Shown here: piece after piece, positions 1-64,000 of the stretch
How positions within the stretch are numbered: the stretch's first letter is position 1
Layout of the letters: the number at the start of each line of letters is the position of its first letter
DNA from: Kineosporia sp. A_224
Lineage (GTDB): Bacteria; Actinomycetota; Actinomycetes; Actinomycetales; Kineosporiaceae
DNA length: 64,000 nt
Direction of reading: 5' to 3'
Assembly: GCF_002198655.1 (NCBI RefSeq)
Contig: NZ_MWLN01000191.1
Location: forward strand, 62,001-126,000
Position numbers and translations under genes: made by a program
The notes under the pieces: generated by a model
Databases searched by the model: none
Told to the model about the DNA's origin: nothing
The model's input: only the letters and a program-made list of their open reading frames with translations

Positions 1-666
1 GAGCGCTTCATCCGGCTCTCGGTCCGCGTCGACAACCGGCGCGACGACCACCGTCTGCGGCTCTGGGTCGGTCTGGGCGAGACGGCGACCGGGTCCGTCG
101 CCCTTTCGCCGTACGAGATCGTCGAGCGTCCGTTGGTCGGCGAGGGTTTCGCGAGCGAGATCGGCTCCCCCACCTGGCCCGCGCGAGGTGCGGTGCTGGC
201 CGGCGGGACCGCACTGCTCACCGAGGGGGTGGTGGAGTACGAGGTCGACGGCGACCGGCTCGGTGTCACGCTGCTGCGCTCGGTCGGTGTCATCGCGAAG
301 CCGATGCTCGCCACGCGACCGATCTGGGCCGGGCCCTCCGTGCCTGCACCGGAGGGCCAGTGCCGCGGTGAGTCGAGGTACGAGCTCGCGGTACTGCCGG
401 AGGCGGTGCCCGGCGAGCTCGTGGAGCAGTGGGAGCGATTCGCGCTCCCGTTACTCGAGACGACTTCACGCGGCGGCGGCGTCGCACGGTCCGGACAGCT
501 GCTGCGCGTCGACGGCGCGCATCTGTCGTCGGTTCGCCGCGTCGACGGCGAGCTCGAGGTGCGCCTCTGGAACCAGAGTCCCGATGAGCTCCACGTCACG
601 GTTGGCGGATCGTCAACAACCCTGGCACCGTTCGGAATCGAAACTGTCCTACCGCCGACCGCCTGA
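1..666 (+). CDS. GH38 alpha-mannosidase, C-terminal fragment (gene starts upstream of the window)
   Basis: The reading frame is open from base 1 to the TGA at 666, so the gene enters from the left edge. About 221 residues are visible. An early DDHRLRLWV stretch resembles the DHRLR signature of the C-terminal beta-sandwich of family 38 glycoside hydrolases. Later residues (an arginine-rich segment, a YELAVLP segment and the terminal APFGIETV) fit the closing beta domain of bacterial alpha-mannosidases. The catalytic N-terminal domain is not in view, so substrate cannot be judged. Family assignment rests on these C-terminal motifs alone. The nearest downstream gene starts 283 bp away. Confidence 0.6.
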   Translation, partial: ERFIRLSVRVDNRRDDHRLRLWVGLGETATGSVALSPYEIVERPLVGEGFASEIGSPTWPARGAVLAGGTALLTEGVVEYEVDGDRLGVTLLRSVGVIAKPMLATRPIWAGPSVPAPEGQCRGESRYELAVLPEAVPGELVEQWERFALPLLETTSRGGGVARSGQLLRVDGAHLSSVRRVDGELEVRLWNQSPDELHVTVGGSSTTLAPFGIETVLPPTA

Positions 667-818
667 GGCGACCGCACACCAGTTCAAAACGCCCAAGCGA
701 CTCCTACCCGTGACTTCCAAGCGCCAGACCTCGCCGGCAAGACGCACGGCCGTGACCAGCGACGGTGGCCATCTGTCGCGTCGGATTCCGACTTGGCTCC
801 AGACAAACAGGGGCGGTT

Positions 819-862
819 CGCCTTGACGTGACGCACTATTCGCCTGGACGTGACGCACTACA
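819..862 (+). repeat. Two tandem 22-bp repeats between the mannosidase and amidohydrolase genes
   Basis: Two adjacent 22-bp units (819-840 and 841-862) differ at only three positions and share the core GACGTGACGCACTA. They lie about 90 bp upstream of the amidohydrolase start at 950, so they could be a direct-repeat binding site for its regulator. That role is an inference. The rest of the 283-bp gap shows no gene or hairpin that I can support. Confidence 0.5.
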
Positions 863-949
863 CGGACGACCGACAGCACCTGTCCCAGTCGACCAAGCGA
901 GTCGCCGTCGAGCACACGTGCCGTCGAAGACACGGGCTAGAGTCCGCGC

Positions 950-2227
950 ATGGCGCTCAGGCTGCCCGCGATCCTCGCCGACCACCGCCCGGCGTCCGGG
1001 ATGGCCGCTCTCGTCGGGGCGCGCCTGTTCGACGGCACCGGTAGCGGTGTCGGCGGCCCCGTCACCGTCGTCCTGCGTGACGGGCGCATCGAGCGTGTGC
1101 AGGACGTCGCCGAGCCCGTGCCCGCCGACGTGCCCGGGCTCGACCTCGCCGGGCGGTACCTGATGCCGGGGCTGGTCGACGTCCACACCCACCTGTCGAT
1201 CCTCGAGCACGTCGACAGCTTCCCCAGGCCGGAGCACGGTGCAGAACCGCTGCTGCCAAACCTCACCGGGCACATCGTGGCGCAGACCCTACGCCGCAGC
1301 CTTCGGATGGGAGTGACCACCGTCCGGGACGTCGGGGCGTACGGCGACACCGTCCTGGAGGCCCGGCAGGCGATGCGCTACGAGGTGTTCGCCGGCCCGC
1401 GGCTGTACGCCTGCGGCCGGATCGTCTCCGCAACCGCGCCCGGCGGCCGCTTCTTCGACGGCATGTACCGCGAGGCCGACGGACCGGACGACCTGCGCCG
1501 GGCCGTCCGGGAGCAGTTCCGCCGCGGCGCCGACTTCATCAAGCTCATGACCACCGGCGCCCGGTCCGTCGAGATCGAGGACCCGGACCCGGCGCAGCTG
1601 ACCCCGCCGGAGGTCGCCGCCGTCGTCGACGAGGCGCACCGCCTCGGCTACCGGGTCGCCGCGCACTGCGAGGGCCTGGCCGGTTCCGAGCTGGCGATCC
1701 TCGCCGGCGCCGACAGCATCGAGCACGGGATGTACCTCCACCGCCGCCCGGACCTGCTCGACGCGATGGCCCGGCAAGGGCAGGTCCTCGTGCCCACGCT
1801 GACGTTCCTGCACGCGGTGGCCGAGAACGGCACCTGGACCCCCGAGCTCGTCGAGCAGGGCAAGTTCAACGTCGAGGAGGCCCACGAGACCCTCCAAGCA
1901 GCCCACCGGGCCGGCGTCACCATAGCCCTCGGCCAGGACGGACCCGCACCCGAACGCGCCGCCGACGAGCTGGTCCGTCTCATCGAGCACGGTCTGCCCA
2001 GCACGGACGCCCTGCGCGCCGCCACCCTCGGCGGCGCCGTCGCCCTCGGCGCCGAGGACCTGCTCGGCACCGTCCGCCCCGGCCGCTGGGCTGACCTCGT
2101 CGTCCTCGACGCCGACCCCGTCCAGCAGCCGCACGCCCTCCAGGACCCCGACCGGATCCGCCTCGTACTCCGCAACGGCGTCCCGGTCGCCGGAGCCGAC
2201 CTCGACCCACCACACCTCGGCATCTGA
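950..2227 (+). CDS. Metal-dependent amidohydrolase (imidazolonepropionase / Xaa-Pro dipeptidase-like)
   Basis: A 425-residue cytosolic protein with no signal peptide. It has the full amidohydrolase-superfamily metal set in order: HxH in VDVHTHL (about residue 80), a lysine in FIKLMTTGA (about 200), a histidine in VAAHCEG (about 240), a histidine in DSIEHGMY (about 260) and an aspartate in ALGQDGPAP (about 330). The C-terminal WADLVVLDADP closes the small beta domain. This layout is typical of enzymes hydrolysing cyclic amides or Xaa-Pro dipeptides, but the true substrate is not evident. It stands alone, between the mannosidase fragment and the first attachment-site repeat. An internal ATG near 1001 is a possible alternative start. 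Confidence 0.8.
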   Translation: MALRLPAILADHRPASGMAALVGARLFDGTGSGVGGPVTVVLRDGRIERVQDVAEPVPADVPGLDLAGRYLMPGLVDVHTHLSILEHVDSFPRPEHGAEPLLPNLTGHIVAQTLRRSLRMGVTTVRDVGAYGDTVLEARQAMRYEVFAGPRLYACGRIVSATAPGGRFFDGMYREADGPDDLRRAVREQFRRGADFIKLMTTGARSVEIEDPDPAQLTPPEVAAVVDEAHRLGYRVAAHCEGLAGSELAILAGADSIEHGMYLHRRPDLLDAMARQGQVLVPTLTFLHAVAENGTWTPELVEQGKFNVEEAHETLQAAHRAGVTIALGQDGPAPERAADELVRLIEHGLPSTDALRAATLGGAVALGAEDLLGTVRPGRWADLVVLDADPVQQPHALQDPDRIRLVLRNGVPVAGADLDPPHLGI

Positions 2228-2423
2228 GACCAGAACCATCGAGGACCCGAAGCACCTCCGACGCCGACTTCTGGACTTGACCGTCCCTGTCAGGGGCGTC
2301 CCGTTGAGAGCGCGGCTGACAGCAACGAGGCTGCATTCGCGGCGCACCACGCGGGACGACGCGAGCGAAATCACCCTAGTCAGAAGCTCGGCCCACACCG
2401 CGACGGACGATCCTGAAGCGGGT

Positions 2424-2465
2424 GAAAATCGGAAGGTCGGCGGTTCGACCCCGCCCCTGGCCACC
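2424..2465 (+). other. Attachment-site core A: 3' half of a tRNA-Phe-like gene
   Basis: This 42-bp segment reads as the end of an anticodon loop (GAAAA), the 3' anticodon-stem strand, variable loop, a complete T-arm (GGCGG, TTCGACC loop, CCGCC) and the acceptor strand CCTGGCC followed by ACC. There is no 5' half next to it, so it is a remnant, not a tRNA gene. The same 42 bases recur at 23669, 27063 and 50983, and with two mismatches at 40338. Displaced tRNA 3' ends of this kind are the usual product of tyrosine-integrase insertion. The GAA anticodon suggests tRNA-Phe, but the intact gene is not in the window. Confidence 0.8.
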
Positions 2466-2467
2466 GA

Positions 2468-2516
2468 AAGGCCTCTGAACTGGGGAAACGCAACCTATTC
2501 CCCCAGTTCAAAGGCC
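2468..2516 (+). terminator. Terminator-like hairpin after tRNA remnant A
   Basis: An inverted repeat directly after the tRNA remnant pairs GGCCTCTGAACTGGGG with CCCCAGTTCAAAGGCC (one mismatch) around a loop of about 15 nt. The position fits a tRNA terminator that was duplicated together with the tRNA 3' end. There is no strong T-run. Confidence 0.55.
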
Positions 2517-2769
2517 CTTCGTCGTCTTGCGGTGTCCGCGCCGCCCGATGACAGCCGTGGCCAGCCGGACACCCGAGAGCCTCCGAACGCCCAAGACTTG
2601 CCCATTGTCTGCCCAAGTGCCAGGTCGCCGCGCCCAGACGTGAGAGAACGACAGGCCCCTGATCAGCAGCGATGCACCTGATCGTTCGGACCCGCCCGAA
2701 AGTGATGGTCCGACGATCGATCGGAAGGTCGAAGGTTGACCCCGCTGCTGACATCGCCACGACCAACGT

Positions 2770-2786
2770 TGAGGCGTTGGTGAGGC
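2770..2786 (+). promoter_or_regulatory. TGAGGC direct-repeat operator upstream of PhyH
   Basis: TGAGGC occurs twice, 11 bp apart, in TGAGGCGTTGGTGAGGC, 93 bp before the PhyH start. The same paired element in reverse orientation occurs at 13046-13066 and 23427-23447. Three copies placed at three promoters of one catabolic island suggest a shared regulator, most simply the LacI-family protein starting at 13094. Binding is inferred. Confidence 0.55.
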
Positions 2787-2878
2787 GTCTGCGGCCTCCC
2801 GGCCCTGCGACACCGACCTAGCGTGTGAGTCGGCGCTCCCTTCCGGGACGGCCGCCGGCTCGAAGAGGAGTGCGCGCC

Positions 2879-4057
2879 ATGACGACGCCCACCGCGCAGC
2901 AGCGGACACCCGGCTGGTTCTCCCCGGCGGACTGCAGCCTCGACGACTTCCGGGCCCTGGTCGAGACCCCCACCGACCTGGCCGCGTACCCGTTCGCCGA
3001 CGACGTCCGCGAGAACATCCTGGTGTACGGCCCGCGCGCCTACGAGGCCGCGCGGACGACGGACGGCCGGCGGGCGGTCCAGGCCGAGCTCGGCCGGGCG
3101 CTGCTCGAGGGACCCGGCGTCGTCGTTCTGGCCGGCGCCTTCGACCGTGCGGTCGTGGACCGGGTCTCGGTGGTCTTCGAGGCGATGGTCGCCGAGCAGC
3201 GCGCGGCCGGTGCCCGGGACGGCGACTTCTTCGCACCTACCGGTGAGAACGACCGGGTCTGGCGTGCCCTCGACAAGCTCGCCCTCCGCGACCCGGAGGC
3301 GTTCGCGGCCTACTACGCCACGGACGCCGTCGCGATCGTCGCGCAGGCCTGGCTCGGCCGCGGCTACCAGATCACGAGCCAGGTCAACGTCGTCAACCCC
3401 GGCGGCAAGGCCCAGGAGCCGCACCGGGACTACCACCTGGGCTTCATGTCGGACCGGCAGTGCGAGGAGTTCCCCGCCCACGTCCACGGGGTCTCGCCGC
3501 TGCTCACTCTCCAGGGCGCCGTCGCGCACTGCGACATGCCCGTCGAGACCGGCCCGACGATGCTGCTGCCGAACTCGCAGAAGTACCCGGCGGGCTACGT
3601 CGCCTACCAGCAGCCGGAGTTCGCCGCCTACTTCCAGGAACGGCACGTCCAGCTCCCGCTCGCCACCGGCGACGCGGTCTTCTTCAGTCCGGCGCTCTTC
3701 CACGGCGCGGGCACGAACCGCTCGGCGACGGTGCGCCGCACCGCCAACCTGCTGCAGATCTCCTCCCCCTTCGGGCGCGCGATGGAGACCGTCGACCGGG
3801 ACGCCATGTGCCGCGCCCTGTACCCGGCCCTGCTGGCGCACATGGCGTCCGGCTGGTCGGCGCAGGCGGTCGAGAACGTCGTCGCGGCATCGGCCGAGGG
3901 GTACGCGTTCCCGACCGACCTCGACCGTGACCCGCCGGTCGGTGGTCTCGCGCCGGCGTCCCAGGCCGACCTCGTGCGGGCCGCGCTCGCCGCGGGCAGC
4001 TCCCCGGAGGAGCTGGGCGCTGTCCTCGACGCGCTCGCCCGCCGCCGCGACCTGTGA
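2879..4057 (+). CDS. Phytanoyl-CoA dioxygenase (PhyH) family Fe(II)/2-oxoglutarate oxygenase
   Basis: A 392-residue protein with the non-haem iron facial triad of PhyH enzymes: HxD in EPHRDYH (about residue 182) and a distal histidine in LFHGAG followed by an arginine-rich RRTAN segment that would hold 2-oxoglutarate. ATG 2879 is chosen because GAAGAGGAG lies 8 bp upstream. PhyH members hydroxylate or demethylate small hydrophobic or sugar-like substrates. The gene converges on an operon for an O-demethylase-like MocD/MocE pair, and a TGAGGC operator precedes it. I infer that it acts on the same methylated or branched inositol compound. The exact substrate is unknown. Confidence 0.8.
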   Translation: MTTPTAQQRTPGWFSPADCSLDDFRALVETPTDLAAYPFADDVRENILVYGPRAYEAARTTDGRRAVQAELGRALLEGPGVVVLAGAFDRAVVDRVSVVFEAMVAEQRAAGARDGDFFAPTGENDRVWRALDKLALRDPEAFAAYYATDAVAIVAQAWLGRGYQITSQVNVVNPGGKAQEPHRDYHLGFMSDRQCEEFPAHVHGVSPLLTLQGAVAHCDMPVETGPTMLLPNSQKYPAGYVAYQQPEFAAYFQERHVQLPLATGDAVFFSPALFHGAGTNRSATVRRTANLLQISSPFGRAMETVDRDAMCRALYPALLAHMASGWSAQAVENVVAASAEGYAFPTDLDRDPPVGGLAPASQADLVRAALAAGSSPEELGAVLDALARRRDL

Positions 4058-4073
4058 GCCACGAGCCGGGCCT

Positions 4074-4388
4074 TCAGTCGAGGTCGATCTCCACGACCCC
4101 GTCGACGACGCGGGTCGGGTAGGTCCTCAGGCCCACGAGGACCGGCGCCCCGAGGGCCTTGCCGGTCCGGTAGTCGAAGCGGCCGTTGTGCCGCGGGCAC
4201 TCGATCTCGTGGCCCATGACGAAGCCGCGGCAGAGCATCTCCGCCTCGTGGGTGCAGAAGCCGTCGCTGGCGAAGTACTCGTCGTCAGGCGAGCGGTAGA
4301 TCGCGTACTCGGTGCCGCCGTGCGTGAACGGCGCGACGTCCTCGGCCTCGACGTCGTCGGCCTTGACGGTGGGGATCCAGCTGGGCAC
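4074..4388 (-). CDS. mocE: MocE-like Rieske [2Fe-2S] ferredoxin
   Basis: A small 104-residue soluble Rieske protein with the two cluster-binding boxes C45-T-H47 and C64-P-R-H67, so two Cys and two His are all present. Its length and the YAIYRSPDDEYF segment fit the MocE family known from rhizobial rhizopine catabolism. It would carry electrons to the oxygenase encoded directly upstream at 4405, 16 bp away in the same operon. A MocF-type ferredoxin reductase is not seen in the window and must come from elsewhere. It is the last gene of the seven-gene operon running from 10561. Confidence 0.8.
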   Translation of the reverse strand: MPSWIPTVKADDVEAEDVAPFTHGGTEYAIYRSPDDEYFASDGFCTHEAEMLCRGFVMGHEIECPRHNGRFDYRTGKALGAPVLVGLRTYPTRVVDGVVEIDLD

Positions 4389-4404
4389 GAGGGCTCCTCG
4401 ACGG

Positions 4405-5493
4405 TCAGAGGGACGGCGGGACGGCGACGGCTGGCTCGTAGTAGGGCGCGGCGCCGGGCGGCAGGTCGCGGCGGACGTAGTAGCTCTGGTCCTTGAGCTG
4501 GCGCAGGACCGCCGGGACGAGCTCGCGGTACGCGGCCCAGATCGAGGGGTACATCGGGGCGAGGTCGCCCTTGATCTGCTCGTGGAGCTCGGGCAGCCGG
4601 TGGTAGGGCACCATCGGGAACATGTGGTGCTCGACGTGGAAGTTCATGTTCCAGTAGAGGAACCGGTTGACGACGTTCATCCGGACCGAGCGGGTGTTGA
4701 GCCGGTGGTCGAGGACGTTCTCCCCCAGGCCGGCGTGCTGGGTGAGCCCGTACACGATGTGCATGAACGTCCCGTACATCCGCGGTCCGCCGACGAGCAG
4801 CAGCGGCAGCCACGACGACGTCACCACCGCGGTCGCCAGGGTCGCGGCGTAGACGAGCGACCAGAGTCGTGCGGTCCGGTAGGTGCGGAAGCGTTCCTGT
4901 TCCGGGATAGTGTCGGCTTCGTCGGTGGTGAGCCGCCCGGCGGCGTGGAGCAGCATCTTCCCCAACGACACCGGGACGTCGTAGAGGCCGAAGAGGTTGG
5001 CGAGCATGCGCACGAGCCGGGCCGGTCGCATCGCCTGGATCTCCGGGTCGCGGCCGACGATGAGGGTGTCGGTGTGGTGCCGGGTGTGGCCCCAGCGGTA
5101 GGCCGTGGGGTCGCGCATCATCATGAAGCAGGCCAGCTGGTAGACGGCGGTGTCCATCCACCGGGTCCGGAACGCCGTCCCGTGCCCGGCCTCGTGCCAG
5201 CGCGAGTCGCCGCCGGAGCCGTAGAGGACGCCGTAGACGAGCAGCAGCGGTACGGCGGCCCATGGGTGCCCGTGCACCCACAGCACGCCCCCGGCAGCGG
5301 CGCAGACGACCATGAGCCCGACCCAGATGACGGTGTCTCGGATCGCCGGCCCGTCGCTGCGTGCCATGAGCTCCTTGAGCCGCTTGCGCGGCACCTCGCT
5401 GTGGAACCACTGCGCCCCGGAGAGCCCGGAGTCCAGCGCCTGCCGCCCGGCCGGACTGTCGAGGGCGTACTGCGCCAGTCGTTCCCGGCCCAC
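4405..5493 (-). CDS. mocD: MocD-like membrane di-iron oxygenase (fatty acid desaturase fold)
   Basis: A 362-residue integral membrane protein with the three histidine boxes of the desaturase/AlkB fold: HEAGH, HTRHH and HVEHH, ligating a di-iron site. Hydrophobic segments lie around residues 55-95 and 180-225. GTG 5493 is the likely start, just after the upstream stop at 5499. In rhizobia, MocD with the Rieske ferredoxin MocE is implicated in oxidative removal of the rhizopine O-methyl group. The adjacent MocE-like gene and the inositol dehydrogenases make that role more likely here than lipid desaturation. The actual substrate is an inference. Confidence 0.75.
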   Translation of the reverse strand: MGRERLAQYALDSPAGRQALDSGLSGAQWFHSEVPRKRLKELMARSDGPAIRDTVIWVGLMVVCAAAGGVLWVHGHPWAAVPLLLVYGVLYGSGGDSRWHEAGHGTAFRTRWMDTAVYQLACFMMMRDPTAYRWGHTRHHTDTLIVGRDPEIQAMRPARLVRMLANLFGLYDVPVSLGKMLLHAAGRLTTDEADTIPEQERFRTYRTARLWSLVYAATLATAVVTSSWLPLLLVGGPRMYGTFMHIVYGLTQHAGLGENVLDHRLNTRSVRMNVVNRFLYWNMNFHVEHHMFPMVPYHRLPELHEQIKGDLAPMYPSIWAAYRELVPAVLRQLKDQSYYVRRDLPPGAAPYYEPAVAVPPSL

Positions 5494-5498
5494 CGGAC

Positions 5499-6512
5499 TC
5501 AGTCCTCGCCCGCGTACAGGGCAGGCTTGTCGGCGAGCACGACGTCGACCGGCTCGCCCTTGGCGTACGAGACGACGGCGGCCTCGGCGACGGCGGTCGC
5601 GGCGTAGCCGTCCCAGGTGCTCGGGCCGCCGACCCGGCCGACGGCGAGGCCGTCGACCCAGGTCTGCAGCTCGCGGGTGTAGGCCGGCTCGAACCGCTCC
5701 TGCCAGTCCGCGGGCACGCCTTCGCTGCGGTGGCCGGCCGTGATGACGACGGTGGTGCGCGGGTTGTCGAGGCTCACGGTGCCGAGCGACCCGACGATCT
5801 CGCAGCGGACGTCGTAGCCGTACTGGCAGTTGACGAACGACTCGACGGTGACGACCTCGCCGCCGGCCATCCGCAGGACGGCGATCTGCGGGTCGCGCAT
5901 CCCGTTCGCGGCGAGCGGACTCGTCTTCACCGGGAGCACGGTGACGCTCGCGATCTCGGCGCCGAACAGCCAGCGGAAGATGTCGAACTCGTGGACGAGG
6001 GAGTCGGTGAGCGACATCTCGCCGCGGAAGAAGTCCGGCACGGTGGCGTTCCGGTGGATGGCGTGCGCGAGCAGCGGCTCGCCGATGACCCCGTCCGCCA
6101 TGGCCTTCTTCACGTCGAGGTAACCGGCGTCGTAGCGGCGCATGAACCCGAGCTGGACGAGCCGGCGACCGGCGGCGGCCTCCGCCTGGAGCACCCGCAG
6201 CGCCTCGGCGGACGACGTCGCGAGCGGCTTCTCGCAGAGCACCGGCTTGCCGGCCGCGATGCACGCGATCGCCTGGTCGGGGTGCAGGTGCCCGGGTGAG
6301 GCGATGACGACCGCATCCACGTCGTCGGCGGCGACGACCGCCTCCCACGACGTGTGCGCGGTCGCGCCGGCTGTCGCGGCGACCTGATGCGCGCGCTCGG
6401 TCGCGACGTCGAACACCGCGGTCACCGTGGCGCCGGCGACGAGGGTCGTCAGGCGGGTGACGTGGTCGGCACCGATCATCCCGGTGCCGATGACGCCGAC
6501 TCTCAGGGTCAT
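5499..6512 (-). CDS. iolG: myo-Inositol 2-dehydrogenase (IolG), Gfo/Idh/MocA family
   Basis: 337 residues with an N-terminal Rossmann fold (GTGMIGADH near residue 9), the catalytic-lysine motif CEKPLA (about residue 97) and the H-x3-D pair in LVHEFDIFRW. The YGYDVRCEIVGS segment matches IolG-type proteins. It oxidises myo-inositol (or related isomers) with NAD+ to 2-keto-myo-inositol, the first step of inositol catabolism. It lies between another Gfo/Idh gene and the MocD oxygenase in one operon, so demethylation and ring oxidation are probably co-expressed. Of the five Gfo/Idh genes here this is the best match to IolG. Confidence 0.8.
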   Translation of the reverse strand: MTLRVGVIGTGMIGADHVTRLTTLVAGATVTAVFDVATERAHQVAATAGATAHTSWEAVVAADDVDAVVIASPGHLHPDQAIACIAAGKPVLCEKPLATSSAEALRVLQAEAAAGRRLVQLGFMRRYDAGYLDVKKAMADGVIGEPLLAHAIHRNATVPDFFRGEMSLTDSLVHEFDIFRWLFGAEIASVTVLPVKTSPLAANGMRDPQIAVLRMAGGEVVTVESFVNCQYGYDVRCEIVGSLGTVSLDNPRTTVVITAGHRSEGVPADWQERFEPAYTRELQTWVDGLAVGRVGGPSTWDGYAATAVAEAAVVSYAKGEPVDVVLADKPALYAGED

Positions 6513-6552
6513 CTGGTCCTGCCTCTCGTGCTGGGGTCGCCGACGGCGCAGG

Positions 6553-7566
6553 TCAGCGGGCGACCTCGTCGATCCGGACAGGGCGGTGCTCGCGGGCGGA
6601 CAGGGTGGCGGCCTCGGCGGTCCACGCGGTGCCCATCGCGTCCTCGACGGTGCACGGCGACGGCGTCATGCCGGCCGCGACGTCGCAGAAGGTGGCGAGC
6701 TCGCGCCGGAACGCCTCTGTGAGCCGGTCCATGAAGAACGTGTGCGCAGGCCCGGCAGGCCAGGCGACGCCCGGCTGGGTGGCCCGCAGCGGAAGGCCTT
6801 CGTCGAGACCGGCGGCAACGGCGTCGTCCGTACCGTGCACCTCGAGCCGGACGTCGTAGCCGCGCGCGTTGGCGCGGGTGTTGGAGACGACGCCGATGCT
6901 GCCGTCGTCCATGGTGAGCAGGGTCGAGACGGTCGACCAGTCACCGTTGGCGGCGTACAGCTCCTGCGCCGCGGCAGGGTCGACGGCGCCGACCGCGTAG
7001 ACCTCGACGACCTCCCGACCAGTGACCCAACGGACGGCGTCGAAGTCGTGCACCGAGCAGTCCCGGAAGATGCCGCCGGAGACGGCGAGATACGCCGCGG
7101 GCGGCGGAGCCGGGTCGAGCGTCGTCGAGCGGACCGTGTGGACCCGCCCGAGGCTGCCGTCCCGGACGGCGTCCCGGGCGGCGACGAACGCGGGGTCGAA
7201 GCGGCGCGGGTAGCCGATCTGGACCGGGACGCCGCGGCCGGCAAGCCGGTCGCGGACCAAAACCGCCTCGTCGGCGGTGCCCGCGACCGGCTTCTCGCAG
7301 AACACCGGGACGCCCGCCTTGACGGCGGCGAGCAGCAGGTCGGCGTGCGCGTTCGTCGCCGCGGCGATGACGACGCCGTCGAGGCCTGCGGCGATGAGGT
7401 CGTCAGGCGTCGCGACCGCCCGGGCCTTCGGGAGCCGCCCGGTGACGGCCGTGACCGCGGCCGCCACCGGGTCGGTGACCACGAGCTCGTCGACCTGCGG
7501 CAGGGCGGCGAGCGTGTCCGCGTGGAAGGAGCCGATCCGGCCGAGCCCGATGAGACCGATGCGCAT
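6553..7566 (-). CDS. Gfo/Idh/MocA family oxidoreductase (inositol dehydrogenase-like), paralogue 1
   Basis: 337 residues: Rossmann motif GLGRIGSFH at the N-terminus, catalytic CEKPVAG, and HDFDAVRW for the His/Asp pair. It is strikingly similar to the gene at 21478, sharing TVRSTTLDPAPPP, FFMDRL and a terminal REHRPVRIDEV segment. The two form a paralogous pair distributed over both operons. The start ATG at 7566 overlaps the stop of the ABC ATPase gene by one base. The probable role is oxidation of an inositol stereoisomer or a keto-inositol. The stereochemistry cannot be read from sequence. Confidence 0.8.
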   Translation of the reverse strand: MRIGLIGLGRIGSFHADTLAALPQVDELVVTDPVAAAVTAVTGRLPKARAVATPDDLIAAGLDGVVIAAATNAHADLLLAAVKAGVPVFCEKPVAGTADEAVLVRDRLAGRGVPVQIGYPRRFDPAFVAARDAVRDGSLGRVHTVRSTTLDPAPPPAAYLAVSGGIFRDCSVHDFDAVRWVTGREVVEVYAVGAVDPAAAQELYAANGDWSTVSTLLTMDDGSIGVVSNTRANARGYDVRLEVHGTDDAVAAGLDEGLPLRATQPGVAWPAGPAHTFFMDRLTEAFRRELATFCDVAAGMTPSPCTVEDAMGTAWTAEAATLSAREHRPVRIDEVAR

Positions 7567-8486
7567 CAGACGTCTTCCATGCCCGCGAGCTCGTTCGGGT
7601 CGAGCTCCGGGGCCTCGATGCCGCCCGGGGCGTCGTGCGGGAGCACGACCTTCTCCGGGTGGACGCTGCGCAGCTCGTGGCTGAGCTCGGCGAGCTCCTG
7701 TCCGCCGGCCATCTCCGCCGTGAGCTGCTCGAGGGTGAGCTCGTCGCGGTGAGCGTCGAGGGCGACGTGCCCGAGCTTGAGGACCACGAAATGGTTGCCC
7801 ACCAGGTACGCGTGGTGCGGGTTGTGGGTGATGAAGATGACGCCGAGCCCGGCGTCGCGGGCCTTGGCGATGTACTTCAGGACCACGCCGGACTGCTTGA
7901 CGCCGAGGGCGGCGGTGGGCTCGTCGAGGATGATGACCCGGGCCCCGAAGTAGATGGCGCGGGCGATCGCGACGACCTGGCGCTGGCCGCCGGACAGGCT
8001 GCCGACGGCGCGGTCGAGATCAGGGATGACGATCCCCATCTTCGTTAGCTCTTCGGCGCAGATCCGCTTCATGGTGGGGATGTCGAGGAACGGCCCCTTG
8101 CGGAGCTCGTTGGCGAGGAAGAAGTTGCGCCACACGGACATGAGCGGCGCCAGGGCGAGGTCCTGGTACACGGTGGCGATGCCGAACGCCTGCGCCACCC
8201 GCGGGGAGCCGAACTGGCGGACGATGCCGCGCAGCTTCATGGTGCCTTCGCTGTACTCGTGCAGACCGGCGACGATCTTGATCAACGTCGACTTGCCGGC
8301 GCCGTTGTCGCCGAGGACGCAGGTGACCTCACCCTGCCGGACGGTGATGTTCACTCCGCGCAGCGCGTGCACGTTCCCGTAGCTCTTGCCGATGTTCTCC
8401 AGCTCGAGGACCGGACCGTCGTAGCTGCTGGACTCCCCCGCGTGGGTGGTCGCGGTCCGGGCCGCGTTCGTCCTGGCCGCGTTCAT
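7566..8486 (-). CDS. Sugar/inositol ABC transporter ATP-binding protein
   Basis: 306 residues carrying a single nucleotide-binding domain: Walker A GDNGAGKS (about residue 60), signature LSGGQ, Walker B VIILDEPT and the switch histidine in FITHN. Many ribose-type importers (RbsA) have two fused ATPase domains. This is the shorter one-domain type, which would work as a homodimer. It overlaps the permease gene by 4 bp and sits in the operon with a periplasmic-binding-type protein and inositol dehydrogenases. An inositol-like cyclitol is therefore the likely cargo. Confidence 0.88.
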
Positions 8487-9520
8487 CGGGCGTCCGCCTT
8501 CCGCTTGACGTAGAGGTTCACCAGGGTCGCGGCGATGAGCATGACCCCGAGGAATGTCTTGAACCAGTCCGGGTCCCAGCCGGCGTAGAAGATGCCGAGC
8601 TGGGTCATGCCGAAGATGAGCGACCCGACGGTCGCGCCGACGACGGAGCCGTAGCCACCGGTGAGCAGGCAGCCGCCGATGACGGCCGAGATGATGTAGA
8701 TGAACTCGTTGCCGACACCTGCGCCGGACTGCACGTTGTTGTAGTTGAACAGGTTGTGCATCCCGAGCAGCCAGGCGCAGAACCCGACGCCCATGAAGAG
8801 CGCGATCTTGGTGCCGGTCACCGGCACCCCGACCGCGCGGGCGGCCGCCGAGTCGCCACCGGCAGAGAAGATCCAGCTGCCGTAGTGGGTGCGCAGCAGG
8901 ACGATCCCGCCGATCACGGTGAGAGCGGCCCAGAAGATGATCGGGACCTTGATCTCGACCGACCCGAGCTGGAAGCTCGAGGCGAACACAGCCTTGGCGC
9001 TGGCGAAGCCGTCGAGGTCGTTGAGCGAGTTCGACGAGACCCCGCCGGCGACGACGCGGGTCAGGGCGAGGTTGACGCCCTGCAGGACGAAGAAGGTACC
9101 GAGGGTGACCAGGAAGCTCGGTAGCCCGGTCACGTGCAGGAGCCAGCCGTTGAACGCCCCGACGCCGAGGGACAGCGCGAGCGCGAACACGATCCCGACC
9201 CAGACGTTGAGGCTGAAGAACCAGGCCAGGTGCGCCGCCGCCAGGCCGGACGTCGTCACGGCCACACCCGCCGACAGGTCGAACTCCCCGCCGATCATGA
9301 GCAGCGCGACGGCGACGGCCATGATGCCGATCGTCGAGGAGCCGTACAGGATCGTCCCGATGTTCCCGACGCTGCGGAACGCAGGCGCCACGAGCAGGAA
9401 CAGCGCGGCGACGGCAACGGCTCCGATCAGGGCCCCGACTTCGGGGCGGCCCATGATGGTTGCGGTGGCCGATCGGGTCGCGACCCGGTCGTCGGTAGGT
9501 GTGGCCGTGACGGTCGTCAT
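8483..9520 (-). CDS. Sugar/inositol ABC transporter permease (RbsC/BPD_transp_2 family)
   Basis: 345 residues with eight or more hydrophobic helices starting near residue 28. It has the GEFDLSAG and [11 protein letters not shown] segments characteristic of ribose-type permeases, including the conserved glycine-rich loop that contacts the ATPase. The start ATG at 9520 is 33 bp from the stop of the binding-protein gene. The order binding protein, permease, ATPase is standard for this carbohydrate uptake family. It acts in the cytoplasmic membrane. Substrate is inferred from neighbours (inositol or methylated inositol). Confidence 0.88.
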
Positions 9521-9553
9521 CTCAGATCACTCTCCAGAGCGTCAGCTGCCGGG

Positions 9554-10561
9554 TCACCGGGTGCCGTTCGCGGCGAACTTCTCGACGGCCGCGATGTTGG
9601 ACTGGTCGATGAACGCCGGCCCGGTCGCGACGTTCTGGCCGCCACCGAGGGTGTTGCCGTTCGTGGTGTACCACCAGATGGAGTCGACGGACAGGTAGCC
9701 CTGCATGTACGGCTGCTGGTCGACCGCGAACTGGACGGACTTGTCCTTGATCGCCGCGACCAGCTGCTCGTTGGTGTCGAAGGTGCCGATCTTCGCCGAG
9801 CTGCTGGCTGCCTTGACCGCCTTCACCGCGTCGAGCGCGATCGGCGCGCCGAGGGTCACGACGTAGTCGACGGTCTTGTCCTGGGTCAGCGTGGCCTGGA
9901 TGGTCGTCGTCACGGCCGAGTCGTCGGTTCCGTTGACGTAGATCATCTTGACCTTGGCGCCGGCCGCGCCCTCCGTGACGCCGTCGCAGCGGTCGACGAG
10001 CTGCTGCTGGCCCTGGGTCTGGTTGACGCAGATGATGTTCGTGGCGCCGTCGGCCTTGGCCTTCGCGCCGACGGCGATGCCGGCGTCCTTCTCGCCCTGG
10101 CCGAAGTAGCCGATCGCGCCGAGGCCGAGAGCGTCCGGACCACCCGCGTTGAACATCGAGACCGGGATCCCGGCCGCGATGGCCTTCTTGATCACGTCAC
10201 CGAGCGCAGGGGTGTTCGGGTCGGTGACGGCGATCCCGTCGACCTTCTTGTCGATCGCGGCCTGGATGAGCTGGGCCTGCTTGGTGGCGTCCGGGTCCGA
10301 GGAGTACTGGACCTCGTAGTTGTTCTTGGCCGCGGCCGCGTCGGCGCCCTTGCGGATCCGGTCCCAGAACGTGTCACCCGGTGCCGCGTGGGTGATCATC
10401 GCGATGGTCTTCTTCGGGCCGGCCGCAGCACCTGCGGCGGGGGCGGCCGCAGCGGACGAGGAGTCCGCCGCGTCCTTGCCGCCGGAGGACGAGCAGGCGG
10501 TGAGGGCGAGGGCCGCGGAGAGGGCGACGACCGCACCCACCGCACGCTTGGAGCGAATCAT
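9554..10561 (-). CDS. Sugar-binding lipoprotein of the inositol-type ABC transporter (MocB/RbsB-like)
   Basis: 335 residues. The N-terminus has a basic start, a hydrophobic stretch and a lipobox LTAC with the lipidated cysteine at residue 23, followed by an Ala/Ser-rich linker. The mature protein is a type I periplasmic-binding fold (KKTIAMITH... GTFDTNEQL ... GQNVATGPAF). ATG 10561 has an upstream GAAAGG. It is the first gene of the operon, under a promoter region with LacI-type operators and divergent from the LacI regulator at 10920. In rhizobia MocB has the analogous role for rhizopine uptake. Ligand identity is inferred. Confidence 0.85.
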   Translation of the reverse strand: MIRSKRAVGAVVALSAALALTACSSSGGKDAADSSSAAAAPAAGAAAGPKKTIAMITHAAPGDTFWDRIRKGADAAAAKNNYEVQYSSDPDATKQAQLIQAAIDKKVDGIAVTDPNTPALGDVIKKAIAAGIPVSMFNAGGPDALGLGAIGYFGQGEKDAGIAVGAKAKADGATNIICVNQTQGQQQLVDRCDGVTEGAAGAKVKMIYVNGTDDSAVTTTIQATLTQDKTVDYVVTLGAPIALDAVKAVKAASSSAKIGTFDTNEQLVAAIKDKSVQFAVDQQPYMQGYLSVDSIWWYTTNGNTLGGGQNVATGPAFIDQSNIAAVEKFAANGTR

Positions 10562-10629
10562 GATCGGTTGCCTTTCGACATCACCGCTACGACGAGGCGG
10601 TGTCCTGGGATGAGGGAGAACTGTCTGGC

Positions 10630-10693
10630 CGGCCTGACTCGCCGGCCTGACCGGCCTGGCTGGCCTGACTGGAGTGACTGCCTGACTGGCTGG
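10630..10693. repeat. Degenerate GGCCTGACT repeats in the leader of the transporter operon
   Basis: At least five imperfect copies of a roughly 9-10 bp unit related to GGCCTGACT occur in 64 bp, in the presumed 5' untranslated leader of the sugar-binding protein gene. No coding frame explains them. They may form mRNA structure or simply be replication-slippage repeats. Confidence 0.5.
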
Positions 10694-10764
10694 AACGGGA
10701 GCGATGTGCCGACGACGGCGACGTGCCGTGTCCGACTGCTGTGGAACCGTTCGGCGATCTGCCA

Positions 10765-10800
10765 TACAACGTTCTAGGCCTTGACCCCTAGAACGTTTTA
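10765..10800. promoter_or_regulatory. Paired LacI-type operators (AACGTT dyads) for the transporter operon
   Basis: Two dyads of the form TA-N-AACGTT-N-TA occur at 10765-10776 and 10789-10800, their centres 24 bp apart. Together they also form a perfect 11-bp inverted repeat (AACGTTCTAGG facing CCTAGAACGTT). The central CG flanked by short dyad arms is the usual form of LacI-family operators. They sit in the divergent region between the transporter operon and the LacI-family gene at 10920, implying local control by that protein. Confidence 0.65.
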
Positions 10801-10864
10801 GGTCGCGTGTGGAACTATGAACGTGACGCAGGGCACACGTCAAGCCCTTCTTGGCTACCCGGCC

Positions 10865-10876
10865 TATAACGTTCTT
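10865..10876. promoter_or_regulatory. Third AACGTT operator, next to the LacI-family gene
   Basis: TATAACGTTCTT repeats the same dyad core as the pair at 10765-10800, 76 bp further on and 44 bp before the regulator start. This suggests autoregulation, possibly with DNA looping between the sites. Binding is inferred from the pattern only. Confidence 0.5.
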
Positions 10877-10919
10877 GTATCGTTGCGTCGCTCCCACCAG
10901 GTTCCGCGAGGATGTCGCC

Positions 10920-11945
10920 ATGACGATCGAGGACGCCGGGACGGCCCCCGCCCGCCGGACGACGCTGGCGGACGTCGCCCGACAGGCAGGCGTCTCGACG
11001 GCCCTGGTGTCGCTGGTGATGCGTGGTGCCCCGGGCGCCAGCCCCGCGAACCGCGAGAAGGTGTTCCGGGTCGCCCGCGAGCTCGGCTATGTGCCGGACT
11101 CGCGGGCCCGGGCCCTGCGCCAGGGCCGGTCCCAGCTGCTGGGCGTGATGTTCCACGTCCAGCAGCCCTTCCACGCGGACGTCATCGAGGGCGTGTACGA
11201 GGCCGCCGAGGCGGCCGGCTACGACGTCGTGCTGAGCGCCGTCACCGACTCCCGCAGCGAGGACAAGGCAATCGGCACGCTGCTCGCCGACCGCTGCGAG
11301 GCCGTCATCCTCGTGGCCCCGCAGTCGAGCCGGGAGTGGCTCGCCGAGGTCGGCGGCCGGCTGCCCACCGTCGTCCTCGTCCGCCACGTCCGCCACCCCG
11401 ACCTGTCCGTCGTCCGGGCGGCGGACATGAAGGGCCTCGGGCTCGCTGTCGACCATCTCGTCGGGCTGGGGCACCGCCGGATCGTCCACGTCGACGGCGC
11501 CGGCTCCCCCAGCGCCGAGCAGCGCCGCCGGGGGTACCGCGCGGCGATGGCGCGCCACGGACTGGAGCCCCGGATCGTCCGGGGCGGCTGGGCCGAGATC
11601 AACGGCTCGCAGGCCGTCGAGCAGCTGCTCGCCGAGGGCGACCTGCCGACGGCGATCCTCGCGTTCAACGACCCCTGCGCCAACGGCGTCCTGAGCACCC
11701 TGCAACGGTCCGGGATCTCCGTGCCGGAGGAGGTCTCGGTCGTCGGGTTCGACGACACGCACCTCGCCGGGTTCTCCCACATCGGCCTCACGACCGTGCG
11801 GCAGGACGCCGGGCAGATGGCCCGGATGGCCGTCGGCCGCGCGATCAGCCTCGTCGAGCGCAAGGACGACCCCGAGATGCACCGCGACGGCGTCGTCGTC
11901 CCCGACCTCGTCGTCCGCGGCACCACCGGCCCGTGCCGGCAGTAG
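10920..11945 (+). CDS. LacI-family transcriptional regulator of the inositol-type transporter operon
   Basis: 341 residues. The N-terminal helix-turn-helix is classic LacI (TTLADVARQAGVSTALVSLVM), followed by the hinge with RELGYVPDSRARAL and a periplasmic-binding-like effector domain ending in GFDDTHLAGF and TTVRQD. ATG 10920 was chosen over an upstream in-frame start because GAGG lies about 8 bp before it and the HTH then begins near residue 15. It is divergent from the transporter operon, with three AACGTT dyads between them. It most likely represses that operon until its cyclitol ligand is present. Confidence 0.88.
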   Translation: MTIEDAGTAPARRTTLADVARQAGVSTALVSLVMRGAPGASPANREKVFRVARELGYVPDSRARALRQGRSQLLGVMFHVQQPFHADVIEGVYEAAEAAGYDVVLSAVTDSRSEDKAIGTLLADRCEAVILVAPQSSREWLAEVGGRLPTVVLVRHVRHPDLSVVRAADMKGLGLAVDHLVGLGHRRIVHVDGAGSPSAEQRRRGYRAAMARHGLEPRIVRGGWAEINGSQAVEQLLAEGDLPTAILAFNDPCANGVLSTLQRSGISVPEEVSVVGFDDTHLAGFSHIGLTTVRQDAGQMARMAVGRAISLVERKDDPEMHRDGVVVPDLVVRGTTGPCRQ

Positions 11946-11958
11946 ACCCGCCCGCTCG

Positions 11959-12972
11959 TCACAGCACGCTCGACGGCCGCGGCGGCAGGCCGGCCGCCCG
12001 GTACGCCGCGTCGATGGTCTCCATGCTCGCCACGGCGTCTGCCGCGTCGATCGGCAGCGGCGCTCCGGTACGGACCGCAGCGGCGAACGCCTCGAGCTGG
12101 TAGGTGTACGACGACCGCGGCCCGAGCGACTCGGTCCGCGACCCGGCGGGGGTCGTCACGGTGACCCGGTCGTCGAGGTGCGGCTGGACGAAGTTGTGCG
12201 CGACGACCTCGCCCTCGGTCCCCACGACCCGCAGCGTCATCTCCACGTCGTCGTGGGCCATGTGGCAGCGGGCGGACCCGGTGACCCCGCCGGGGAACGC
12301 GAGGTCGGCGTCGAGCCACTCGTCGACGCCGGGGTGGCCCGCCCGGGTGCCGGCGCGTGCGGCCACGACCTCCGGGGCGCCGCCGACGAGGGGGCCCAGG
12401 ATCCGCTGCGCGTGCAGGCTGTAGCAGCCGAGGTCCATGACCGCGCCGCCCGCGAGCTCCAGCGACCACCGCGGGTCGGCGTCCGGCGGCGCCGGGATCG
12501 CGACCATCGTCGCGATGTGCTGCACGGCGCCGAGCTCACGGGACGCCACGACCTCGAGCACGCGCCGGGTCACCGGGTGGAAGAGGTAGTGGAAGGCCTC
12601 CATGAACGTGGTCCCGGCCTTCGCCACCTCCGCCGCGACCTCCGCCGCCTCGGAGGCGTTGCTCGCGGACGGCTTCTCCGACAGCACATGCTTGCCGGCC
12701 CGCAGCGCGCGCACGTTCCACGGGCCGTGCAGGCCGTTCGGCAGCGGGTTGTAGACGACGTCGACCTCGGGGTCGGCGAGCAGGTCCTCGTACGAGTCGA
12801 CGACCCGCTCGACCCCGTGGTCTGCCGCCCAGGCCTGCGCCCGGGAGCGGTCGCGGGCGGCGACGGCGACGAGCCGGTGCCCGGTGGCCTTCGCAGGAGA
12901 GACGATCGACAGCGAGGAGATCCGCGCGGCGCCGAGAACGCCGATCCGGAGCGGTTCTACGGGCGTGTCCAC
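11959..12972 (-). CDS. Gfo/Idh/MocA family oxidoreductase (xylose/inositol dehydrogenase-like)
   Basis: 337 residues from GTG 12972, which has GAGGAGG upstream. The Rossmann motif GVLGAARIS, catalytic SEKPSASN and the following MEAFHYLFHP fit the Gfo/Idh subfamily that includes NADP-dependent xylose and trans-dihydrodiol dehydrogenases. It therefore differs from the four other Gfo/Idh enzymes in this module. It is transcribed away from the LacI-type regulator at 13094, and the two share a promoter region holding a TGAGGC-type operator. It converges on the LacI gene ending at 11945, 13 bp away. The substrate is probably a sugar or cyclitol. Confidence 0.78.
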   Translation of the reverse strand: MDTPVEPLRIGVLGAARISSLSIVSPAKATGHRLVAVAARDRSRAQAWAADHGVERVVDSYEDLLADPEVDVVYNPLPNGLHGPWNVRALRAGKHVLSEKPSASNASEAAEVAAEVAKAGTTFMEAFHYLFHPVTRRVLEVVASRELGAVQHIATMVAIPAPPDADPRWSLELAGGAVMDLGCYSLHAQRILGPLVGGAPEVVAARAGTRAGHPGVDEWLDADLAFPGGVTGSARCHMAHDDVEMTLRVVGTEGEVVAHNFVQPHLDDRVTVTTPAGSRTESLGPRSSYTYQLEAFAAAVRTGAPLPIDAADAVASMETIDAAYRAAGLPPRPSSVL

Positions 12973-13045
12973 GGGTGGTGGCCTCCTCGGCGTTGAGAGT
13001 GACGCGTGCCACACTAGGTCGGCGCCGCGCCCTGCGACGTCGGCG

Positions 13046-13066
13046 AAGTGCCTCAAGAACGCCTCA
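13046..13066. promoter_or_regulatory. TGAGGC-type operator in the regulator/dehydrogenase divergent promoter
   Basis: The element contains GCCTCA twice, 11 bp apart. The identical 21-base element occurs upstream of the eight-gene operon at 23427-23447, and a related one at 2770. It lies 27 bp before the start of the LacI-type gene at 13094, consistent with autoregulation. Confidence 0.6.
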
Positions 13067-13093
13067 CGGCCCGCGACCTCAGGAGGTGGCCGG

Positions 13094-14140
13094 ATGGGTG
13101 CCCGCCGCGACCACCGCGTCGTCGACATCGCCGCGCAGTCGGGCCTCAGCCGCGCGACGGTCGACCGCGTCCTGCACGGCCGGGACGGCGTCAGGCCGGA
13201 GACCGTGGCCCAGGTGGCCCGCGCTGTCGACGAGCTCGAGCGCCAGCGCGAGCAGGTGCTCCTGTCAGGGCGCACGCTCATCCTCGACCTCGTCATGCAG
13301 ACCCCCGAGCGGTTCGCCACGGCGTCCCGCAGCGCGCTCGAGACGGAGCTGCGCTCGCTGCGACCGGCGGTGCTCCGTGCGCGGTCGCACCTCGCCGAGC
13401 ACAGCGACCCGGCAGCGGCCGCGGCCGTGCTGGACACGTTGGCACGCAAGGGTTCGCACGGGGTGATCCTCAAGGCGCCCGACCACCCGCTGGTCGTCGC
13501 CGCCGTCCAGCGACTGGCCGACCGCGGCGTCCCGACGGTGACGTTCGTGACCGACGTCCCGCGCAGCCGCCGGGTCGCCTACCTCGGCATGGACAACGCA
13601 GCCGCGGGCGCGACGGCCGCCTACCTCGTGACCCAGTGGGCCGGCCGGTCCGGCAGCGTGCTCCTCACCGTGAGCCACTCCTCGTTCCACGGCGAGGAGG
13701 AGCGCGCGGCCGGTTTCCGGCGGACCCTTGCCGAGCTGGCCCCGCGGCGCAGCGTCCACGTCGTCAACGACACCGACGGGCTCGACGCGAGCATCCTCGT
13801 CGCCGTCCGGGGCGCGCTGGCGCTCCGTCCGTCGATCAACGCCGTGTACTCCGTGGGCGGCGGGAACATCGCGACGCTGCGCGCGTTCGAGGAGGTCGGT
13901 GTCACGCCGCGGGTCTACGTCGCCCACGACCTCGACGACGACAACCGCGGCCTGCTGCGCACCCGGCGGATCTCCGCGGTGCTCCACCACGACCTGCGGG
14001 CGGACATGCGCCGGGCCTGCCGGGCGCTGCTCCAGGCGCGCGGGGTGCTGCCCGGACGGCCGTCGGGTGTGCCGTCCCAGGTGCAGGTCGTCACGCCGTA
14101 CAACGAGCCGGCCGCCCTGGCCGGCGACCCGGAGGCCTGA
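13094..14140 (+). CDS. LacI-type transcriptional regulator with sugar-binding domain
   Basis: 348 residues from ATG 13094, with a perfect AGGAGG 7 bp upstream. The N-terminus HRVVDIAAQSGLSRATVDRVL is a LacI-like helix-turn-helix, unusual in the ATVDRVLHGR turn. The rest is a periplasmic-binding-like effector domain (HGVILKAPDHPLV, TVTFVTDVP, SVGGGNIATLRAF) like those of inositol and rhizopine regulators. It sits between the two catabolic operons. Copies of a TGAGGC direct repeat upstream of it, of the PhyH gene and of the 23304 operon suggest that it is the module-wide regulator. Confidence 0.8.
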   Translation: MGARRDHRVVDIAAQSGLSRATVDRVLHGRDGVRPETVAQVARAVDELERQREQVLLSGRTLILDLVMQTPERFATASRSALETELRSLRPAVLRARSHLAEHSDPAAAAAVLDTLARKGSHGVILKAPDHPLVVAAVQRLADRGVPTVTFVTDVPRSRRVAYLGMDNAAAGATAAYLVTQWAGRSGSVLLTVSHSSFHGEEERAAGFRRTLAELAPRRSVHVVNDTDGLDASILVAVRGALALRPSINAVYSVGGGNIATLRAFEEVGVTPRVYVAHDLDDDNRGLLRTRRISAVLHHDLRADMRRACRALLQARGVLPGRPSGVPSQVQVVTPYNEPAALAGDPEA

Positions 14141-14160
14141 CCGGGCGTCACGCCGCCGGG

Positions 14161-15036
14161 TCAGGTGGTGAGCAGCCCGCGCAGGTACTCCACGCTCGTC
14201 CGGACGTCCGCGACGGGGCCTTCGCCCGCGGGCGCCTCGGTGAGGATCGTGTCCTGCTCGAGGGTGTACCAGCCGTCGTACCCGTTGCCACGCAGGTGCC
14301 CGATGATGGCGGCGACGTCGACGTCCCCGCTGCCGAGCGGGCGGTACATGCCGTCGCGAACGGCTTCGGTGTAGGTGAGCCTCCCGGCCTGCACCTTTCG
14401 GGCGAAGGTGAGGTCGACGTCCTTGAAGTGCGTGTGTGCGATCCGGTCCGGCGCCTGCCCGGCGAGGACGGCGGGGTCGGTGCCGCCGATGAGCAGGTGG
14501 CCGGTGTCGAGGCAGAGCTGCACCGCGGAGCCGGCGAGGACGCGCTGGACGTCGGTGCCGGTCTCGACCATCGTGCCGACGTGCGGGTGGAGGACGGCGC
14601 GGATGCCGTGCTCGGCGGCAGCGGCCGCGACCCGGTCCACGTTGCGCAGCAGCAGGTTCCAGCCGTCGTCGTCGAGGTCGGGCCGCGAGTCGTAGCCGGT
14701 CAGGCCGGAGTCGGCGGACAGCACCATGACGCCGGCCCGGGCCGCGACGAACCCGGGGAGCAGGCGCTGGAGCTCGAGCATCGGGTCGACGTCGGGGCGG
14801 TGCAGGACGAACGGGGTGAAGCCGCCGACCGCGGTGAGGTGGTGGTCGGCGAGGGTCGCGGCGAGCTCGTCGGGGTCGGACGGGAGGAACCCGTCGGGGC
14901 CGAGCTCGGTCGCGGCCAGCCCGATCTCGTTCATCTGGCGCAGCACCTGGCCGGCGGGGAGCTGGTAGCCCCAGCCGGGGACCTCGCACACGCCCCAGCT
15001 GATCGGGGCTCCGGCGATCCGGTCGACGTCGTTCAC
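14161..15036 (-). CDS. iolE: Inosose dehydratase-like TIM-barrel enzyme (IolE/MocC family)
   Basis: 291 residues of the xylose-isomerase-like TIM barrel. The opening APISWGVCEVPGWGYQLP is the family start of 2-keto-myo-inositol dehydratases (SWGV..V..WG). Metal-binding positions are plausible in AVLHPHVGT, CLDTGHL and HTHFKDVD. The enzyme removes water from 2-keto-myo-inositol to give the trihydroxycyclohexane-dione substrate of IolD, or acts as a MocC-type isomerase. GTG 15036 overlaps the upstream stop by 4 bp (GTGA) and follows AGGAGG. It is the last gene of the operon from 23304. Confidence 0.8.
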   Translation of the reverse strand: MNDVDRIAGAPISWGVCEVPGWGYQLPAGQVLRQMNEIGLAATELGPDGFLPSDPDELAATLADHHLTAVGGFTPFVLHRPDVDPMLELQRLLPGFVAARAGVMVLSADSGLTGYDSRPDLDDDGWNLLLRNVDRVAAAAAEHGIRAVLHPHVGTMVETGTDVQRVLAGSAVQLCLDTGHLLIGGTDPAVLAGQAPDRIAHTHFKDVDLTFARKVQAGRLTYTEAVRDGMYRPLGSGDVDVAAIIGHLRGNGYDGWYTLEQDTILTEAPAGEGPVADVRTSVEYLRGLLTT

Positions 15037-16019
15037 TGTTCCTCCTGCTGCTGGGTGGTGCGGTCGGGGACGTCCCATGCGGGGTCGGCGAGGGCCGCCG
15101 GACGCCGGCCGGCGAGGACGTCGGTGACGCCCTGCGCGGCGGCGGTGAAGGTGGCGCGGGTGGCGCCGACGCTGAGGCCCATGACGTGCGGCGACAGGAC
15201 GACGTCCGGGTGGTCGAAGACCGGGTGGTGCACGGGCGGCTCGGGGTCGAAGACGTCGAGCCCGAGACCGGAGAGCCGCCCGTCCGCAAGGGCTTCCGCT
15301 GCGGCGTCGAGGTCGAGCAGGCCGCCGCGGCCGCAGTTGACGAGAACCGCGCCGGGCGGCACGGCGGCGAGGAACGCGTCGTCGACGAGGTGCTGGGTCT
15401 GCGGCGTCAGCGGCAGGTGGAGCGTCACGACGTGCGCCCGGGAGCGCAGCTCGTCGAGCGTGACGAGCTCGGCGCCGTCGAGGGTCGTCCCGGTACCGAG
15501 GTACGGGTCGTGCGCGACGACCGTCATCCCGAACGGGGCCGCGAGCGTGCCGACCCGGCGTCCGATCCGGCCGAAGCCGACGATGCCGATCGTGGCACCC
15601 TCGAGGTCGCCGAGGACGAGCCCGCCGCGGTCGGCCCAGCGGCCCTGCGCCACGCACTCCGTGGTGGCGCGCAACCGCTTGACGAGGTGCAGCACCATCG
15701 CCATCGCCCCTTCCGCGACGGCATGGGTGCCGGCGCCCGGGGTGACGACGACGGCGATCCCGCGCCGGGTGGCCTCGGCGACGTCGACCCGCTCGACGCC
15801 GACACCGGTGCGGGCGAGCACCCGCAGGGCAGGCATCCGGTCGAGCAGTGCGACGTCGACGTCCGCGTCGGCGCGGACGACCGCACCGACCGCTGCGCGC
15901 AGGTCGGCGTCGGACGGCTCCGCGACGAACCGGCTGCCCGGGGGCAGGTGGCCGACGACGAGCGCAGGGTCGACGAGCCCGAGCGCCACGACGACCGGCG
16001 CAGACGCTTTGAGGTTCAC
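15033..16019 (-). CDS. D-isomer-specific 2-hydroxyacid dehydrogenase
   Basis: 328 residues. The NAD-binding domain is placed centrally with GIVGFGRIGRR. The catalytic triad region follows as CGRGGLLD (Arg), DVFDPEPP (Glu) and LSPHVMGLS (His). This is the layout of phosphoglycerate/glyoxylate-type dehydrogenases. GTG 16019 overlaps the upstream stop by GTGA, as with most junctions in this operon. It is not part of the standard Bacillus-type inositol pathway, so its presence beside an aldolase suggests that a hydroxy-acid or keto-acid breakdown product is processed here. Confidence 0.82.
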   Translation of the reverse strand: MNLKASAPVVVALGLVDPALVVGHLPPGSRFVAEPSDADLRAAVGAVVRADADVDVALLDRMPALRVLARTGVGVERVDVAEATRRGIAVVVTPGAGTHAVAEGAMAMVLHLVKRLRATTECVAQGRWADRGGLVLGDLEGATIGIVGFGRIGRRVGTLAAPFGMTVVAHDPYLGTGTTLDGAELVTLDELRSRAHVVTLHLPLTPQTQHLVDDAFLAAVPPGAVLVNCGRGGLLDLDAAAEALADGRLSGLGLDVFDPEPPVHHPVFDHPDVVLSPHVMGLSVGATRATFTAAAQGVTDVLAGRRPAALADPAWDVPDRTTQQQEEQ

Positions 16020-16810
16020 GGGGTCTGCCCGGCCCGGCGGAGCTCGGCGACGACAGCGTTGGCGAGCAGCGTCGTGTCGGAGCCGATGGCGAGGAACTGC
16101 CACCCGGCGGCCGCGAGCCGGGCGGCGGCCGCGCCGTCCGGCACGAGAAGGCCGACGGCCTTGCCGTGCGCCTTCGCCGCCTCGAGGACGCGGTCGAGCG
16201 CGGCAAGGTAGACGGGCGCCCGGAGCTGGCCGGGCACCTCGAGCGCGTGGCTGAGGTCGCGGGGGCCGACGAAGAGCACGTCGACCCCGTCGACGGCGGC
16301 GATCTGCTCGACCGCCTCGAGCGCGGGGAGGGTCTCGATCTGCACGACGCCGAGGACGTCGCCGTCGGAGCGGTCGAGCGCGCCCGGGTCGAGGCCGTAG
16401 CCGCACATCCGGTTGTACGTCGCGACGCCGCGGTCGCCCGCGGGCGGGTAGCGCAGGTGGCGGACGCAGGCGGCGGCCTCGTCGGTGGTGTCGACGCGGG
16501 GGAACATGACCCCGGCCGCGCCGACGTCGAGCAGGCGGCCGGCCCGGATCCGCTCGGTGGACTCCACGCGGACGACGGTCGGGACGCCGTAGGACGCGGC
16601 GGCCGGCACGACGTCCCGGGCCTGCTCCTCGCCGCCGGCGCCGTGCTCGAGGTCGAGGAGCACCCAGTCGACGCCGGCGGCCGCACAGACCTCGGCGGTG
16701 ATCGGGGTGGCCGCGCCGACGAACGTCCCGAAGGTGACCTCGCCCGCGGCGAGCCGGCGGCGCAACGCACCGCGGTCGAGGGCGTACCGGGGGGCGGCGC
16801 CCGGCGTCAC
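16016..16810 (-). CDS. HpcH/HpaI family class II aldolase
   Basis: About 264 residues of the HpcH/HpaI fold: FGTFVGAATP near the start, LLDLEHG (substrate/metal loop), VVQIETLPAL with the metal-binding glutamate, and FVGPRDLSHAL with the metal-binding aspartate. Such enzymes split 2-keto-3-deoxy acids into pyruvate plus an aldehyde. GTG 16810 gives a GTGA overlap with IolD, the pattern used at other junctions here; GTG 16819 is an alternative. It may take the place of the missing IolJ/IolC steps in a non-classical inositol route. That placement is an inference. Confidence 0.8.
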   Translation of the reverse strand: MTPGAAPRYALDRGALRRRLAAGEVTFGTFVGAATPITAEVCAAAGVDWVLLDLEHGAGGEEQARDVVPAAASYGVPTVVRVESTERIRAGRLLDVGAAGVMFPRVDTTDEAAACVRHLRYPPAGDRGVATYNRMCGYGLDPGALDRSDGDVLGVVQIETLPALEAVEQIAAVDGVDVLFVGPRDLSHALEVPGQLRAPVYLAALDRVLEAAKAHGKAVGLLVPDGAAAARLAAAGWQFLAIGSDTTLLANAVVAELRRAGQTP

Positions 16811-18768
16811 CCGTGCCACCGCTGCGTCGTCAGGCCCGCCTCGTACTGGGAGCGGGCGGCCTTCACGGAGTCGGACTGCGACACCTCGGCCGGTGCGACG
16901 TCCCACCAGCAGCCCGCCGACGGCAGGTCGGCGTGCGGGATGACCGGCACGACGACGACCACCGGGCCGGCGTGGTCGCGCGTCTCGTCGAGCGCCGTCC
17001 GGACCTCCTGCGCCGTCGTGGCCCGCAGCGCCCGGGCACCGAGCCCGGCGGCCACCTGGACCAGGTCGAGCTTCAGGTAGTCGCCGGTCAGGCCGGCGCC
17101 CTTGGCGTCGTCCGGCTGCAGGGCGAGGGGGTCGGGCCGGTAGCGGAACTCGTTGCCGAACTCGCGGCCCATGGTGAACATCTGCAGCCGGTGGATGACC
17201 TGGTAGCCGTGGTTCTCCGGGATGACCACGGTGACCGCCAGGCCCTCCTGGGCGGCGGTGGCGAGCTCGGTGGGGGCCATGAGGAACGTGCCGTCGCCGA
17301 TGAGGACGGTGACCCGGTGCGCCGAGTCGGGGTCCGCGAGGCGCACGCCCATCCCGCCGGGGATCTCGTAGCCCATGCAGGAGAAGCCGAACTCGAGGTG
17401 GCACTCCTGCCCTGCGGTGGCGTCCCAGACCTTGAGCAGGTCCCCGGGCGGACCGCCGGCCGCGGCGACGACGGTGTCGCCGGCCCGGGCGTGCTCCTGG
17501 AGCAGGCCGATGAGCTGGCCCTGGGTGAGCACGGCGTCGGTGTCCGGGACGACGTCAGTCGTCTGCGCGCGGATCGCGGCGAGGTCCGCCGGGGTGTCGG
17601 CGTCGAGGGCGGCGGCGCGGACCGGGGCCCACGCCTCCTTGGCCGCGGTCACCTCGGCGCGCCAGCCGGCGTCGGTCGAGATCCCGCGCGCCTGCAGGGC
17701 GTCCGCGAGCAGCTCGAGGGTGAGCCGCGCGTCGCCGAGGACCGAGGTGGCCCCGAGCCGGTCGCCGTCCCGGGGGTCGACGTTGATGCTCGCGAACGTG
17801 ACGTCCGGGTCGGCGAAGAGCGAGTGCGAGGCGGTGGCGAAGTCGGTGAGCCGGGACCCGACGGTGAGGACGAGGTCGGCCTGGCGGGCGATCCGGTTCG
17901 TGGCCGGGTTGCCCTCGAGGCCGATGCCGCCGAGCTGCCACCAGGCGGGCAGCCGGACGGCGCCCTTGCCGGCGAACGTCTCCGCGACCGGGACGCCGAT
18001 CGTCTCGGCGAGGTGCTCGAGCTCCTCGCTCGCGCCGGAGTAGACGACGCCGCCGCCGGCGACGACGAGCGGCCGCCGGGCCCGTGCGAAGAGCTCGACG
18101 AGGGCGGCGACCTCGCTCTCGTCGGGGACCGGGCGCCGGACGGCCCAGTCCTTCTCGGCGAAGAAGGCGGCGGGGAAGTCGTAGGCGTGCGACTGGACGT
18201 CCTGCGGCAGCGAGAGGACGACGGCGCCGGTGTTCACCGGGTCGACGAGGACGCGCATCGCGGCGGGCAGCGCGGTGAGCAGCTGCTCGGGGCGGGTGAT
18301 CCGGTCGAAGAACCGGGAGACCGGGCGGAAGGCGTCGTTGACGCTGGCGTCGGCCTCCACCGGGTGCTGGAGCTGCTGGAGCACGGGCCCCTGCCTGCGG
18401 GTGGCGTAGGAGTCGCCGGGCAGCAGCAGGACCGGGATCCGGTTGACCGTGGCCAGCGCGGCGCCGGTGATCATGTTGAGTGCGCCCGGCCCGATGGACG
18501 CCGTGACGGCGAGCGTCGCCCGCCGCTTGGACGCCTTGGCGAAGCCGGTGGCGATGTGCACGAGGTTCTGCTCGTTGCGGCCCTGGACGAACGGCAGCTC
18601 GTCGGCGTACTGGTCGAGCGCCTGCCCGAGGCCGGCGACGTTGCCGTGGCCGAAGATGCCCAGGGACGCCGGGACGAGCCGGCGGCGTTCGCCGTCGGCG
18701 ACGCTGTACTGCTTGGACAGGTACAGCACGAGGGCCTGGGCGGTCGTCAGGCGGACGGTGCCGGTCAT
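16807..18768 (-). CDS. iolD: 3D-(3,5/4)-trihydroxycyclohexane-1,2-dione hydrolase (IolD)
   Basis: 653 residues, a thiamine-diphosphate enzyme of the acetolactate-synthase superfamily with all three domains. The N-terminal domain has the catalytic glutamate in GRNEQNLVH. The C-terminal cofactor domain has GFSCMGYEIPGGMG and a GDGTFLM ... ENHGY motif. Length and the VRLTTAQALV start match IolD, which opens the cyclitol ring to a linear deoxyglucuronate. ATG 18768 follows AAGGAG at 7 bp. This gene anchors the operon as an inositol pathway. Confidence 0.9.
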   Translation of the reverse strand: MTGTVRLTTAQALVLYLSKQYSVADGERRRLVPASLGIFGHGNVAGLGQALDQYADELPFVQGRNEQNLVHIATGFAKASKRRATLAVTASIGPGALNMITGAALATVNRIPVLLLPGDSYATRRQGPVLQQLQHPVEADASVNDAFRPVSRFFDRITRPEQLLTALPAAMRVLVDPVNTGAVVLSLPQDVQSHAYDFPAAFFAEKDWAVRRPVPDESEVAALVELFARARRPLVVAGGGVVYSGASEELEHLAETIGVPVAETFAGKGAVRLPAWWQLGGIGLEGNPATNRIARQADLVLTVGSRLTDFATASHSLFADPDVTFASINVDPRDGDRLGATSVLGDARLTLELLADALQARGISTDAGWRAEVTAAKEAWAPVRAAALDADTPADLAAIRAQTTDVVPDTDAVLTQGQLIGLLQEHARAGDTVVAAAGGPPGDLLKVWDATAGQECHLEFGFSCMGYEIPGGMGVRLADPDSAHRVTVLIGDGTFLMAPTELATAAQEGLAVTVVIPENHGYQVIHRLQMFTMGREFGNEFRYRPDPLALQPDDAKGAGLTGDYLKLDLVQVAAGLGARALRATTAQEVRTALDETRDHAGPVVVVVPVIPHADLPSAGCWWDVAPAEVSQSDSVKAARSQYEAGLTTQRWHG

Positions 18769-18820
18769 GTCGTTCTCCTTCTGCTGCAACGCTTCACGAG
18801 GGTCACAAGTGGGGCGGGGG

Positions 18821-20260
18821 TCACCAGGGCCGACCGTGCAGGATGACCGTCTTCTCCTCGGTCATCTCCGACACGGCGGTCCGGAAGCCCTCCTTGCCGA
18901 TGCCGGACGCCTTGAGGCCGCCGTAGGGCATGAGGTCCGCCCGCCACAGCGGGGTCCAGTTGATGTGGATGACCCCGGCGTCGATCTGCCGGATCGCCCG
19001 GATCGCGCCGGAGACGTCCCTGGTGAAGACGCCGGCGCCGAGGCCGTACGCCGTCGAGTTGGCGTAGGCGATGGCGGACTGCCAGTCATCCGCGGTCGTC
19101 ACCGCGACCGCCGGGCCGAAGAGCTCGTCCTGGTTGAGCGGCGCGTCCAGGTCGACACCGTCGACGACAGCCGGGGTGAGGACGGCGCCGTCGCGCTCAC
19201 CGCCGGTGAGCAGCCGGGCCCCGCTGTCGACGGCGGCCTGCAGCGCAACCTCGACCCGGCGAGCCTCGGCCTCGCTGATGAGGGCCCCGAGCCGGGTGTC
19301 GGGCGAGGACGGGTCGCCCATGGCGATCGCCCGCACCTTGGGCACGAGGGCGTCGAGTAGGTCGCCGTGCACGTCGGGGTGGGTGATGACGCGCTGCACG
19401 GAGATGCACACCTGGCCGGCGTTGATGTAGCCGCCGGCGGCGATGGCGTCGGCCGCGGCCTCGATGTCGGCGTCGGGCAGGACGACGACCGGGCAGGAAG
19501 CGCCGAGCTCGAGGGAGAGCTTCTTCACCCCGGCGGTCCGGGCGATGTGCTCGCCCACCGCGGTGGAGCCGGTGAACGAGACCTTGCGGACCCGGGGGTC
19601 GCTGACGAGGGCGTCGCCGAGGGCGCCGCCGGGGCCGGTGAGGACGTTGAGGACGCCCGCCGGCAGCCCGGCGTCGGTGAAGGCGCGGGCGAGGGCGAGG
19701 GCGGTCAACGGGGTGGTGCGGGCCGGTTTGAGGACGACGGCGTTCCCGGCGGCGAGCGCGGGCGCGACCTTGTGCAGGACGAGGAGCGAGGGGTAGTTGA
19801 ACGGCGTGATGGCGACGACGACCCCGCACGGCTGGCGCAGGGTGAAGCCGATCTTGTCCTGCCCGGTGCCGCGGTTGGCGTCGAGCGGCAGGGTGTCGCC
19901 GTAGAGCTGGGTGCCCTCGTAGCCGGCGAGCCGGATCATGTCGCTCGCGCGGCCCACCTCGCCGCGGGCCTCGGTGATGGTCTTGCCGTTCTCGGCGGAC
20001 AGCAGCGTCGCGATGGCGTCGGCGCGCTCCTCGACGAGCGCGGCGGCTCGCATGAGGACGTCGAGCCGGGCGTGGGCCGGGGTCTCGCGCCAGACCGCGG
20101 CGCCGCGTTCCGCTGCGGCGAGCGCGGTCTCGACGTCGTCGACGTCAGCGACGGCGACCTGGCCGACGACGCGGCCGTCGTACGGCGAGCGGACCTCCTC
20201 GGTCCTCCCGCCCTTGCTCGCGACCCAGTCTCCGTCGACGAGGATCAGACCTTCGGTCAT
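18821..20260 (-). CDS. NAD(P)-dependent aldehyde dehydrogenase
   Basis: 479 residues with the ALDH signature. ITPFNYP lines the cofactor pocket, LELGASCPVVV holds the catalytic Glu, and INAGQVCISVQR the catalytic Cys. The motifs and lack of a long extension favour the lactaldehyde / non-phosphorylating glyceraldehyde dehydrogenase type over the CoA-acylating methylmalonate-semialdehyde dehydrogenase IolA of the standard inositol pathway. It would oxidise the aldehyde released by the aldolase downstream. The gap to IolD (18769-18820) holds only a ribosome site. Confidence 0.85.
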   Translation of the reverse strand: MTEGLILVDGDWVASKGGRTEEVRSPYDGRVVGQVAVADVDDVETALAAAERGAAVWRETPAHARLDVLMRAAALVEERADAIATLLSAENGKTITEARGEVGRASDMIRLAGYEGTQLYGDTLPLDANRGTGQDKIGFTLRQPCGVVVAITPFNYPSLLVLHKVAPALAAGNAVVLKPARTTPLTALALARAFTDAGLPAGVLNVLTGPGGALGDALVSDPRVRKVSFTGSTAVGEHIARTAGVKKLSLELGASCPVVVLPDADIEAAADAIAAGGYINAGQVCISVQRVITHPDVHGDLLDALVPKVRAIAMGDPSSPDTRLGALISEAEARRVEVALQAAVDSGARLLTGGERDGAVLTPAVVDGVDLDAPLNQDELFGPAVAVTTADDWQSAIAYANSTAYGLGAGVFTRDVSGAIRAIRQIDAGVIHINWTPLWRADLMPYGGLKASGIGKEGFRTAVSEMTEEKTVILHGRPW

Positions 20261-20280
20261 GGCGGTGCCGGCCTCTCTGC

Positions 20281-21465
20281 TCACAGGGTGACCCAGCGCT
20301 GCTCGGCGTCCGAGCGCAGCGTCGCGTCGACGAGACGTGCGGTGGAGACCATGTCGGCGATCGTGGCGCCCTCGGGGCGCCCGGTCGCGATCGAGGTCAG
20401 GAGCCGCTTGGCCTCGACGACCTTGAGGTCGTCGAAGCTCAGCGGGATGGCGGTGTCCGGCTGGAACGCGCCGGCCTCGCCGTCGGACGGACCGACGCGG
20501 TGGGTCGACCACGACGCGCCCTGGTAGTCCTGGTCGAGGCAGACCTGCAGCTCGCCGGTGCGGCGGAAGTCCCAGGCGAGAGCGCCGGTGCTGCCGTGCA
20601 CCTCGAACGCGTAGGAGTTCTGCTCCCCCACCGAGGCGCGGCTGGCCTCGAGGACGCCGCGCGCGCCGCCGGTGAAGCGCAGCAGGGCCAGCACGTGGTC
20701 CTCGTTCTCGACGGGCAGCCGCGGGCCGTCGCCGCCGCGGGAGAAGTGCGACGCCGCGGCGGCCGCCTGCGGGCGCTCGGAGATGAAGGTGGAGGCCTCG
20801 GCGAGCACCGCCCCGATCGGACCGGCGACGTATTGGGCGAGGTCGAGGCCGTGCGAGGCGAGGTCGCCGATCACGCCGCTGCCGGCGAGCTCGCGGACGA
20901 ACCGCCACGTGAGCGCGCCGTCGGGGTGGGCGCAGTAGTCACCGAGCATCTGGACCCGGACGTGCCGCACCTCGCCGATCCGGCCCTCGGCGACGAGCTT
21001 GCGGGCCAGCTCCACGGCCGGGGCGTTGCGGTAGTTGAAGCCGACCGCGGACGCCACACCCGCGGCCGCGACGGCGTCGGCGATCTCGACCGTCTCGGCG
21101 AGGTTGCGGCCGGCCGGCTTCTCGACCCAGATGTGCTTGCCGTTCTTCGCCGCGGCCACCGCGACGTCGCGGTGCGTGTAGTTGGGCCCGGCGACGCAGA
21201 CGAGGTCGATGTCGTCGCGGGCGACGAGCTCGGTCCAGTCCGCGGTCGACGACGTGATGCCGAAGACGTCGCGGGCGTAGTCGAGGCGGCCGTCCGAGGC
21301 CGGGTCGGCGACGGCGACGAGCCGGGGGACGGCGCCCAGGTCGCGGTAGTGCTGCATCACCCGGGTCAGGGCCTTGGCGTGGACCTGGCCCATCCAGCCG
21401 AAGCCGACGATGCCGACGTTGACGGTGCTCGACGTCATGGTGGGTACCTGCGGCGCGGGCCGCAT
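20281..21465 (-). CDS. Gfo/Idh/MocA family oxidoreductase, larger form
   Basis: 394 residues if started at ATG 21465, which has GAAGGAAGG just upstream; ATG 21438 is an alternative that removes nine residues. It has Rossmann motif GFGWMGQVHAKAL, catalytic WVEKPAGRN and a C-terminal domain with SHGLDLAQYV, longer than the other family members here by about 50 residues. This form resembles dehydrogenases acting on scyllo- or chiro-inositol and keto-sugars. It overlaps no gene but lies 12 bp from the next Gfo/Idh gene, firmly in the operon. Confidence 0.8.
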   Translation of the reverse strand: MRPAPQVPTMTSSTVNVGIVGFGWMGQVHAKALTRVMQHYRDLGAVPRLVAVADPASDGRLDYARDVFGITSSTADWTELVARDDIDLVCVAGPNYTHRDVAVAAAKNGKHIWVEKPAGRNLAETVEIADAVAAAGVASAVGFNYRNAPAVELARKLVAEGRIGEVRHVRVQMLGDYCAHPDGALTWRFVRELAGSGVIGDLASHGLDLAQYVAGPIGAVLAEASTFISERPQAAAAASHFSRGGDGPRLPVENEDHVLALLRFTGGARGVLEASRASVGEQNSYAFEVHGSTGALAWDFRRTGELQVCLDQDYQGASWSTHRVGPSDGEAGAFQPDTAIPLSFDDLKVVEAKRLLTSIATGRPEGATIADMVSTARLVDATLRSDAEQRWVTL

Positions 21466-21477
21466 GCCTTCCTTCGC

Positions 21478-22476
21478 TCAGCGGACCTCGTCGACGCGCA
21501 CCGGTCGGTGCTCGCGCCACGAGAGGGTCGCGGCGGCCGCGACCAGCGAGGCCTCGACGCCGTCGTGCAGGGTGCAGGGGGACGGCCTCGTGCCGGCGAC
21601 CACCTCGGTGAAGGCGGTGAGCTCGGCGCGGAAGGCGTCCTCGAGCCGGTCCATGAAGAAGTGCCAGGGCTTGCCGGCCGGGAAGCCGAGCGCCGGGTCC
21701 GCGGACCGCAGCGGCAGCTTGTCGTCGAGGCCGGCGGCCACGGAGTCCTTGCTGCCCAGCAGCTCCAGCCGCACGTCGTGGCCGCGGCCGTTGGCCCGGC
21801 TGTTCGAGACGACGGCGAGGGTGCCGCCGCTGAGGGTGAGCACCGAGGTGACCGTCTCGGCGTCCCCGGCGTCCCGGATGTAGTCGATGCCCTGGGTGGC
21901 GCCGGCGGCGTAGACCTCGACGACCTCCTGCCCGGTCATGAACCGGATGGAGTCGAAGTCGTGGATCGCGCAGTCGTTGAAGATGCCGCCCGAGCCGCGG
22001 ATGTACTCCTCGGGCGGCGGCGCCGGGTCGAGCGTCGTCGAGCGGACGGTGTGCACGTAGCCGAGGACGCCGCTGTCGAGGTCGGCCTTGGCGGCCACGT
22101 AGCCGGCGTCGAACCGGCGCGGGAACCCGATCTGCACCGGGGTGTCGAAGCCCGCGAGGTCGTCCCGCAGGGCGACGGCCTCCTTGGCAGACGCCGAGAC
22201 CGGCTTCTCGCAGAACGTCGGGATCCCGGCGTGGACGCAGGCCCTGATGAGGTCCGGGTGGGTCACCGTGGACGAGGCGATGACGATGCCGTCGACGCCT
22301 GCCGACAGCACGTCGGCGGGCTCGGGGACGACGGTCGCCCCGAGCTCGTCGCCGACCCGGCGGGCGAGGTCCGGCAGGGCGTCGGCGACGACGAGCTCGT
22401 CGACCGTCGGCAGGTCGGTGAGGGTTCGGGCGTGGAACGCCCCGATGCGGCCGAGGCCGACGAGTCCGATGCGCAT
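21478..22476 (-). CDS. Gfo/Idh/MocA family oxidoreductase (inositol dehydrogenase-like), paralogue 2
   Basis: 332 residues. It has Rossmann motif GLGRIGAFHARTL, FCEKPVSAS with the catalytic lysine, and the HDFDSIRFM pair. It is the close paralogue of the gene at 6553, sharing TVRSTTLDPAPPP, the HFFMDRL region and WREHRPVRVDEV at the end. One copy lies in each large operon, so the two enzymes may act on different stereoisomers or at different steps. ATG 22476 is 33 bp past the SDR gene's stop. Confidence 0.8.
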   Translation of the reverse strand: MRIGLVGLGRIGAFHARTLTDLPTVDELVVADALPDLARRVGDELGATVVPEPADVLSAGVDGIVIASSTVTHPDLIRACVHAGIPTFCEKPVSASAKEAVALRDDLAGFDTPVQIGFPRRFDAGYVAAKADLDSGVLGYVHTVRSTTLDPAPPPEEYIRGSGGIFNDCAIHDFDSIRFMTGQEVVEVYAAGATQGIDYIRDAGDAETVTSVLTLSGGTLAVVSNSRANGRGHDVRLELLGSKDSVAAGLDDKLPLRSADPALGFPAGKPWHFFMDRLEDAFRAELTAFTEVVAGTRPSPCTLHDGVEASLVAAAATLSWREHRPVRVDEVR

Positions 22477-22509
22477 GACGAGGTCCTCTCCAGGGGGTGC
22501 TGACGGGGC

Positions 22510-23304
22510 CTAGTCGTGCGCGCCGGGGACCATCTGGTCCCAGTCGATGACCGACCCGGTGACGACGCCGCTGCGGTCGGAGAGGAGGAAGACGACGAAG
22601 TCCGCGATCTCGTCGACCTGGCCGAGCTTGCCCATCGGGACGCTCGCGTTCGCCTTCTCGAGCCAGTCGTCCTGCGCGCCGTGGAAGCGTCGCTGGGTGG
22701 CGTCCTCGCCGTCCGTCTCGGTCCACCCGATGTTCAGGCCGTTGATCCGGATCCGGTCCCAGCGGTGGGCGTATGCAGCGTTCTTGGTCAATCCGATGAG
22801 GCCCGACTTCGAGGTGACGTACGGCGCGAGGTAGGGCTGCCCGCCGTGGGCTGACATCGAGATGATGTTGACGATCGACCCGCCTTCCTTGCGGGCGAGC
22901 ATGTCCTTGATCGCTGCCTGCATGAGGAAGAACGGCCCACGCACGTTGATCGCGACGTGCTCGTCGAAGAGCTCAGGCGTCGTGTCGAGCATCGTGCCGC
23001 GGGTCGTCAGGCCGGCGCAGTTGACGACGCAGTCGATGCGGCCGAACCGCTCGACCGTGGCGGCCGCCGCAGCGAGGACCTGGCCGACGTCGCCGGCGTC
23101 CGCCGGGACGAACAGCGCATCGCGACCCGAGGCCGCGGCAAGTCGAGCAGCGAACTCGTCACCGACGTCCTTGCGACGCCCGGTGACCGCGACGGTCGCG
23201 CCGTTGCGGGCGGCGGCCTCGGCGACAGCGGCGCCGAGGCCCTGCGTCCCGCCGCTGACGAGAACGATCTTGCCTTCTAGGAGGGCGTCGTCGAGCTGGG
23301 GCAT
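22510..23304 (-). CDS. Short-chain dehydrogenase/reductase (SDR)
   Basis: 264 residues, classical SDR. The cofactor motif is GGTQGLG (about residue 18), then NCAG, catalytic Ser in IISMSAHGG and Tyr/Lys in YVTSKSG, followed by IRINGLNIGW. It is the first gene of the eight-gene operon that ends with IolE and lies 115 bp downstream of a TGAGGC-type operator. It is likely to reduce or oxidise a cyclitol or its keto form together with the Gfo/Idh enzymes. The exact reaction is unknown. Confidence 0.85.
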   Translation of the reverse strand: MPQLDDALLEGKIVLVSGGTQGLGAAVAEAAARNGATVAVTGRRKDVGDEFAARLAAASGRDALFVPADAGDVGQVLAAAAATVERFGRIDCVVNCAGLTTRGTMLDTTPELFDEHVAINVRGPFFLMQAAIKDMLARKEGGSIVNIISMSAHGGQPYLAPYVTSKSGLIGLTKNAAYAHRWDRIRINGLNIGWTETDGEDATQRRFHGAQDDWLEKANASVPMGKLGQVDEIADFVVFLLSDRSGVVTGSVIDWDQMVPGAHD

Positions 23305-23418
23305 GGCAGGCCTCCGCGAGCGGGTTCGTGGGAGCGGGTCGACGCGGGCCGTCGATGCGCTGGGCCGGGCGATGTGACCGCCGACACACGAACCGTAAGG
23401 TCGACTGTCAGGCGCTGC

Positions 23419-23447
23419 TGAGGCGCAAGTGCCTCAAGAACGCCTCA
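23419..23447. promoter_or_regulatory. TGAGGC/GCCTCA operator upstream of the eight-gene operon
   Basis: The 21-base element identical to the one at 13046 (two GCCTCA hexamers 11 bp apart) is preceded here by TGAGGC, giving an additional inverted repeat TGAGGC-N6-GCCTCA. It is about 115 bp upstream of the SDR start, a position suited to promoter control. It occupies the left part of the 514-bp gap 23305-23818; the right part is attachment site D. Confidence 0.6.
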
Positions 23448-23588
23448 GGGCCGCACCCGAACTGGCGCATGGAACTGAGGAGGGCCCGGCCCGCGGGCTC
23501 GAACCGCGTGAACCTCTATGGCCTGGGAGGTGACGCCGACGAGGGTCCGATTAGCCACGACCGTCTCCGGCTCGCTGCGATCATCCTC

Positions 23589-23605
23589 GCCCAGGAGGCG
23601 CCCAG
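23589..23605 (+). repeat. Left arm-type repeats of attachment site D (GCCCAG)
   Basis: GCCCAG occurs at 23589 and 23600 (11 bp apart), with a third at 23650, just left of core D. The same pair with the same spacing precedes core B (26970, 26981) and core C (50891, 50902). A conserved CATCACCGCAG lies between pair and core at all three. The one-helical-turn spacing fits integrase arm-type binding sites. Confidence 0.55.
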
Positions 23606-23668
23606 GAGATGTCGACGAGACGACGGCCAGCTACATCACCGCAGGCAGAGCCCAGGTTCGGACGGCGT

Positions 23669-23710
23669 GAAAATCGGAAGGTCGGCGGTTCGACCCCGCC
23701 CCTGGCCACC
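23669..23710 (+). other. Attachment-site core D: 3' half of a tRNA-Phe-like gene
   Basis: These 42 bases are identical to core A (2424), running from the anticodon loop to the acceptor end. No 5' tRNA half is attached. The flanks differ in type: GCCCAG repeats on the left and GCTCAC repeats plus the integrase gene on the right. This is the arrangement expected of a left end (attL-like) of the element encoding that integrase, inserted into an older site of the other type. Confidence 0.8.
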
Positions 23711-23773
23711 ACCCAAAATGGCCTCTGACCTGGTCAGATGCCCAACAGCTAACGCGTCGAAGCTGTGGATCTT

Positions 23774-23810
23774 GCTCACATTCTGCTCACGGTTGCTCAC
23801 CGTTGCTCAC
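23774..23810 (+). repeat. Right arm-type repeats of attachment site D (four GCTCAC)
   Basis: GCTCAC occurs four times at 23774, 23785, 23795 and 23805 (spacings 11, 10, 10), between core D and the 3' end of the integrase gene. Regular helical spacing next to the core and integrase marks them as likely arm-binding sites of this integrase. The only other regularly spaced GCTCAC cluster noticed is the pair next to core E (40201, 40212). Confidence 0.6.
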
Positions 23811-23818
23811 GGGGCGGT

Positions 23819-25189
23819 CTATAGGGGCACCTTCGATCTCGGCGTCCGGTGGCGGGTGATCAGGTCGGTGGCGTGGTTGACCTGTTCGGCGGTGGGGTCG
23901 CGCAGGATGTGGGCGTAGACCCGTCGGGTCACGTTCGGTGAGGCGTGCCCGAGGATCATCTGGACGACCTCCAGCGGGACGCCACCGGCGAGCAGCAGCG
24001 AACAGGCGCTGTGGCGCAGGTCGTGCAGCCGGATCTGCGGGAGCCCGCACGCCCTGACGAGTCGGGCGAACTCGGCACTGACGGCGTTGGGCCGCAACGG
24101 ATCGCCGTCCGGCGCGGCGAACACCAGGTCATGGTCGCGGTAGGGCCGTCGACGATCCACCGCTTGCGTCGCGCGTTGCCCGCGCAGCGCGGTCTGCGCG
24201 GGCCCGGCGAGCGGAACCCACCGTCGCCCGGCCCGCGATTTGGGGCCTTTGAGGACCCGGCCGACGTGCTCGCGGCCGCAGAGCACGCAGCGGCGCTGCT
24301 CGGTCGGGATCCGGTCGCGGGCGACCTCCACGAGGTTGTGCCGCACCCGTAGCCCGCCGTCGTCGGCGTCCAGGTCCGACCAGCGCAGACCGCACAGTTC
24401 CCCGCGCCGCAGGCCCGTGTACGCGGCCACCTCGAACAGGCCCGCCAACGGCCCGCCCGCATCGGTGACGTACTCCAGGAACGTCGCTGTCTGGGCCGGC
24501 TCCCACGCCCTTGCCTCGACCGCCTCCCCGGCGGCCGGCCAGTGCAGGCCGTCGATCGGTCCCATCGCCGGGTTCACCGCGATCAGTCCTCGGCGCTGCG
24601 CTGCCGACAACGCCGACCGCAACGTCCGCCGGTACCCCTCCACCGTGCTGACCGAGCGACGCTCGACCCGGCGCCCGACATTGCCGCGCGCCGCACCGCT
24701 GGCCGTGGCGGGTCTGCGCGCTGCGCATGCGCTGCCGCTGCCGCCAGTCGGCTCGAGCGCCGCCATCAGCACCTGCACCACGTCGGCCCGGCGCAGATCA
24801 CGCAGGCGGGCCCCGCCCAGGGCGGGCGTCCAGACGTCGCGGACATGCCCGTGGTAGTTCGCCAGCGTCTTCACCGACCGCCCCGCCTCCATCTGCAGGC
24901 TCAGCCAGGTCTGCAGCCACCAGCCCAGCGTCAGGTCCCGGTCGTCCACCCACACCCCCGTGGCAAGCCGCGACAGCTCACCCGCCAGCGTCTGCTCGGC
25001 CGTCTCCCTGCTCGCGAACCCTGACCGCACCACCTGCCGACGGCGCAGACGGTGCTGCTGAAGGTTCGCCCCGCGAGGGCCGACGTCGAAGGTGTAGCAC
25101 CATGATCCGTGCGGACGTCCGCAGTCTTTGATCCGCCGCCCAGCGGCGTCGCGGCACTGGCACCGCTTGTACACCGATCCTCGGATCAC
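23819..25189 (-). CDS. int: Tyrosine recombinase / phage-type integrase
   Basis: 456 residues from GTG 25189, preceded by GAGGAGA. The catalytic set is complete: Arg in TGLRRGELCGLRW, His and Arg in HDLRHSACSLLLAGG, His in LGHASPNV and the nucleophile Tyr in RRVYAH near the C-terminus. The N-terminus has a Cys-containing segment (KRCQCRDAAG) and a SAM-like core-binding domain. An unusual insert with CVLCGREH lies between catalytic Arg and His. It is transcribed toward core D, 109 bp away, as is normal for tRNA-targeting integrases. It is the only recombinase in the window. Confidence 0.93.
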   Translation of the reverse strand: MIRGSVYKRCQCRDAAGRRIKDCGRPHGSWCYTFDVGPRGANLQQHRLRRRQVVRSGFASRETAEQTLAGELSRLATGVWVDDRDLTLGWWLQTWLSLQMEAGRSVKTLANYHGHVRDVWTPALGGARLRDLRRADVVQVLMAALEPTGGSGSACAARRPATASGAARGNVGRRVERRSVSTVEGYRRTLRSALSAAQRRGLIAVNPAMGPIDGLHWPAAGEAVEARAWEPAQTATFLEYVTDAGGPLAGLFEVAAYTGLRRGELCGLRWSDLDADDGGLRVRHNLVEVARDRIPTEQRRCVLCGREHVGRVLKGPKSRAGRRWVPLAGPAQTALRGQRATQAVDRRRPYRDHDLVFAAPDGDPLRPNAVSAEFARLVRACGLPQIRLHDLRHSACSLLLAGGVPLEVVQMILGHASPNVTRRVYAHILRDPTAEQVNHATDLITRHRTPRSKVPL

Positions 25190-25278
25190 GGCACTCTCCT
25201 CTTCGTTCGGTCTGGATCCACGACGCGATTCGAGCACCCGTCGCGGATCGCCGTCTGTCAGGGTTACCTGCGCTTTCC

Positions 25279-25306
25279 TTGCCGCGAGTCTTTTTATGGA
25301 TAGACT
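25279..25306 (+). promoter_or_regulatory. Probable promoter of the AbiE operon
   Basis: TTGCCG (25279) and TAGACT (25301) are separated by 16 bp in a locally AT-rich stretch, 32 bp upstream of the AbiEi start. Toxin-antitoxin operons often have such a promoter autoregulated by the antitoxin. The call is from consensus similarity only. Confidence 0.45.
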
Positions 25307-25337
25307 TTCGCAGGTAACTCGGAGGGAGGTCCATGTC

Positions 25338-25982
25338 ATGCCGCGGCCTGTGACCCAGGTGGACCTGGACGGCCTGATGCTGCCTGCTGCGTTCAGTACG
25401 TCCGCGGCACTGGACGCCGGTCTGACCAGGCCGCTGCTGGACCGGCTGGTCCGGGACGGAGACCTGGAACGGCTCGGGCGCGGGCTGTTCCTGCGCAGCG
25501 AGTACGGCGACGGCGTGGACACCGATCTGGTCGAGATCGCGGTCCGGGCGCCGACGGCGACGATCTGCCTGACCAGTGCACTGGCCCGGCACGGGCTGAC
25601 CGACGAGATCCCCGCCGCGGTCGACGTCGCGCTGCCGCGCGGGGACTGGCAGCCGGCGGTCGCTGCTCGGGTGGCGTGGCACCGGTTCGCCGAAGACACC
25701 TTCACCATCGGCCGGCACGACCTGCCCCTGACCGAGCACTCGCGGACAGCGGCAGCAGGGCCGACGGCGACAGCGCCGGTGACGATCGGCCTCTACAGCG
25801 CCGAGCGCAGCATCATCGACGCGTTCCGCACCCGCGGCACCACCGGATCCGATGTAGCCATCGAGGCCTTGCGCCGGTGGCTGCGCGACCCCGCCCACCA
25901 GCCCGCACAGCTGCTCGCGCTGTGCGAGAACTGGCCCCGGACCCTGACCGCCCTACGCAATGCGTTGGAGATCCTGCTGTGA
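25338..25982 (+). CDS. abiEi: AbiEi-type antitoxin (type IV toxin-antitoxin)
   Basis: 214 residues from ATG 25338, which has GGAGGGAGG upstream; an earlier in-frame ATG lies in the promoter region. The N-terminal segment (STSAALDAGLTRPLLDRLVRDGDLERLGRGLF) is the winged-helix of the AbiEi family, and YSAERSIIDAFR is typical of its C-terminal domain. AbiEi represses its own operon and counters AbiEii. It is divergent from the integrase and followed 22 bp later by the toxin gene. Such pairs give phage abortive infection and stabilise mobile elements. Confidence 0.88.
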   Translation: MPRPVTQVDLDGLMLPAAFSTSAALDAGLTRPLLDRLVRDGDLERLGRGLFLRSEYGDGVDTDLVEIAVRAPTATICLTSALARHGLTDEIPAAVDVALPRGDWQPAVAARVAWHRFAEDTFTIGRHDLPLTEHSRTAAAGPTATAPVTIGLYSAERSIIDAFRTRGTTGSDVAIEALRRWLRDPAHQPAQLLALCENWPRTLTALRNALEILL

Positions 25983-26004
25983 CCGCCGACATGATGGCGA
26001 TCTG

Positions 26005-26907
26005 ATGGCCAACCCGAACCGAGACACCACCGCCGGCGCCGCGTTCATCGACCTGCGAGCCCTCGCCAAGACGCAGGGCCGCAACGTCGCCGAGCTGCTT
26101 GACCTGTACCTGCTCGAAGGGTTTCTCGGCCGCCTCGCCGCCAGCCCGCACAGCGCGCACCTCGTCCTCAAGGGCGGCGCCCTGCTCGCCGCCTACGGCA
26201 CCCGTCGTCCGACCCGGGATGTCGACCTACTCGCCACCGACCTGCACGTCGACACCGACACTGTCCTGGTCCTGGTCCGGGACATCGCCGCCCTGCCCCG
26301 CGGCGACGGCCTCGAGTTCGACCCGGCCTCCGCGGCCGCGCACGTCATCCGCGACGAGGACGAGTACTCCGGCGTCCGGGTCAGCATGACCGCCACCCTC
26401 GGCCGCGCCCGGCTCACCTTCCACGTCGACGTCAACGTCGGAGACCCCGTCTGGCCCACCCCCGGCCCCGTAGCCGTCCCCGGACTCCTGAGCGGACACG
26501 TCGACCTGCTCGGCTACCCGCTGCCGGCGGTGTACGCGGAGAAGATCGTCACCGCACTGCAGCGCGGGACCGCGAACACTCGCTGGCGTGACTTCGCCGA
26601 CGTCTACCTCCTGCGCGCCCAGCAGGATGTCGACGGCACCGACCTGACCACCGCCCTGGCCAAGGTCGCCGAGTACCGCGGCGTCACGCTCCGGCCGCTG
26701 TCCGACGCACTGACCGGGTACGCGCAACTCGGCCAGACCCGGTACCGCGCCTGGGTCCAGCGCCGTGACCTCACCGACCGCCTCCCCGCGCAGTTCGCCG
26801 ACCTGCTCGACGGCGTCCAGCAGTTCGCCGACCCGGCACTCGCCGGCCACGCCAGCGGCCAGACCTGGGACCACATCACGCTCGCCTGGCCCCGACAACC
26901 TCGATGA
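26005..26907 (+). CDS. abiEii: AbiEii/AbiGii-type nucleotidyltransferase toxin
   Basis: 300 residues from ATG 26005. The nucleotidyltransferase core is visible as LKGGALLAAYG followed by RPTRDVDLLATD, giving the GG...DxD catalytic arrangement of the DUF1814/AbiEii family. A later YAEKIVTALQRG with RWRDFADVYLL is also diagnostic. AbiEii is a GTP-binding nucleotidyltransferase that arrests growth after phage infection. It is the second gene of the pair with AbiEi at 25338 and ends just left of attachment site B. Confidence 0.9.
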   Translation: MANPNRDTTAGAAFIDLRALAKTQGRNVAELLDLYLLEGFLGRLAASPHSAHLVLKGGALLAAYGTRRPTRDVDLLATDLHVDTDTVLVLVRDIAALPRGDGLEFDPASAAAHVIRDEDEYSGVRVSMTATLGRARLTFHVDVNVGDPVWPTPGPVAVPGLLSGHVDLLGYPLPAVYAEKIVTALQRGTANTRWRDFADVYLLRAQQDVDGTDLTTALAKVAEYRGVTLRPLSDALTGYAQLGQTRYRAWVQRRDLTDRLPAQFADLLDGVQQFADPALAGHASGQTWDHITLAWPRQPR

Positions 26908-26969
26908 GATGAGCGACAGCGCCCGGTCCGGTTGTCCACGACGAGCACCAGCAGGTTGCGGTCATTCTC

Positions 26970-26986
26970 GCCCAGGAGGCGCCCAG
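26970..26986 (+). repeat. Left arm-type repeats of attachment site B (GCCCAG)
   Basis: GCCCAG at 26970 and 26981, 11 bp apart. The surrounding bases closely match the left flank of site D (CTCGCCCAGGAGGCGCCCAG in both), and CATCACCGCAG follows at 27014. This shows that the sequence left of the tRNA core was also duplicated. Confidence 0.55.
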
Positions 26987-27062
26987 AAGATCCGAACATG
27001 ACGACAGCGACAGACATCACCGCAGGTCAAGCCCGGGCCCGGGTGGCACAGAGGCTCATCCT

Positions 27063-27104
27063 GAAAATCGGAAGGTCGGCGGTTCGACCCCGCCCCTGGC
27101 CACC
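27063..27104 (+). other. Attachment-site core B: 3' half of a tRNA-Phe-like gene
   Basis: An identical 42-bp copy of core A. Here the base before it extends the loop to CTGAAAA, which reads as anticodon GAA in a normal 7-base loop and is the main reason for suggesting tRNA-Phe. The flanks are GCCCAG repeats on the left and the long 300-bp repeat on the right. Confidence 0.8.
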
Positions 27105-27107
27105 GAA

Positions 27108-27157
27108 AAGGGCCTCTGAACTGGGGAAACGCAACCTCCTCCAGTTCAGAGGCCCTT
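27108..27157 (+). terminator. Terminator-like hairpin after tRNA remnant B
   Basis: A perfect 17-bp stem (AAGGGCCTCTGAACTGG with its exact complement) encloses a 16-nt loop, directly after the tRNA remnant. It is the best-preserved of the three copies and probably descends from the tRNA's own terminator. Confidence 0.65.
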
Positions 27158-27459
27158 CGTCGTTGTGCGGTGTCCGCGTCGCCCGATGACAGCCGTGGCC
27201 AGCCGGACACCCGAAAGCCTCCGAACGCCCAAGATTCTGCCCATTGTCTGCCCAAGTGCCAGGTCGCCGCGCCCATGACGTGAGAGAGCGGCAGGCCCTG
27301 ATCAGCAATGATGCACCTGATCGTTCGGACCCACCCGAAAGTGATCGTCCGCCGAACAGTCGGAAGATCGAACCTGCTCGCGAGGCGGACCGGCTCGGCA
27401 GACGCGACCACGGCGGCCGCTCGTGACCCGGCGCATGGCCGCGCGAACGGTGGCCGGGG

Positions 27460-27888
27460 TCAGGCGTTCCTGGCGTCCGTCCCGTCGGACAGGAGGGGAC
27501 AGATGAGGCCGAACACGTTGCCGTCGGGGTCGAGGAGGTATCCGAGGCGGCCGATGCCGGCCATGTCGGACAGCGGGAGCGCTTCGGTGGCACCCAGATC
27601 GATGCCCTTGCGAAAGAGTTCGTCGATGCCGCCCTCGACACCGATGACGATGTTGCAGCCGTTCACGGGCGCCCCGCGTTCGGGCGAGGGGCCTTGTCGC
27701 TGCGTGAGCCCTCCATTGATCCCTCGACCCGGCGTGTCCATGGCGATGGCGCCGTCACCGGTGTCGATCGACCAGTAGGGCATGTCCCCGAACTGGGTGA
27801 ACTGCCAGCCCAGCAGCTGGGTGTAGAAGTCGATGAGCCGCGGCGGGTCCGACGCGTGGATCTCGAAATGGACGACCAGATTCGACAT
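27460..27888 (-). CDS. VOC (glyoxalase/bleomycin-resistance) superfamily protein
   Basis: 142 residues with the vicinal-oxygen-chelate fold: opening VVHFEIHASDPPRLIDFYTQLLGWQF and closing LGYLLDPDGNVFGLI, with possible metal-site residues at the His of FEIH and in the DPDGN turn. This short single-module form is common for small-molecule isomerases or resistance proteins of unknown substrate. Its sequence gives no specific function. It is a single gene just right of attachment repeat B. Confidence 0.8.
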   Translation of the reverse strand: MSNLVVHFEIHASDPPRLIDFYTQLLGWQFTQFGDMPYWSIDTGDGAIAMDTPGRGINGGLTQRQGPSPERGAPVNGCNIVIGVEGGIDELFRKGIDLGATEALPLSDMAGIGRLGYLLDPDGNVFGLICPLLSDGTDARNA

Positions 27889-28002
27889 GACGCCTCCCGA
27901 TGAGGATCGACACGGTACGCCGAGGGACGATCCGCCGGGAACCGCCGAAGCGGCACGCCGGTGGGTCGACGAGACGCACCTCAGCGGACTGCCTGGACCT
28001 GG

Positions 28003-28623
28003 CTACGCGCGAGCGCGGAGGAGCTCGACGCCGTCGCCGGTCAGCTGGTCGAGGCCGGCGCTGCGTCCGGTCATGGCCAGGAGCAGGTCGATCGCGCGGC
28101 CGGTGGCCTCGGGGCCGGTGCCGTGCGACCAGTTCGTGTCGGCGGCCTTGAGGGTCACGCCGGCGATCCGGTTCTTGGCTCCGATGACGAGGTTGGATCC
28201 CTTGTAGGAGTCGGCGATCTGGGTGACTGCGTCGACGGGGTAGTCGCGGTGCAGGCCGAGGGAGCGGCGGATGTCTTCGGCGTGCACGATGGCCTCGCCG
28301 AGCCAGGTGTCGTTCGGGCCGGGCGGGTGGTTGGTGCGGTGCTGCATGCCGCGGTACGCGGTGAGCATCTCGGCCGGGGTGCCGGCGCTGAACCGGTCGG
28401 CGTTCTTCCCGATGAAGCCGGCGAAGTTGAACCCGCTGCCGAGCATCCCCGCGAGGAACTTCGGCGGGGTCATCTGGGCAGTGGCAATGACGTGCCCGAA
28501 GACCTGCTTGACCGTCCACTGCGAGCAAAGGGACGGCGTCTGCCACTGCTGCTCGGACAACGACTCGAGGTCTGCGAGCAGCGCCTGTCGTTCGGCGTGG
28601 ATGGCTGGCCAGACGACGACCAT
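28003..28623 (-). CDS. DinB-like / mycothiol-dependent maleylpyruvate isomerase N-terminal domain protein
   Basis: 206 residues from ATG 28623. The helical opening (IHAERQALLADLESLSEQQWQTPSLCSQWTVKQVFGHV) is the signature of the actinobacterial TIGR03083/DinB-like family, which uses a four-helix bundle and often mycothiol. The HAEDIRRSLGL segment holds the probable metal histidine. Most members have no assigned substrate. It is 107 bp from the YCII gene upstream and lacks a clear partner. Confidence 0.75.
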   Translation of the reverse strand: MVVVWPAIHAERQALLADLESLSEQQWQTPSLCSQWTVKQVFGHVIATAQMTPPKFLAGMLGSGFNFAGFIGKNADRFSAGTPAEMLTAYRGMQHRTNHPPGPNDTWLGEAIVHAEDIRRSLGLHRDYPVDAVTQIADSYKGSNLVIGAKNRIAGVTLKAADTNWSHGTGPEATGRAIDLLLAMTGRSAGLDQLTGDGVELLRARA

Positions 28624-28730
28624 GGAACGAACTCCGCTCACTGGAAGCAGGTACCGACGAAGGGTGGACGGCGTCTCGGGATCCGACCAGGGGCGAAACG
28701 CTACTCCTCGGGAAGCGGGGCAGCCGGGGC

Positions 28731-29024
28731 TTACATCGAGTGCGCCTCGTAGACGCGGACGCTGTCGATGATGGGCATGGTGGCGACGAGTTTCTCGGCG
28801 TCGGCGAGGCTGTCGGCGTTGAGGATGCAGTAGCCGACCAGGGGTGCGGGCGAGTCCAGGGTGAGGTCGGTGCGGCCTGACGGGGTGAGTTCGACGCCGC
28901 GCCCGAAGGGGCTTCCGGGGTCGACGAGGTGGGGTCCGGCGGCGGCGAACCATGCGCCCCAGGCGTTCTGGACCTCGGGGGTCGGGGTGGTGAAGCCGTA
29001 GGTGAGGACGAGGAACTTCTTCAT
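28731..29024 (-). CDS. YCII-related domain protein
   Basis: 97 residues beginning MKKFLVLTYGFTTPTPEVQNAWGAWFAA, typical of YCII/DGPF-domain proteins: a dimeric ferredoxin-like fold with a conserved His/Asp pair. The family's biochemical role is poorly known. It overlaps the ArsR-type regulator gene by 4 bp (ATGA), so the two are co-transcribed. In many actinomycetes such genes accompany sigma factors or small regulators. Confidence 0.75.
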   Translation of the reverse strand: MKKFLVLTYGFTTPTPEVQNAWGAWFAAAGPHLVDPGSPFGRGVELTPSGRTDLTLDSPAPLVGYCILNADSLADAEKLVATMPIIDSVRVYEAHSM

Positions 29025-29494
29025 GGCTGGCTCCCTGATGGGGGGTCGGTCCCGGCCCCGGCGTCGCCGCCGGCGTCCGGGTCGGCGTCGGGGTCGTCGA
29101 TTCCGAGGTGTCGGGCGTAGTTGTCGTAGGTGGCGCGGTCCGCGCCCCAGTAGGTGTGGAACTGGCCGACCCAGTCCTGCAGGTGGGCCAGGGGTCGACG
29201 GTTGAGCGTGAGGTAGGTGGTGCGGCCGCGCTTGTGCCGGGTGACCAGGCCGGCGTCGACGAGGATGCTGATGTGCTTGTGGATCGCAGGCAGCGACAGG
29301 CCGCGGTGCCGGGCGAGCTGGCTGACCGCCCGGGGCTGCAGACCGACGAGGTAGACGATGTCCCGTCGGTGCGGGTTGGCCAGCGCCACCAGGACCCGGT
29401 CCAGCGCGCCGTCCCGCCTGTCATCCTGCGCGTCATCCTGCGCAGCACCGCCGGGCTGGTGCCGAGCGGGATTGTCGTCGCGACCCGGACTCAT
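29021..29494 (-). CDS. ArsR-family winged-helix transcriptional regulator
   Basis: 157 residues. An N-terminal disordered Asp/Gln-rich stretch is followed by the ArsR winged helix (ALANPHRRDIVYLVGLQPRAVSQLARHRGLSLPAIHKHISILVDAGLV) and a C-terminal extension with an acidic tail. No cysteine metal site is visible in the recognition helix, so it is probably not a metal sensor. It is co-transcribed with the YCII gene. A GTTTACC...GGTGAAC inverted repeat over the start region (29496-29513) may be its own operator. Confidence 0.82.
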   Translation of the reverse strand: MSPGRDDNPARHQPGGAAQDDAQDDRRDGALDRVLVALANPHRRDIVYLVGLQPRAVSQLARHRGLSLPAIHKHISILVDAGLVTRHKRGRTTYLTLNRRPLAHLQDWVGQFHTYWGADRATYDNYARHLGIDDPDADPDAGGDAGAGTDPPSGSQP

Positions 29495-29495
29495 G

Positions 29496-29513
29496 GTTCA
29501 CCTCGCGGTAAAC
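29496..29513. promoter_or_regulatory. Imperfect dyad at the ArsR gene start
   Basis: GTTCACC and GGTAAAC face each other across 4 bp, immediately upstream of the ArsR start (6 of 7 bases pair). The site overlaps the ribosome-binding region, which suits an autorepressor. This is only a pattern-based suggestion. Confidence 0.3.
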
Positions 29514-29514
29514 A

Positions 29515-29847
29515 TTAACTGCTCAGTGAAGCGTTGTCGAGCGCCTCCTCGATGAGGGCGGTCCACGTGCGATGGGCGGCGTCGTCCGGGGCGACGGCGG
29601 CCCATTCGCGGAAGCGGCGGCCGGCGGGTGCGAACGCGTGTGCTTCGCCGTTGTCGACGAGAGCGTCGACCCGGCTGGCGGGGAGCTTGACGAGCAGGTC
29701 TTCAGTTCGGCGGTCCCAGGCCGGGAAGAACACCCCAGAGCGGCGGAGGCACGGCAGCCCCATCATCGTCGAGCCCGTCACGCCGGGAAGTCCGAGCAGT
29801 GGCCCGGTGACGCTCTCCCACAACGCCTGCGGATCACGTGCGGTCAT
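29515..29847 (-). CDS. Small TfoX/YjbR-like protein of unknown function
   Basis: 110 residues. VTGSTMMGLPCLRRSGVFFPAWD followed by LLVKLPASRVDAL and HAFAPAGRRFREWAAV resembles the TfoX N-terminal and YjbR-type small domains, which have no established enzymatic role. It overlaps the SRPBCC gene upstream by 4 bp and is the last of four overlapping genes running from 31704. Assignment is tentative. Confidence 0.6.
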   Translation of the reverse strand: MTARDPQALWESVTGPLLGLPGVTGSTMMGLPCLRRSGVFFPAWDRRTEDLLVKLPASRVDALVDNGEAHAFAPAGRRFREWAAVAPDDAAHRTWTALIEEALDNASLSS

Positions 29848-30299
29848 GGCGTGCTCTTTGCTCGGGCGGCGGGGACGCGTTCACCTGCGACAGGGTCGGG
29901 GCCTGGGTCGCGCCCCTCGACCACGGCTGCGAGCCGGGCGAGGTAGTTGCCCCAGCCGCCGTCATGGGCGTTCGCCATCGGGCCGGACAAGCGGCGGTGC
30001 ACGAGGTGGAGCCCGGTGCCGGAACCGTCAACGGCCTGCACCGGGGTCAGGGTGATCTCGACGAGGGTCGACCCGGCCGGGAGCCCGACGTCCTCGCGGT
30101 CCCAGCCGTAGGTGAACACGACCCTGCGGTCCGGGACGAGCTCGACGAACCGGCCGGTCACGCGGTCGCCGTTGGCGTGCTGCCATGTGACGACCCCGTC
30201 GACGACGGCTTCGAGGTCGGCGTGCGGGGCCATCCAGCGCACGATCCCGTCCGCGGTGGTGAGCAGCGCGTACACCCGCTCCGGTGCGGCGGCGATCAC
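29844..30299 (-). CDS. SRPBCC / AHSA1-like (START superfamily) protein
   Basis: 151 residues from GTG 30299, giving a GTGA overlap with the regulator upstream; no in-frame start fits better. VIAAAPERVYALLTTADGIVRWM opens the helix-grip fold and GWGNYLARLAAVVEG closes it. Such small hydrophobic-pocket proteins bind lipids or aromatic ligands. In operons with regulators they commonly accompany stress-response genes. No ligand can be inferred. Confidence 0.8.
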   Translation of the reverse strand: MIAAAPERVYALLTTADGIVRWMAPHADLEAVVDGVVTWQHANGDRVTGRFVELVPDRRVVFTYGWDREDVGLPAGSTLVEITLTPVQAVDGSGTGLHLVHRRLSGPMANAHDGGWGNYLARLAAVVEGRDPGPDPVAGERVPAARAKSTP

Positions 30300-31195
30300 G
30301 ACGGTCGGGTCGACGAGACGGACGCCCAGCCCAGCGGCCGATCCCGGCTGGCGTCGCCGGCGGCGAGGGCGACGACCTCGCGCAGCGCCCGGTCGCTGTC
30401 CGGGTCGGCGGGATACATCAGCTCGACCCGCAGCTCGGAGGTGGTGACCTCGACCGCGGTGTCGAACCGCATCACCGTCGAGACCGTCCGCACGACGCGG
30501 CCACCGATGTCGAGGACCGGGCAGCTGACCGGGCTGTCGTCCGGGTGCCACGCGTCAGCCGCACCGACGTCCGCGCCCGCGAGGCCGTCCGCGAACGCCT
30601 GTGCTGCAAGGGCTCCGGCGCGCGCGAGGACGGCGATCATCGTCGGGTCACCGGTCGCCCACGCCTCCCGCCGCAGCTGAGCCAGCCCGGCGCGCAGCAC
30701 CTCGGCGCGGTTGACGATCCGGTCGGCGAGCGGGCCGGGGCCGAACCAGACATCGACGAACTGCTCCGACGTCAGCCCGACGACCCCGGGGAACAGTGCC
30801 CGGGCGGCCTGGTTGGCGTCGACGACGGCCATCCCGCGGCCGAGCACCCACGCCGGGTACGGGTCGTGCGCTGCGAGGACCTGGTCCAGGACGCGCCGCA
30901 CAGGCGCGAGCTGCGGGCTGTCCAGTCCCCGCGCCGGGTATGCCGGCGGCAGACCGGCCGCCTCGAGCAGGTCGTTCCGGTCCCGGACCGGGACGGCGAG
31001 CACGTCCGCGAGCCGCAGCACCAGGTCGCGGCCCGGCCGGGACCGGCCGGTCTCGCAGAACGACAGGTGCCGGCTCGTGGTCCCGGCCGCCGAGGCGAGG
31101 TCGAGCTGTGACATCCCGCGCGCGCTGCGCCAGTAACGCAGGCGCCGGCCGAACGGGCTCGTCTCGGTGCCCTCCGGCGCCAGCGTGTCGCTCAT
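30296..31195 (-). CDS. XRE-family regulator with MmyB-like ligand-binding domain
   Basis: 299 residues from ATG 31195. The N-terminal HTH is RLRYWRSARGMSQLDLASAAGTTSRHLSFCETG. A long C-terminal domain follows with AWVLGRGMAVVDANQAARALFPG and REAWATGDPTM, typical of the MmyB-like (PAS-like) sensor domain of actinobacterial XRE regulators. These often bind fatty acids and control a neighbouring dehydrogenase or hydrolase. Both junctions are 4-bp overlaps, so it likely controls its own operon with two SRPBCC proteins. Confidence 0.85.
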   Translation of the reverse strand: MSDTLAPEGTETSPFGRRLRYWRSARGMSQLDLASAAGTTSRHLSFCETGRSRPGRDLVLRLADVLAVPVRDRNDLLEAAGLPPAYPARGLDSPQLAPVRRVLDQVLAAHDPYPAWVLGRGMAVVDANQAARALFPGVVGLTSEQFVDVWFGPGPLADRIVNRAEVLRAGLAQLRREAWATGDPTMIAVLARAGALAAQAFADGLAGADVGAADAWHPDDSPVSCPVLDIGGRVVRTVSTVMRFDTAVEVTTSELRVELMYPADPDSDRALREVVALAAGDASRDRPLGWASVSSTRPS

Positions 31196-31704
31196 CGCTC
31201 CACGGTAGGCGAGGCGGCTGTCGAGGACGTGACCTTGCGAGCGTGTGGGCGGCCGGTCGCCAGCACGTGCGCCAGCTCCTCGAGGACACCGTGCGCCTCC
31301 TTGCGCAGCCGGGCGGCCATGACCGGCGCGAACGGCCGCAGCCACCAAGCGAGCCGCATCGTGACGTCGCTGCGGGCGACGCAGCCCTGAGCGCCGTCCG
31401 CCGTCACCGTCCACCGGTTCGTCGCCCGTCGGATGAACCCCGGCATCCCGTCGACGGCGTCGTACGTCAGGGACCGCGCAGCGTCGTCGAACGCGAGCAG
31501 TCGCTCACGGACGACCATGTCCCCCATCGGCCCGAAGCCCTGCACGTGGCACGTCCGCACCGCCCCCACGGCGGCGACGTGGTGGTCCAACGAGGAGGTG
31601 ACGATCGGCGCCGCCCACGAGGCGATCTCACCGAAGCGGGTGCCGACCAGCTGCCAGGCCTTGTCGGCGGGCACCCGGATCCGGATCTCTGCTGTCATCT
31701 GCAT
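31192..31704 (-). CDS. SRPBCC family protein (polyketide cyclase/dehydrase-like)
   Basis: 170 residues beginning MTAEIRIRVPADKAWQLVGTRFGEIASWA, the START/SRPBCC opening, with GVLEELAHVLA at the C-terminal helix. It is the first gene of the operon, with ATGA overlap to the XRE gene. Two SRPBCC proteins flanking a ligand-sensing regulator suggest a shared small hydrophobic ligand, but this is speculative. Confidence 0.78.
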   Translation of the reverse strand: MQMTAEIRIRVPADKAWQLVGTRFGEIASWAAPIVTSSLDHHVAAVGAVRTCHVQGFGPMGDMVVRERLLAFDDAARSLTYDAVDGMPGFIRRATNRWTVTADGAQGCVARSDVTMRLAWWLRPFAPVMAARLRKEAHGVLEELAHVLATGRPHARKVTSSTAASPTVER

Positions 31705-31837
31705 GCACCGAGACTGCGCCGCGCCGCCTGTCGAGCGCGATTCCCGAACCGGGAAGGCCGAGCCGTGCGAGACGGAGGGCAGCGGACGCTCCGGTCGGGC
31801 TCTGGTCGCTGGCGGACGGGTGCGGGACCCTGGCCGG

Positions 31838-32482
31838 ATGCAGGCGGTGTTGTGGGACGACGTCGAGCGTGCCGGTCTGTGCGACGACCTCGAGCGCCTC
31901 GGGCCGGACGCGCCGACGCTTCTGGCGGGCTGGACCGCGTCCGACCTCGCGGCCCACCTCGTCCAACGCGAGCACGACCCGCTCGCCGCGCCGACCCTCG
32001 TTCTGCCCGTGCGCTACCAGCGGTTCGCAGACGGTCGCCGCGACGCGCTGCGGCGCCGGCATGGGTTCGAGCGGCTCGTCGAGATGGTCCGCACCGGGCC
32101 CCCGCCCGGCGTGTTCCGCGTCCCGTGGGTCCGTGCGACGGCCAACCTCAACGAGCTCTTCGTCCACTACGAGGACGTGCGCCGGGCCAACGGTTTCGGG
32201 CCACGGGCAGACCTCCCACCGGGACTGGATGACGCCCTCTGGCGAAACGTCCGCGTCGGTGGTCGCTACCTGACGCGGCGGCTGCGCGGCACCGGCCTGA
32301 GGGCGTGCCGGGCGGCAACCGAGGCGACGGTGGCACTCCGCCGGGGCGATCCGACGGTCGCCGTCATCGGTCCGCCGGGTGAGCTGCTCCTGTTCCTGTT
32401 CGGCCGCGTCGACGCCCGGGTCGACCTTCTCGGCGCACCGGACGCCGTCGAGGCCGTGCGCGCCACGCATCTGGGGATGTGA
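31838..32482 (+). CDS. TIGR03083/TIGR03085-like mycothiol-family protein
   Basis: 214 residues. VERAGLCDDLERLGPDAPTLLAGWTASDLAAHLVQREHDPL is the DinB-like/maleylpyruvate-isomerase N-terminal bundle with a conserved HLVxRE motif, as in many actinobacterial proteins of unknown role. NELFVHYEDVRRANG supplies a second histidine. ATG 31838 is the first start, 134 bp from the divergent SRPBCC gene. Substrate unknown. Confidence 0.72.
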   Translation: MQAVLWDDVERAGLCDDLERLGPDAPTLLAGWTASDLAAHLVQREHDPLAAPTLVLPVRYQRFADGRRDALRRRHGFERLVEMVRTGPPPGVFRVPWVRATANLNELFVHYEDVRRANGFGPRADLPPGLDDALWRNVRVGGRYLTRRLRGTGLRACRAATEATVALRRGDPTVAVIGPPGELLLFLFGRVDARVDLLGAPDAVEAVRATHLGM

Positions 32483-32537
32483 TGGCGCGTCGTCACGAGG
32501 GGGCTCCTGGCGGCACCGGGCCGTCGTCCGCGGGCCC

Positions 32538-32579
32538 GGTGCCGGTGCTGGTGCTGGTGCCGGTGCCGGTGCCGGTGCC
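32538..32579 (+). repeat. Seven tandem GGTGCC/GGTGCT hexamers
   Basis: Seven uninterrupted 6-bp units (five GGTGCC, two GGTGCT) lie in the 249-bp gap between convergent genes. Such a hexamer array is prone to slippage. A secreted-looking minus-strand frame reads through it, but I do not accept that frame as a gene. Confidence 0.75.
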
Positions 32580-32731
32580 GCTCGAAGGCTCGGCCGCGGC
32601 GCGCATCCGGAGGTCTCGCTGCGGGTCGGCGATCGCGCAGCAGGACCGGCTCGGACGCGATCGGCGAGGGCTCCGACCGCGAGCAGCGTCATGGGGAGGG
32701 CGACCGCGGCCCCGGCGAGCCAGCGCATCGG

Positions 32732-33436
32732 CTACACCGACCGGGAGGCGAGCTCGAGCAGGGCGACCGGGTCGAGGACGTCGATCCGGCCGCGCCGCAG
32801 CCGGACGTAGCTGCGTGCCTTGAGGTCTCCGAGCACCTTCGTCGTCGTCTCCCGCGTGGTGCCGACGAGGTCGGCGAGCTGGTCGTGGGTGAGCCGGACC
32901 GGGGACGGCGGGCTGCCCGCCAGGGTGGCCAGCGTGGAGCAGATCCGCGCGGCGACCGGCTTGAGGACGGTGTCGGTGAGCCGGGTCTCCAGCTCGGCGA
33001 GCCGACCGCCGAGCAGCGCGGTGATCCGGGCGACGATCCGCAGATCGGTGAAGAGCAACCGCTGCACGTCCGCGGTCGACATGACGCACAGGACACCGGC
33101 GTCGAGCATCTCCGCGTACCCGTCGTCCATCCGCAACCCCATGACCGGCATCTGCCCGAACAACTGGCCCGGGCCGACGATCGCGGTCGTGAGGCTGCGG
33201 CCGTCCGCGGCGGTCCGGTAGGTCCGGACCCGACCCTGCTTGACGATGAAGAGCAGTTCGACCGGCCGGCTCGGGGACCAGACCAGGGTGCCACGGGCGA
33301 CCTGCCGCATCGGTGCCGCGTCCCCGATCGCCTGCATCTCGGCCGCTGACAGGTCGGCGAACAGGTCCAGCTCCGACAGCTGCCAGGTCCGGACGGCGGT
33401 CGTGTACCGCGGCACCGGTGCGGGGTCGGGGGTCAT
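32732..33436 (-). CDS. Crp/Fnr-family transcriptional regulator
   Basis: 234 residues: N-terminal cyclic-nucleotide-binding beta-roll (LFADLSAAEMQAIGDAAPMRQVARGTLVW ... GQLFGQMPVMG) and C-terminal helix-turn-helix (HDQLADLVGTTRETTTKVLGDLKAR). No cysteine cluster for an Fe-S centre is visible, so it is more Crp-like than oxygen-sensing Fnr. ATG 33436 overlaps the stop of the membrane-protein gene by 4 bp, so they form one operon. Targets unknown. Confidence 0.85.
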   Translation of the reverse strand: MTPDPAPVPRYTTAVRTWQLSELDLFADLSAAEMQAIGDAAPMRQVARGTLVWSPSRPVELLFIVKQGRVRTYRTAADGRSLTTAIVGPGQLFGQMPVMGLRMDDGYAEMLDAGVLCVMSTADVQRLLFTDLRIVARITALLGGRLAELETRLTDTVLKPVAARICSTLATLAGSPPSPVRLTHDQLADLVGTTRETTTKVLGDLKARSYVRLRRGRIDVLDPVALLELASRSV

Positions 33437-33909
33437 GCCCGGCGCCGGCCCGTCGTCGCAGCGACCGTTGCGGCGACGCCCCCGAGGACCACCCCGAAGA
33501 CCAGGTGCCCCATGAGGCTCTTCCCGGCGGTGGCGTCGAGCTGGAACAGCGGCATCCCGAGCTTGGCAGGCATGAGGACGAGCGGGCCGAGCACCCACCA
33601 GAGGAGGCCGTAGACCGCGCCTGCGCCGACTGCGACCGGTGTGCGGGTCAGGAACCGGCCGCCGGCTAGGCCGAAGCCGGCACCGATGGCGGCGGAGATC
33701 GCCAGGTGGACGAACCAGCCGACGGCGGTGGACGTCGAGCCGACGAGCATGGCCACCATGGCGATCATCCCCATCATCTGCATGAGCATCCCGAACATCA
33801 TCCCGCCGGCGAGGCCACCGATGACCCCGGCGGCAAGGTGTCGGACGAGGGAGCCGCGGGCGGCGACAGCACTAGAGGTCGGTACGGACGTCGGTGCGGG
33901 GCTGGTCAT
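33433..33909 (-). CDS. Four-helix integral membrane protein of unknown function
   Basis: 158 residues with about four hydrophobic segments: a methionine-rich first pair (GGMMFGMLMQMMGMIAMVAMLV, about 34-56), then HLAISAAIGAGFGLAGG, VGAGAVYGLLWWVLGPLVL and LVFGVVLGGVAATV. The Met-rich helix is notable. There is no recognised catalytic motif. It is co-transcribed with the Crp-family regulator and may be linked to the signal that regulator responds to, which is conjecture. Confidence 0.7.
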   Translation of the reverse strand: MTSPAPTSVPTSSAVAARGSLVRHLAAGVIGGLAGGMMFGMLMQMMGMIAMVAMLVGSTSTAVGWFVHLAISAAIGAGFGLAGGRFLTRTPVAVGAGAVYGLLWWVLGPLVLMPAKLGMPLFQLDATAGKSLMGHLVFGVVLGGVAATVAATTGRRRA

Positions 33910-34272
33910 GGGAGTCCTTCCTCACGAGCGCCCCGGGTGGGCGTTCACGACGACCGTAGGAACTCGGGGCCGCGAGTTCTGTGTGCCAGCACACCGAACG
34001 GGGCCCTCCCCCCGGCGTCGACGAGGGGCCGCACCCCGGGTCGGCGATGCAGAGACGGACGGCCTGGCGGACGGTACAGCGCGGCCCGGGTCTGGAGCGC
34101 TGGTCGGGTGCACCGGTCGGGCGCACTGCTACCGGGAGCGTCCGTCCCTGCCTGGCGTCGACGGATCGCGGCGGTCCCCGTCACCCGGCCCCGGTGCGGC
34201 GGAGCCCGCGATGCTCGCCGTCGGGGCCGGGTGATTGGCGGTCAGCGGGCAGCGGTCGCGCTGGCGCCCGCG
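33910..34272. other. 363-bp gap without a supported gene
   Basis: Between the membrane-protein gene start and the hydrolase stop. The open frames here are short, arginine/proline-rich and lack family motifs or ribosome sites. It presumably contains the promoter of the 33909 operon; no operator or hairpin stands out. Confidence 0.5.
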
Positions 34273-35169
34273 CTACGCGCGAACGGGCTGCCGGGCGCCG
34301 GCGACCCGGGTGTCGTAGAACGTGCGGATGCCGCGGCTGATCTCGTCGAGGCAGTCCTCGACGGCGAAGTGGCCGGAGTCGAGCCGGACGAGCTCGGCGT
34401 CGGGCAGGTCGCGCAGGTAGGCCTCGCCGCCGGCCGGGGTGAAGAAGATGTCGCCCTGGCCCCAGAAGATCAGCGTGAGGGGCTGCCGCTCACGCAGCGC
34501 CGTCTGCCAGGCGGGGTAGAGCGCGGCGTTGGTGCGGTAGTCGTAGAACAGGTCGAGCTGGACGCGGTGGGCGTGCGGGCGGGCTAGGAACGCCAGGTCG
34601 GTGTTCCAGTTGTCGGGGCTGATCCGGGTCAGGTCCCGGTGTCCGGTGGTGTAGACGGCCTTGACGACGTCCGGGCCGAGGAACCCCAGCAGCGGCACCT
34701 CGGTCTCGGGGCTGCGGTCGACCCACAGGGCGTGCCGGATGCCGTCCCAGGTGGCGGTGAAGCCTTCCTCGTAGGTGTTGGCGTTCTGGATCACCTGCCA
34801 GTCGAGCCAGGCAGGGTGCCGGCTGATGATGCGGTTGCCGATCGGCCCGCCGTAGTCCTGCATGTAGATCCCCATCGGGCCGGTGAAGCCGACTTCGACG
34901 AGGAGCCCTTCGACGATGTCGGCGAGGTGGTCGAAGGTGTAGTCCCAGGTCGCGGGGTCGGGCATGTCGGTGTTGCCGAACCCCGGGTAGTCGGGGGCCA
35001 GGACATGGAACCGGTCGGCCAGCGCGGGGATGAGGTTGCGGAACTGGTGCGACGACGCGGGGAACCCGCCGAGCAGCAGCAGCTTGGGCGCGGCCGGGTC
35101 GCCGGCCTGCCGGTAGAAGACATCGAGCGCTTGCACCTGCGCGGTGTGGAACGTCGTGGCGGTGGTCAT
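34273..35169 (-). CDS. Alpha/beta hydrolase (haloalkane dehalogenase / epoxide hydrolase-like)
   Basis: 298 residues of the alpha/beta hydrolase fold. The oxyanion region is GGFPASSHQFRNL and the nucleophile elbow is MQDYGGPIGNR, which carries Asp rather than Ser, as in haloalkane dehalogenases and epoxide hydrolases. LIFWGQGDIFF holds the acid position and DSGHFAVED the catalytic His. The Asp nucleophile makes an ester- or epoxide-type covalent intermediate likely. It stands alone; the substrate is unknown. Confidence 0.82.
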   Translation of the reverse strand: MTTATTFHTAQVQALDVFYRQAGDPAAPKLLLLGGFPASSHQFRNLIPALADRFHVLAPDYPGFGNTDMPDPATWDYTFDHLADIVEGLLVEVGFTGPMGIYMQDYGGPIGNRIISRHPAWLDWQVIQNANTYEEGFTATWDGIRHALWVDRSPETEVPLLGFLGPDVVKAVYTTGHRDLTRISPDNWNTDLAFLARPHAHRVQLDLFYDYRTNAALYPAWQTALRERQPLTLIFWGQGDIFFTPAGGEAYLRDLPDAELVRLDSGHFAVEDCLDEISRGIRTFYDTRVAGARQPVRA

Positions 35170-35327
35170 GGCTGCTCCCTGGGGTGGTCCCGGCTGTACG
35201 TCGTCCGTGCACCAGGAGAGCGGCCGCGAGAGCCTGCGTCTTACGTGCGCGCACCGCCTCCTTGGGTGAGACGACCGTCACCCTCCGGCCGGGGTAAGAC
35301 GGGGCGGGCGGCCGCCGCCAACGGGGC

Positions 35328-36014
35328 ATGTATGTCGAGCAGCTGTGGCGCTACGCGGTGAAGTCGATGCGCGGCGAGTCGTTGTCGCAGGCCAGGATCG
35401 AGGCCGACGGCATCGCCGGTGACCGGCGCGTCCACGTCGAGGACGACCGCGGCCCGGTCACCGCGCGCAGGCACCGTGCGCTCCTCGGGCTCACCGCGAC
35501 GACCGACCCGGAGGGGACCGTCCTGGTCGACGGCCATCCGTGGCACACCCCGCAGGTGGCCGACCTGGTCCGGGGCGCGGTCGGCCCGGACGCGCGGCTC
35601 GTGGCGTTCGACGGGCCGGAGCGGTTCGACGTCCTACCGCTGCTCGTCGCCACCGACGGCGCCGTGTCCGCCTTCGGCCGGGACGGTCGCCGGCTGCGAC
35701 CCAATATCGTGGTGGGCGGCGTCGAGGGTCTGGCCGAACGCACCTGGGAGGGTCGGGTGATGGCGATCGGTCCGGTGATCGTGCACCTGGACTCGTTGCG
35801 TCAGCGGTGCGTGATGACGACGTTCGACCCGGACACCCTCGTCCGGGACGGTGAGGTGCTGCGTGACATCCACCGCCGGTTCGGCGGGACGCTCGCGCTG
35901 AACACCGCGGTCCTCCTGCCGGGCTCCGTCCGCGTCGGCGACCCGGTCCGGCTCCTCACCCCGACCGAGACCTCCGAGCTCGCCGGCGTCCTCGGCGGAC
36001 GTACTGCGGGCTGA
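35328..36014 (+). CDS. MOSC-domain protein (molybdenum-cofactor sulfurase C-terminal-like)
   Basis: 228 residues. VEQLWRYAVKSMRGESLSQARIEADGIAGDRR opens the MOSC N-terminal barrel. PNIVVGG and a single conserved Cys in LRQRCVMTTFDPDT follow, as in mARC-like MOSC proteins that may bind the molybdenum cofactor. The role is probably N-hydroxyl reduction or sulfur/cofactor handling; no partner gene is adjacent. Start ATG 35328 is 158 bp from the divergent hydrolase. Confidence 0.82.
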   Translation: MYVEQLWRYAVKSMRGESLSQARIEADGIAGDRRVHVEDDRGPVTARRHRALLGLTATTDPEGTVLVDGHPWHTPQVADLVRGAVGPDARLVAFDGPERFDVLPLLVATDGAVSAFGRDGRRLRPNIVVGGVEGLAERTWEGRVMAIGPVIVHLDSLRQRCVMTTFDPDTLVRDGEVLRDIHRRFGGTLALNTAVLLPGSVRVGDPVRLLTPTETSELAGVLGGRTAG

Positions 36015-36020
36015 GATCCG

Positions 36021-36323
36021 CTACCCGGCGTCGACAGCGAGCTCGTAGCATCGCGTCCGCACGACGACGACGCCAGGAACCCCCGTCGGGTCGACGCCGT
36101 CGTCCGAGGCCGCCGGCGCCGAACCAGAGACGCCGCGGGCGCCCTCCTCGTCGCGCCAGTAGGACACCTCGAGCGCCGTCCCGCCGTCCCGGTCGACGAG
36201 CAGGCGGGACCCGCGGTACCCCTCACCGTCGTAACGGGCCACCGTGGTGTCCCGGACATGCGTGATCACCCGCTCGGCGTCCTCGACGGGGAAGGAGATC
36301 TCCCGGATGCGCACCCACGTCAC
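36021..36323 (-). CDS. Small ABM-like (antibiotic biosynthesis monooxygenase fold) or hypothetical protein
   Basis: 100 residues from GTG 36323, chosen for the GGAGG 7 bp upstream. VTWVRIREISFPVEDAERVITHVRDTTVARYDGEGYRGSRLLVDRDGG is consistent with a ferredoxin-like dimeric ABM domain, but motifs are weak. It converges on the MOSC gene (6 bp apart) and follows the anti-sigma gene in the same direction. Confidence 0.5.
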   Translation of the reverse strand: MTWVRIREISFPVEDAERVITHVRDTTVARYDGEGYRGSRLLVDRDGGTALEVSYWRDEEGARGVSGSAPAASDDGVDPTGVPGVVVVRTRCYELAVDAG

Positions 36324-36360
36324 GCGGGAGCCTCCGACCGTCGTGCCCGCCTGGTACCCA

Positions 36361-36633
36361 TCAGGCGGGGTCCGGGCCGACGTCGCCGAACCGGGCGGCG
36401 GACTCCAGCAGCCCCAGGTAGTCCTCATGGCAGGCCGGGCAGCGCCGCAGGTGAGCCGCCAGACCCGGCAGCTCCCGGGCCGGGGCGTCCCCCGCGAGCT
36501 CGGACTCGACATACCGGTGCAGGACCTCGAACCCGGCCGCGCACCCGGCGTCCGTACCGGTCGAGCCGCTCGCGCCGTCCGGCTGGTCCGGGTCGTCGCC
36601 GAGCAGGTGCTCCAGGTCCGTCGCCCCGTTCAT
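36361..36633 (-). CDS. Zinc-finger anti-sigma factor
   Basis: 90 residues. The ZAS motif is visible as HLRRCPAC (HxxxCxxC), with an upstream Cys/His region in CAAGFEVLHRYVESEL. There is no transmembrane helix, so it is a soluble anti-sigma, possibly redox-sensitive through the zinc cysteines. ATG 36633 overlaps the sigma-factor stop by 4 bp, fitting its role as cognate inhibitor of that sigma factor. Confidence 0.82.
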   Translation of the reverse strand: MNGATDLEHLLGDDPDQPDGASGSTGTDAGCAAGFEVLHRYVESELAGDAPARELPGLAAHLRRCPACHEDYLGLLESAARFGDVGPDPA

Positions 36634-37316
36634 GCCGGCTCCCCCGATCCCGATCGCACCGGCGCCGCGTACCCCGCTGCCGCCAGGCTCGCCCGAAGCT
36701 TGCGCCGCGCGTCGAAGAGCGCCTTGTACACCGCGTTCCGGTTCGACCCCAGCTCCCGGGCGAACGCATCCATCGGCACCCCGTTCACCGCGATCGCCAC
36801 GAACACTCGCCGCTGCAGATCCGTCAAGTCGCTCCCGATCGCCGCCCGCAGCACGTCCCACAGCTCGCCGTGCTCCACGACATCGTGCGGCACCGGCGAC
36901 CCCACGTCGGGCAATCGTTCCCAGCCGTCCTGGTCGAGGTCGACGGGACGGTTGCGCCAGAAGTGCCGCCCCATCTTCGACGACACCTCCAGCACCACGA
37001 ACCGGTACGCCCACGTCGTGAACCGGCTCTCCCCCCGGAAGTCACCCACCTTGGCCTTGATCGCCATCAACGCGTCGTCAGCCGCCTGCTGCGCGACGTC
37101 GTCCAGCTCCGGACCCGACAGACCGAGCGACCCCGCCCGGCGCGACACCTCGTGCCGGGCCACCCGCAGCAGCAGGGCGTGCAACTGGGCCACGCACTCA
37201 TGGTGCCGCGCCCCGGCCGCCTGCAGGCCATCCACCCACTCCTGCGAGACGGCATCCCGTGACGTGGCAGCGCTCGTGGCGGCCACCGACTGCTCGGCGC
37301 CCTGCTGTGCCTGCAC
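36630..37316 (-). CDS. ECF-type RNA polymerase sigma factor
   Basis: 228 residues from GTG 37316; longer upstream frames lack motifs. Region 2 is seen in ELDDVAQQAADDALMAIKAK and the following FRGESRFTTWAYRFVVLEV, and region 4 in LTDLQRRVFVAIAVNGVPMDAFARELGSNRNAVYKALFDARRKL. It overlaps the zinc-finger anti-sigma gene. It likely directs a small stress regulon; its promoters are not identifiable here. Confidence 0.88.
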   Translation of the reverse strand: MQAQQGAEQSVAATSAATSRDAVSQEWVDGLQAAGARHHECVAQLHALLLRVARHEVSRRAGSLGLSGPELDDVAQQAADDALMAIKAKVGDFRGESRFTTWAYRFVVLEVSSKMGRHFWRNRPVDLDQDGWERLPDVGSPVPHDVVEHGELWDVLRAAIGSDLTDLQRRVFVAIAVNGVPMDAFARELGSNRNAVYKALFDARRKLRASLAAAGYAAPVRSGSGEPA

Positions 37317-37361
37317 CCGGCGACAGTACCCCGCCCGAGACCACGCCCGCCCGACCCGACC

Positions 37362-37979
37362 GTGGCGCGCAACGTGAGCCCGGTCAACGCTGACCCGGTG
37401 CGCGGTGGCTCCGCGGACGCAGACATCATCGCGCCCGACCTGCGACTGCTGATCGTCGCCATCAACCCGGCGACCCGGTCCGCCGCCATCGGCCACCCCT
37501 TCTCCTCACCCGGCAACCCGTTCTGGCGACTCCTTCACGTCTCCGGCCTGACGCCGGTCGAGGTCGAGGCGTCGCGAGCCCACCAGCTGCTCGAGCACGG
37601 CATCGGCCTGACCTCGACCGTGCGCCGCGCGACCCGGACCGCCGGCGAGCTACCCGTCCGCGAGCTCCGCGCCGGAGCCGTCCGGGTGGAACATCTGGTC
37701 CGCACGCATCGCCCGGAGACGGTGGCGCTGCTCGGCCTGACGCTGTATCCCCAGTACTTCCCCACCCGACCTGCACCCGGCCCCGGGCCGAAGCCGACCA
37801 CCATCGCCGGATCCCGGGTGTTCGTCCTGCCCAACCCGAGCGGCCGCAACCGCTCCTACGCCGGCTTCGACGCCAAGCTGGCCTGGTACCAGGCGCTGGC
37901 ACGCACCCTCGGCCCACCGGGTCCGCCCCACGCCAGTAATCGCCTCCAACCAACGAGTCGATCGGATGCAACCGAGTGA
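37362..37979 (+). CDS. mug: Mismatch-specific uracil/thymine-DNA glycosylase (Mug family)
   Basis: 205 residues from GTG 37362. The family motif appears as VAINPATRSAAIGHPFSSPGNPFWRLL, in which the usual GINPG is INPA (Gly to Ala). The C-terminal VLPNPSGRNRSY is the other diagnostic motif. It removes uracil or thymine from G:U and G:T mispairs, giving base-excision repair. It is divergent from the sigma factor by 45 bp and ends 1 bp from the convergent SUKH-like gene. The Gly to Ala change may alter activity. Confidence 0.85.
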   Translation: MARNVSPVNADPVRGGSADADIIAPDLRLLIVAINPATRSAAIGHPFSSPGNPFWRLLHVSGLTPVEVEASRAHQLLEHGIGLTSTVRRATRTAGELPVRELRAGAVRVEHLVRTHRPETVALLGLTLYPQYFPTRPAPGPGPKPTTIAGSRVFVLPNPSGRNRSYAGFDAKLAWYQALARTLGPPGPPHASNRLQPTSRSDATE

Positions 37980-37980
37980 G

Positions 37981-38433
37981 CTACTCGACGTCGTCCAGCA
38001 ACTTGCCGACCTGCCTCTCGCCGGCCACGCCGATCAGGCAACCCCACCACCCCTGAGGACTCATACAACAGCGGAGCCACCACGCGCCAAGGCATCCTGT
38101 CGGGCCTACCACGTCGATCCACTCGCGCACGTCACGCGCCAATCTCGGGAGCGCATCCAGCGACCAGGCCAGCTCTCCGGAGAAGATGTGGCGGAACGGG
38201 CCGGTGAAGGCCCAGTCGGCAGGCGCGAACCAGAAGAAGTCGACACCGCCGGCGATCTCGGTCAGGACTCGCCAGAAAGAGCCTGGCACGGCGTGCTTCA
38301 GGACCTTCTCCACCTCGCGAACGGCATCCACAGACACCGGCGGGGCAGACGCGAAGCGACGGACATCCATACCGGCCGCTTCCAGCGATACCGCGATGCC
38401 AGGCAACCGCTCCACCATGTCCTCGACGGCCAT
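37981..38433 (-). CDS. SMI1/KNR4 (SUKH)-like protein, possibly truncated
   Basis: 150 residues from ATG 38433. VREVEKVLKHAVPGSFWRVLTEIAGGVDFFWF is consistent with the N-terminal half of the SUKH fold found in immunity proteins. The C-terminal part (WWLRCCMSPQGWWGCLIG) departs from the pattern expected for the family, so a frameshift or divergence is possible. SUKH proteins often neutralise contact-dependent toxins, but no toxin gene is next to it. Confidence is modest. Confidence 0.55.
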   Translation of the reverse strand: MAVEDMVERLPGIAVSLEAAGMDVRRFASAPPVSVDAVREVEKVLKHAVPGSFWRVLTEIAGGVDFFWFAPADWAFTGPFRHIFSGELAWSLDALPRLARDVREWIDVVGPTGCLGAWWLRCCMSPQGWWGCLIGVAGERQVGKLLDDVE

Positions 38434-38559
38434 GCGGGGAGTCTGCCATCGGCTCCACCTGCGCAGTCCGCTCGGTCGTCGGCGGTTCCGCCGTCCTGCC
38501 GACGCCCCGCAGCAGCGGACCAAGCATGACGTCGACCGAGCGCCGGGGCGGTCTGGACA

Positions 38560-38916
38560 ATGGACGTCGTGGCCGAGACCGAGGATTCAGACCTAGCGCC
38601 GCTCTGGGCGACGGCGACCGGCCGGGTGAGCGACGAGCCCTTCCCCGGCGTCGTCCAGGTCGAGTTCCACGAAGAGGACGGCACCAAGGTCGTCATCCGG
38701 GAGAAAGCCGCCGTGATCGACGCAGCACGGTGCACGCCGGCTGCGCACTACCCCAGGTCAGTGGTCCTCAAGTGCCGGATCCTGGCCGCCACGACCCGCA
38801 CGTACGACGTCGAGCTCGCCCACCACGTCGAAGACCTTCACGGTCGCAGCCGGTTCACCGTGCACTACGAGAACGTCGACCTCTGCCGGTACGACGAGCT
38901 CGAGTTCGAGGACTGA
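38560..38916 (+). CDS. Hypothetical protein
   Basis: 118 residues, acidic and soluble, with no recognised domain. The codon pattern and the compact globular-looking sequence (VQVEFHEEDGTKVVIREKAAVIDAA, YENVDLCRYDELEFED at the end) suggest a real gene. It has ATG 38560 and no clear ribosome site. It lies between the SUKH-like gene and the MNT/HEPN pair. Confidence 0.55.
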   Translation: MDVVAETEDSDLAPLWATATGRVSDEPFPGVVQVEFHEEDGTKVVIREKAAVIDAARCTPAAHYPRSVVLKCRILAATTRTYDVELAHHVEDLHGRSRFTVHYENVDLCRYDELEFED

Positions 38917-39059
38917 CCCGTCGCCTGCTTCGCCACCCGAACCTGGATGCGCTGTAGGACCCGCGGCCTACGCCCGGTCTGCCCTGACGTCTGTGTCGCG
39001 CACACCACGACCAACGCCAGATGTCGTTGATCCCTTTAGGCAGATGATATCTTTCACCT

Positions 39060-39683
39060 ATGCGTAGTGATGCGCCGTCGTTGATGCCGGTGTTCAGGTC
39101 CCGGCATCAGGCCGACCTGCTCACCGTGCTGTTCCTGCATCCCGACGACGACCACACCACCACCGACCTGGCGGCCCGGCTCGGCATCCCGCTGACGACC
39201 GCGCACCGGGAGCTGTCCCGCCTCGAGGCCGCCGGCCTGCTCACCGGCCGGCAGGTCGGCCGGGCCAGGCTGCTGCGCGCCAACACCGGTCACCGCGCCT
39301 TCGCGCCGCTCGCGCGGCTGCTGCTGGTCACGTTCGGGCCGCACGTCGTCATCACCGAGGAGTTCACCGGCCTGCCCCGGGTCTCCACCGTGGTCCTGTA
39401 CGGGTCATGGGCCGCCCGCTACGACGGCGTCGACGGCCCCGCCCCAGCCGACGTCGACGTCCTGGTCGTCGGCACCCCGCAGCGTGCCGACGTCTACGCC
39501 GCCGCCGAACGCGCCGAGGCCCGGCTGTCGATCCCGGTCAACCCCGTCGTCCGCTCCCCCGCCCGCTGGACAGCCGGCGACGACCCGCTCATCGCCACCA
39601 TCCAGACCGGACCGCACCTCGTCCTTCAGGACAACGACGACCACACCCCCGACCACAACGACCAGGCCAACAGCACCGGCTGA
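39060..39683 (+). CDS. MNT-type nucleotidyltransferase antitoxin with N-terminal winged helix
   Basis: 207 residues. The N-terminal winged helix (HQADLLTVLFLHPDDDHTTTDLAARLGIPLTTAHRELSRLEAAGLL) is followed by the minimal nucleotidyltransferase core YGSWAARYDGVDGPAPADVDVLVVG (GS...DxD). MNT proteins neutralise HEPN RNases by nucleotidylation, and the HTH suggests autoregulation. An AT-rich stretch (TTGATC, then TATCTT) ends 6 bp before the ATG, compatible with a leaderless transcript. The partner HEPN gene follows 40 bp later. Confidence 0.82.
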   Translation: MRSDAPSLMPVFRSRHQADLLTVLFLHPDDDHTTTDLAARLGIPLTTAHRELSRLEAAGLLTGRQVGRARLLRANTGHRAFAPLARLLLVTFGPHVVITEEFTGLPRVSTVVLYGSWAARYDGVDGPAPADVDVLVVGTPQRADVYAAAERAEARLSIPVNPVVRSPARWTAGDDPLIATIQTGPHLVLQDNDDHTPDHNDQANSTG

Positions 39684-39723
39684 CAGCAGATCGACTGTCG
39701 GCAGCCGCGGACAGGGTCACCGC

Positions 39724-40185
39724 GTGGCGCGTTGGAAGACCGGCGAAGCGGACGTCGAGCGGCTGCTCACCAGTCGCGAGCTCCAGGTCGTCCGCGGACA
39801 GGCCGCTGACGGCGTCCCGGGTCTGACCCGTGCCCGGCAGACCCTCGCCTCCGCGCAGTCCCTACTCGACACGGATCCGACGAACGCGTTCGTCCTGGCC
39901 CACGACGCCACCCGCCTGGCCTGCACCGCGCTGCTCGCCCACCAAGGACTGCGCCCCACCACCGGTGGCGGGCACGTCGCCGTCGAACGCGCCGTCCGCG
40001 CCCAGTTCGGCGCACCGTTCGCGCCCTACGGCGGGCTCCGCCGACGCCGCAACGAGGTCGAGTACCCCGCCCACCCCGACGAGACCGTCAGCCCCGACGA
40101 GGCCGTCGAGGCCCTCGACATCGCCGAGACACTCATCGACGCCGCCGAACGGCTCCTGCCCCACCTCGGCCACTTCACCCCCTGA
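39724..40185 (+). CDS. HEPN-domain protein (probable RNase toxin partner of the MNT gene)
   Basis: 153 residues from GTG 39724. The all-helical HEPN fold is suggested by AFVLAHDATRLACTALLAHQGLRP and the ending GGLRRRRNEVEYPAHPDET. In that ending RRRRNEVEY occupies the position of the Rx4-6H catalytic motif but with Tyr in place of the canonical His, a variant seen in some MNT-paired HEPN proteins. With the upstream MNT gene it forms a type VII-like toxin-antitoxin pair at the right end of the element, 152 bp from core E. Confidence 0.75.
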   Translation: MARWKTGEADVERLLTSRELQVVRGQAADGVPGLTRARQTLASAQSLLDTDPTNAFVLAHDATRLACTALLAHQGLRPTTGGGHVAVERAVRAQFGAPFAPYGGLRRRRNEVEYPAHPDETVSPDEAVEALDIAETLIDAAERLLPHLGHFTP

Positions 40186-40200
40186 CCGCGACCCGAGGCT

Positions 40201-40217
40201 GCTCACGCAATGCTCAC
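40201..40217 (+). repeat. Left arm-type repeats of attachment site E (GCTCAC)
   Basis: GCTCAC at 40201 and 40212, 11 bp apart, directly after the HEPN gene. This type otherwise appears only right of core D next to the integrase. It therefore marks core E as the far end of the integrase-bearing element. Confidence 0.55.
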
Positions 40218-40337
40218 AGAACTCCGACGACCCCACGAGAACGGAGCACAACAGATCACAACGACAACCCGCTCCCCCGCACGACAGACCACCACCTGAG
40301 GACGGATCACCAGCCCTTGCAACGAAAGGCGCACGCC

Positions 40338-40379
40338 GAGAATCGGAAGGTCGGCGGTTCGACCGCGCCCCTGGCCACC
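40338..40379 (+). other. Attachment-site core E: diverged tRNA-Phe-like 3' half
   Basis: 40 of 42 bases match core A; one change lies in the anticodon loop and one in the T-stem. The left flank has GCTCAC repeats, and the right flank has GCCCA repeats at 40464 and 40475 (11 bp apart). A decayed second core-like stretch lies at about 40569-40594. The 497-bp gap 40186-40682 holds only these elements and no gene. The long repeat and hairpin of copies A-C are absent here. Confidence 0.75.
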
Positions 40380-40463
40380 ACAAGACCCACCTTCGCCCCC
40401 GTCTGGATTTCATGGCTTACCGGTGTTAATCGGGCACAGCCGAACCGGCGAATCGAAGATCTT

Positions 40464-40480
40464 GCCCAATACGCGCCCAC
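40464..40480 (+). repeat. Right arm-type repeats of attachment site E (GCCCA)
   Basis: GCCCAA at 40464 and GCCCAC at 40475, one helical turn apart, about 85 bp right of core E. They match the right-side repeats of copies A-C in sequence type and spacing, so the urease module begins with the GCCCA-type end. Confidence 0.45.
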
Positions 40481-40682
40481 GGATCACTGCTGTCGGCCAA
40501 CCGTCAGACCAAACGTGCTGCTCAGCGCTGGAAGCACGGCGGGCGAGCCTCGGTGGCTGGCCCTTGCGAATCGGAGGGTCGATCCGACCCCGTCCTGAAC
40601 CCACGTAGCGCGGCGCTGACATCGCGGCGCGGGCGAACCGGTGGCTCCCGCGTCGGCCGGACACGCGGGCGCACGAAGGTCG

Positions 40683-42377
40683 CTACAGGTGGTAGAGCTG
40701 CTGCAGCGGGGCGCGCTCGATCGGCGGCATGTGCAGCTGGGCTCCGCGGAAGGTCGTCACGCCGGTCGCGGGGTCGACCTTGACCGGTCCGGTGATGCCG
40801 TGGTGCGCCATGGACCCGAGGCTGACGGTGCGGCAGCCCGTGACGGGAACGACCTGGCGACGGGTCGGGATCGGGACTGCCCCGGCTGCGGCTGCTGCGC
40901 CGTTGACGAACAGCAGGGACAGTTCGGCGGCGGTGGCGCCGTGACCGCCGAACTGCGCCCCGAGCACGAGGGGCTGGGCGCCGTCGATGGCGGCGTTCGG
41001 GTCGCCGGTGACTCCCCAGGCGGGGAAGCCTGACTTGAGGACCATCTCGGGCTTGGCGCCGAACATCGAGGGCCGCCAGAGCACGATGTCGGCGATCTTG
41101 CCGGGTTCGAGGCTGCCGACGTACTGGTCGAGTCCGTGGACGCGCGCCGGGTTGATGGTGAGCTTGGCGAGGTACCGCAGCACCCGTGCGTTGTCGTCCG
41201 TCAGGTCGGGCGCCGCGCCGGTGCGACGCTGCAGTGAGGTCAGGGCGCCCGCCAGCCCGAAGGTGCTGCGCCAGTTCTCACCGGCCCGTCCCATTCCTTG
41301 GGCGTCGGACGATGTGACGGGGATGACCCCGAGGTCGTGCAGGAGGTTCTCGGCGCCCATGGTGACGGCACGAACCCGGTCGTGGGTGAGTGCGGCGTCG
41401 CCGGGCAGGTCCGCACGCAGGCCGTGCACGTGGGCGATCATGGCGTGGTGCTCGGCCACGGCGTCGCGGCCGTAGGGCAACGTCGGGTTGGTGGAGGACG
41501 CCAGGACGTGGGGCACGCCGGCGAGGCTGAGCACGTCGGGTGTGTGGCCGCCGCCGCATCCTTCGACGTGGTAGGCGTGGATGGCTCGGCCGTCGAGCAC
41601 GGCGAGCGTGTCGTCGACCGTCAGCCCCTCGTTGAGGCCGTCGGTGTGGACCGCGACCTGGACGTCGTAGTCCTCCGCGACGGTGAGTGCGGTGTCGAGG
41701 GTGCGCAGGTGCGCGCCGGTGTCCTCGTGGACCTTGAAGCCGCAGACACCGGCTTCGAGCGCCTCGAGGAGCGGGTCACGCCGGCTCGAGGATCCGCGGC
41801 CGAGGATCCCGACGTTGACCGGGTAGTCGTCGAAGGCTGCGTAGCCGGTGCGAAGGACCCAGGCCGAGCCGACGCCGACGCCCCAGAACGGGCCGATCTC
41901 CTGACCGATGATGGTGGTGACGCCGGAGGCGAGCTCGGCCTCGCACACCCGCGGGGACAGCAGGTGCACGTGCGTGTCGACCCCTCCCGGGGTGGCGATC
42001 AGGCCTTCCCCGGAGACGACCGCCGTTCCGCTGCCGACGACGATGTCGACGTCGTCCATCGTGTCGGGGTTGCCCGCCTTGCCGATGCCGACGACGCGTC
42101 CCTCACGGATGCCGATGTTCGTGGCGCGGATGCCGAGAACGGGGTCGAGGAGCAGGACGTTGCTCACCAGCAGGTCGCAGGACCGGGCGGTCCGTACGGC
42201 CTGCAGGCCGATGCCGTCCCGGCCGGTCTTGCCGAAGCCGAAGAGGACCTCGTCGGCGTGCCGTCCCCGGTCGTCGCGCTCGACGCGGACGACGAGACCG
42301 GTGTCGCCGAGGACGACTCGGTCGTCGAGTCCGGGGCCGTACGCGCCGGCACGGGCGTGGGCGTCGAAGTGCGTCAT
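40683..42377 (-). CDS. ureC: Urease alpha-subunit-like amidohydrolase (UreC-like), divergent
   Basis: 564 residues with the full dinickel site. H136 and H138 sit in DTHVH, the carbamylated K215 and H217 in GFKVHEDTG, and H244, H270 and D358 follow. The catalytic H318 and R334 are also present. The flap cysteine next to H318, normally in a CHH-type motif, is replaced by V317 (HVHGL), and the surrounding flap is different. All four urease-type domains are present. ATG 42377 overlaps the fused UreAB gene by 4 bp. No UreD/E/F/G genes are nearby, and the neighbours process agmatine and polyamines. I infer a urease-like enzyme that may cleave a ureido compound, such as N-carbamoylputrescine, rather than free urea. 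Confidence 0.85.
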   Translation of the reverse strand: MTHFDAHARAGAYGPGLDDRVVLGDTGLVVRVERDDRGRHADEVLFGFGKTGRDGIGLQAVRTARSCDLLVSNVLLLDPVLGIRATNIGIREGRVVGIGKAGNPDTMDDVDIVVGSGTAVVSGEGLIATPGGVDTHVHLLSPRVCEAELASGVTTIIGQEIGPFWGVGVGSAWVLRTGYAAFDDYPVNVGILGRGSSSRRDPLLEALEAGVCGFKVHEDTGAHLRTLDTALTVAEDYDVQVAVHTDGLNEGLTVDDTLAVLDGRAIHAYHVEGCGGGHTPDVLSLAGVPHVLASSTNPTLPYGRDAVAEHHAMIAHVHGLRADLPGDAALTHDRVRAVTMGAENLLHDLGVIPVTSSDAQGMGRAGENWRSTFGLAGALTSLQRRTGAAPDLTDDNARVLRYLAKLTINPARVHGLDQYVGSLEPGKIADIVLWRPSMFGAKPEMVLKSGFPAWGVTGDPNAAIDGAQPLVLGAQFGGHGATAAELSLLFVNGAAAAAGAVPIPTRRQVVPVTGCRTVSLGSMAHHGITGPVKVDPATGVTTFRGAQLHMPPIERAPLQQLYHL

Positions 42378-43147
42378 CGCACGTCCCCCGGTCCGGACAT
42401 CGCGTGGGCCGCGGCCGCGGCGGCGGCGGCGGCGGACTGGGGGCGGTCGAGGTCGAGGAAACCCCAGGCGCGAGCCCGCTTCAGAGCAGCGTCCCGTGCG
42501 CCGGGGGCATCCAGCGGCCCGTCGACGAGCCCGGAGAAGCCGACGACGACCCGCGCCCCGCGCACGGGCACCAAGGACACGGTCGTCGTCGTCCCCGGCT
42601 CGAACCGCATGTGGGTCCCCGCAGGGACGTCGAGGTGCATCCCGTACGCCGTGGCACGCGAGAACCTGAGCCGGGCGTTGCTCTCGAAGAAGTGGAAGTG
42701 GCTGGTCACCGAGATGGGGACCGACGCCGTGTTGAGCACCTCGACCTCGACGCGCTCCGCGCGACCGGCGGCGTCCTGCGAGCGGGTGCCCGGCGCTTGT
42801 GCCGCAGCCACGATGGCGCCCGGCATGTCGTCACGGTCCGGCACCGGCCCGAAGGGCTCGCTCACCACGACCAGCCGCGAGCCGTCGGCGAAGACGGCCT
42901 CCACCGATACCGCCCGGACGACGTAGGGCACCTCGGGAAGCACCTGGGAGCCGGTCAGCACTGCGCGCCCTTCAGCGACCGCCTCGACGTGGCGAGCCCC
43001 TCGACGTGCCGCCTCGCAGACAGCGTCGGCGACCACAGCGGTCGCCTCCGGCACGTTCAGCAGGACGCCCGCAGCGACCCGGCGACGAGCGAGCTCGGCG
43101 GCGGAGAACAGCAGCAGCCGGTCGCGCTCGGTCGGTGTGAGGTGCAC
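42374..43147 (-). CDS. ureAB: Fused urease gamma-beta subunit (UreAB)
   Basis: 257 residues. Residues 1-100 are UreA-like (LTPTERDRLLLFSAAELARRRVAAGVLLNVPEA ... VEAVFADGSRLVVV), and about 115-235 are UreB-like (SHFHFFESNARLRFSR, RFEPGTTTTVSLV). Such fusions are known. The Ala-rich tail (about 235-250) is unusual. GTG 43147 follows a GAGAGAGG site. It is transcribed divergently from the agmatine deiminase gene, with a TTGACYGAA-TT-TTCAGTCA dyad in its promoter, and feeds UreC. Confidence 0.88.
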   Translation of the reverse strand: MHLTPTERDRLLLFSAAELARRRVAAGVLLNVPEATAVVADAVCEAARRGARHVEAVAEGRAVLTGSQVLPEVPYVVRAVSVEAVFADGSRLVVVSEPFGPVPDRDDMPGAIVAAAQAPGTRSQDAAGRAERVEVEVLNTASVPISVTSHFHFFESNARLRFSRATAYGMHLDVPAGTHMRFEPGTTTTVSLVPVRGARVVVGFSGLVDGPLDAPGARDAALKRARAWGFLDLDRPQSAAAAAAAAAHAMSGPGDVR

Positions 43148-43168
43148 GGCAAGGCCTCTCTCAACAGA

Positions 43169-43187
43169 TTGACCGAATTTTCAGTCA
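43169..43187. promoter_or_regulatory. TetR-type operator on the UreAB side
   Basis: TTGACCGAATTTTCAGTCA is a near-perfect dyad differing at one base from the partner site at 43225. It lies 22 bp upstream of the UreAB start. Two copies in one divergent promoter suggest coordinate control of urease-like and deiminase genes. Confidence 0.6.
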
Positions 43188-43224
43188 CGCCACGGTAGAG
43201 CCGCACCCTCCTCGGAACAAGGCC

Positions 43225-43244
43225 TTGACTGAATTTTCAGTCAA
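43225..43244. promoter_or_regulatory. TetR-type operator on the agmatine deiminase side
   Basis: TTGACTGAA-TT-TTCAGTCAA is a perfect 9-bp dyad around a TT centre, 17 bp before the deiminase start. Its TTGACT half may also serve as a -35 element. The TetR protein encoded at 48765 in the same operon is the likely binder, perhaps sensing agmatine or a derivative. Confidence 0.7.
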
Positions 43245-43261
43245 GGGCACAGTGGTCCACC

Positions 43262-44398
43262 ATGAGCAGCTCGATCACCACCGGTGACCCGGAGACGGGC
43301 ATCCAGACTGGCTACCGTGCAGAGCTTGCGCCGCACGGTGTTTCGGCAGTCCCTCGGCGCCCGCGGCCGGACGTCGACCCTCGCCTGGCGGACTACCGCA
43401 TGCCCGCTGAGTGGGACGTCCACGAGCGCACGCTGGTGACCTGGCCCACGCGAGCCGACCTGTGGGCCGGCGCGTTCTCCGACGCCGAGCACGACTACGC
43501 GGCGGTCGTGCGGGCCGTCGCGCAGTTCGAGCCGGTCACGGTAGTGGCGCTGCCCGGTCGCCGGTCCCGGGTCGTCGACCTGTGCGGCGCGGACGTCGAC
43601 GTCCTGGAGGCGCCGGTCGACGACTCGTGGATCCGGGACAACGGCCCGCTCGTCGTGCGACGCGCGGACGGGCACCGCCTCGGGGTCGACTTCGGCTTCA
43701 ACTCCTGGGGCCGAAAGTTCCTCCCGTACGACGCCGACGCGGGCCTCGCAGCCCGGGTCCTGGACCACCTGGGCATCGAGCGGGTCGGTGTCGACATGGT
43801 CCTCGAGGGGGGCAGCATCAGCGTGGACGGCGAGGGGACTCTTGTCACGACGGCCCAGTGTCTGCTGCACAGCAACCGCAACCCGGGGTTGTCCCAGAGC
43901 GACGCGGAAGCCGTCCTGCAGGAGGCGCTCGGTGTCCGCCGTGTGCTGATGCTGCCGTTCGGGCACCTGGACGACCGGCACACCGATGGGCACGTCGACG
44001 GCGTGTGCACCTTCACCGCCCCGGGACACGTCCTGGTCCAGACCTGCGGCGACCCCCGCAACGTCAACCACGAGGCGATGGCCCGCAACCTGCGCTACCT
44101 GCGGGACGTCCCCGACGCGTCTGACCGGTTCGTCGCGGTGAACGGCTTGGACCTGTTCTCCGCCGTCACCGTCGAGGGCGTCGAGGACTACGTCTCCTAC
44201 GCGAACTTCTACATCGTCAACGGTGCGGTCATCGTCCCGCTCAGCGGGAACCGCGACGACGACGAGCGGGCCATGGGCGTCATCGGCGGATGTCTTCCCG
44301 GCCGTCAGGTCGTCGGCGTGCCCGGCGCGGTCATCGCCTTCGGCGGTGGAGGCCCGCACTGCATCACGATGCAGATCCCCGCCGCGGAGGCCCGATGA
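43262..44398 (+). CDS. aguA: Agmatine deiminase (cytosolic)
   Basis: 378 residues without a signal peptide. Family motifs in order: MPAEWDVHERTLVTWPTRAD, DDSWIRDNGP, the EGGSISVDGEGT stretch, RNPGLS, DGHVDG and the catalytic Cys367 in GGGGPHCITMQ. The guanidine-group-modifying enzyme turns agmatine into N-carbamoylputrescine and ammonia. It starts the operon deiminase-potA-potD-potBC-TetR, with the stop overlapping the ATPase start by 4 bp. A nitrilase-type carbamoylputrescine amidase (AguB) is absent from the cluster. Confidence 0.88.
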   Translation: MSSSITTGDPETGIQTGYRAELAPHGVSAVPRRPRPDVDPRLADYRMPAEWDVHERTLVTWPTRADLWAGAFSDAEHDYAAVVRAVAQFEPVTVVALPGRRSRVVDLCGADVDVLEAPVDDSWIRDNGPLVVRRADGHRLGVDFGFNSWGRKFLPYDADAGLAARVLDHLGIERVGVDMVLEGGSISVDGEGTLVTTAQCLLHSNRNPGLSQSDAEAVLQEALGVRRVLMLPFGHLDDRHTDGHVDGVCTFTAPGHVLVQTCGDPRNVNHEAMARNLRYLRDVPDASDRFVAVNGLDLFSAVTVEGVEDYVSYANFYIVNGAVIVPLSGNRDDDERAMGVIGGCLPGRQVVGVPGAVIAFGGGGPHCITMQIPAAEAR

Positions 44399-45636
44399 GC
44401 GGCGGCCGTTCGCCCGACGTGGTCACCGTCACGCCTGGCGATGCGGGACGACCCACGGGACAGGGAGCCGGGTCTGCGCCGGAGGACGGCGAGGCGCCCG
44501 GGAGCGGGCGCGGCGCCGTCCGGCTCGAGCGACTCACCAAGCGGTACCCGGGCACGACCGCGGTGGACGACCTGTCGCTGACCGTGGCCGCCGGGGAGTT
44601 CGTCGCCCTGCTCGGCCCCTCCGGCTGCGGCAAGTCCACCACCTTGCGGATGTTGGCCGGGCTCGAGCAGCCCGACGCGGGCGTGGTGCGCGTGTCCGGT
44701 GTCGACGTCACCAGAACCCCGGCACACCGCCGGGACATCCACACCGTGTTCCAGTCGTACGCGCTGTTCCCGCATCTGGACGTCGCGGACAACATCGCGT
44801 TCCCGCTGCGGCAGCGGGGGCTGGCCCGCTCCCAGGTCGCCGCGCGGGTTCAGGAGGCCCTCGACGTGGTCCGGTTGCCCCACGCCGCGAAGCTGTCCGT
44901 CACCAGCCTGTCGGGCGGGCAGCAGCAGCGCGTCGCCCTGGCCCGTGCAGTCGTCGACCGCCCCAGCGTCCTTCTGCTCGACGAGCCGCTCTCCGCGCTC
45001 GACCGGGCACTGCGGCAGGCGATGCAGGTCGAGCTACGGCTGCTGCAGCAAGAACTCGGGATCACCACGGTCCTGGTCACCCACGACCAGGAGGAAGCCC
45101 TCAGCCTCGCCGACCGGATCGTCGTGATGTCCGAGGGCCGCATCGTCCAGCAGGGCACCGCCGAGCAGATCTACGACCACCCGGCCACCCTGTTCGCGGC
45201 ACGCTTCGTCGGGGAGAACAACGAGCTGCCCGGGCACAGCGACGGCACGGGCACACTCACGCACCCGGCTGTGACCGCCATCAGCGCCAGCCCCACCGTC
45301 GCAGGCCCGGCTCTCGCACTCGTCCGTCCTGAGCACGTAAGGGTCACCGAGCTCCCGGCCGCCGCACCGCACCACCCGCGACCGGAACCCGGGGCAGCAG
45401 ACCACGTCCCGGACGCCGTCCCCGGCGTCAACACCGTCTCCGGGGTCGTCCGCGGGGCCAGCGTCGCGGGGATGTCCTCCCTCGTCCTGGTCCAGGTGGA
45501 CCACGACACCACCGTCCTCGCCCGCGTCCCTCGCGACGGCCGGCGGCTGCCTTCCGCCGGCCAGAGCGTGCAGTGCTCGTGGCAGGCCCAGCACGTGCGT
45601 ATCTTCCCCCTCCAGGACGGAGCCCACCGGCCATGA
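44395..45636 (+). CDS. potA: Polyamine ABC transporter ATP-binding protein (PotA-like)
   Basis: 413 residues. After a 35-residue disordered start come Walker A GPSGCGKST, signature LSGGQQQ, Walker B LLLDEPLS and the switch His in VTHDQEEAL. A C-terminal TOBE domain follows (ALVRPEHVRV ... GVVRGASVAGM). The TOBE domain and VGENNELPG are typical of PotA/spermidine-type importers. Start ATG 44395 overlaps the deiminase stop. Confidence 0.88.
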   Translation: MSGGRSPDVVTVTPGDAGRPTGQGAGSAPEDGEAPGSGRGAVRLERLTKRYPGTTAVDDLSLTVAAGEFVALLGPSGCGKSTTLRMLAGLEQPDAGVVRVSGVDVTRTPAHRRDIHTVFQSYALFPHLDVADNIAFPLRQRGLARSQVAARVQEALDVVRLPHAAKLSVTSLSGGQQQRVALARAVVDRPSVLLLDEPLSALDRALRQAMQVELRLLQQELGITTVLVTHDQEEALSLADRIVVMSEGRIVQQGTAEQIYDHPATLFAARFVGENNELPGHSDGTGTLTHPAVTAISASPTVAGPALALVRPEHVRVTELPAAAPHHPRPEPGAADHVPDAVPGVNTVSGVVRGASVAGMSSLVLVQVDHDTTVLARVPRDGRRLPSAGQSVQCSWQAQHVRIFPLQDGAHRP

Positions 45637-46808
45637 CCGGACCCACCGCACCCCGACGGCCGAGCACCGGCCTGACCCGCCGCCAGTTCGGCACCTCGCT
45701 CGCACTGCTCTCCGGGGGCCTGCTCTCCGGCGGGCTGCTGTCGGCCTGCGGGTCGAACGGCTCCAAGGGCACGTCCGCGGCCGCCACCAGCTACCCGACG
45801 GCCGTCTCCCGGGGATCGACGCTGCACGTCTACTCGTGGGCGGACTACATCTCCCCGGACGCCATCAAGTCGTTCCAGGACAAGACCGGCGTCACCGTCC
45901 AGGTCGACACCTACGACTCCGCCGAGCAGGCCGTGGCCAAGCTGCGCGTCACCCAGGGCACGAGCGGGTACGACCTGGTCGTCATGGACGGTTCCTACGT
46001 CCCCCAGCTCAGCAGCGCCGGCGCCCTGCTCGCATGGGACAAGACCCGGCTGCCGTCGATGGAGGGACTGTCGCAGACCTTCCTCGCCAAGGCCTGGGAC
46101 CCCACGAACACCTACGCCATCCCGAAGTCCGGCGGCTCCACCGGGTACGTCTGGGACAGCGCCGTCGTCACCGGCGCCATCACGACATGGGACGACTTCT
46201 ACGCCCGGTTCGCCGACGCGGCCGTGGACGGCCGTACCTCGGTCATCGACGGCGCGCCCTCGTTCATCTCGTCCTACTTCTGGGGTCACGCGGTCTCCGA
46301 CCAGACAACGGACCCGGCCCAGTACCAGGCCGCCGAGAAGTACTTCACCGAGAAGGTGCTGCCGCACCTGGCCCAGTTCAACTCCTACCCGCGTGCCGAC
46401 CTGGCCAAGGGCACGGTCGTTCTCGCGCAGGCCTTCACCGGCGACGCCCGTGGCGCGCTCATCGACGGACCGAAGACGCTGAAGTTCGCTCTCGGCGGCC
46501 CCAAGAGCGACCTGTACGTCGACCACTGGGTGCTGCCGAACGGCACGAAGTCCCCGGCCGCCGCGCACGCCTTCGTCGAGCACGTCCTCCAACCCGCCAA
46601 CGCGGCCGCCGAGACGACCTTCCACGGCTACTTCACCGGGGTCACCGCCTCGAAGGACCTGCTCCCCGCCGACATGCCGCACAAGGAGATCATCTTCTTC
46701 GACGAGGGCGTTCCCGCCGACCACTTCGAACCGGCGACGGTCACCCCGGCGGCCCGCAAGCTCTCTCTGGCCACCTTCGAACGGCTCAAGGCGCTGGCGG
46801 CCAAATGA
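45633..46808 (+). CDS. potD: Polyamine-binding lipoprotein (PotD-like)
   Basis: 391 residues. The N-terminus carries both a twin-arginine motif (LTRRQFG) and a lipobox LSAC, so export is probably by Tat with lipidation. The mature part is a PotD/PotF-type binding fold (LHVYSWADYISPDAIKSFQDKTG, YDLVVMDGSYV). The first residues match polyamine-binding proteins, so spermidine, putrescine or carbamoylputrescine are candidate ligands. Overlaps both neighbours by 4 bp. Confidence 0.86.
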   Translation: MTGPTAPRRPSTGLTRRQFGTSLALLSGGLLSGGLLSACGSNGSKGTSAAATSYPTAVSRGSTLHVYSWADYISPDAIKSFQDKTGVTVQVDTYDSAEQAVAKLRVTQGTSGYDLVVMDGSYVPQLSSAGALLAWDKTRLPSMEGLSQTFLAKAWDPTNTYAIPKSGGSTGYVWDSAVVTGAITTWDDFYARFADAAVDGRTSVIDGAPSFISSYFWGHAVSDQTTDPAQYQAAEKYFTEKVLPHLAQFNSYPRADLAKGTVVLAQAFTGDARGALIDGPKTLKFALGGPKSDLYVDHWVLPNGTKSPAAAHAFVEHVLQPANAAAETTFHGYFTGVTASKDLLPADMPHKEIIFFDEGVPADHFEPATVTPAARKLSLATFERLKALAAK

Positions 46809-48631
46809 GAACCACCACCGCCCGCGGCCCCCACCGCACCGCTGGTGGACGCCTGCGGACCGCGGGCCTGCCCGGACGGGGCCGCCCACGGCCGACCAGG
46901 AACCTGGCCGGGCTGCCGGCCTTCGTCTGGCTCGCCGCGTTCTTCGTCCTGCCGGCCGGGCTCGTCGCCGTCTACAGCCTGGGCGAGAGCTCCCTGTTCG
47001 GTTCCAGCCCGGTCGACCTCAGCCGACCCACGACCGACCGCTACCAGGAGGCCTTCAGCGACACCTTCCGGATCGTCCTGGCCAACACCCTGCGCCTGTC
47101 CGTGGTCGGCACCACCCTGTGCGTCCTGCTGGCCCTGCCGGTCGCCTACGCGATCGCGACCCGGATCCACGGCCGCTGGCGCTACCTCGTGGTCGCCGCT
47201 GTCGTCGTCCCGTACTGGACGCCGTTCCTGCTGCGCACGTACGCCTGGCGCATCCTGCTCGACGACCGCGGCCCCCTGACGGCCGTCGGCGTCCACGACG
47301 GGTTCGGGCTCCTCGACACCCGCGGCGGCGCACAGCTCGGGGTCGTCTACAACTACCTGCCGCTGGCGATCCTGCCGATCTTCGTCGCACTGGACCGGCT
47401 CGACCCCGCCGTGCGCCGCGCCGGCCGCGACCTCGGCGCCACACCCTGGCGCGTCTTCTGGCAGGTGACGCTGCCTGCCGTCCGGCCCGGCCTGATCACC
47501 GCCGCCCTGCTGGTCTTCGTCCCGCTCATGGGCGACTACGTCACCCCGAGCGTGCTCGGCGGCGTCCGCGCCACCGTCGTCGGCAACTTCGTCTACGACT
47601 CCTTCCTCGCCGGGCAGGACTGGGCTCTCGGCGCGGCCGCAGCCGTCATCCTCGTCGGTGTCGTCGCCGCCCTGCTGGCGCTGGCCTGGGTGCTGTCCGC
47701 GCTGGCAATCCGGGTCCTACGCATCGTGCGGCCGCTCGATATCACCGCGCGCCTGCGCGCCCGGACCACGACGCCGGAACGTCCCATCGCGGGCAGCGGG
47801 TCCGAGCGACGCGAACGTGACCTGTGGGGGGTGGCGCTGCGCGGCTACACCGTGCTGCTCGTCGCCTTCCTGTGGCTCCCGATCCTCACGATCGTCAGCT
47901 CGTCGTTCAACACCGGCAACACCCTCGCGGTGTGGACGGGGTTCGGGACCCGTTGGTACACAGCCGTCCCGCACAACGACGCGCTGCTGTCCTCGATCGC
48001 CGTGTCGCTGCGCGTCGCTGCGCTCTCGACCGTCGTGGCCGTTCTGATCGGCACCCTTGCCGGCATCGCTCTGGTCCGTGCCGGACGTGCGACCCGCACC
48101 GGCCTCAACGGACTGCTCGTCCTGGTGTTCACCACCCCGGAGATCGTCACAGCCGTCGGCCTGCTGGTGCTGTACGTCGCGGCAGGGACCATCGCCTCCG
48201 ACGGCACCGCACGACTGGTCATCGCGCACTCGGTGATCTCCGTGACCGTCGTCGCGTTCGTCGTCCGGGCCCGTCTCGCAGGTCTGGACCCACGACTGCC
48301 CGACGCCGCCGCCGACCTCGGCGCGGCCCCCGGCGCCGTCCTGCGCAAGGTCCTCCTGCCGCTCACGCTGCCCGCCGTCGCCGCCGGCGCGATGCTCGCC
48401 TCGACGACGTCCCTGGACGACGTCGTCACCTCGAGCATGCTCGGCAACGTCGGCACAACGACCCTGCCGGTCTACATCTACTCCACGCTGCGTACCGGCC
48501 TGAAGGGAGACGCTGCCGCCGCAGGTGTGCTTCTCACCTGCCTCGTGGCCCTCTCCACCGCCCTCGTCGTCGCCCTGCTCGGCCGCCGCCGCCAAGGCGC
48601 AGCGGCGTTCCGCAGCCTCCTCGGCGGCTGA
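46805..48631 (+). CDS. potBC: Fused polyamine ABC permease (PotB-PotC)
   Basis: 608 residues with two permease halves in one chain. Half 1 (about residues 38-310) is PotB-like with the EAA-loop-like segment RRAGRDLGATPWRVFWQVTLP. Half 2 (about 345-600) is PotC-like with DAAADLGAAPGAVLRKVLLPLTLP. Each half has about six helices. PotB and PotC are normally separate, so this is a fusion. ATG 46805 overlaps PotD's stop by 4 bp. Confidence 0.85.
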   Translation: MRTTTARGPHRTAGGRLRTAGLPGRGRPRPTRNLAGLPAFVWLAAFFVLPAGLVAVYSLGESSLFGSSPVDLSRPTTDRYQEAFSDTFRIVLANTLRLSVVGTTLCVLLALPVAYAIATRIHGRWRYLVVAAVVVPYWTPFLLRTYAWRILLDDRGPLTAVGVHDGFGLLDTRGGAQLGVVYNYLPLAILPIFVALDRLDPAVRRAGRDLGATPWRVFWQVTLPAVRPGLITAALLVFVPLMGDYVTPSVLGGVRATVVGNFVYDSFLAGQDWALGAAAAVILVGVVAALLALAWVLSALAIRVLRIVRPLDITARLRARTTTPERPIAGSGSERRERDLWGVALRGYTVLLVAFLWLPILTIVSSSFNTGNTLAVWTGFGTRWYTAVPHNDALLSSIAVSLRVAALSTVVAVLIGTLAGIALVRAGRATRTGLNGLLVLVFTTPEIVTAVGLLVLYVAAGTIASDGTARLVIAHSVISVTVVAFVVRARLAGLDPRLPDAAADLGAAPGAVLRKVLLPLTLPAVAAGAMLASTTSLDDVVTSSMLGNVGTTTLPVYIYSTLRTGLKGDAAAAGVLLTCLVALSTALVVALLGRRRQGAAAFRSLLGG

Positions 48632-48764
48632 TCCGCCGGTGAGGACCGTGCCCGCTGCCCCGACGGAGACCTCTGCCCGGCCCCCCGTCGACGCGCACGA
48701 GCGGCGACGCCGCCCAGGGGTGGTCCCGCCCACGAGCGCACCGCGGCGTCCGTACGCTGCTGCC

Positions 48765-49418
48765 GTGACCGACCGCCGCAGCGAGCTCCTCGACGCAACC
48801 ATCACCGTCATCGCCCGACGCGGCGTACGCGGCCTGCGCGTCCAGGAGGTCGCCGCCGAGGCCGGCGTCTCGGTCCCCCTCATCTACCACTACTACGGCA
48901 ACCGCGAGGGCCTGCTCACCGCAGCCCTGGCAGCCGTCAACGACCGGGCAGACCGCTACTCCACCGAAGCGGCCCACCCGGCAGCCACACCACGAGAAGA
49001 GCTCACCGCACGACTCCTCGGCGAGCTCCAGGACACCCCCGAGGTCCACACCACCTCCAGCGCCTGGGGAGAGCTGCGCTGGGCCTCCGTCTTCGACGAC
49101 ACCCTGCGGCCGGACGTCGCCCGGCTCACCGCCGAATGGGTCGACCACATCGCCGCACTCATCCAACATGTCCAGGACCACGAGAAGACCTCCGACCCCG
49201 ACGGACGCCACCCCCACGAGACCGCCGAGATCCTGGTCGCCCTCGTCGAAGGGCTCTCCGGTCGCTGGCTCACCGGCGCGATCGACGTGCCGCACCTGCG
49301 TCATCTGCTGGAGCTCGCCATCACCCGTGAGCTTCCGCCGCCACCGGCCCCGCGCAGAGCCGGCGCCCGGCGCAGCCCGACGAAGCACCCAGAACCACCG
49401 CGAAGCAGCGCCCGCTGA
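48765..49418 (+). CDS. TetR-family regulator of the agmatine/urease module
   Basis: 217 residues from GTG 48765. The N-terminal HTH is LLDATITVIARRGVRGLRVQEVAAEAGVSVPLIYHYYGNREGLL, and the C-terminal tail is Pro/Arg-rich. It is 133 bp after the fused permease and 80 bp before the second deiminase gene, on the same strand. It is the natural candidate to bind the two TTGACTGAA dyads at 43169-43244. Confidence 0.85.
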   Translation: MTDRRSELLDATITVIARRGVRGLRVQEVAAEAGVSVPLIYHYYGNREGLLTAALAAVNDRADRYSTEAAHPAATPREELTARLLGELQDTPEVHTTSSAWGELRWASVFDDTLRPDVARLTAEWVDHIAALIQHVQDHEKTSDPDGRHPHETAEILVALVEGLSGRWLTGAIDVPHLRHLLELAITRELPPPPAPRRAGARRSPTKHPEPPRSSAR

Positions 49419-49497
49419 CGCGAGCGCTCCACCCGGCGCGGACATGCGCACCCGACACCCGCAGGCCCCGTGACCTGCCCGACGGATCGAGCCCCTC

Positions 49498-50685
49498 ATG
49501 CCCGGACCCGGGAGCGACCTCCCCCTCACCAGGCGGTCGCTCATCGGTGCCCTCCTCACTGCACCCGCGCTGGGGAGCCTCAGCGCCTGCGCGACCCCCT
49601 CGAGTTCCCCCGGGGGCAACGACGGCGACGCTGAGGGTGAGGGACACAGCAGCCTGAGCCGTCCTGAGGCACCGACCCCGGCCGACCGCCCCCGGATGCC
49701 CGACGAGGGCAGCGCGCACTCCCGCACCTGGATGGCCTTCGGAGCCAGCGCGGAGATCTGGGGCGCGGACCTGCTGGAGCAGGTCCGATCCGACCTGGCC
49801 GCCGTAGCCCGAGCGATCGCGCGGCACGAGCCGGTCACCGCGCTCGTGCGCCCGCACGAACGGGACCTGGCCCATGACTACCTCGGCAGCAAGGTCACGC
49901 TGCTCGACGCCCCGCTCGACGACCTGTGGATCAGGGACAGCGGACCCACGTTCGTCACCGGTCGCACCGGCGTCGCAGCCGTCGACTTCAACTTCAACGG
50001 CTGGGGGGACAAGCAGGCCCACACCGCCGACGCCGCGGTCGCCGCTCGGGTCGCGTCGGCCGCCGGGTGCCCACGGCACCGCAGCGAACTGGTCCTCGAA
50101 GGCGGCGCCCTCGAGGTCGACGGGCACGGCACCGCGATCATCACCGAGAGCTGCGTCCTCAACGACAACCGCAACCCCGGTTGGTCCCGGACGGACGTCG
50201 AGGCCGAGCTCGCCGACACGCTCGGAATCGATCACGTCATCTGGCTGCCCGGCATCGCCGGGCAGGACATCACCGACGGCCACACCGACTTCTACGCGCG
50301 CTTCGTCCGGCCAGGCGTCGTCGTCGCAGCCCGCGACGACGACCCGGCCTCCTTCGACCACGACGTCACCCGGCGGCACCTCCGGATCCTCACCGACGCC
50401 CGCGACCGTGCAGGACGGCGACTGCAGGTCGCGGAGCTCCCGGCACCGCGGGACCTGCGCCCCGAGATCCTCACCGACGACTTCGCAGCGGGATACGTGA
50501 ACTTCTACGTGTGCAACGGTGCCGTCATCGCCCCGAGGTTCGGCGACGCTCGCGCCGACGCCGCGGCCGCGGCCACTCTCCAGAGGCTCTACCCGGACCG
50601 GCAGGTCGCCCAGGTCAGGATCGACGGCATCGCCGCCGGCGGCGGCGGGATCCACTGCTCAACACAACAGCAGCCGCACGCCTGA
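49498..50685 (+). CDS. Exported agmatine deiminase-like lipoprotein
   Basis: 395 residues. The N-terminus is a Tat lipoprotein signal: twin arginine in LTRRSLIGALL, then a lipobox LSAC. A Gly/Asp/Glu-rich linker follows. The catalytic domain keeps DDLWIRDSGP, RNPGWS, DGHTDF (an HTD rather than the HVD of the cytosolic enzyme) and the Cys387 motif GGGGIHCSTQQQP. It would deiminate agmatine or a peptidyl arginine outside the cell, with products taken up by the Pot system. Functional placement is inferred. Confidence 0.82.
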   Translation: MPGPGSDLPLTRRSLIGALLTAPALGSLSACATPSSSPGGNDGDAEGEGHSSLSRPEAPTPADRPRMPDEGSAHSRTWMAFGASAEIWGADLLEQVRSDLAAVARAIARHEPVTALVRPHERDLAHDYLGSKVTLLDAPLDDLWIRDSGPTFVTGRTGVAAVDFNFNGWGDKQAHTADAAVAARVASAAGCPRHRSELVLEGGALEVDGHGTAIITESCVLNDNRNPGWSRTDVEAELADTLGIDHVIWLPGIAGQDITDGHTDFYARFVRPGVVVAARDDDPASFDHDVTRRHLRILTDARDRAGRRLQVAELPAPRDLRPEILTDDFAAGYVNFYVCNGAVIAPRFGDARADAAAAATLQRLYPDRQVAQVRIDGIAAGGGGIHCSTQQQPHA

Positions 50686-50890
50686 CCCGCCGGCCCGACG
50701 ATCGGGTCTGAACCCTCTCCCGCTGCTCACTGCCTTCCGCCGACGAGCCTGCGCAAGCTCCGGCCTCTCGAAGGGCGCGGTCTGGCTCCCACCGGGATCG
50801 GCCATGCGGGACGGCACGCCACCACAGGAGGTAGTGCCGGCGCGCAGTCCGAATGTCCCCGACCGCCCCCGGCCGACGGCGGCCGTTCTC

Positions 50891-50907
50891 GCCCAGTGCA
50901 CGCCCAG
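50891..50907 (+). repeat. Left arm-type repeats of attachment site C (GCCCAG)
   Basis: GCCCAG at 50891 and 50902, 11 bp apart, followed by CATCACCGCAG at 50936, as in copies B and D. It marks the right end of the urease/agmatine module. Confidence 0.5.
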
Positions 50908-50982
50908 AACACGCCCGAGCAGCGACCTCAGGTCGCATCACCGCAGTTCAGACCCCGTTTCGTGTAGTAGTGATCGTCTTCG

Positions 50983-51024
50983 GAAAATCGGAAGGTCGGC
51001 GGTTCGACCCCGCCCCTGGCCACC
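50983..51024 (+). other. Attachment-site core C: 3' half of a tRNA-Phe-like gene
   Basis: A 42-bp copy identical to core A, B and D, with GCCCAG repeats on the left and the long repeat on the right. The boundary at GAAAA fits crossover in the anticodon loop. The 695-bp gap 50686-51380 holds only this repeat unit. Confidence 0.8.
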
Positions 51025-51027
51025 GAA

Positions 51028-51080
51028 AAGGGCCTCTGAACTGGGGAAACGCAACCTATTCCTCCAGTTCAAAGGCCCTT
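51028..51080 (+). terminator. Terminator-like hairpin after tRNA remnant C
   Basis: A 17-bp stem with one mismatch and a 19-nt loop, in the same position as in copies A and B. Confidence 0.55.
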
Positions 51081-51380
51081 CGTCGTTTTGCGGTGTCCAC
51101 GTCGCCCGATGACAACCGTGGTCAGCCGAACACCCGAGAGCCTCCGAACGCCCAAGATTTTGCCCATTGTCTGCCCAAGTAGGCGGCCGCCGCGCCCACG
51201 GCCGGAGTCGGCGGCAAGCCTCTGATCAGCAGCGATGCACCTGATCGTTCGGACCCGCCCGAAAGTGATCGTCCGACCATGTATCGGACGATCGTGCGCC
51301 TCACCCACAACAGACGGGAGGCGATCCGGCGCCGTCGTCGCGGGGTTCCCCAGGGGGCGGAGAGCTCGTGCCGCCGGAGG

Positions 51381-53348
51381 TCAGTGGCAGGCAGCCCCGC
51401 CCTTCGGCGCCGGCGGCGGCACGTCCAGCGACGGGTTCCTGTCGAAGAAGCCCACGGGCTTGAGGTGGAAGCCCACGTAGTCGCAGGGCATGATCGGCCA
51501 GTCCTCGGGCCGTGGCAGGTGGGACGTCCCGAAGGTGTGCCACAGGACGACGTCGGTGTCGAGGAGGTCGCGCTCCGCCTCGACCCAGCGCCCGATGCCG
51601 TCACCGGGGTGCTGGTTCGGGTAGTCACCCGCGGCGTGCAACTCCTCCGGGTGGTACCGCGTGACCCAGACCGGGTGCCGGGCGAACTCCGCACGCTTGG
51701 CGAGGTCGCTGTCGGGGTGGGCGAGCAGCGTCGGGCCGACGAAGGGCACGAGCTTGTAGCCGACGGGCTGCCCGAGCCGGTTGAGGACGCCGGGGTTCAC
51801 GACCTTCCACGTCCTCGCGGTCGCGGCGTTGAGCTCCCGCCGCGACTCCCGCTCGTTGGTGATCGCGACGGGACGGGCGACGATCGCGTTGCCGTACTCG
51901 TTGCCCGGGCCGATCGGCAGGCCGACGGCGTCCACCTCGTAGACCGTGTTGTGCGGTCCGTCGACCTCCAGGTCCAGCCGCATGTTGAACATGTGCTGGT
52001 GGTTGGGCGCGTCGAGCTGCGGCGCGACCAGGGTGCCGAAGAGCGGTGTCTCGCCGGGCGCGACCGCCCGGGTCTGCACGATGCCCGTCAGCTTCGCCTC
52101 GAACTGGATCGTGCCGTCCTGGTAGAAGTACCAGAAGAAGCCGTACTCGTAGTTGCCGATGGTGTGGATCGCGGACACGACGAGCCGCCGCGAGCGCCGC
52201 ACCTCCGCCGCCTCCTGGTAGCGGAAGTTCCAGTGCTTCCAGAGGATCCCGTAGTCCTCCTCGTGCAGGCAGATCGCGTTCCGGATCGTCTGCGGCGTCC
52301 CCGACTCGTCAGCCAGGACCGCGTCGAAGTACCGGATCTCGCCCAGGCAGTCGCAGCCCAGGGAGAGCGACCCCACGGTCTTGCCGAGGTTGTACTCGCC
52401 GGCGTCGAAGACGTTGCGGAAGAAGAAGTCCATGCTCGTGTCGCCGTACGGGACCACCATCTCGCTGATCGCCGCCCGGTGCAGGATCGACCGCCTGCGC
52501 CCCTGGTCGTGGTAGGAGACGTCGCTGAGCACGAGCCCCTCCACGGCGTCGACGTGCACGTGCATCCGCCAGCGCTGCCACTCGATGACGTTGCCGGTGA
52601 CATGGAAGGACGGACCCTCGGGCTGGGTGATCTCCAGCGGGCGCACGTCGTCCCGCAGCGGCCCGACGCTCGCCAGGTCGTAGTTGCCGCTCTCGGGCGG
52701 CAGCGGGATCGGGTCACCCTCCTCGAGGGCGACCACTTCCTTCGCGTCGCAGTCGATGACGAATACGAGGTTGCCGACCGGACGGGCGTACCCGTTGTCC
52801 TCCGCGAACTCACGGACGTACGCGCTCGCCCGGATGACGCGCCGGCCCGCCGGGACGCCGTCCACCGGCAGCGTCCCGGTGGACCAGGGGTCGACCTGCA
52901 GCAGGTCGAGATCGGTCACGCCGCGCCGCACCAGCGCCTCGACGGACGCCGCGTCGGACCGGACGATGTTCTCCAGGTCCATGATCTCTTCGATCATGAT
53001 CGGGGGCTGCACGCCGGGAACGTGCGCCCAGCGCACGACCTCGCCCGTCGCCAGGTCGACCTCGGACTCGTACGTGGCGCCCCGCGCCCGGTCGTACACC
53101 ACGACGAACGCGGCTCGGGGCGTCGGCGAGACGCGGTCCCACGAGCGGACGACCTGCTTGTCCGGGTAGGACAGCCGCACGATCGGGAACCGGGGGGCGG
53201 CGACCTCGGGGTGCGACGAGCGGATCGCCGCCACGGCCGCGACGATCTCGTCCGGGCTCAGCGGGTCGTACGGGTGGTGGACGTCGACCACGGGTGCGCT
53301 CTCCTGCTTCGTCGGGGGCTCGGCGGACCGCACGGTGTCCGGCGTCAC
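51381..53348 (-). CDS. Copper amine oxidase (primary-amine oxidase, TPQ type)
   Basis: 655 residues. The tyrosine that becomes topaquinone is Y400 in TIGNYEY, the catalytic base is D316 in FDAGEY, and copper histidines are H450 and H452 in NHQHMF plus a C-terminal His in GTSHLPRPEDW. No signal peptide is seen, so it is cytosolic. It oxidises primary amines to aldehyde, ammonia and H2O2. The gene follows the amine/amino-acid permease with a 4-bp overlap. The upstream genes suggest an aromatic amine such as tyramine or phenethylamine. Confidence 0.92.
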   Translation of the reverse strand: MTPDTVRSAEPPTKQESAPVVDVHHPYDPLSPDEIVAAVAAIRSSHPEVAAPRFPIVRLSYPDKQVVRSWDRVSPTPRAAFVVVYDRARGATYESEVDLATGEVVRWAHVPGVQPPIMIEEIMDLENIVRSDAASVEALVRRGVTDLDLLQVDPWSTGTLPVDGVPAGRRVIRASAYVREFAEDNGYARPVGNLVFVIDCDAKEVVALEEGDPIPLPPESGNYDLASVGPLRDDVRPLEITQPEGPSFHVTGNVIEWQRWRMHVHVDAVEGLVLSDVSYHDQGRRRSILHRAAISEMVVPYGDTSMDFFFRNVFDAGEYNLGKTVGSLSLGCDCLGEIRYFDAVLADESGTPQTIRNAICLHEEDYGILWKHWNFRYQEAAEVRRSRRLVVSAIHTIGNYEYGFFWYFYQDGTIQFEAKLTGIVQTRAVAPGETPLFGTLVAPQLDAPNHQHMFNMRLDLEVDGPHNTVYEVDAVGLPIGPGNEYGNAIVARPVAITNERESRRELNAATARTWKVVNPGVLNRLGQPVGYKLVPFVGPTLLAHPDSDLAKRAEFARHPVWVTRYHPEELHAAGDYPNQHPGDGIGRWVEAERDLLDTDVVLWHTFGTSHLPRPEDWPIMPCDYVGFHLKPVGFFDRNPSLDVPPPAPKGGAACH

Positions 53349-54814
53349 GACGCCTCACCACCGACACGCGCACCGAGCGTGGCAGCGGGGACCTCGTCGG
53401 CCTCTGACCTGCGGTCGACCACGACAGACCATCCAACCCCGACCAGGATCCAGACGGCCAGCGCCCAGGGCACGGTGTCGAGGGGGCTCGGCGCCTTGTA
53501 GACGGCGCCGAAGACGGCACCCGCGGTCACGAGCGAGCCGGCCGTCGCCGCCACGACGAGCTTCGCGGTGGGGACGTGACCCCACAGGCCCCGCGCACCG
53601 GCCAGGGAGACCGCCAGGTACATCAGGGCGAGCCCTGTCCCGGCGAAGCCCGCCATCCAGGAGAACATCGGCGCCCACTGCGGCTGCTGGACCGCCGGGT
53701 CGGCAGTGGCGCGCGAGAAGACGCCGTCGGTGGCCACGACGAGCACGACCGCGAAGACCGCGACGACGGCCATGACGGCGGCCGCGACCACGGGGGTGCC
53801 GAACCGCGGGTGCACGGAGGCCAGCGGCCGGGGCAGGCGGCCGGACCGGGCCATCGCGAACATGCCACGGGAGCCGGCCACCCCGACACCGATCGCGACC
53901 GCGACGACGTCCAGGATGATGATGACGGCCACCAGGTTGCCGAAGGCCGTGGAGCCGAACTCGCTGCCCGACGCGAGCGCCTGGAGCGGGAAGACGCTGG
54001 CCTTCCACGCCTCGGCGTCCAGCCCGAAGCCGACGGCCTGCGCGTACGCGGTGACCAGGTAGTACAGGCCGACGATCGTCAGCGACCACAGGACGGCGCG
54101 CGGGATGTGCCGCTTCGGGTCGTCGGTCTCCTCGGCGAGGTTCGCCGCCGACTCGTACCCGATGAACATGTTGATCCCGTACAGCACGCCGTACAGCAGG
54201 TCGGCGCCGCTGACCGCGAACGGGTTGAAGGGCTGGGCGGACAGGCTGTCGCCGCCGGCGCCGCCCTTGGCGATGACGTACAGCGAGAACAGCAGGACGA
54301 CGACGGCGGACACCAGCACGAGCGCCAGCTGGGCGCGCACGGACACGTGGACGCCGACCATCACGAAGGTCGCCACCACCGCGACGTACAGCAGGGACAG
54401 CAGCCACCAGCGCACCCCGATGCCGAACGCCGCCAGGAGGAAGTCCTCGGTGAGCCCGCCCAGCACCAGGATCGTCGCCGAGGACAGGACCAGCATCGCG
54501 CCGTAGTAGAGCCAGCCTGCGACGACGCCGACGCGCCGGCCGAAGGTGTCGCTGACGTACTCGTACAACGAACCGCAGAGGTGGATCCGCCGGGCGTACT
54601 GGGCGATCACCCAGCCGGCGCCGAACATGCCGAGGCCGGCGACCGCGAGGGCCACCGGGGTGGCGATGCCGGCGCCGCGGCCCGTGGCGGACAGCCCGAC
54701 GATGAGCGGCAGCAGGGTGGCTACCGAGAACACGGGACCCATGAAGCCGACGGACTGGGCGAGGACGCCGGACAGCGAGACGTTCCGGCGGGTGGCACCT
54801 GGCGCTGTGGTCAT
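53345..54814 (-). CDS. APC-family amino acid/amine permease
   Basis: 489 residues with about 12 hydrophobic helices. The first helix VLAQSVGFMGPVFSVATLLPLIVG and the GYESAANLAEET loop are typical of the APC superfamily. ATG 54814 follows GGAG 6 bp upstream. Adjacent to the copper amine oxidase, it probably imports the amine that the oxidase uses. The gap to the CMD gene is 106 bp. Confidence 0.85.
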   Translation of the reverse strand: MTTAPGATRRNVSLSGVLAQSVGFMGPVFSVATLLPLIVGLSATGRGAGIATPVALAVAGLGMFGAGWVIAQYARRIHLCGSLYEYVSDTFGRRVGVVAGWLYYGAMLVLSSATILVLGGLTEDFLLAAFGIGVRWWLLSLLYVAVVATFVMVGVHVSVRAQLALVLVSAVVVLLFSLYVIAKGGAGGDSLSAQPFNPFAVSGADLLYGVLYGINMFIGYESAANLAEETDDPKRHIPRAVLWSLTIVGLYYLVTAYAQAVGFGLDAEAWKASVFPLQALASGSEFGSTAFGNLVAVIIILDVVAVAIGVGVAGSRGMFAMARSGRLPRPLASVHPRFGTPVVAAAVMAVVAVFAVVLVVATDGVFSRATADPAVQQPQWAPMFSWMAGFAGTGLALMYLAVSLAGARGLWGHVPTAKLVVAATAGSLVTAGAVFGAVYKAPSPLDTVPWALAVWILVGVGWSVVVDRRSEADEVPAATLGARVGGEAS

Positions 54815-54835
54815 GCTCTGCTCCGATGTCTGTAC

Positions 54836-54850
54836 CGGACGCTATGTCCG
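54836..54850. promoter_or_regulatory. Short dyad in the permease leader
   Basis: CGGAC and GTCCG face each other over 5 bp, about 22 bp before the permease start. It may be an operator or a small hairpin in the mRNA. Evidence is only the symmetry. Confidence 0.3.
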
Positions 54851-54920
54851 ATAATCGAACGGGATGGGGTACAGCGAGGCCGTCGGTCGCCGGGACGACC
54901 GACGTGGTGGGGCAGGGAGG

Positions 54921-55331
54921 TCAGCTGGTGCGTGGCTCCAGCCGGGGGGCGTCGACCACCTCGCGCCAGGCGTCGAAGCCGTGCTGGAACGCAACGACCC
55001 CGGCCTCCGGCAGGGCGATCTCGATGGCCTCGAGGATCTCGGCCGGGCTGACGCCGAGGTCGAGCGCGACCCGGATGTGGCTCTGGATGTGCGCCTTGTC
55101 CGACCGCATCACGGTCAGGCTGAGGATGAAGAGCAGCTCCTTGGTCCGCCGGTCCAGCAGCCGCTGCGACAGGTAGGCGGCCTGGACCAGCGCGTCGGCG
55201 GCCTGCAGGACCGGGAAGTCGTTGGCCGCCATCACCTTGTGGTACTCCAGGACGTAGCCGCGACGAGCGGCCATGTCGTCGAGGTACTGCTTGGCGGCGC
55301 CGTCGGGATCGTGCGGCGGGGAGGCGTTCAT
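54921..55331 (-). CDS. Carboxymuconolactone decarboxylase (CMD)-family protein
   Basis: 136 residues. VLQAADALVQAAYLSQRLLDRRTKELLFILSLTVMRS, then HIRVALDLGVSPAEILEAIEIALPEAG, are the CMD/AhpD helices, without the CxxC of AhpD peroxidase (no cysteine is visible). It therefore resembles aromatic-catabolism decarboxylases. ATG 55331 overlaps the flavin hydroxylase stop by 4 bp. Confidence 0.75.
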   Translation of the reverse strand: MNASPPHDPDGAAKQYLDDMAARRGYVLEYHKVMAANDFPVLQAADALVQAAYLSQRLLDRRTKELLFILSLTVMRSDKAHIQSHIRVALDLGVSPAEILEAIEIALPEAGVVAFQHGFDAWREVVDAPRLEPRTS

Positions 55332-56941
55332 CCGGCGTCCTTCGGTCGGTAGCGGTCGGCGAGCACGGCGAGGGGGAGGTCGGGGCCGTCGCGTCCGCAG
55401 GCCGCCACGTAGCGGTCCGGGCGCACCAGCACCACACCGGCACCCCGAGCGTGGAACCAGGGGCGCAACTGGTTGTCGACGTCCTCGACGACCAGCGTGG
55501 ACGGCCGCACGCACGGTTCGCCGGCACGGCCCGACCGCGAGGCGACCACCTTGACGACGTCGGGCCGGAACCGGTCCACCGCCGCCAGCGCCTCGCCGTC
55601 CAGCCCGGCGAGCGGGTCGCACCCGAACCCGACCAGGGCGAACCAGGTGCCCAGGACGTCGTCGAGCGGCACCGGGCAGCCTGGCCGGACCTCCACGGCG
55701 GGCTGCGGCATCATCCGCCCGGCGGTCGGGACGCGCGCGTCCTCGACGGCGACCGCGAACCCCGCGCGGTAGTCGGGGACCGGCTTGAACCGCATCTCGA
55801 CCACCCAGCGCTTCAGCGGCGGCACGAGCCCGACGACCCCGAACGCGGCGTCACGCACCCGCGCGACCACCGGGCGGGTCTGGCCGAGCAGGCGCCCGAG
55901 GTTCGTGGAGAGGTCGGTCATCGCCCCGGCGTGCGGGCGGCGTTCCGCCTCGTACGTCGCCAACAGGTCGGGCGAGGCCTCGCCCCGGACGATCGCCGCG
56001 AGCTTCCAGCACAGGTTCCCGACGTCCCGCAGGCCGGTGTTCATGCCCTGCCCCGCCCACGGCGGCATCAGGTGCGCGGCGTCGCCAGCGAGCGCCACCC
56101 GGCCGACGACGAAGCGGTCGGCGAGCCGGGAGTGGTGGGTGTACACGCGGGCCCGGATCGGCCGCACGGCCTCGGCGTCCGGGACGAAAGGGCGCAGCAG
56201 CGCGCGCACCTGGTCGGGGGCGAGCATCTCGTCGCCGTCCTCGCCCGGGAAGAGCATGAACTCCCAGCGGCGGTGGCCGTCGGGCAGCCGGGCCGAGACG
56301 TACGGACGGCGCGGGTCGCCGTGGAGACCGGTCCAGGGGGCGTCCAACGGGTCCTCGGCGCAGTCGATGACCACCCAGCGCCGGCTGTGCGTCTCGCCTT
56401 CGAGCCGGACGCCGAGCAGGTCCCGTACGGTGCTGCGACCGCCGTCCGCCGCTATCACGTAGTCGGCGAGGATCTCGTGACGCCACCCGCCGGCGTCGGT
56501 GACGTCCAGCCGGACGCCGGCGCCGTCCTGCCGCAGGCCGGTCAGCTCGTGGCCGAGCAGCAGGTCGACGGACGAGAACCGTTCCAGCCCGTGGCGCAGG
56601 GTGCGTTCGGCCGAGGGCTGCATGAAGATGTTGCGCTTGTACCAACCGAACTCGCGCGACGACGGCCGGACGTCGGCCAGGCACTGCCCGGCGGCGCCGA
56701 AGAGCCGCAGCGGCACGTTCTGGATCGTCTGCCGCATGATCTCGTCCTGCAGGCCGACGGCCTGGAACACCCGCAGGCTCTCGTCGTCGACGCCCGCCGC
56801 GCGCGGGTAGTCCACGACGTCGCACTCACGGTCGACGACGATCGTGCGGATCCCGTAGACGCCCAGCAGGTTCGCGGCCGTGACGCCCACCGGGCCGGCA
56901 CCGACGACGGCGACCGACACCCGCGTCGCGGGCGCCGTCAC
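55328..56941 (-). CDS. FAD-dependent aromatic hydroxylase (PheA/TfdB/MhpA family)
   Basis: 537 residues from GTG 56941 (GTGA overlap with the hydrolase gene). VAVVGAGPVGVTAANLLG binds FAD, and GDAAHLMPPWAGQGMNTGLRDVGNLCWKLA is the group A flavoprotein monooxygenase motif. It uses NAD(P)H and O2 to hydroxylate phenols. Members include 3-hydroxyphenylpropionate hydroxylase (MhpA), consistent with an aromatic acid arising from the amine. The exact phenolic substrate is unknown. Confidence 0.85.
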   Translation of the reverse strand: MTAPATRVSVAVVGAGPVGVTAANLLGVYGIRTIVVDRECDVVDYPRAAGVDDESLRVFQAVGLQDEIMRQTIQNVPLRLFGAAGQCLADVRPSSREFGWYKRNIFMQPSAERTLRHGLERFSSVDLLLGHELTGLRQDGAGVRLDVTDAGGWRHEILADYVIAADGGRSTVRDLLGVRLEGETHSRRWVVIDCAEDPLDAPWTGLHGDPRRPYVSARLPDGHRRWEFMLFPGEDGDEMLAPDQVRALLRPFVPDAEAVRPIRARVYTHHSRLADRFVVGRVALAGDAAHLMPPWAGQGMNTGLRDVGNLCWKLAAIVRGEASPDLLATYEAERRPHAGAMTDLSTNLGRLLGQTRPVVARVRDAAFGVVGLVPPLKRWVVEMRFKPVPDYRAGFAVAVEDARVPTAGRMMPQPAVEVRPGCPVPLDDVLGTWFALVGFGCDPLAGLDGEALAAVDRFRPDVVKVVASRSGRAGEPCVRPSTLVVEDVDNQLRPWFHARGAGVVLVRPDRYVAACGRDGPDLPLAVLADRYRPKDAG

Positions 56942-57807
56942 GGGGTGACCTCCGCGAGGAAGGCCACGACCCGGGCGACGAACTCGTCCGGCCGGTCGTC
57001 GTGCACGTAGTGGCCGGCGCCGGGGACCTCGGCCCACCGCAGGCGGGGCTGCCGCTGCGCCATCCGCTCGCAGGTCCGCACCGGCAGGAAGTCGGACCGC
57101 CCGCCGCGCAGCACCAGCGTCGGGCACCGCAGCTCGTCGACGCACCGCCACAGGTCGACCGGACCGTCCGGGTCCGCGGCCAGCCGCGCGGCGGCGATCC
57201 CCGCCATGTCGAGCGTCCAGTGCCAGCGCCCGTCGTCGCCGCGGCGCACGGTGTTGGCCACCCGGGACGCGAGCGCCTCGTCGGTGACGTCCGGCCGGAT
57301 CCGCCGCCAGTAGGCGCGCACCTCGTCCTCGGTGTCGAACGCGGCCGGGGTCGCACCCACCTCCCGCCGGATCCGCTCCGCGCCGGCGGTGTCGTCCGAC
57401 GACCCCGGACCGATGTCCTCGACCACGAGCGCGGTGACGAGATCGGGACGGCGTGCCGCGAGCACGTAGCCGACGGCACCGCCCATCGAGTGCCCGACGA
57501 CGGCGAACCGGGACAGGCCCCGGGCATCGGCGAGCAGCTCGACGTCCCGGACGTAGCGCCGTGTGAAGTACTCGCGCCGGGGGTCCCAGGCGCTCTCCCC
57601 CCGCCCGCGGAAGTCGTGGGCCAGCACGTGGTGGTCCGGGGCGAGGGCGGCGGCGACGCCGTCCCAGGTGCGGGCGTACGACCGCAGCCCGTGCAGGAGG
57701 AGCACGGCGGGGGCGCCCGGCTCCCCCCACTCGAGGACACGGTGCGCGAGCCCGTCGAGCGTCAGGGTGCGGCTGCGCGGCGCCACCGTGTCGTGCGCGT
57801 GGTCCAC
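56938..57807 (-). CDS. Alpha/beta hydrolase (meta-cleavage-product-hydrolase-like)
   Basis: 289 residues from GTG 57807. Nucleophile elbow GHSMGGAVGY (Ser), LLLHGLRSYARTWD, and GAGHYVHDDRPDEF with the catalytic His. MhpC-type C-C hydrolases look like this, and the neighbouring hydroxylase and VOC dioxygenase support a ring-fission product as substrate. Other esterase functions are possible. Confidence 0.78.
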   Translation of the reverse strand: MDHAHDTVAPRSRTLTLDGLAHRVLEWGEPGAPAVLLLHGLRSYARTWDGVAAALAPDHHVLAHDFRGRGESAWDPRREYFTRRYVRDVELLADARGLSRFAVVGHSMGGAVGYVLAARRPDLVTALVVEDIGPGSSDDTAGAERIRREVGATPAAFDTEDEVRAYWRRIRPDVTDEALASRVANTVRRGDDGRWHWTLDMAGIAAARLAADPDGPVDLWRCVDELRCPTLVLRGGRSDFLPVRTCERMAQRQPRLRWAEVPGAGHYVHDDRPDEFVARVVAFLAEVTP

Positions 57808-57809
57808 GG

Positions 57810-58412
57810 CTACCGCAGCCCGTCCCGGCCCACGACGTCCTGGGCGGACAGCCCGCCCAGCCGCGCGTGCAGCCGGCCCCGGGAGGCGAACGCGAAGGCG
57901 AGCACGACCTCGTCCGGCCGCGGTGCGCCGCCGAACGAGACGGTGACGGTGTCGTAATTGGCCCGGACGTAGAGCGCGTCCTTGTGCGCGAGCGGGATGT
58001 CCAGCGTCGCGCCGGCGCACCCGACCTTGCCCGTCGAGGGCACCCATGCCTTCCCGCCGCCGACGGCCTCCCGGACGGGGTCGGCGAACACCTGCGTCAG
58101 GAAGGCGTTGCCGTGTTCGTACTCGCCGGCGACGCCGACCAGGCACGCTTTGCCGTAGCTCTGGATGCCGGCCCCGCCCATGGCGGCCACGGCGCGGGCG
58201 CCGAACTCGTGGCCCAGCACGTCGGACCCGTCCACGACGGCGGCGAGGTCCTCGCCGAACGTCCCGGCGAACGGGTTGCGCACGGCGGCCGCGACGACGA
58301 CCCGGCGCAACGGCGGGCCGTCGGCGGGCATCCCGGCCTCGGTCGCCAGCACCTCTTCCACGTGCGTGAACCACGCGCGGACGTGGTACCGGCCGACGTT
58401 CGCGTCGAACAT
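57810..58412 (-). CDS. Amino acid synthesis family protein (DUF1185)
   Basis: 200 residues from ATG 58412. VVVAAAVRNPFAGTFGEDLAAVVDGSD, HEFGARAVAAMG and YGKACLVGVAGEYEHGNAFLT are hallmarks of this family of unknown mechanism. It is often found in catabolic clusters. It is separated by only 2 bp from the hydrolase gene. Confidence 0.7.
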   Translation of the reverse strand: MFDANVGRYHVRAWFTHVEEVLATEAGMPADGPPLRRVVVAAAVRNPFAGTFGEDLAAVVDGSDVLGHEFGARAVAAMGGAGIQSYGKACLVGVAGEYEHGNAFLTQVFADPVREAVGGGKAWVPSTGKVGCAGATLDIPLAHKDALYVRANYDTVTVSFGGAPRPDEVVLAFAFASRGRLHARLGGLSAQDVVGRDGLR

Positions 58413-58440
58413 GGTGGACACTCCTCGCGATGCGGCGGGG

Positions 58441-58941
58441 TCAGGAGTACAGCGGGTCGAGGTCGATCGTCCGGCTCGGTGCCTGGTGCTCACCCAGCAG
58501 GCGCGTCGCCTCCTCGTCGTCGACGACCGTCTCGGCGAAGAACTCGAACCGGTTGCCGTCCGGGTCCTCGAAGTACACGCCGAGCCCGATGGCGTGGTCG
58601 GTGGTCTTGACCACGGTGACGCCCTTGGTGAGCAACATGCCGTACAGCCGGCGCAGGGCGTCGACCCCGCCCTCGATCTCGAGGCCGTAGTGCTGCAGGC
58701 CGAGCCCGCCCTGCTCGGCGCCGTCCTCGGCGCGGATCAGGGCGAGGTCGTGGTGCTTGCGGCCGAAGGACAGGAAGACCCACTGCGGGCCGCGGGCGGT
58801 CACCTTCATCCCGAGCACGTCCTCGAACCACGCCGCGGAGGCCTCCGGGTCGCGGACCAGCAGGGAGATGTGGGTCCGGGCGATCACCGGTGCGGCACCC
58901 GGTGCGCCGCGTGTGCCGGTGGAGCCGTCGGTTTCGGGCAT
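58441..58941 (-). CDS. VOC-superfamily dioxygenase-like protein
   Basis: 166 residues from ATG 58941, with GAGGAG 5 bp upstream. THISLLVRDPEASAAWFEDVLGMKV and VYFEDPDGNRFEFFAE give the His/Glu metal-site layout of a single VOC module. HYGLEIEGG supplies another His. At this length it could be a small extradiol-type dioxygenase acting after the hydroxylase, or an isomerase. Confidence 0.72.
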   Translation of the reverse strand: MPETDGSTGTRGAPGAAPVIARTHISLLVRDPEASAAWFEDVLGMKVTARGPQWVFLSFGRKHHDLALIRAEDGAEQGGLGLQHYGLEIEGGVDALRRLYGMLLTKGVTVVKTTDHAIGLGVYFEDPDGNRFEFFAETVVDDEEATRLLGEHQAPSRTIDLDPLYS

Positions 58942-58984
58942 GGTCACTCCTCGGATCGGGGAACGTCGGCTGTCTCGGCCGGGG

Positions 58985-60010
58985 TCAGTGCCCGGCCGGC
59001 GGCGGGGCGCAGGCCGCGGGGGTCCACGCCACGTCGGTGATCTCCGGGAACGAGCGCCACTCCTTGGTGAAGCTGCGGCCGCCGTCGACGGAGCGGAACA
59101 GGTCGCCGTACTTGGTGCCGGCGAGCACGAGCCCGGGGTCCGCCGGGTGCGTGCCGATCGCCCACACCGTCGACGTGGCCGGCATGTCGAACGTGGACTC
59201 CTGCCACGTCCGGGCCAGGTCGTCGGACCGGAAGATGCGGGTCGTGGTGCCGGGCGTCGCGTCGCCGATGCCGAGGAGCAGGGCGTTGCTGCCCGGGATG
59301 CGGGCCACCAGCCGCGTGTAGTAGATGCCCCACGTCGCCCGGGTGTCGGTGCGGGTCCACGTGGCGCCGTCGTCCTGGCTGACGTAGAAGCCGTTGACGA
59401 CGACGCAGACCAGGGTCTTGGGCGGGCCGTCGAGGATCACGACGCAGTGGACGTCGGAGACGTGCACCCCTGACGGCAGGTCTTGCCGGGTGCCGTCGAC
59501 GCGGGTCCAGCTGTCACCCCGGTCGCCGGTGCGCCACAGGCCGCCCTCCTCGACGCCGAACCAGGCCTGCCCGGGGACGAGCGGGTCGTGGCAGATCGTC
59601 AGGATCCGCGGCTTGCTGACGCCGGCGCAGTGCTCCGGCAGCTCGGGCGGCAGGCGGTGCCAGGTGCTGCCGCCGTCGTCGGTGCGGTACATCCGGGCCC
59701 GGGACGGCGCTCCTGTCCCGACGAGCAGGGAGTCCGGGTCCAGCGGGTCCACGGACAGGGACCAGACCTGCTGGTCGTCGAAGGGGGAGCCGATCCGCCG
59801 CCAGGTGGTGCCGGCGTCGTCGCTGCGGGCCAGCCCGGCGTCGGCCCCCGCGTACACGACCTCCGGTGTCGTCGGGTGCACCGCGAGGCAGCGGACGACC
59901 GCGTCGAACTCGAGGTCCTGACCCAACGGGATCCGGTGCCAGGTGGCGCCGTCGTCGTTGCTGCGCAGCACGCCCTGACCGGCGGTGCTGACGAGGAGGG
60001 TGCCCTGCAT
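58985..60010 (-). CDS. BNR/Asp-box repeat (sialidase-like beta-propeller) protein
   Basis: 341 residues with repeated SxDxGxTW blocks (RSNDDGATW, RSDDAGTTW, RTDDGGSTW, SQDDGATW), about five or six Asp-boxes. There is no signal peptide and no sialidase catalytic triad that I can see. Such propellers often bind ligands or act as scaffolds. It sits in the middle of the catabolic operon, 19 bp downstream of the SDR gene, with unknown purpose. Confidence 0.7.
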   Translation of the reverse strand: MQGTLLVSTAGQGVLRSNDDGATWHRIPLGQDLEFDAVVRCLAVHPTTPEVVYAGADAGLARSDDAGTTWRRIGSPFDDQQVWSLSVDPLDPDSLLVGTGAPSRARMYRTDDGGSTWHRLPPELPEHCAGVSKPRILTICHDPLVPGQAWFGVEEGGLWRTGDRGDSWTRVDGTRQDLPSGVHVSDVHCVVILDGPPKTLVCVVVNGFYVSQDDGATWTRTDTRATWGIYYTRLVARIPGSNALLLGIGDATPGTTTRIFRSDDLARTWQESTFDMPATSTVWAIGTHPADPGLVLAGTKYGDLFRSVDGGRSFTKEWRSFPEITDVAWTPAACAPPPAGH

Positions 60011-60028
60011 GTCGTCGTCTCCCGATGC

Positions 60029-60835
60029 CTAGAGGAAGATGCCGCGGCTCAGGCCGCCGTCGATGCCGATGGACTCGCCGGTGATGCCGCCCGAGCGCGG
60101 CCCGGCCAGGAAGCAGACCGCCTCGGCGACCTCGTCCTCGGTGAGCACCCTGCGGATCGGCGTGCGGGCGATGAAGTTCTGCTCGACCTGCTCGGGCGTG
60201 ATGCCCTCGGCCGCCGCGTTCTTGGCGTAGAGCTCGTGGATGTGCTCGGACTCGACGACGCCGGGGTGCAGCGTGTTGACGGTGATGCCGTCAGGCCCGA
60301 GCTGGTCGGACAGCGCCTTCGTCAGGTGCACGACGGCAACGTTCCTCATCCCGGACAGCGCGTGGCTCGACCGCCCCGTCAGGCCTCCGATGTTGACGAC
60401 GCGGCCGTAACCGTGCCGTCGCATGGCCGGTGCGAGTGCCTTGATGCAGCGGAAGTAGCCGACGACCTTGGTGTCCAGGTCCGCGAGGAGGGCGTCGGGG
60501 TCGGCGGTCGCGATGTCGTTGCGCACCAGGCCCGCCGGCGCCGCGGCACCGTTCACCAGGACCGCCACCCGGCCCAGCGCGTCGGCCGCCTGCGCGAGGG
60601 CGAGGACGGACGCGTCGTCCGTGGTGTCCGCCACGACGGGGACGACACGGCCCGGCACGTCGGCCTGCAGCTCGGCGGCGGTCCGTTCCAGGACCGCGGC
60701 CCGCCGTGCTGCGATCACGACGTCCGCGCCGCGCAGCGCCAGGGCGCGCGCCACCGCGCGGCCGATGCCCTGCCCGCCGCCGGTGACGACGGCCACCTGG
60801 CCCTTCAGCTCCGAGGCGTCCACGACTGCGCTCAT
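60029..60835 (-). CDS. SDR-family protein with altered catalytic site
   Basis: 268 residues. GGGQGIGRAVA binds the cofactor and VNGAA replaces NNAG. In the usual YxxxK position the sequence reads SGMRN in LSGMRNVAVVHLTKAL, so both the catalytic Tyr and Lys appear replaced (Ser and Asn). GITVNTLHPG follows normally. It could be a non-classical SDR or a binding subunit. ATG 60835 overlaps the ALDH stop by 4 bp. Confidence 0.75.
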   Translation of the reverse strand: MSAVVDASELKGQVAVVTGGGQGIGRAVARALALRGADVVIAARRAAVLERTAAELQADVPGRVVPVVADTTDDASVLALAQAADALGRVAVLVNGAAAPAGLVRNDIATADPDALLADLDTKVVGYFRCIKALAPAMRRHGYGRVVNIGGLTGRSSHALSGMRNVAVVHLTKALSDQLGPDGITVNTLHPGVVESEHIHELYAKNAAAEGITPEQVEQNFIARTPIRRVLTEDEVAEAVCFLAGPRSGGITGESIGIDGGLSRGIFL

Positions 60836-62349
60836 GACAGGTTCACCCACACGCTCTTGGTCTCGGTGTACTGCTCCAGGACGGCGCGGCCCATCTCGCG
60901 CCCCCAGCCGGACTGCTTGTAGCCGCCGAACGGCGATGCGGGGTCGGTGAGGTTGTAGCAGTTGACCCACACCGTGCCCGCCTTGATCGCGGCGGCGACC
61001 CGGTGCGCCCGGGTCAGGTCGTTCGTCCAGATCCCGGCGGAGAGGCCGTAGGGCGTGTCGTTGGCCTTGACCACCAGGTCGTCGAGGTCGTCCCACGGCA
61101 TGGCCACCAGGACGGGCCCGAAGATCTCCTCCTGCACCACGCGCATCGCGTGCGTCGTCCGGGTGAGCACCGTCGGCTCCAGGAAGTACCCGCCCGCGAG
61201 GGCACCGTCGAGACCGGACGGGCGACCACCGCCGGTCGCCAGGGTCGCGCCCTGCTCGAGGCCGCTGCTGATGTAGTCGCTCACCGTGCCGAGCTGACGC
61301 CGGGACACCAGCGGGCCCATCTGGGTCCGTGGGTCGAGCCCGGGCCCGACGACGATCCGGCGCGCCTGCTCGACCACCGCGGACATCACCGCGTCGTAGA
61401 GGTCGCTGTGCACGTAGAGTCGCGAGCCGGCCGTACAGGTCTGCCCCTGGTTGAAGAAGATGGCGTCGCACGCGGCCTCGGCGACGACGACCGGATCCGC
61501 GTCGGGCAGCACGACGTGCGGGGACTTTCCGCCGAGCTCCAGCGAGACCTTCTTCATGTTGCCGAGCGCCGCGGTCGTCACCGACCGGCCGACCTGCGTC
61601 GACCCCGTGAAGGCCACCTTGTCGACACCGGGGTGGGCCGCGATCGCTCCCCCGACCTCTGCGCCGTCCCCGGTGACGACGTTGACGACGCCGGGCGGGA
61701 AGCCGGCCTCCGCGACCAGCTCGGCCAGCCGCAGCGTCGACAGCGAGGTCTCCAGCGCGGGCTTGAGGACGACGGTGTTGCCGGCGGCCAGCGCGGGAGC
61801 GAGCTTCCACGCGGCCATCGACACCGGGAAGTTCCAGGGCACGATGGCGCCGACCACGCCGACGGGTTCATGCACCGTGTAGTTGAGGATGCGCAGGCCA
61901 CCGCGCGGGGAGACCGGGATGGTGGCGCCCTCGAGCTTGCTGGGCCAGCCCGCGAAGTACCGGAACAGCTTGGCGGTCGTTCCGGTGTCGACGGCCTTGG
62001 CCACTGCGACGGGTTTGCCGTTGTCCAGCGACTCGATCACCGCCAGCTCGTCGGCGTGGGCCTCGACGAGCTCGGCCAGCCGGTACAGCAGGTCTCCGCG
62101 CTGCAACGGGGAGAGGTCGCGCCAGCGCGGGTCCGCGAGTGCCCGGCGCGCCGCGTCCACGGCCAGGTCGACGTCGGCGGTCGACGCGACGGCCAGGCGC
62201 GCGAGAGGGAGGCCGGTGGCCGGGTCCACGCTGTCCGTCGTCCGGCCGGACAGGGCGGGACGCCAGGTGCCGTCGACGAACAGGCCGTGGTCACGGCCGA
62301 GGAACCGGCGCACCGTCGCGGGGACGGCGCCCGCCGGCCCCGCGCTCAC
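60832..62349 (-). CDS. Aldehyde dehydrogenase (phenylacetaldehyde/betaine-aldehyde type)
   Basis: 505 residues. IVPWNFPVSMAAWK lines the cofactor pocket, LELGGKSP holds the catalytic Glu and FNQGQTCTAGSRLYV the catalytic Cys. GTG 62349 gives a GTGA overlap with the ThDP enzyme. It would oxidise the aldehyde formed by the copper amine oxidase and/or by the decarboxylase. The substrate is likely an aryl or alkyl aldehyde. Confidence 0.85.
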   Translation of the reverse strand: MSAGPAGAVPATVRRFLGRDHGLFVDGTWRPALSGRTTDSVDPATGLPLARLAVASTADVDLAVDAARRALADPRWRDLSPLQRGDLLYRLAELVEAHADELAVIESLDNGKPVAVAKAVDTGTTAKLFRYFAGWPSKLEGATIPVSPRGGLRILNYTVHEPVGVVGAIVPWNFPVSMAAWKLAPALAAGNTVVLKPALETSLSTLRLAELVAEAGFPPGVVNVVTGDGAEVGGAIAAHPGVDKVAFTGSTQVGRSVTTAALGNMKKVSLELGGKSPHVVLPDADPVVVAEAACDAIFFNQGQTCTAGSRLYVHSDLYDAVMSAVVEQARRIVVGPGLDPRTQMGPLVSRRQLGTVSDYISSGLEQGATLATGGGRPSGLDGALAGGYFLEPTVLTRTTHAMRVVQEEIFGPVLVAMPWDDLDDLVVKANDTPYGLSAGIWTNDLTRAHRVAAAIKAGTVWVNCYNLTDPASPFGGYKQSGWGREMGRAVLEQYTETKSVWVNLS

Positions 62350-63923
62350 AGGACCACCTCCACGAGGACCGGCCCGTCGGCCCGGACAGCGTCGTCGAAC
62401 GCCGCCCGCAGCTGCCCGACGGTGCGCACGCTGGAGGCGGGGACGCCGAACGACGTCGCGAGCGCGACCCAGTCGACGGCCGGGTCGTCCAGGCTGGTGA
62501 GCGCCGCCGCCTGGGTCGCGGCCACGGACTGGCCATGGCGGCCCAGCTCGGCGCGCAGCACGCCGTACACCCGGTTCGCGCAGACGAGGACCACCACGCG
62601 CGCCCGCTCCCGCGCCATCGTCCACAACGCCTGTGCGGTGTAGAGGCCACTGCCGTCCGACTGGAGCGCCACGATCGTCCGGTCGGGCGCCGCGACCGCC
62701 GCGCCCAGCGCGCACGGAAGCCCCTGGCCGATCGCACCTCCGGTGTTCGTGAGCACGGTGTGCGGAGCGGCCGTGGCGCCGGCGGTGAAGAAGGGGTAGC
62801 CGAGCGTGCCGCCCTCGACCGAGACCACGGCCCCCTCGGGAAGCGCGCCGGCGACGACGTGCACCGCCGAGTGCGCGGTCAGGACCGTGTCGTCCGGGGG
62901 TGCCGCTGCAGGCCCGTCGACCACGGGCCCCGCGGCCCGGCGTCCGGGAACGGGGGCCGGCGTCACCAGGTCCGCCAGCTCGAGGAGAGCTGTCCGCGCG
63001 TCCTCCAGCGGGCCCGCGAGGCAGAGCACCGACCCGGCGGGGGCGAGCTCGCTCGGCGTCCCGGCGTAGCCGAAGTACGCCACCGGCGGCCGGGCACCGA
63101 CGACGACCACGGCCTCGGCACCGCCCAGCGCCTCGACGGCGCGCTCCGGGAAGTAGGGCAGCCGGTCGACGGCGGGCAGGCCCGCTCCGCGTTCGGTGCG
63201 GGCGGGGAAGGTCTCGCTGTAGACGGTCGCACCCAGGTGGGCCGCGATCCGGGCGGCCGCGTGCTGGCCGTCGGCGGACAGCGCGCCGGCCCCCAGCAGC
63301 AGGACGGCGCGGGACCCGGCCCGCCGCAACGCGTCCGCGACCTGCCGCACCCGGTCGCCGTCGACGGCGGGCAGCGGCCGGTCGGCGACGTCGCCGCCAT
63401 GCGGCGGCTCCGCGAGCTCCGCCTGCTGGTGGTCCGCCGGCACGATCAGCGTGACGACGCGCCGTCCGGTGCGCGCCTCGTCGACGGCGTCGACGACGTC
63501 CTGCGCGACGCTCTGGCGGCTGCGGGTCGTCAGGACCTGGCCGACGGTGCGGGCCAGCGCGGCGATGTCCGACGTCAGCGGGGTGTCGAAGGCGCGGTGC
63601 CACGTCATGTGGTCGCCGACGACGTTCACCACCGGGCTGTGCGCGCGCATGGCGTTGTGCAGGTTCGCCAGGCCGTTCGCGAGGCCGGGGCCGAGGTGCA
63701 GCAACGTCGCGGCCGGCCGGCCGCTGACCCGGGCGTACCCGTCGGCCGCGCCGGTGCACACGTTCTCCTGGAGGCCGAGGACGGCCCGCAGCCCCGGGCG
63801 GCTGTCCAGGGCGGCGACCAGCGGCATCTCGGTGGTGCCCGGGTTGGCGAAGCACACGCTGACACCTCGCGCGACGGCAGCGTCGACCACCGCCTCCGCG
63901 CCACTTCGGACCGCCGTGACCAT
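62346..63923 (-). CDS. Thiamine-diphosphate-dependent enzyme (benzoylformate decarboxylase / acetolactate synthase-like)
   Basis: 525 residues in three domains. CFANPGTTEMPLVAAL is the N-terminal region, and the catalytic Glu is in LGLQENVCTGAADGYAR. The ThDP motif is relaxed (QSDGSGLYTAQALW ... CANRVYGVL). A benzoylformate-decarboxylase-like 2-oxo acid decarboxylase would give an aldehyde for the following ALDH. ATG 63923 is 15 bp right of the palindrome that ends the window. Confidence 0.8.
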   Translation of the reverse strand: MVTAVRSGAEAVVDAAVARGVSVCFANPGTTEMPLVAALDSRPGLRAVLGLQENVCTGAADGYARVSGRPAATLLHLGPGLANGLANLHNAMRAHSPVVNVVGDHMTWHRAFDTPLTSDIAALARTVGQVLTTRSRQSVAQDVVDAVDEARTGRRVVTLIVPADHQQAELAEPPHGGDVADRPLPAVDGDRVRQVADALRRAGSRAVLLLGAGALSADGQHAAARIAAHLGATVYSETFPARTERGAGLPAVDRLPYFPERAVEALGGAEAVVVVGARPPVAYFGYAGTPSELAPAGSVLCLAGPLEDARTALLELADLVTPAPVPGRRAAGPVVDGPAAAPPDDTVLTAHSAVHVVAGALPEGAVVSVEGGTLGYPFFTAGATAAPHTVLTNTGGAIGQGLPCALGAAVAAPDRTIVALQSDGSGLYTAQALWTMARERARVVVLVCANRVYGVLRAELGRHGQSVAATQAAALTSLDDPAVDWVALATSFGVPASSVRTVGQLRAAFDDAVRADGPVLVEVVL

Positions 63924-63937
63924 GAAGGCTCCAGTAC

Positions 63938-63964
63938 GATTAACGGACAGACTGTTCGTTAATC
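63938..63964. promoter_or_regulatory. 27-bp palindrome upstream of the ThDP enzyme
   Basis: GATTAACGGACAG-A-CTGTTCGTTAATC is a dyad with 13-bp arms, one mismatch and one central base. It lies 15 bp upstream of the first gene of the operon, a position and size typical of TetR-type operators. The regulator is probably encoded to the right of the window. Confidence 0.65.
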
Positions 63965-64000
63965 AGGACGATAGACGGCGATCACGCGCAGCGGAAGCCC

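Follow-up and report, generated by a model that had tools for sequence, protein, structure and literature searches.

A fused-UreAB branch of the urease family in actinomycetes with a rebuilt substrate pocket and a genomic link to agmatine deiminases: a candidate N-carbamoylputrescine hydrolase

Urease is treated as essentially a one-substrate family served by dedicated nickel-insertion machinery. In Klebsiella aerogenes urease (KAU), the substrate pocket is formed by Ala167, His219, Glu220, Asp221, Gly277, Cys319, His320, Arg336, Ala363, and Met364, with the backbone carbonyls of Ala167 and Ala363 serving as hydrogen-bond acceptors for urea, while the flap cysteine, too distant from urea to act as general acid, has instead been proposed to orient His320 (PMC7433671). 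Clusters of ure(AB)C genes without accessory genes have been known in Streptomyces since 2008 (PMC2492869; later PMC5489568). SCO5525-5526 have been described as urea-utilising, with SCO5527 being listed separately as a homologue of the arginine decarboxylase pathway (PMC3293853). N-carbamoylputrescine, the product of agmatine deiminase, is converted to putrescine by AguB, AguY, or putrescine transcarbamylase; of these, AguY was first singled out because its gene adjoins aguA, and its activity was then established biochemically, also for an enzyme from an actinomycete (PMC12283126). In the open-licence literature, no report was found of a urease-family enzyme acting on N-carbamoylputrescine, or of another substrate for the Streptomyces genes.

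The window considered here, namely, the whole 64-kb stretch of DNA analysed, encodes a fused UreAB and a UreC that show full-length homology to UreA, UreB, and UreC. The features of this region are collected in Table 1; Rfam and tRNA scans of the 64-kb window returned no matches. Window UreC passes the broader subfamily model NF009686 and misses the NCBIfam urease equivalog TIGR01792 (561.3 bits; cut-off, 680). Three UreC genes are found in the window's genome, namely, a canonical version on C99 that is accompanied by UreF, UreG, and UreD, the window copy, and a C111 paralogue that is 66% identical to window UreC and carries the same loop, referred to here as the GQE loop. A scan of public genomes yielded 80 loci, mostly from Streptomyces but also from Kribbella, Nonomuraea, Streptosporangium, Kineosporia, and others, all presenting the GQE loop. 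In a phylogenetic tree, the GQE UreC sequences were monophyletic (support 100/100), and, judged by sequence, the GQE clade corresponds to an actinomycete branch of the urease family with fused UreAB. In the class sample, GQE members had profile scores of at least 767 bits, as compared to at most 641 bits for canonical UreC, and none was detected outside the class in a 399-genome phylum sample.

Table 1. Features of the window discussed in the text, with positions numbered from its first nucleotide
Feature	Position	Strand	Basis
ureC-like gene, 564 aa, GQE clade	40683..42377	-	profile search, tree
G361 (= KAU Ala363)	41295..41297	-	alignment
Flap segment, residues 308-337 (KAU 310-339)	41367..41456	-	alignment; flap limits from PMC7433671
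V317 (= KAU Cys319), flap	41427..41429	-	alignment with KAU; H318 (= KAU His320) at 41424-41426
Rebuilt substrate loop, residues 158-173 (GQEIGPFWGVGVGSAW), four residues shorter than urease	41859..41906	-	alignment
Fused ureAB-like gene, 257 aa, 4-base overlap with ureC	42374..43147	-	profile search
Palindrome copy 1 (TTGACCGAATTTTCAGTCAC), putative TetR operator	43169..43188	.	divergent promoter search
Palindrome copy 2 (TTGACTGAATTTTCAGTCAA), putative TetR operator	43225..43244	.	divergent promoter search
Agmatine-deiminase-family gene AgDI1	43262..44398	+	profile search; alignments to solved agmatine deiminases
PotA-like ABC transporter ATPase (start inferred)	44395..45636	+	profile search
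PotD/PotF-like substrate-binding protein (start inferred)	45633..46808	+	profile search
Fused PotB-PotC-like permease (start inferred)	46805..48631	+	position and sequence character
TetR-family regulator, BetI-like (start inferred)	48765..49418	+	profile search
Second agmatine-deiminase-family gene AgDI2, Tat/lipoprotein-like N-terminus	49498..50685	+	profile search

Other unusual UreC sequences were also encountered. Those in L113 (4932-6620) and L114 (about 4877-6502) are non-canonical, with a GMGxGGVWDVG loop and no flap Cys, and adjoin an amidohydrolase-3 gene, with no UreG match in the locus; these represent a second orphan urease branch. The UreC of L112 (G039), with a GGGLGPVT loop, a retained flap Cys, a Gly at the Ala363 site, and an adjacent UreG, is an intermediate-looking canonical form.

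Alignment with KAU revealed where the pocket of the GQE enzymes departs from that of urease. In each of the 91 clade members, KAU Gly157-Gly158 are replaced by Gln159-Glu160, Ala163 by Trp165, and Ala363 by Gly361, and KAU residues 170-173 are absent. In window UreC, V169 stands in place of Ala167 within the loop that is four residues shorter. The urease substrate loop, GGGTGP with Ala167, plus Ala363, is not present in this protein, and seven of the ten KAU pocket residues are identical, those differing being Ala167 (V169), Cys319 (V317), and Ala363 (G361). The metal ligands, the bridging Lys, and the equivalents of the catalytic His219, Asp221, His320, and Arg336 are kept in all 91 aligned sequences. 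A structure predicted from the sequences of 19 clade members was of low quality (mean pLDDT 42). Such retention of the metal ligands and catalytic residues would suit a protein that is still a urease, that is, a second urea hydrolase with altered kinetics, pH response, or inhibitor response, matured by housekeeping UreDFG where present. The fact that the two changed contacts, Ala167 and Ala363, act via their backbone carbonyls (PMC7433671) also speaks for a urease. Set against this is the failure to reach the equivalog cut-off (561 vs. 680 bits), and, when the maturation genes and neighbouring genes described below are also weighed, retention of urease function appears rather unlikely.

The original prediction, based on the flap, held that a valine in place of the conserved cysteine preceding the catalytic histidine points to altered substrate access. 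Alignment with KAU, whose sequence was taken from solved-structure matches, bore out the observation. The Klebsiella Cys319 site is indeed occupied by V317, His320 and Arg336 are retained as H318 and R334, and H136, H138, K215, H217, H244, H270, and D358 all lie at the positions quoted, with D219 being present as well. The numbering was exact, with the span originally noted (41420-41433, minus strand) covering parts of residues 315-320. Because a Cys occupies the flap site in 14 of 14 canonical ureases compared, while the 91 relatives (window included) present V (77), A (8), C (2), S (2), or T (2), the change can be considered real and clade-wide, rather than a sequencing error. Nonetheless, loss of the flap Cys was rejected as defining function. 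The residue at this site changes from one clade member to another, and two Nonomuraea sequences retain Cys together with the invariant loop, such that loss of the cysteine is neither necessary nor sufficient. Indeed, as Q159, E160, W165, G361, and the deletion are invariant in the 91 sequences and the flap site varies, the flap substitution is the least constrained of the pocket changes. The missing cysteine, a residue conserved in urease yet not strictly required, would thus appear to be a minor part of the change in pocket and function. Altered substrate specificity remains likely, as originally proposed, with the evidence coming not from the cysteine but from loop 158-173, G361, and gene context; the larger changes to the pocket (the loop, W165, V169, and G361) had been missed.

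The distribution of maturation genes was next considered. UreD, UreF, and UreG were found in none of 90 GQE loci, although 15 of 22 GQE genomes contain UreG, UreF, and UreD scoring over cut-off. The window's genome, with UreDFG elsewhere (C99), is a case in which a GQE enzyme acting as a urease could be served by the canonical machinery. In six GQE genomes (G018, G021, G043, G143, G161, and G197), however, canonical UreC is absent and none of UreD, UreF, and UreG scores over cut-off, a distribution that argues against the enzyme being a urease. These genomes are 96-99% complete and come from four families; a canonical operon might be lost to an assembly gap in one genome, but such a loss is hard to credit in six. 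In a seventh genome (G067), the canonical ureC is broken by an in-frame stop and the GQE operon is intact (L122), with no UreF or UreG over cut-off and UreD appearing only as a sub-threshold fragment. HypB over cut-off was, moreover, absent in five of these seven genomes. The absence of UreD, UreF, and UreG from such accessory-less genomes suggests that the GQE enzyme is loaded without dedicated nickel chaperones.

Examination of the genes surrounding ureABC revealed a recurring partner. A deiminase-family gene lies no more than 1.5 kb from UreABC in 83 of 90 GQE loci, mostly within about 200 bases. Across the class sample, the deiminase family is present in 22 of 22 GQE genomes, as compared to 24 of 176 others (Fisher p about 9e-17, although the genomes are related and the counts overstate independence). 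In the window, AgDI1 and ureAB are divergently oriented, and downstream of AgDI1 come a Pot-type transporter, the TetR gene, and AgDI2. AgDI1 carries the motifs of the family, namely, the HC(I)T segment with the active-site Cys, LEGGS, and the His/Asp segment. Both AgDI1 (269.6 bits) and AgDI2 (262 bits) miss the TIGR03380 agmatine deiminase equivalog (cut-off, 381.8), as do the deiminase homologues that adjoin AguY-like amidases (263 bits). A window-like arrangement, together with a class III aminotransferase and an alanine dehydrogenase, is seen in Kribbella (L007), while in L090 (G018), ureABC lies amid a transporter, an FAD amine oxidase, a semialdehyde-dehydrogenase-like enzyme, and an aminotransferase; the neighbours in both loci are putrescine-type catabolic genes. 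A linked deiminase makes a ureido compound rather than urea, a further point against the enzyme being a urease, despite the Streptomyces genes being listed as urea-utilising (PMC3293853).

The N-terminus of AgDI2 contains a twin-arginine-like stretch and a lipobox-like LSAC, with similar N-termini being found in several related loci. These elements suggest that AgDI2 is possibly an exported lipoprotein, which may deiminate agmatine outside the cell before uptake.

The promoter common to the divergent ureAB and AgDI1 genes holds both copies of a palindrome, with none being expected by chance in 64 kb. Close copies are found in L007, L022, L031, L033, L073, L076, L080, L097, and L131, namely, those loci that also contain a homologue of the window TetR gene. 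The copies precede deiminase genes and, in L033 and L097, lie near the start of ureAB. Such recurrence in TetR-carrying loci points to a single regulon, and we infer that the TetR protein would bind the palindrome.

Deiminase loci were also compared in actinomycete genomes that lack GQE members (25 loci), with partners being found by neighbour clustering and alignment. Within about 210 bases of the deiminase, an AguB-like nitrilase was found in 11 loci and an amidase of about 570 residues, the size of AguY, in eight. The latter were judged AguY-like by size, family, and position. UreC was beside the deiminase in none of the 25 loci and, conversely, neither an AguB-like nitrilase nor an AguY-like amidase was found in the GQE loci. 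In the deiminase tree, the partner alternates within one well-supported part, with two or more switches between UreABC and the other partner types; AgDI1 falls outside this part, on a different branch with Kribbella and some Streptomyces. It is mainly because of this partner exchange that N-carbamoylputrescine is proposed as substrate. In the window's genome, the best AguB match scored 72 bits (cut-off, 410) and no putrescine transcarbamylase over cut-off was found. At the same time, 17 of 22 GQE genomes contain an unlinked nitrilase scoring 240-262 bits against the AguB model, which equals or exceeds the scores of the deiminase-linked nitrilases (199-207 bits). Given these unlinked AguB-like nitrilases, the N-carbamoylputrescine step may not be empty in those 17 genomes, and the argument that AguB-like enzymes are absent from all GQE genomes is weakened. 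AguB-like nitrilases by actinomycete deiminases (L130, L133, L137, L141, and others) score about half the AguB equivalog cut-off, such that the AguB family model seems to leave out actinomycetes.

Not all GQE members share this context. In L005 (8638-10389; contig C111), the second GQE-type UreABC of the window's genome has amidohydrolase-3 and NCS1 permease genes as neighbours and, at a distance of a few kb, genes for agmatinase and amidase; it probably has a different substrate. In some GQE members, this paralogue included, amidohydrolase-3 takes the deiminase's place as neighbour, and these enzymes may act on other substrates. It could be asked whether the GQE enzyme acts on a different ureido compound (4-ureidobutyrate, 3-ureidopropionate, or a purine or hydantoin ureido product, for example), in which case the deiminase would take a guanidino substrate distinct from agmatine, and sub-branches may differ. 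Arguing otherwise are the genes for polyamine-type transport and putrescine-type catabolism in the window, L007, and L090, together with the fact that, elsewhere, this deiminase lineage is paired with AguB-like and AguY-like enzymes. In light of these, another ureido substrate is considered unlikely, even with the C111 gene set, the cytosine/purine/allantoin-type permease that is a conserved neighbour of ureAB in Streptomyces loci (L041), and the sub-cut-off scores of the deiminases in its favour. A urease relative that is catalytically dead or has a structural role, as might be entertained given that nickel loading is not assured with accessory genes absent nearby, is highly improbable, considering the invariance of the catalytic residues in 91 sequences and an operon structure conserved across many genera.

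UreABC of the GQE clade is best explained as a divergent urease-family hydrolase for which urea is probably no longer the main substrate, with N-carbamoylputrescine or a close carbamoyl-amine being the most likely one, a reading held with moderate confidence. It builds on the observed sequence changes, clade, linkage, partner exchange, accessory-gene absence, and palindrome, and from these proposes a substrate, roles for single residues, a metal, and regulation. As UreABC takes up the position that in other bacteria belongs to the enzyme completing agmatine breakdown, its substrate is probably a carbamoylated amine, not urea. The Pot-type transporter would import agmatine or its deiminated product, the deiminases would produce N-carbamoylputrescine from agmatine, and UreABC would cleave the terminal carbamoyl group to yield the amine (putrescine), CO2, and ammonia, in place of AguB or AguY. 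In the urease-urea complex, one nitrogen is on the metal and the other points to the channel (PMC7433671). The amide end of the proposed substrate could similarly sit on the bimetal centre, with its alkyl chain running along the channel under the flap, in the direction of the distal nitrogen of urea, and with putrescine being the leaving amine. This space would take on a new shape through the shortened loop together with W165, E160, G361, and the flap residue; room for the chain could come from the shorter loop and the small residues at 361 and 317, and E160 could meet the far amino group. Maturation would proceed without UreD, UreF, and UreG and, in several hosts, without HypB as well. More tentative, and close to evenly balanced, is the broader proposal that urease has given rise to a further, unrelated solution to N-carbamoylputrescine hydrolysis, in a widespread actinomycete family that keeps the bimetal core, dispenses with accessory proteins, and perhaps relies on a metal other than nickel. 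Should this be true, this actinomycete branch would show how the specificity and metal dependence of urease can change, the missing hydrolase would be named for many agmatine pathways, and the annotation as a second urease, from which urea use is predicted, would be mistaken for many genes of Streptomyces and relatives.

Comparison with described systems places the GQE enzymes as follows. Canonical nickel urease (UreABC, EC 3.5.1.5; Klebsiella aerogenes, Sporosarcina pasteurii) is of the same fold family, with the same subunits and metal ligands, and the equivalents of His219, Asp221, His320, Arg336, Gly277, and Met364 are shared. By contrast, the canonical loop, GGGTGPAxG, is GQExGPxWG in the GQE enzymes, with four residues deleted, Ala363 is replaced by Gly, the flap Cys is variable, and there is neither linkage to nor genome-level dependence on UreDFG. 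SCO5525-5526 share with the window the same gene organisation, fused AB, lack of accessory genes, and an adjoining AguA homologue, SCO5527 (PMC2492869, PMC3293853), and were judged, from the Streptomyces loci in this analysis, to belong to the GQE clade; these reports treat the Streptomyces ure(AB)C products as urease, without mention of pocket changes or an agmatine link (PMC2492869, PMC3293853). Helicobacter mustelae UreA2B2 (3qga) is a second urease encoded alongside a canonical one, much as the GQE enzyme is in the window's genome. Unlike what is proposed for the GQE enzyme, it hydrolyses urea, and the similarity between the two is moderate (456.6 bits). UreA2B2 is an iron urease that matures without nickel accessory proteins and is not known to be linked to agmatine genes. 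The AguB nitrilase, which is not metal-dependent, shares the proposed reaction and the position by a deiminase, and differs in being of an unrelated fold. In terms of function, UreABC is found where an N-carbamoylputrescine amidohydrolase would be expected, adjacent to an agmatine-deiminase-family gene, while by sequence it belongs to the urease family rather than to those of AguB or AguY, such that it would be an unrelated enzyme for the step performed by these two. AguY, a member of an unrelated protein family whose reaction has been proven biochemically, likewise stands beside agmatine deiminase in actinomycetes and catalyses the same reaction as that proposed here for GQE UreABC (PMC12283126).

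Follow-up and report, generated by a model that had tools for sequence, protein, structure and literature searches.

To our knowledge, exported agmatine deiminases have so far been known from one operon of Pseudomonas aeruginosa. Its second deiminase, Agu2A' (PA14_48450), appears in the excerpted text of PMC6085387 among the Tat substrates identified by experiment; that text cites Williams and others (2010) and says that no Tat substrate of P. aeruginosa is a lipoprotein. Excerpts of two further papers tie the agu2 operon to the sensing of environmental agmatine and to biofilm, and not to the supply of agmatine (PMC4211729, PMC4287709). For the plant and bacterial enzymes of this type (AIH and AguA; PDB 3h7k, 6nib and 2jer), the partial texts of the literature that we examined describe no exported form. 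The openly licensed literature, searched by title and by the start of the abstract, yielded no paper on actinobacterial lipoprotein agmatine deiminases. A secreted deiminase is also known from Porphyromonas gingivalis, the peptidylarginine deiminase PPAD.

We analysed a 64,000-nucleotide stretch of the genome of Kineosporia sp. A_224, a soil-type actinobacterium (the window), which contains a relative of Agu2A' that we call AguA2. The two proteins, compared with the plasmid-copy sequence of Agu2A', are 47% identical over residues 10–395, a span that includes part of the signal region. Both are PAD_porph deiminases with a twin-arginine export signal at the N-terminus, but Agu2A' is without a lipobox. 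Because Tat export of Agu2A' was already known and that protein has no lipobox, we regard AguA2, on the evidence of its sequence, as very probably a lipid-anchored variant within an already known type of exported enzyme. The idea of an exported agmatine deiminase is itself not new, since Agu2A' already stands in the list of Tat substrates (PMC6085387, excerpt).

The gene sets resemble each other as well, each having a second deiminase and an extracellular solute-binding protein. In the plasmid copy of the agu2 operon the order is deiminase, aguB, solute-binding protein, deiminase, and the PotD-like protein of the window is 27% identical to Agu2C. Where agu2ABCA' has AguB, a member of the nitrilase family, the window cluster has a urease-like pair. 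The window genes run in the order UreC-like and UreAB-like on the minus strand, and then AguA1, PotA, PotD, PotBC, TetR and the exported-type deiminase on the plus strand (Table 1). Domain matches identify the transporter, which the initial annotation had noted as co-located with the deiminase, as a polyamine-type ABC system. The PotB- and PotC-like parts have no stop codon between them and apparently form a fused permease. The N-terminus of the PotD-like protein is of the same kind as that of AguA2, so both look like Tat lipoproteins. A copper amine oxidase gene and an amino acid permease gene (51381–54814, minus strand) adjoin the cluster.

Table 1. Features of the AguA2 locus, in window coordinates.
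Feature	Coordinates	Strand	Basis
AguA2: PAD_porph (agmatine deiminase-like) lipoprotein, predicted to be exported, 395 aa	49498..50685	+	ORF, PF04371 match
Tat signal peptide with lipobox in AguA2: TRRSLIG ... LSAC, predicted lipidated Cys31	49498..49590	+	read from translation
Catalytic pentein domain of AguA2, residues 66-393 (D142, W144, D147, W169, H262, D264, C387)	49693..50676	+	Pfam, residue mapping, model
UreC-like subunit that keeps the nickel ligands but has no flap Cys; proposed hydrolase for the ureide N-carbamoylputrescine	40683..42377	-	domain matches, alignment
UreAB-like fusion of the urease gamma and beta subunits, in divergent orientation to AguA1	42374..43147	-	domain matches
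AguA1: PAD_porph deiminase, no recognisable signal peptide	43262..44398	+	ORF, domain matches
PotA-like ABC ATPase, probably starting near 44392	44290..45636	+	domain matches
PotD-like solute-binding protein, N-terminus LTRRQFG ... LLSAC, start codon uncertain	45573..46808	+	ORF, domain matches
Polyamine-type ABC permeases, PotB- and PotC-like in one open frame	46805..48631	+	ORF, matches
TetR/BetI-type regulator directly upstream of AguA2	48765..49418	+	domain matches; start codon picked by eye

The AguA2 reading frame begins with ATG and has exactly the limits given in Table 1. Its GC content by codon position is 0.73/0.54/0.89, and we rejected a local compositional anomaly because the GC content of the gene (0.723) is close to that of the window (0.721). 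The PAD_porph profile (PF04371) matches residues 66–393 along its entire length (profile positions 1–321 of 321, E = 5.2e-110) and scores 368.1 bits where the gathering cut-off is 25, which makes AguA2 a full-length member of the family. Matches to the NCBIfam agmatine deiminase models stay under the cut-offs–for the equivalog model TIGR03380, AguA2 scores 261.6 bits and AguA1 scores 269.6, against a cut-off of 381.8. The genome has three PF04371 genes: AguA2, AguA1, and a third on another contig. Matches to AguA2 above 49% identity were absent from the 37 other genomes searched, and among 396 genomes drawn from the phylum only one (G526, 64%) has such a match.

We mapped catalytic residues from the Medicago enzyme MtAIH, for which an excerpt of PMC6447857 gives Cys366, His224, Asp226, Asp94, Trp91, Trp125 and Asp89. 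By alignment these correspond to C387, H262, D264, D147, W144, W169 and D142 of AguA2, respectively, so that the catalytic set (D147, H262, D264 and C387) is complete. AguA2 thus shares with plant and bacterial AIH and AguA the pentein fold, the Cys-His-Asp residues, the guanidine-binding Asp and the tunnel Trp. Splitting the aligned homologs at 52% identity gave 90 exported-type rows, AguA2 among them, and 67 other rows, and all seven mapped residues are kept in 90 of the 90. Seven of the 67 other rows carry a signal by the rule described below (L037, L180, two in L181, L182, L077 and L094); the first five of these are more distant exported-type proteins that the split places in the 67-row set. 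Deiminase chemistry is likely for AguA2.

The N-terminus of AguA2, MPGPGSDLPLTRRSLIGALLTAPALGSLSAC, has a twin arginine at R12-R13, then a hydrophobic stretch, and then the residues L28-S29-A30-C31, which we take to be a lipobox. We scored a signal in related proteins wherever RR was followed within 26 residues by an 11-residue stretch with a mean Kyte-Doolittle value above 1.3, which is a simple rule and not a trained predictor. The relatives were the best 80 of 555 confirmed candidates from species genomes. Among these best 80 of 555, at least one deiminase copy has a signal at 69 loci, the best-scoring copy has one at 67, and the lipobox pattern is also matched at 37. The best 80 span four phyla: a signal is seen at 32 of 39 loci in Actinomycetota, 30 of 30 in Pseudomonadota, 5 of 9 in Cyanobacteriota and 2 of 2 in Chloroflexota, and a lipobox at 30, 5, 0 and 2 of these, respectively. 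By pattern, then, exported-type deiminases form a wide, partly known group, and the actinobacterial ones within the best 80 of 555 are mostly predicted to be lipid-anchored. At 11 of the best 80 loci we found no signal by the rule, though in four of these (L022, L033, L036 and L054) RR is present and it is the hydrophobic stretch that is weaker.

The same picture emerges from a tree of 157 rows, built by a quick method under LG+G4 after leaving out hits with fewer than 280 aligned residues and identical sequences. For the tree the signal rule also required an M or V upstream of RR. On the side of the tree that contains AguA2, 83 of 96 rows have a signal (its own row included), compared to 1 of 61 on the other side; put differently, 83 of the 84 signal-bearing rows fall on the AguA2 side. 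Support for the 96 versus 61 split is weak (66), and 91 of the 96 rows form a group with support of 100. The genome of AguA2 encodes one TatC and two Lgt proteins. Given the conservation of the signal, its clustering on the tree, and the TatC and Lgt genes, we consider Tat export and lipid anchoring of AguA2 to be well supported. A chance twin arginine is ruled out by the conservation of the signal among relatives and on the tree.

These results bear on several points in the initial annotation. Its description of a twin-arginine signal and lipobox in front of a complete catalytic domain was accurate, as was its numbering of the catalytic residue as Cys387. Its remark that agmatine deiminases are usually cytosolic holds for one side of the tree, where 60 of 61 rows have no signal, but the other side holds a large exported group. 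It had also called AguA2 a surface enzyme; sequence and conservation support export and anchoring, but the surface in question would be the outer face of the cytoplasmic membrane.

We also made an alignment (A1) of sequences from 47 of the 80 loci together with the three PF04371 proteins of the AguA2 genome. In its rows, the exported-type deiminases of Rhodococcus, Nocardia, Mycolicibacterium and Lentzea are 60–68% identical to AguA2. Some genomes have two copies: at two Nocardia loci (L012 and L024) there are two nearby deiminase genes, one with and one without a recognizable signal. Four Thiothrix and Thiolinea loci (L013, L017, L057 and L070) have a second, distant copy without a signal (34–35% identical), and these signal-less copies still have ITD-x-H, a motif that is typical of exported-group members.

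By profile and fold, AguA2 groups with agmatine deiminases and lies far from PPAD. When a profile made from AguA2 and 49 relatives was searched against PDB, the 11 best matches were agmatine deiminases and their putative relatives (E = 4.3e-98 to 8.6e-49), whereas PPAD matched with an E-value of 5.5e-13. An AlphaFold2 model of AguA2 (mean pLDDT 84, with 264 of 395 residues at 90 or above and low confidence in residues 1–55) retrieved agmatine iminohydrolases first in a fold search (3.9e-36), and PPAD at 5.7e-20. PPAD was not among the 23 phmmer matches of AguA2 with E-values up to 10. The resemblance to PPAD therefore amounts to a similar fold and a weak but significant profile match, with only 18–19% identity by fold, and we rejected a PPAD-like peptidylarginine deiminase as the identity of AguA2. 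Peptidyl arginine, which the initial annotation had put forward as an alternative to agmatine, is a less likely substrate on the same evidence.

One position in the substrate site is unusual. In MtAIH, Asp220 contacts the terminal amine of agmatine (PMC6447857, excerpt). The plant enzymes have Asp at this position and 2jer and 2ewo have an aligned Glu, whereas AguA2 has Ile258. Isoleucine occupies it in 87 of the 90 exported-type rows and valine in the other 3, but the 67 other rows vary (35 Gly, 11 Glu, 10 Ile, 6 Asp, 3 His, 1 Met and 1 Ala). The equivalent of MtAIH Asp89, D142, is kept. Because the other rows vary at this position too, Ile258 weakens the assignment of agmatine without overturning it, and we rejected it as proof against agmatine, given that cytosolic-type homologs are also variable there. 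Agmatine is a plausible substrate from sequence. The usual database label, 'agmatine deiminase family protein', hides both the location and the altered substrate-site residue. If agmatine is the substrate, bacteria can alter polyamine precursors outside the cell; if it is not, the enzyme class is misnamed.

We compared the neighborhoods of the related deiminases. At 19 of the best 80 of 555 loci, a TetR homolog follows the exported deiminase at a distance of no more than about 120 bp, in contrast to its position upstream of AguA2 in the window, an arrangement also seen at L037 and L181. Four of the best 80 (L026, L052, L059 and L077) have the order deiminase, AguB, binding protein, exported deiminase on one strand. 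L056 has deiminase, AguB and exported deiminase, and L082 has the same followed by a binding protein, so that AguB-containing sets of either order total 6 of these best 80 of 555. L010, L016, L025 and L180/L181 each combine an exported deiminase with an ABC importer and a deiminase of the cytosolic type (in L016, the importer was identified by its translations and a match to PotA instead of by Pfam). In L010, an AguA1 homolog is followed on the same strand by an AguB-like nitrilase and a binding protein of the SBP_bac_5 type, and the locus also holds the exported deiminase and a TetR gene. L025 and L180/L181 have UreAB, UreC, AguA1, an SBP_bac_5 importer and exported deiminases. Comparison of these loci thus indicates that the set of a deiminase, an importer or binding protein, and an exported deiminase recurs with different importers. 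Matches to PotB-, PotC- or PotD-like proteins were found at only 9 of the best 80 of 555 loci, some of them kilobases away, and at none of the 19 loci with TetR close downstream. De novo clustering of neighboring genes yielded little, and overlapping frames were merged.

From the gene, its signal motif and catalytic residues, the fold class, the TatC and Lgt genes and the neighborhood, all read directly from sequence, we infer a location for AguA2, a substrate, a direction of flow and a role for the urease-like pair. We lean, with modest confidence, towards AguA2 being a lipid-anchored, Tat-exported member of the agmatine deiminase family that acts outside, most likely on agmatine or a related guanidine, and feeds the Pot importer. 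The folded protein would leave through the Tat pathway, its signal would be removed at Cys31, and the lipidated cysteine would tether the enzyme to the cytoplasmic membrane on its outer side. In this position it would most likely convert external agmatine, or a close guanidine, to N-carbamoylputrescine and ammonia by a pentein Cys-His-Asp mechanism. The neighboring Pot-type ABC importer would bring in this product, or agmatine itself, which cytosolic AguA1 could then convert. Inside, a ureide hydrolase, probably the UreAB/UreC-like pair, would free putrescine.

Other explanations differ from this one in substrate, purpose or location. AguA2 might be an exported deiminase for a different guanidine, larger or less charged than agmatine, such as a peptide-terminal arginine, a derivative of arginine or a natural product with a guanidine group. 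The replacement of the amine-contacting acid by Ile258, nearly fixed in the exported group, fits such a substrate, as does the change of partner importer from the Pot type in the window to SBP_bac_5 (peptide/nickel-type) in L010, L025 and L180. But 35 of the 67 cytosolic-type homologs have Gly at this position, so it is not decisive by itself, and the remoteness of PPAD by profile and fold, together with the presence of AguB in the same gene sets, which points to N-carbamoylputrescine as the product, leads us to regard a different guanidine as rather doubtful.

It is improbable, in our view, that AguA2 serves a mainly non-nutritional purpose outside the cell, where it would clear agmatine acting as a signal or toxin, or liberate ammonia at the envelope. 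Such a role would match the link of P. aeruginosa agu2 to agmatine sensing and biofilm (PMC4211729 and PMC4287709, excerpts), and of the 19 loci with TetR downstream L010 alone has an AguB match, at a distance of about 6 kb, but the window unites an importer, a second deiminase and a candidate ureide hydrolase in the manner of a catabolic set. The N-terminus could also be no working signal, leaving AguA2 as a redundant cytosolic agmatine deiminase. Four Nocardia loci (L023, L027, L031 and L040) lie inside the exported clade without a recognizable signal, so the clade can revert. AguA2 itself, however, has an intact RR motif and lipobox, the tree groups the rows that carry a signal, and Agu2A' is a listed Tat substrate (PMC6085387, excerpt), all of which makes a cytosolic AguA2 very improbable.

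A more elaborate and more tentative form of the preferred reading is a two-compartment salvage of agmatine, with AguA2 outside, a polyamine-type importer, and, instead of AguB, a urease-like enzyme without the flap cysteine that would split the ureide into putrescine, ammonia and carbon dioxide. If true, exported deiminases would serve nutrition, and a relative of urease would act on something other than urea. From its sequence and gene context, the UreAB/UreC-like pair is a candidate for the hydrolysis of N-carbamoylputrescine that AguB would otherwise perform. UreC matches occur in 85 of 297 genomes from the order and divide into a near group with 62–67% identity (19 genomes) and others with 39–47%. 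An AguA homolog is located within about 4 kb of the near-group gene in 12 of the 19 genomes and on another contig in 4, and was not found in 3 of the 19. In the 11 tested genomes that have only the other kind of UreC, AguA is present in three and beside the urease in none. In one genus (g96), near-group UreC is present in 8 of the 9 genomes that have AguA, and AguA is adjacent to it on the same strand in 8 of 8.

We aligned 31 near-group UreC rows, some of them copies of one gene. All of them keep every nickel-ligand position and the catalytic His, but the flap sequence MVCHH, which the two aligned genes of the other kind retain, has given way to sequences that lack Cys; the roles assigned to these residues are those known from urease. 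The distribution of AguB-like nitrilases was also compared. Among five tested genomes that have such a nitrilase and AguA without near-group UreC, the two genes are side by side in two (G587 and G017) and present without being adjacent in three (G032, G063 and G090). In contrast, the nitrilase is beside AguA in none of the 15 near-group genomes that carry one (of which G005 is without AguA). Strict absence of AguB alongside near-group UreC fails as a rule, because 15 of 20 near-group genomes tested have an AguB-like nitrilase elsewhere. A search for AguB in the AguA2 genome gave no match at E = 1e-40, the best hit scoring 71.7 bits against a cut-off of 410.

Among the openly licensed papers listed, judged by title and start of abstract, none proposes a ureide role for urease relatives. 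In the excerpted text of PMC3293853, Streptomyces coelicolor SCO5525–SCO5526 are treated as urea-utilizing ureABC, and SCO5527 as a homolog from the arginine decarboxylase pathway. Near-group UreC also occurs in other settings. One genome has a second copy beside a UreAB-like gene (L170), where an Amidohydro_3 protein was identified. A genome of the same genus has near-group UreC beside a UreAB-like gene with an agmatinase nearby (L171), and because of this agmatinase, urea is a possible substrate at that locus.
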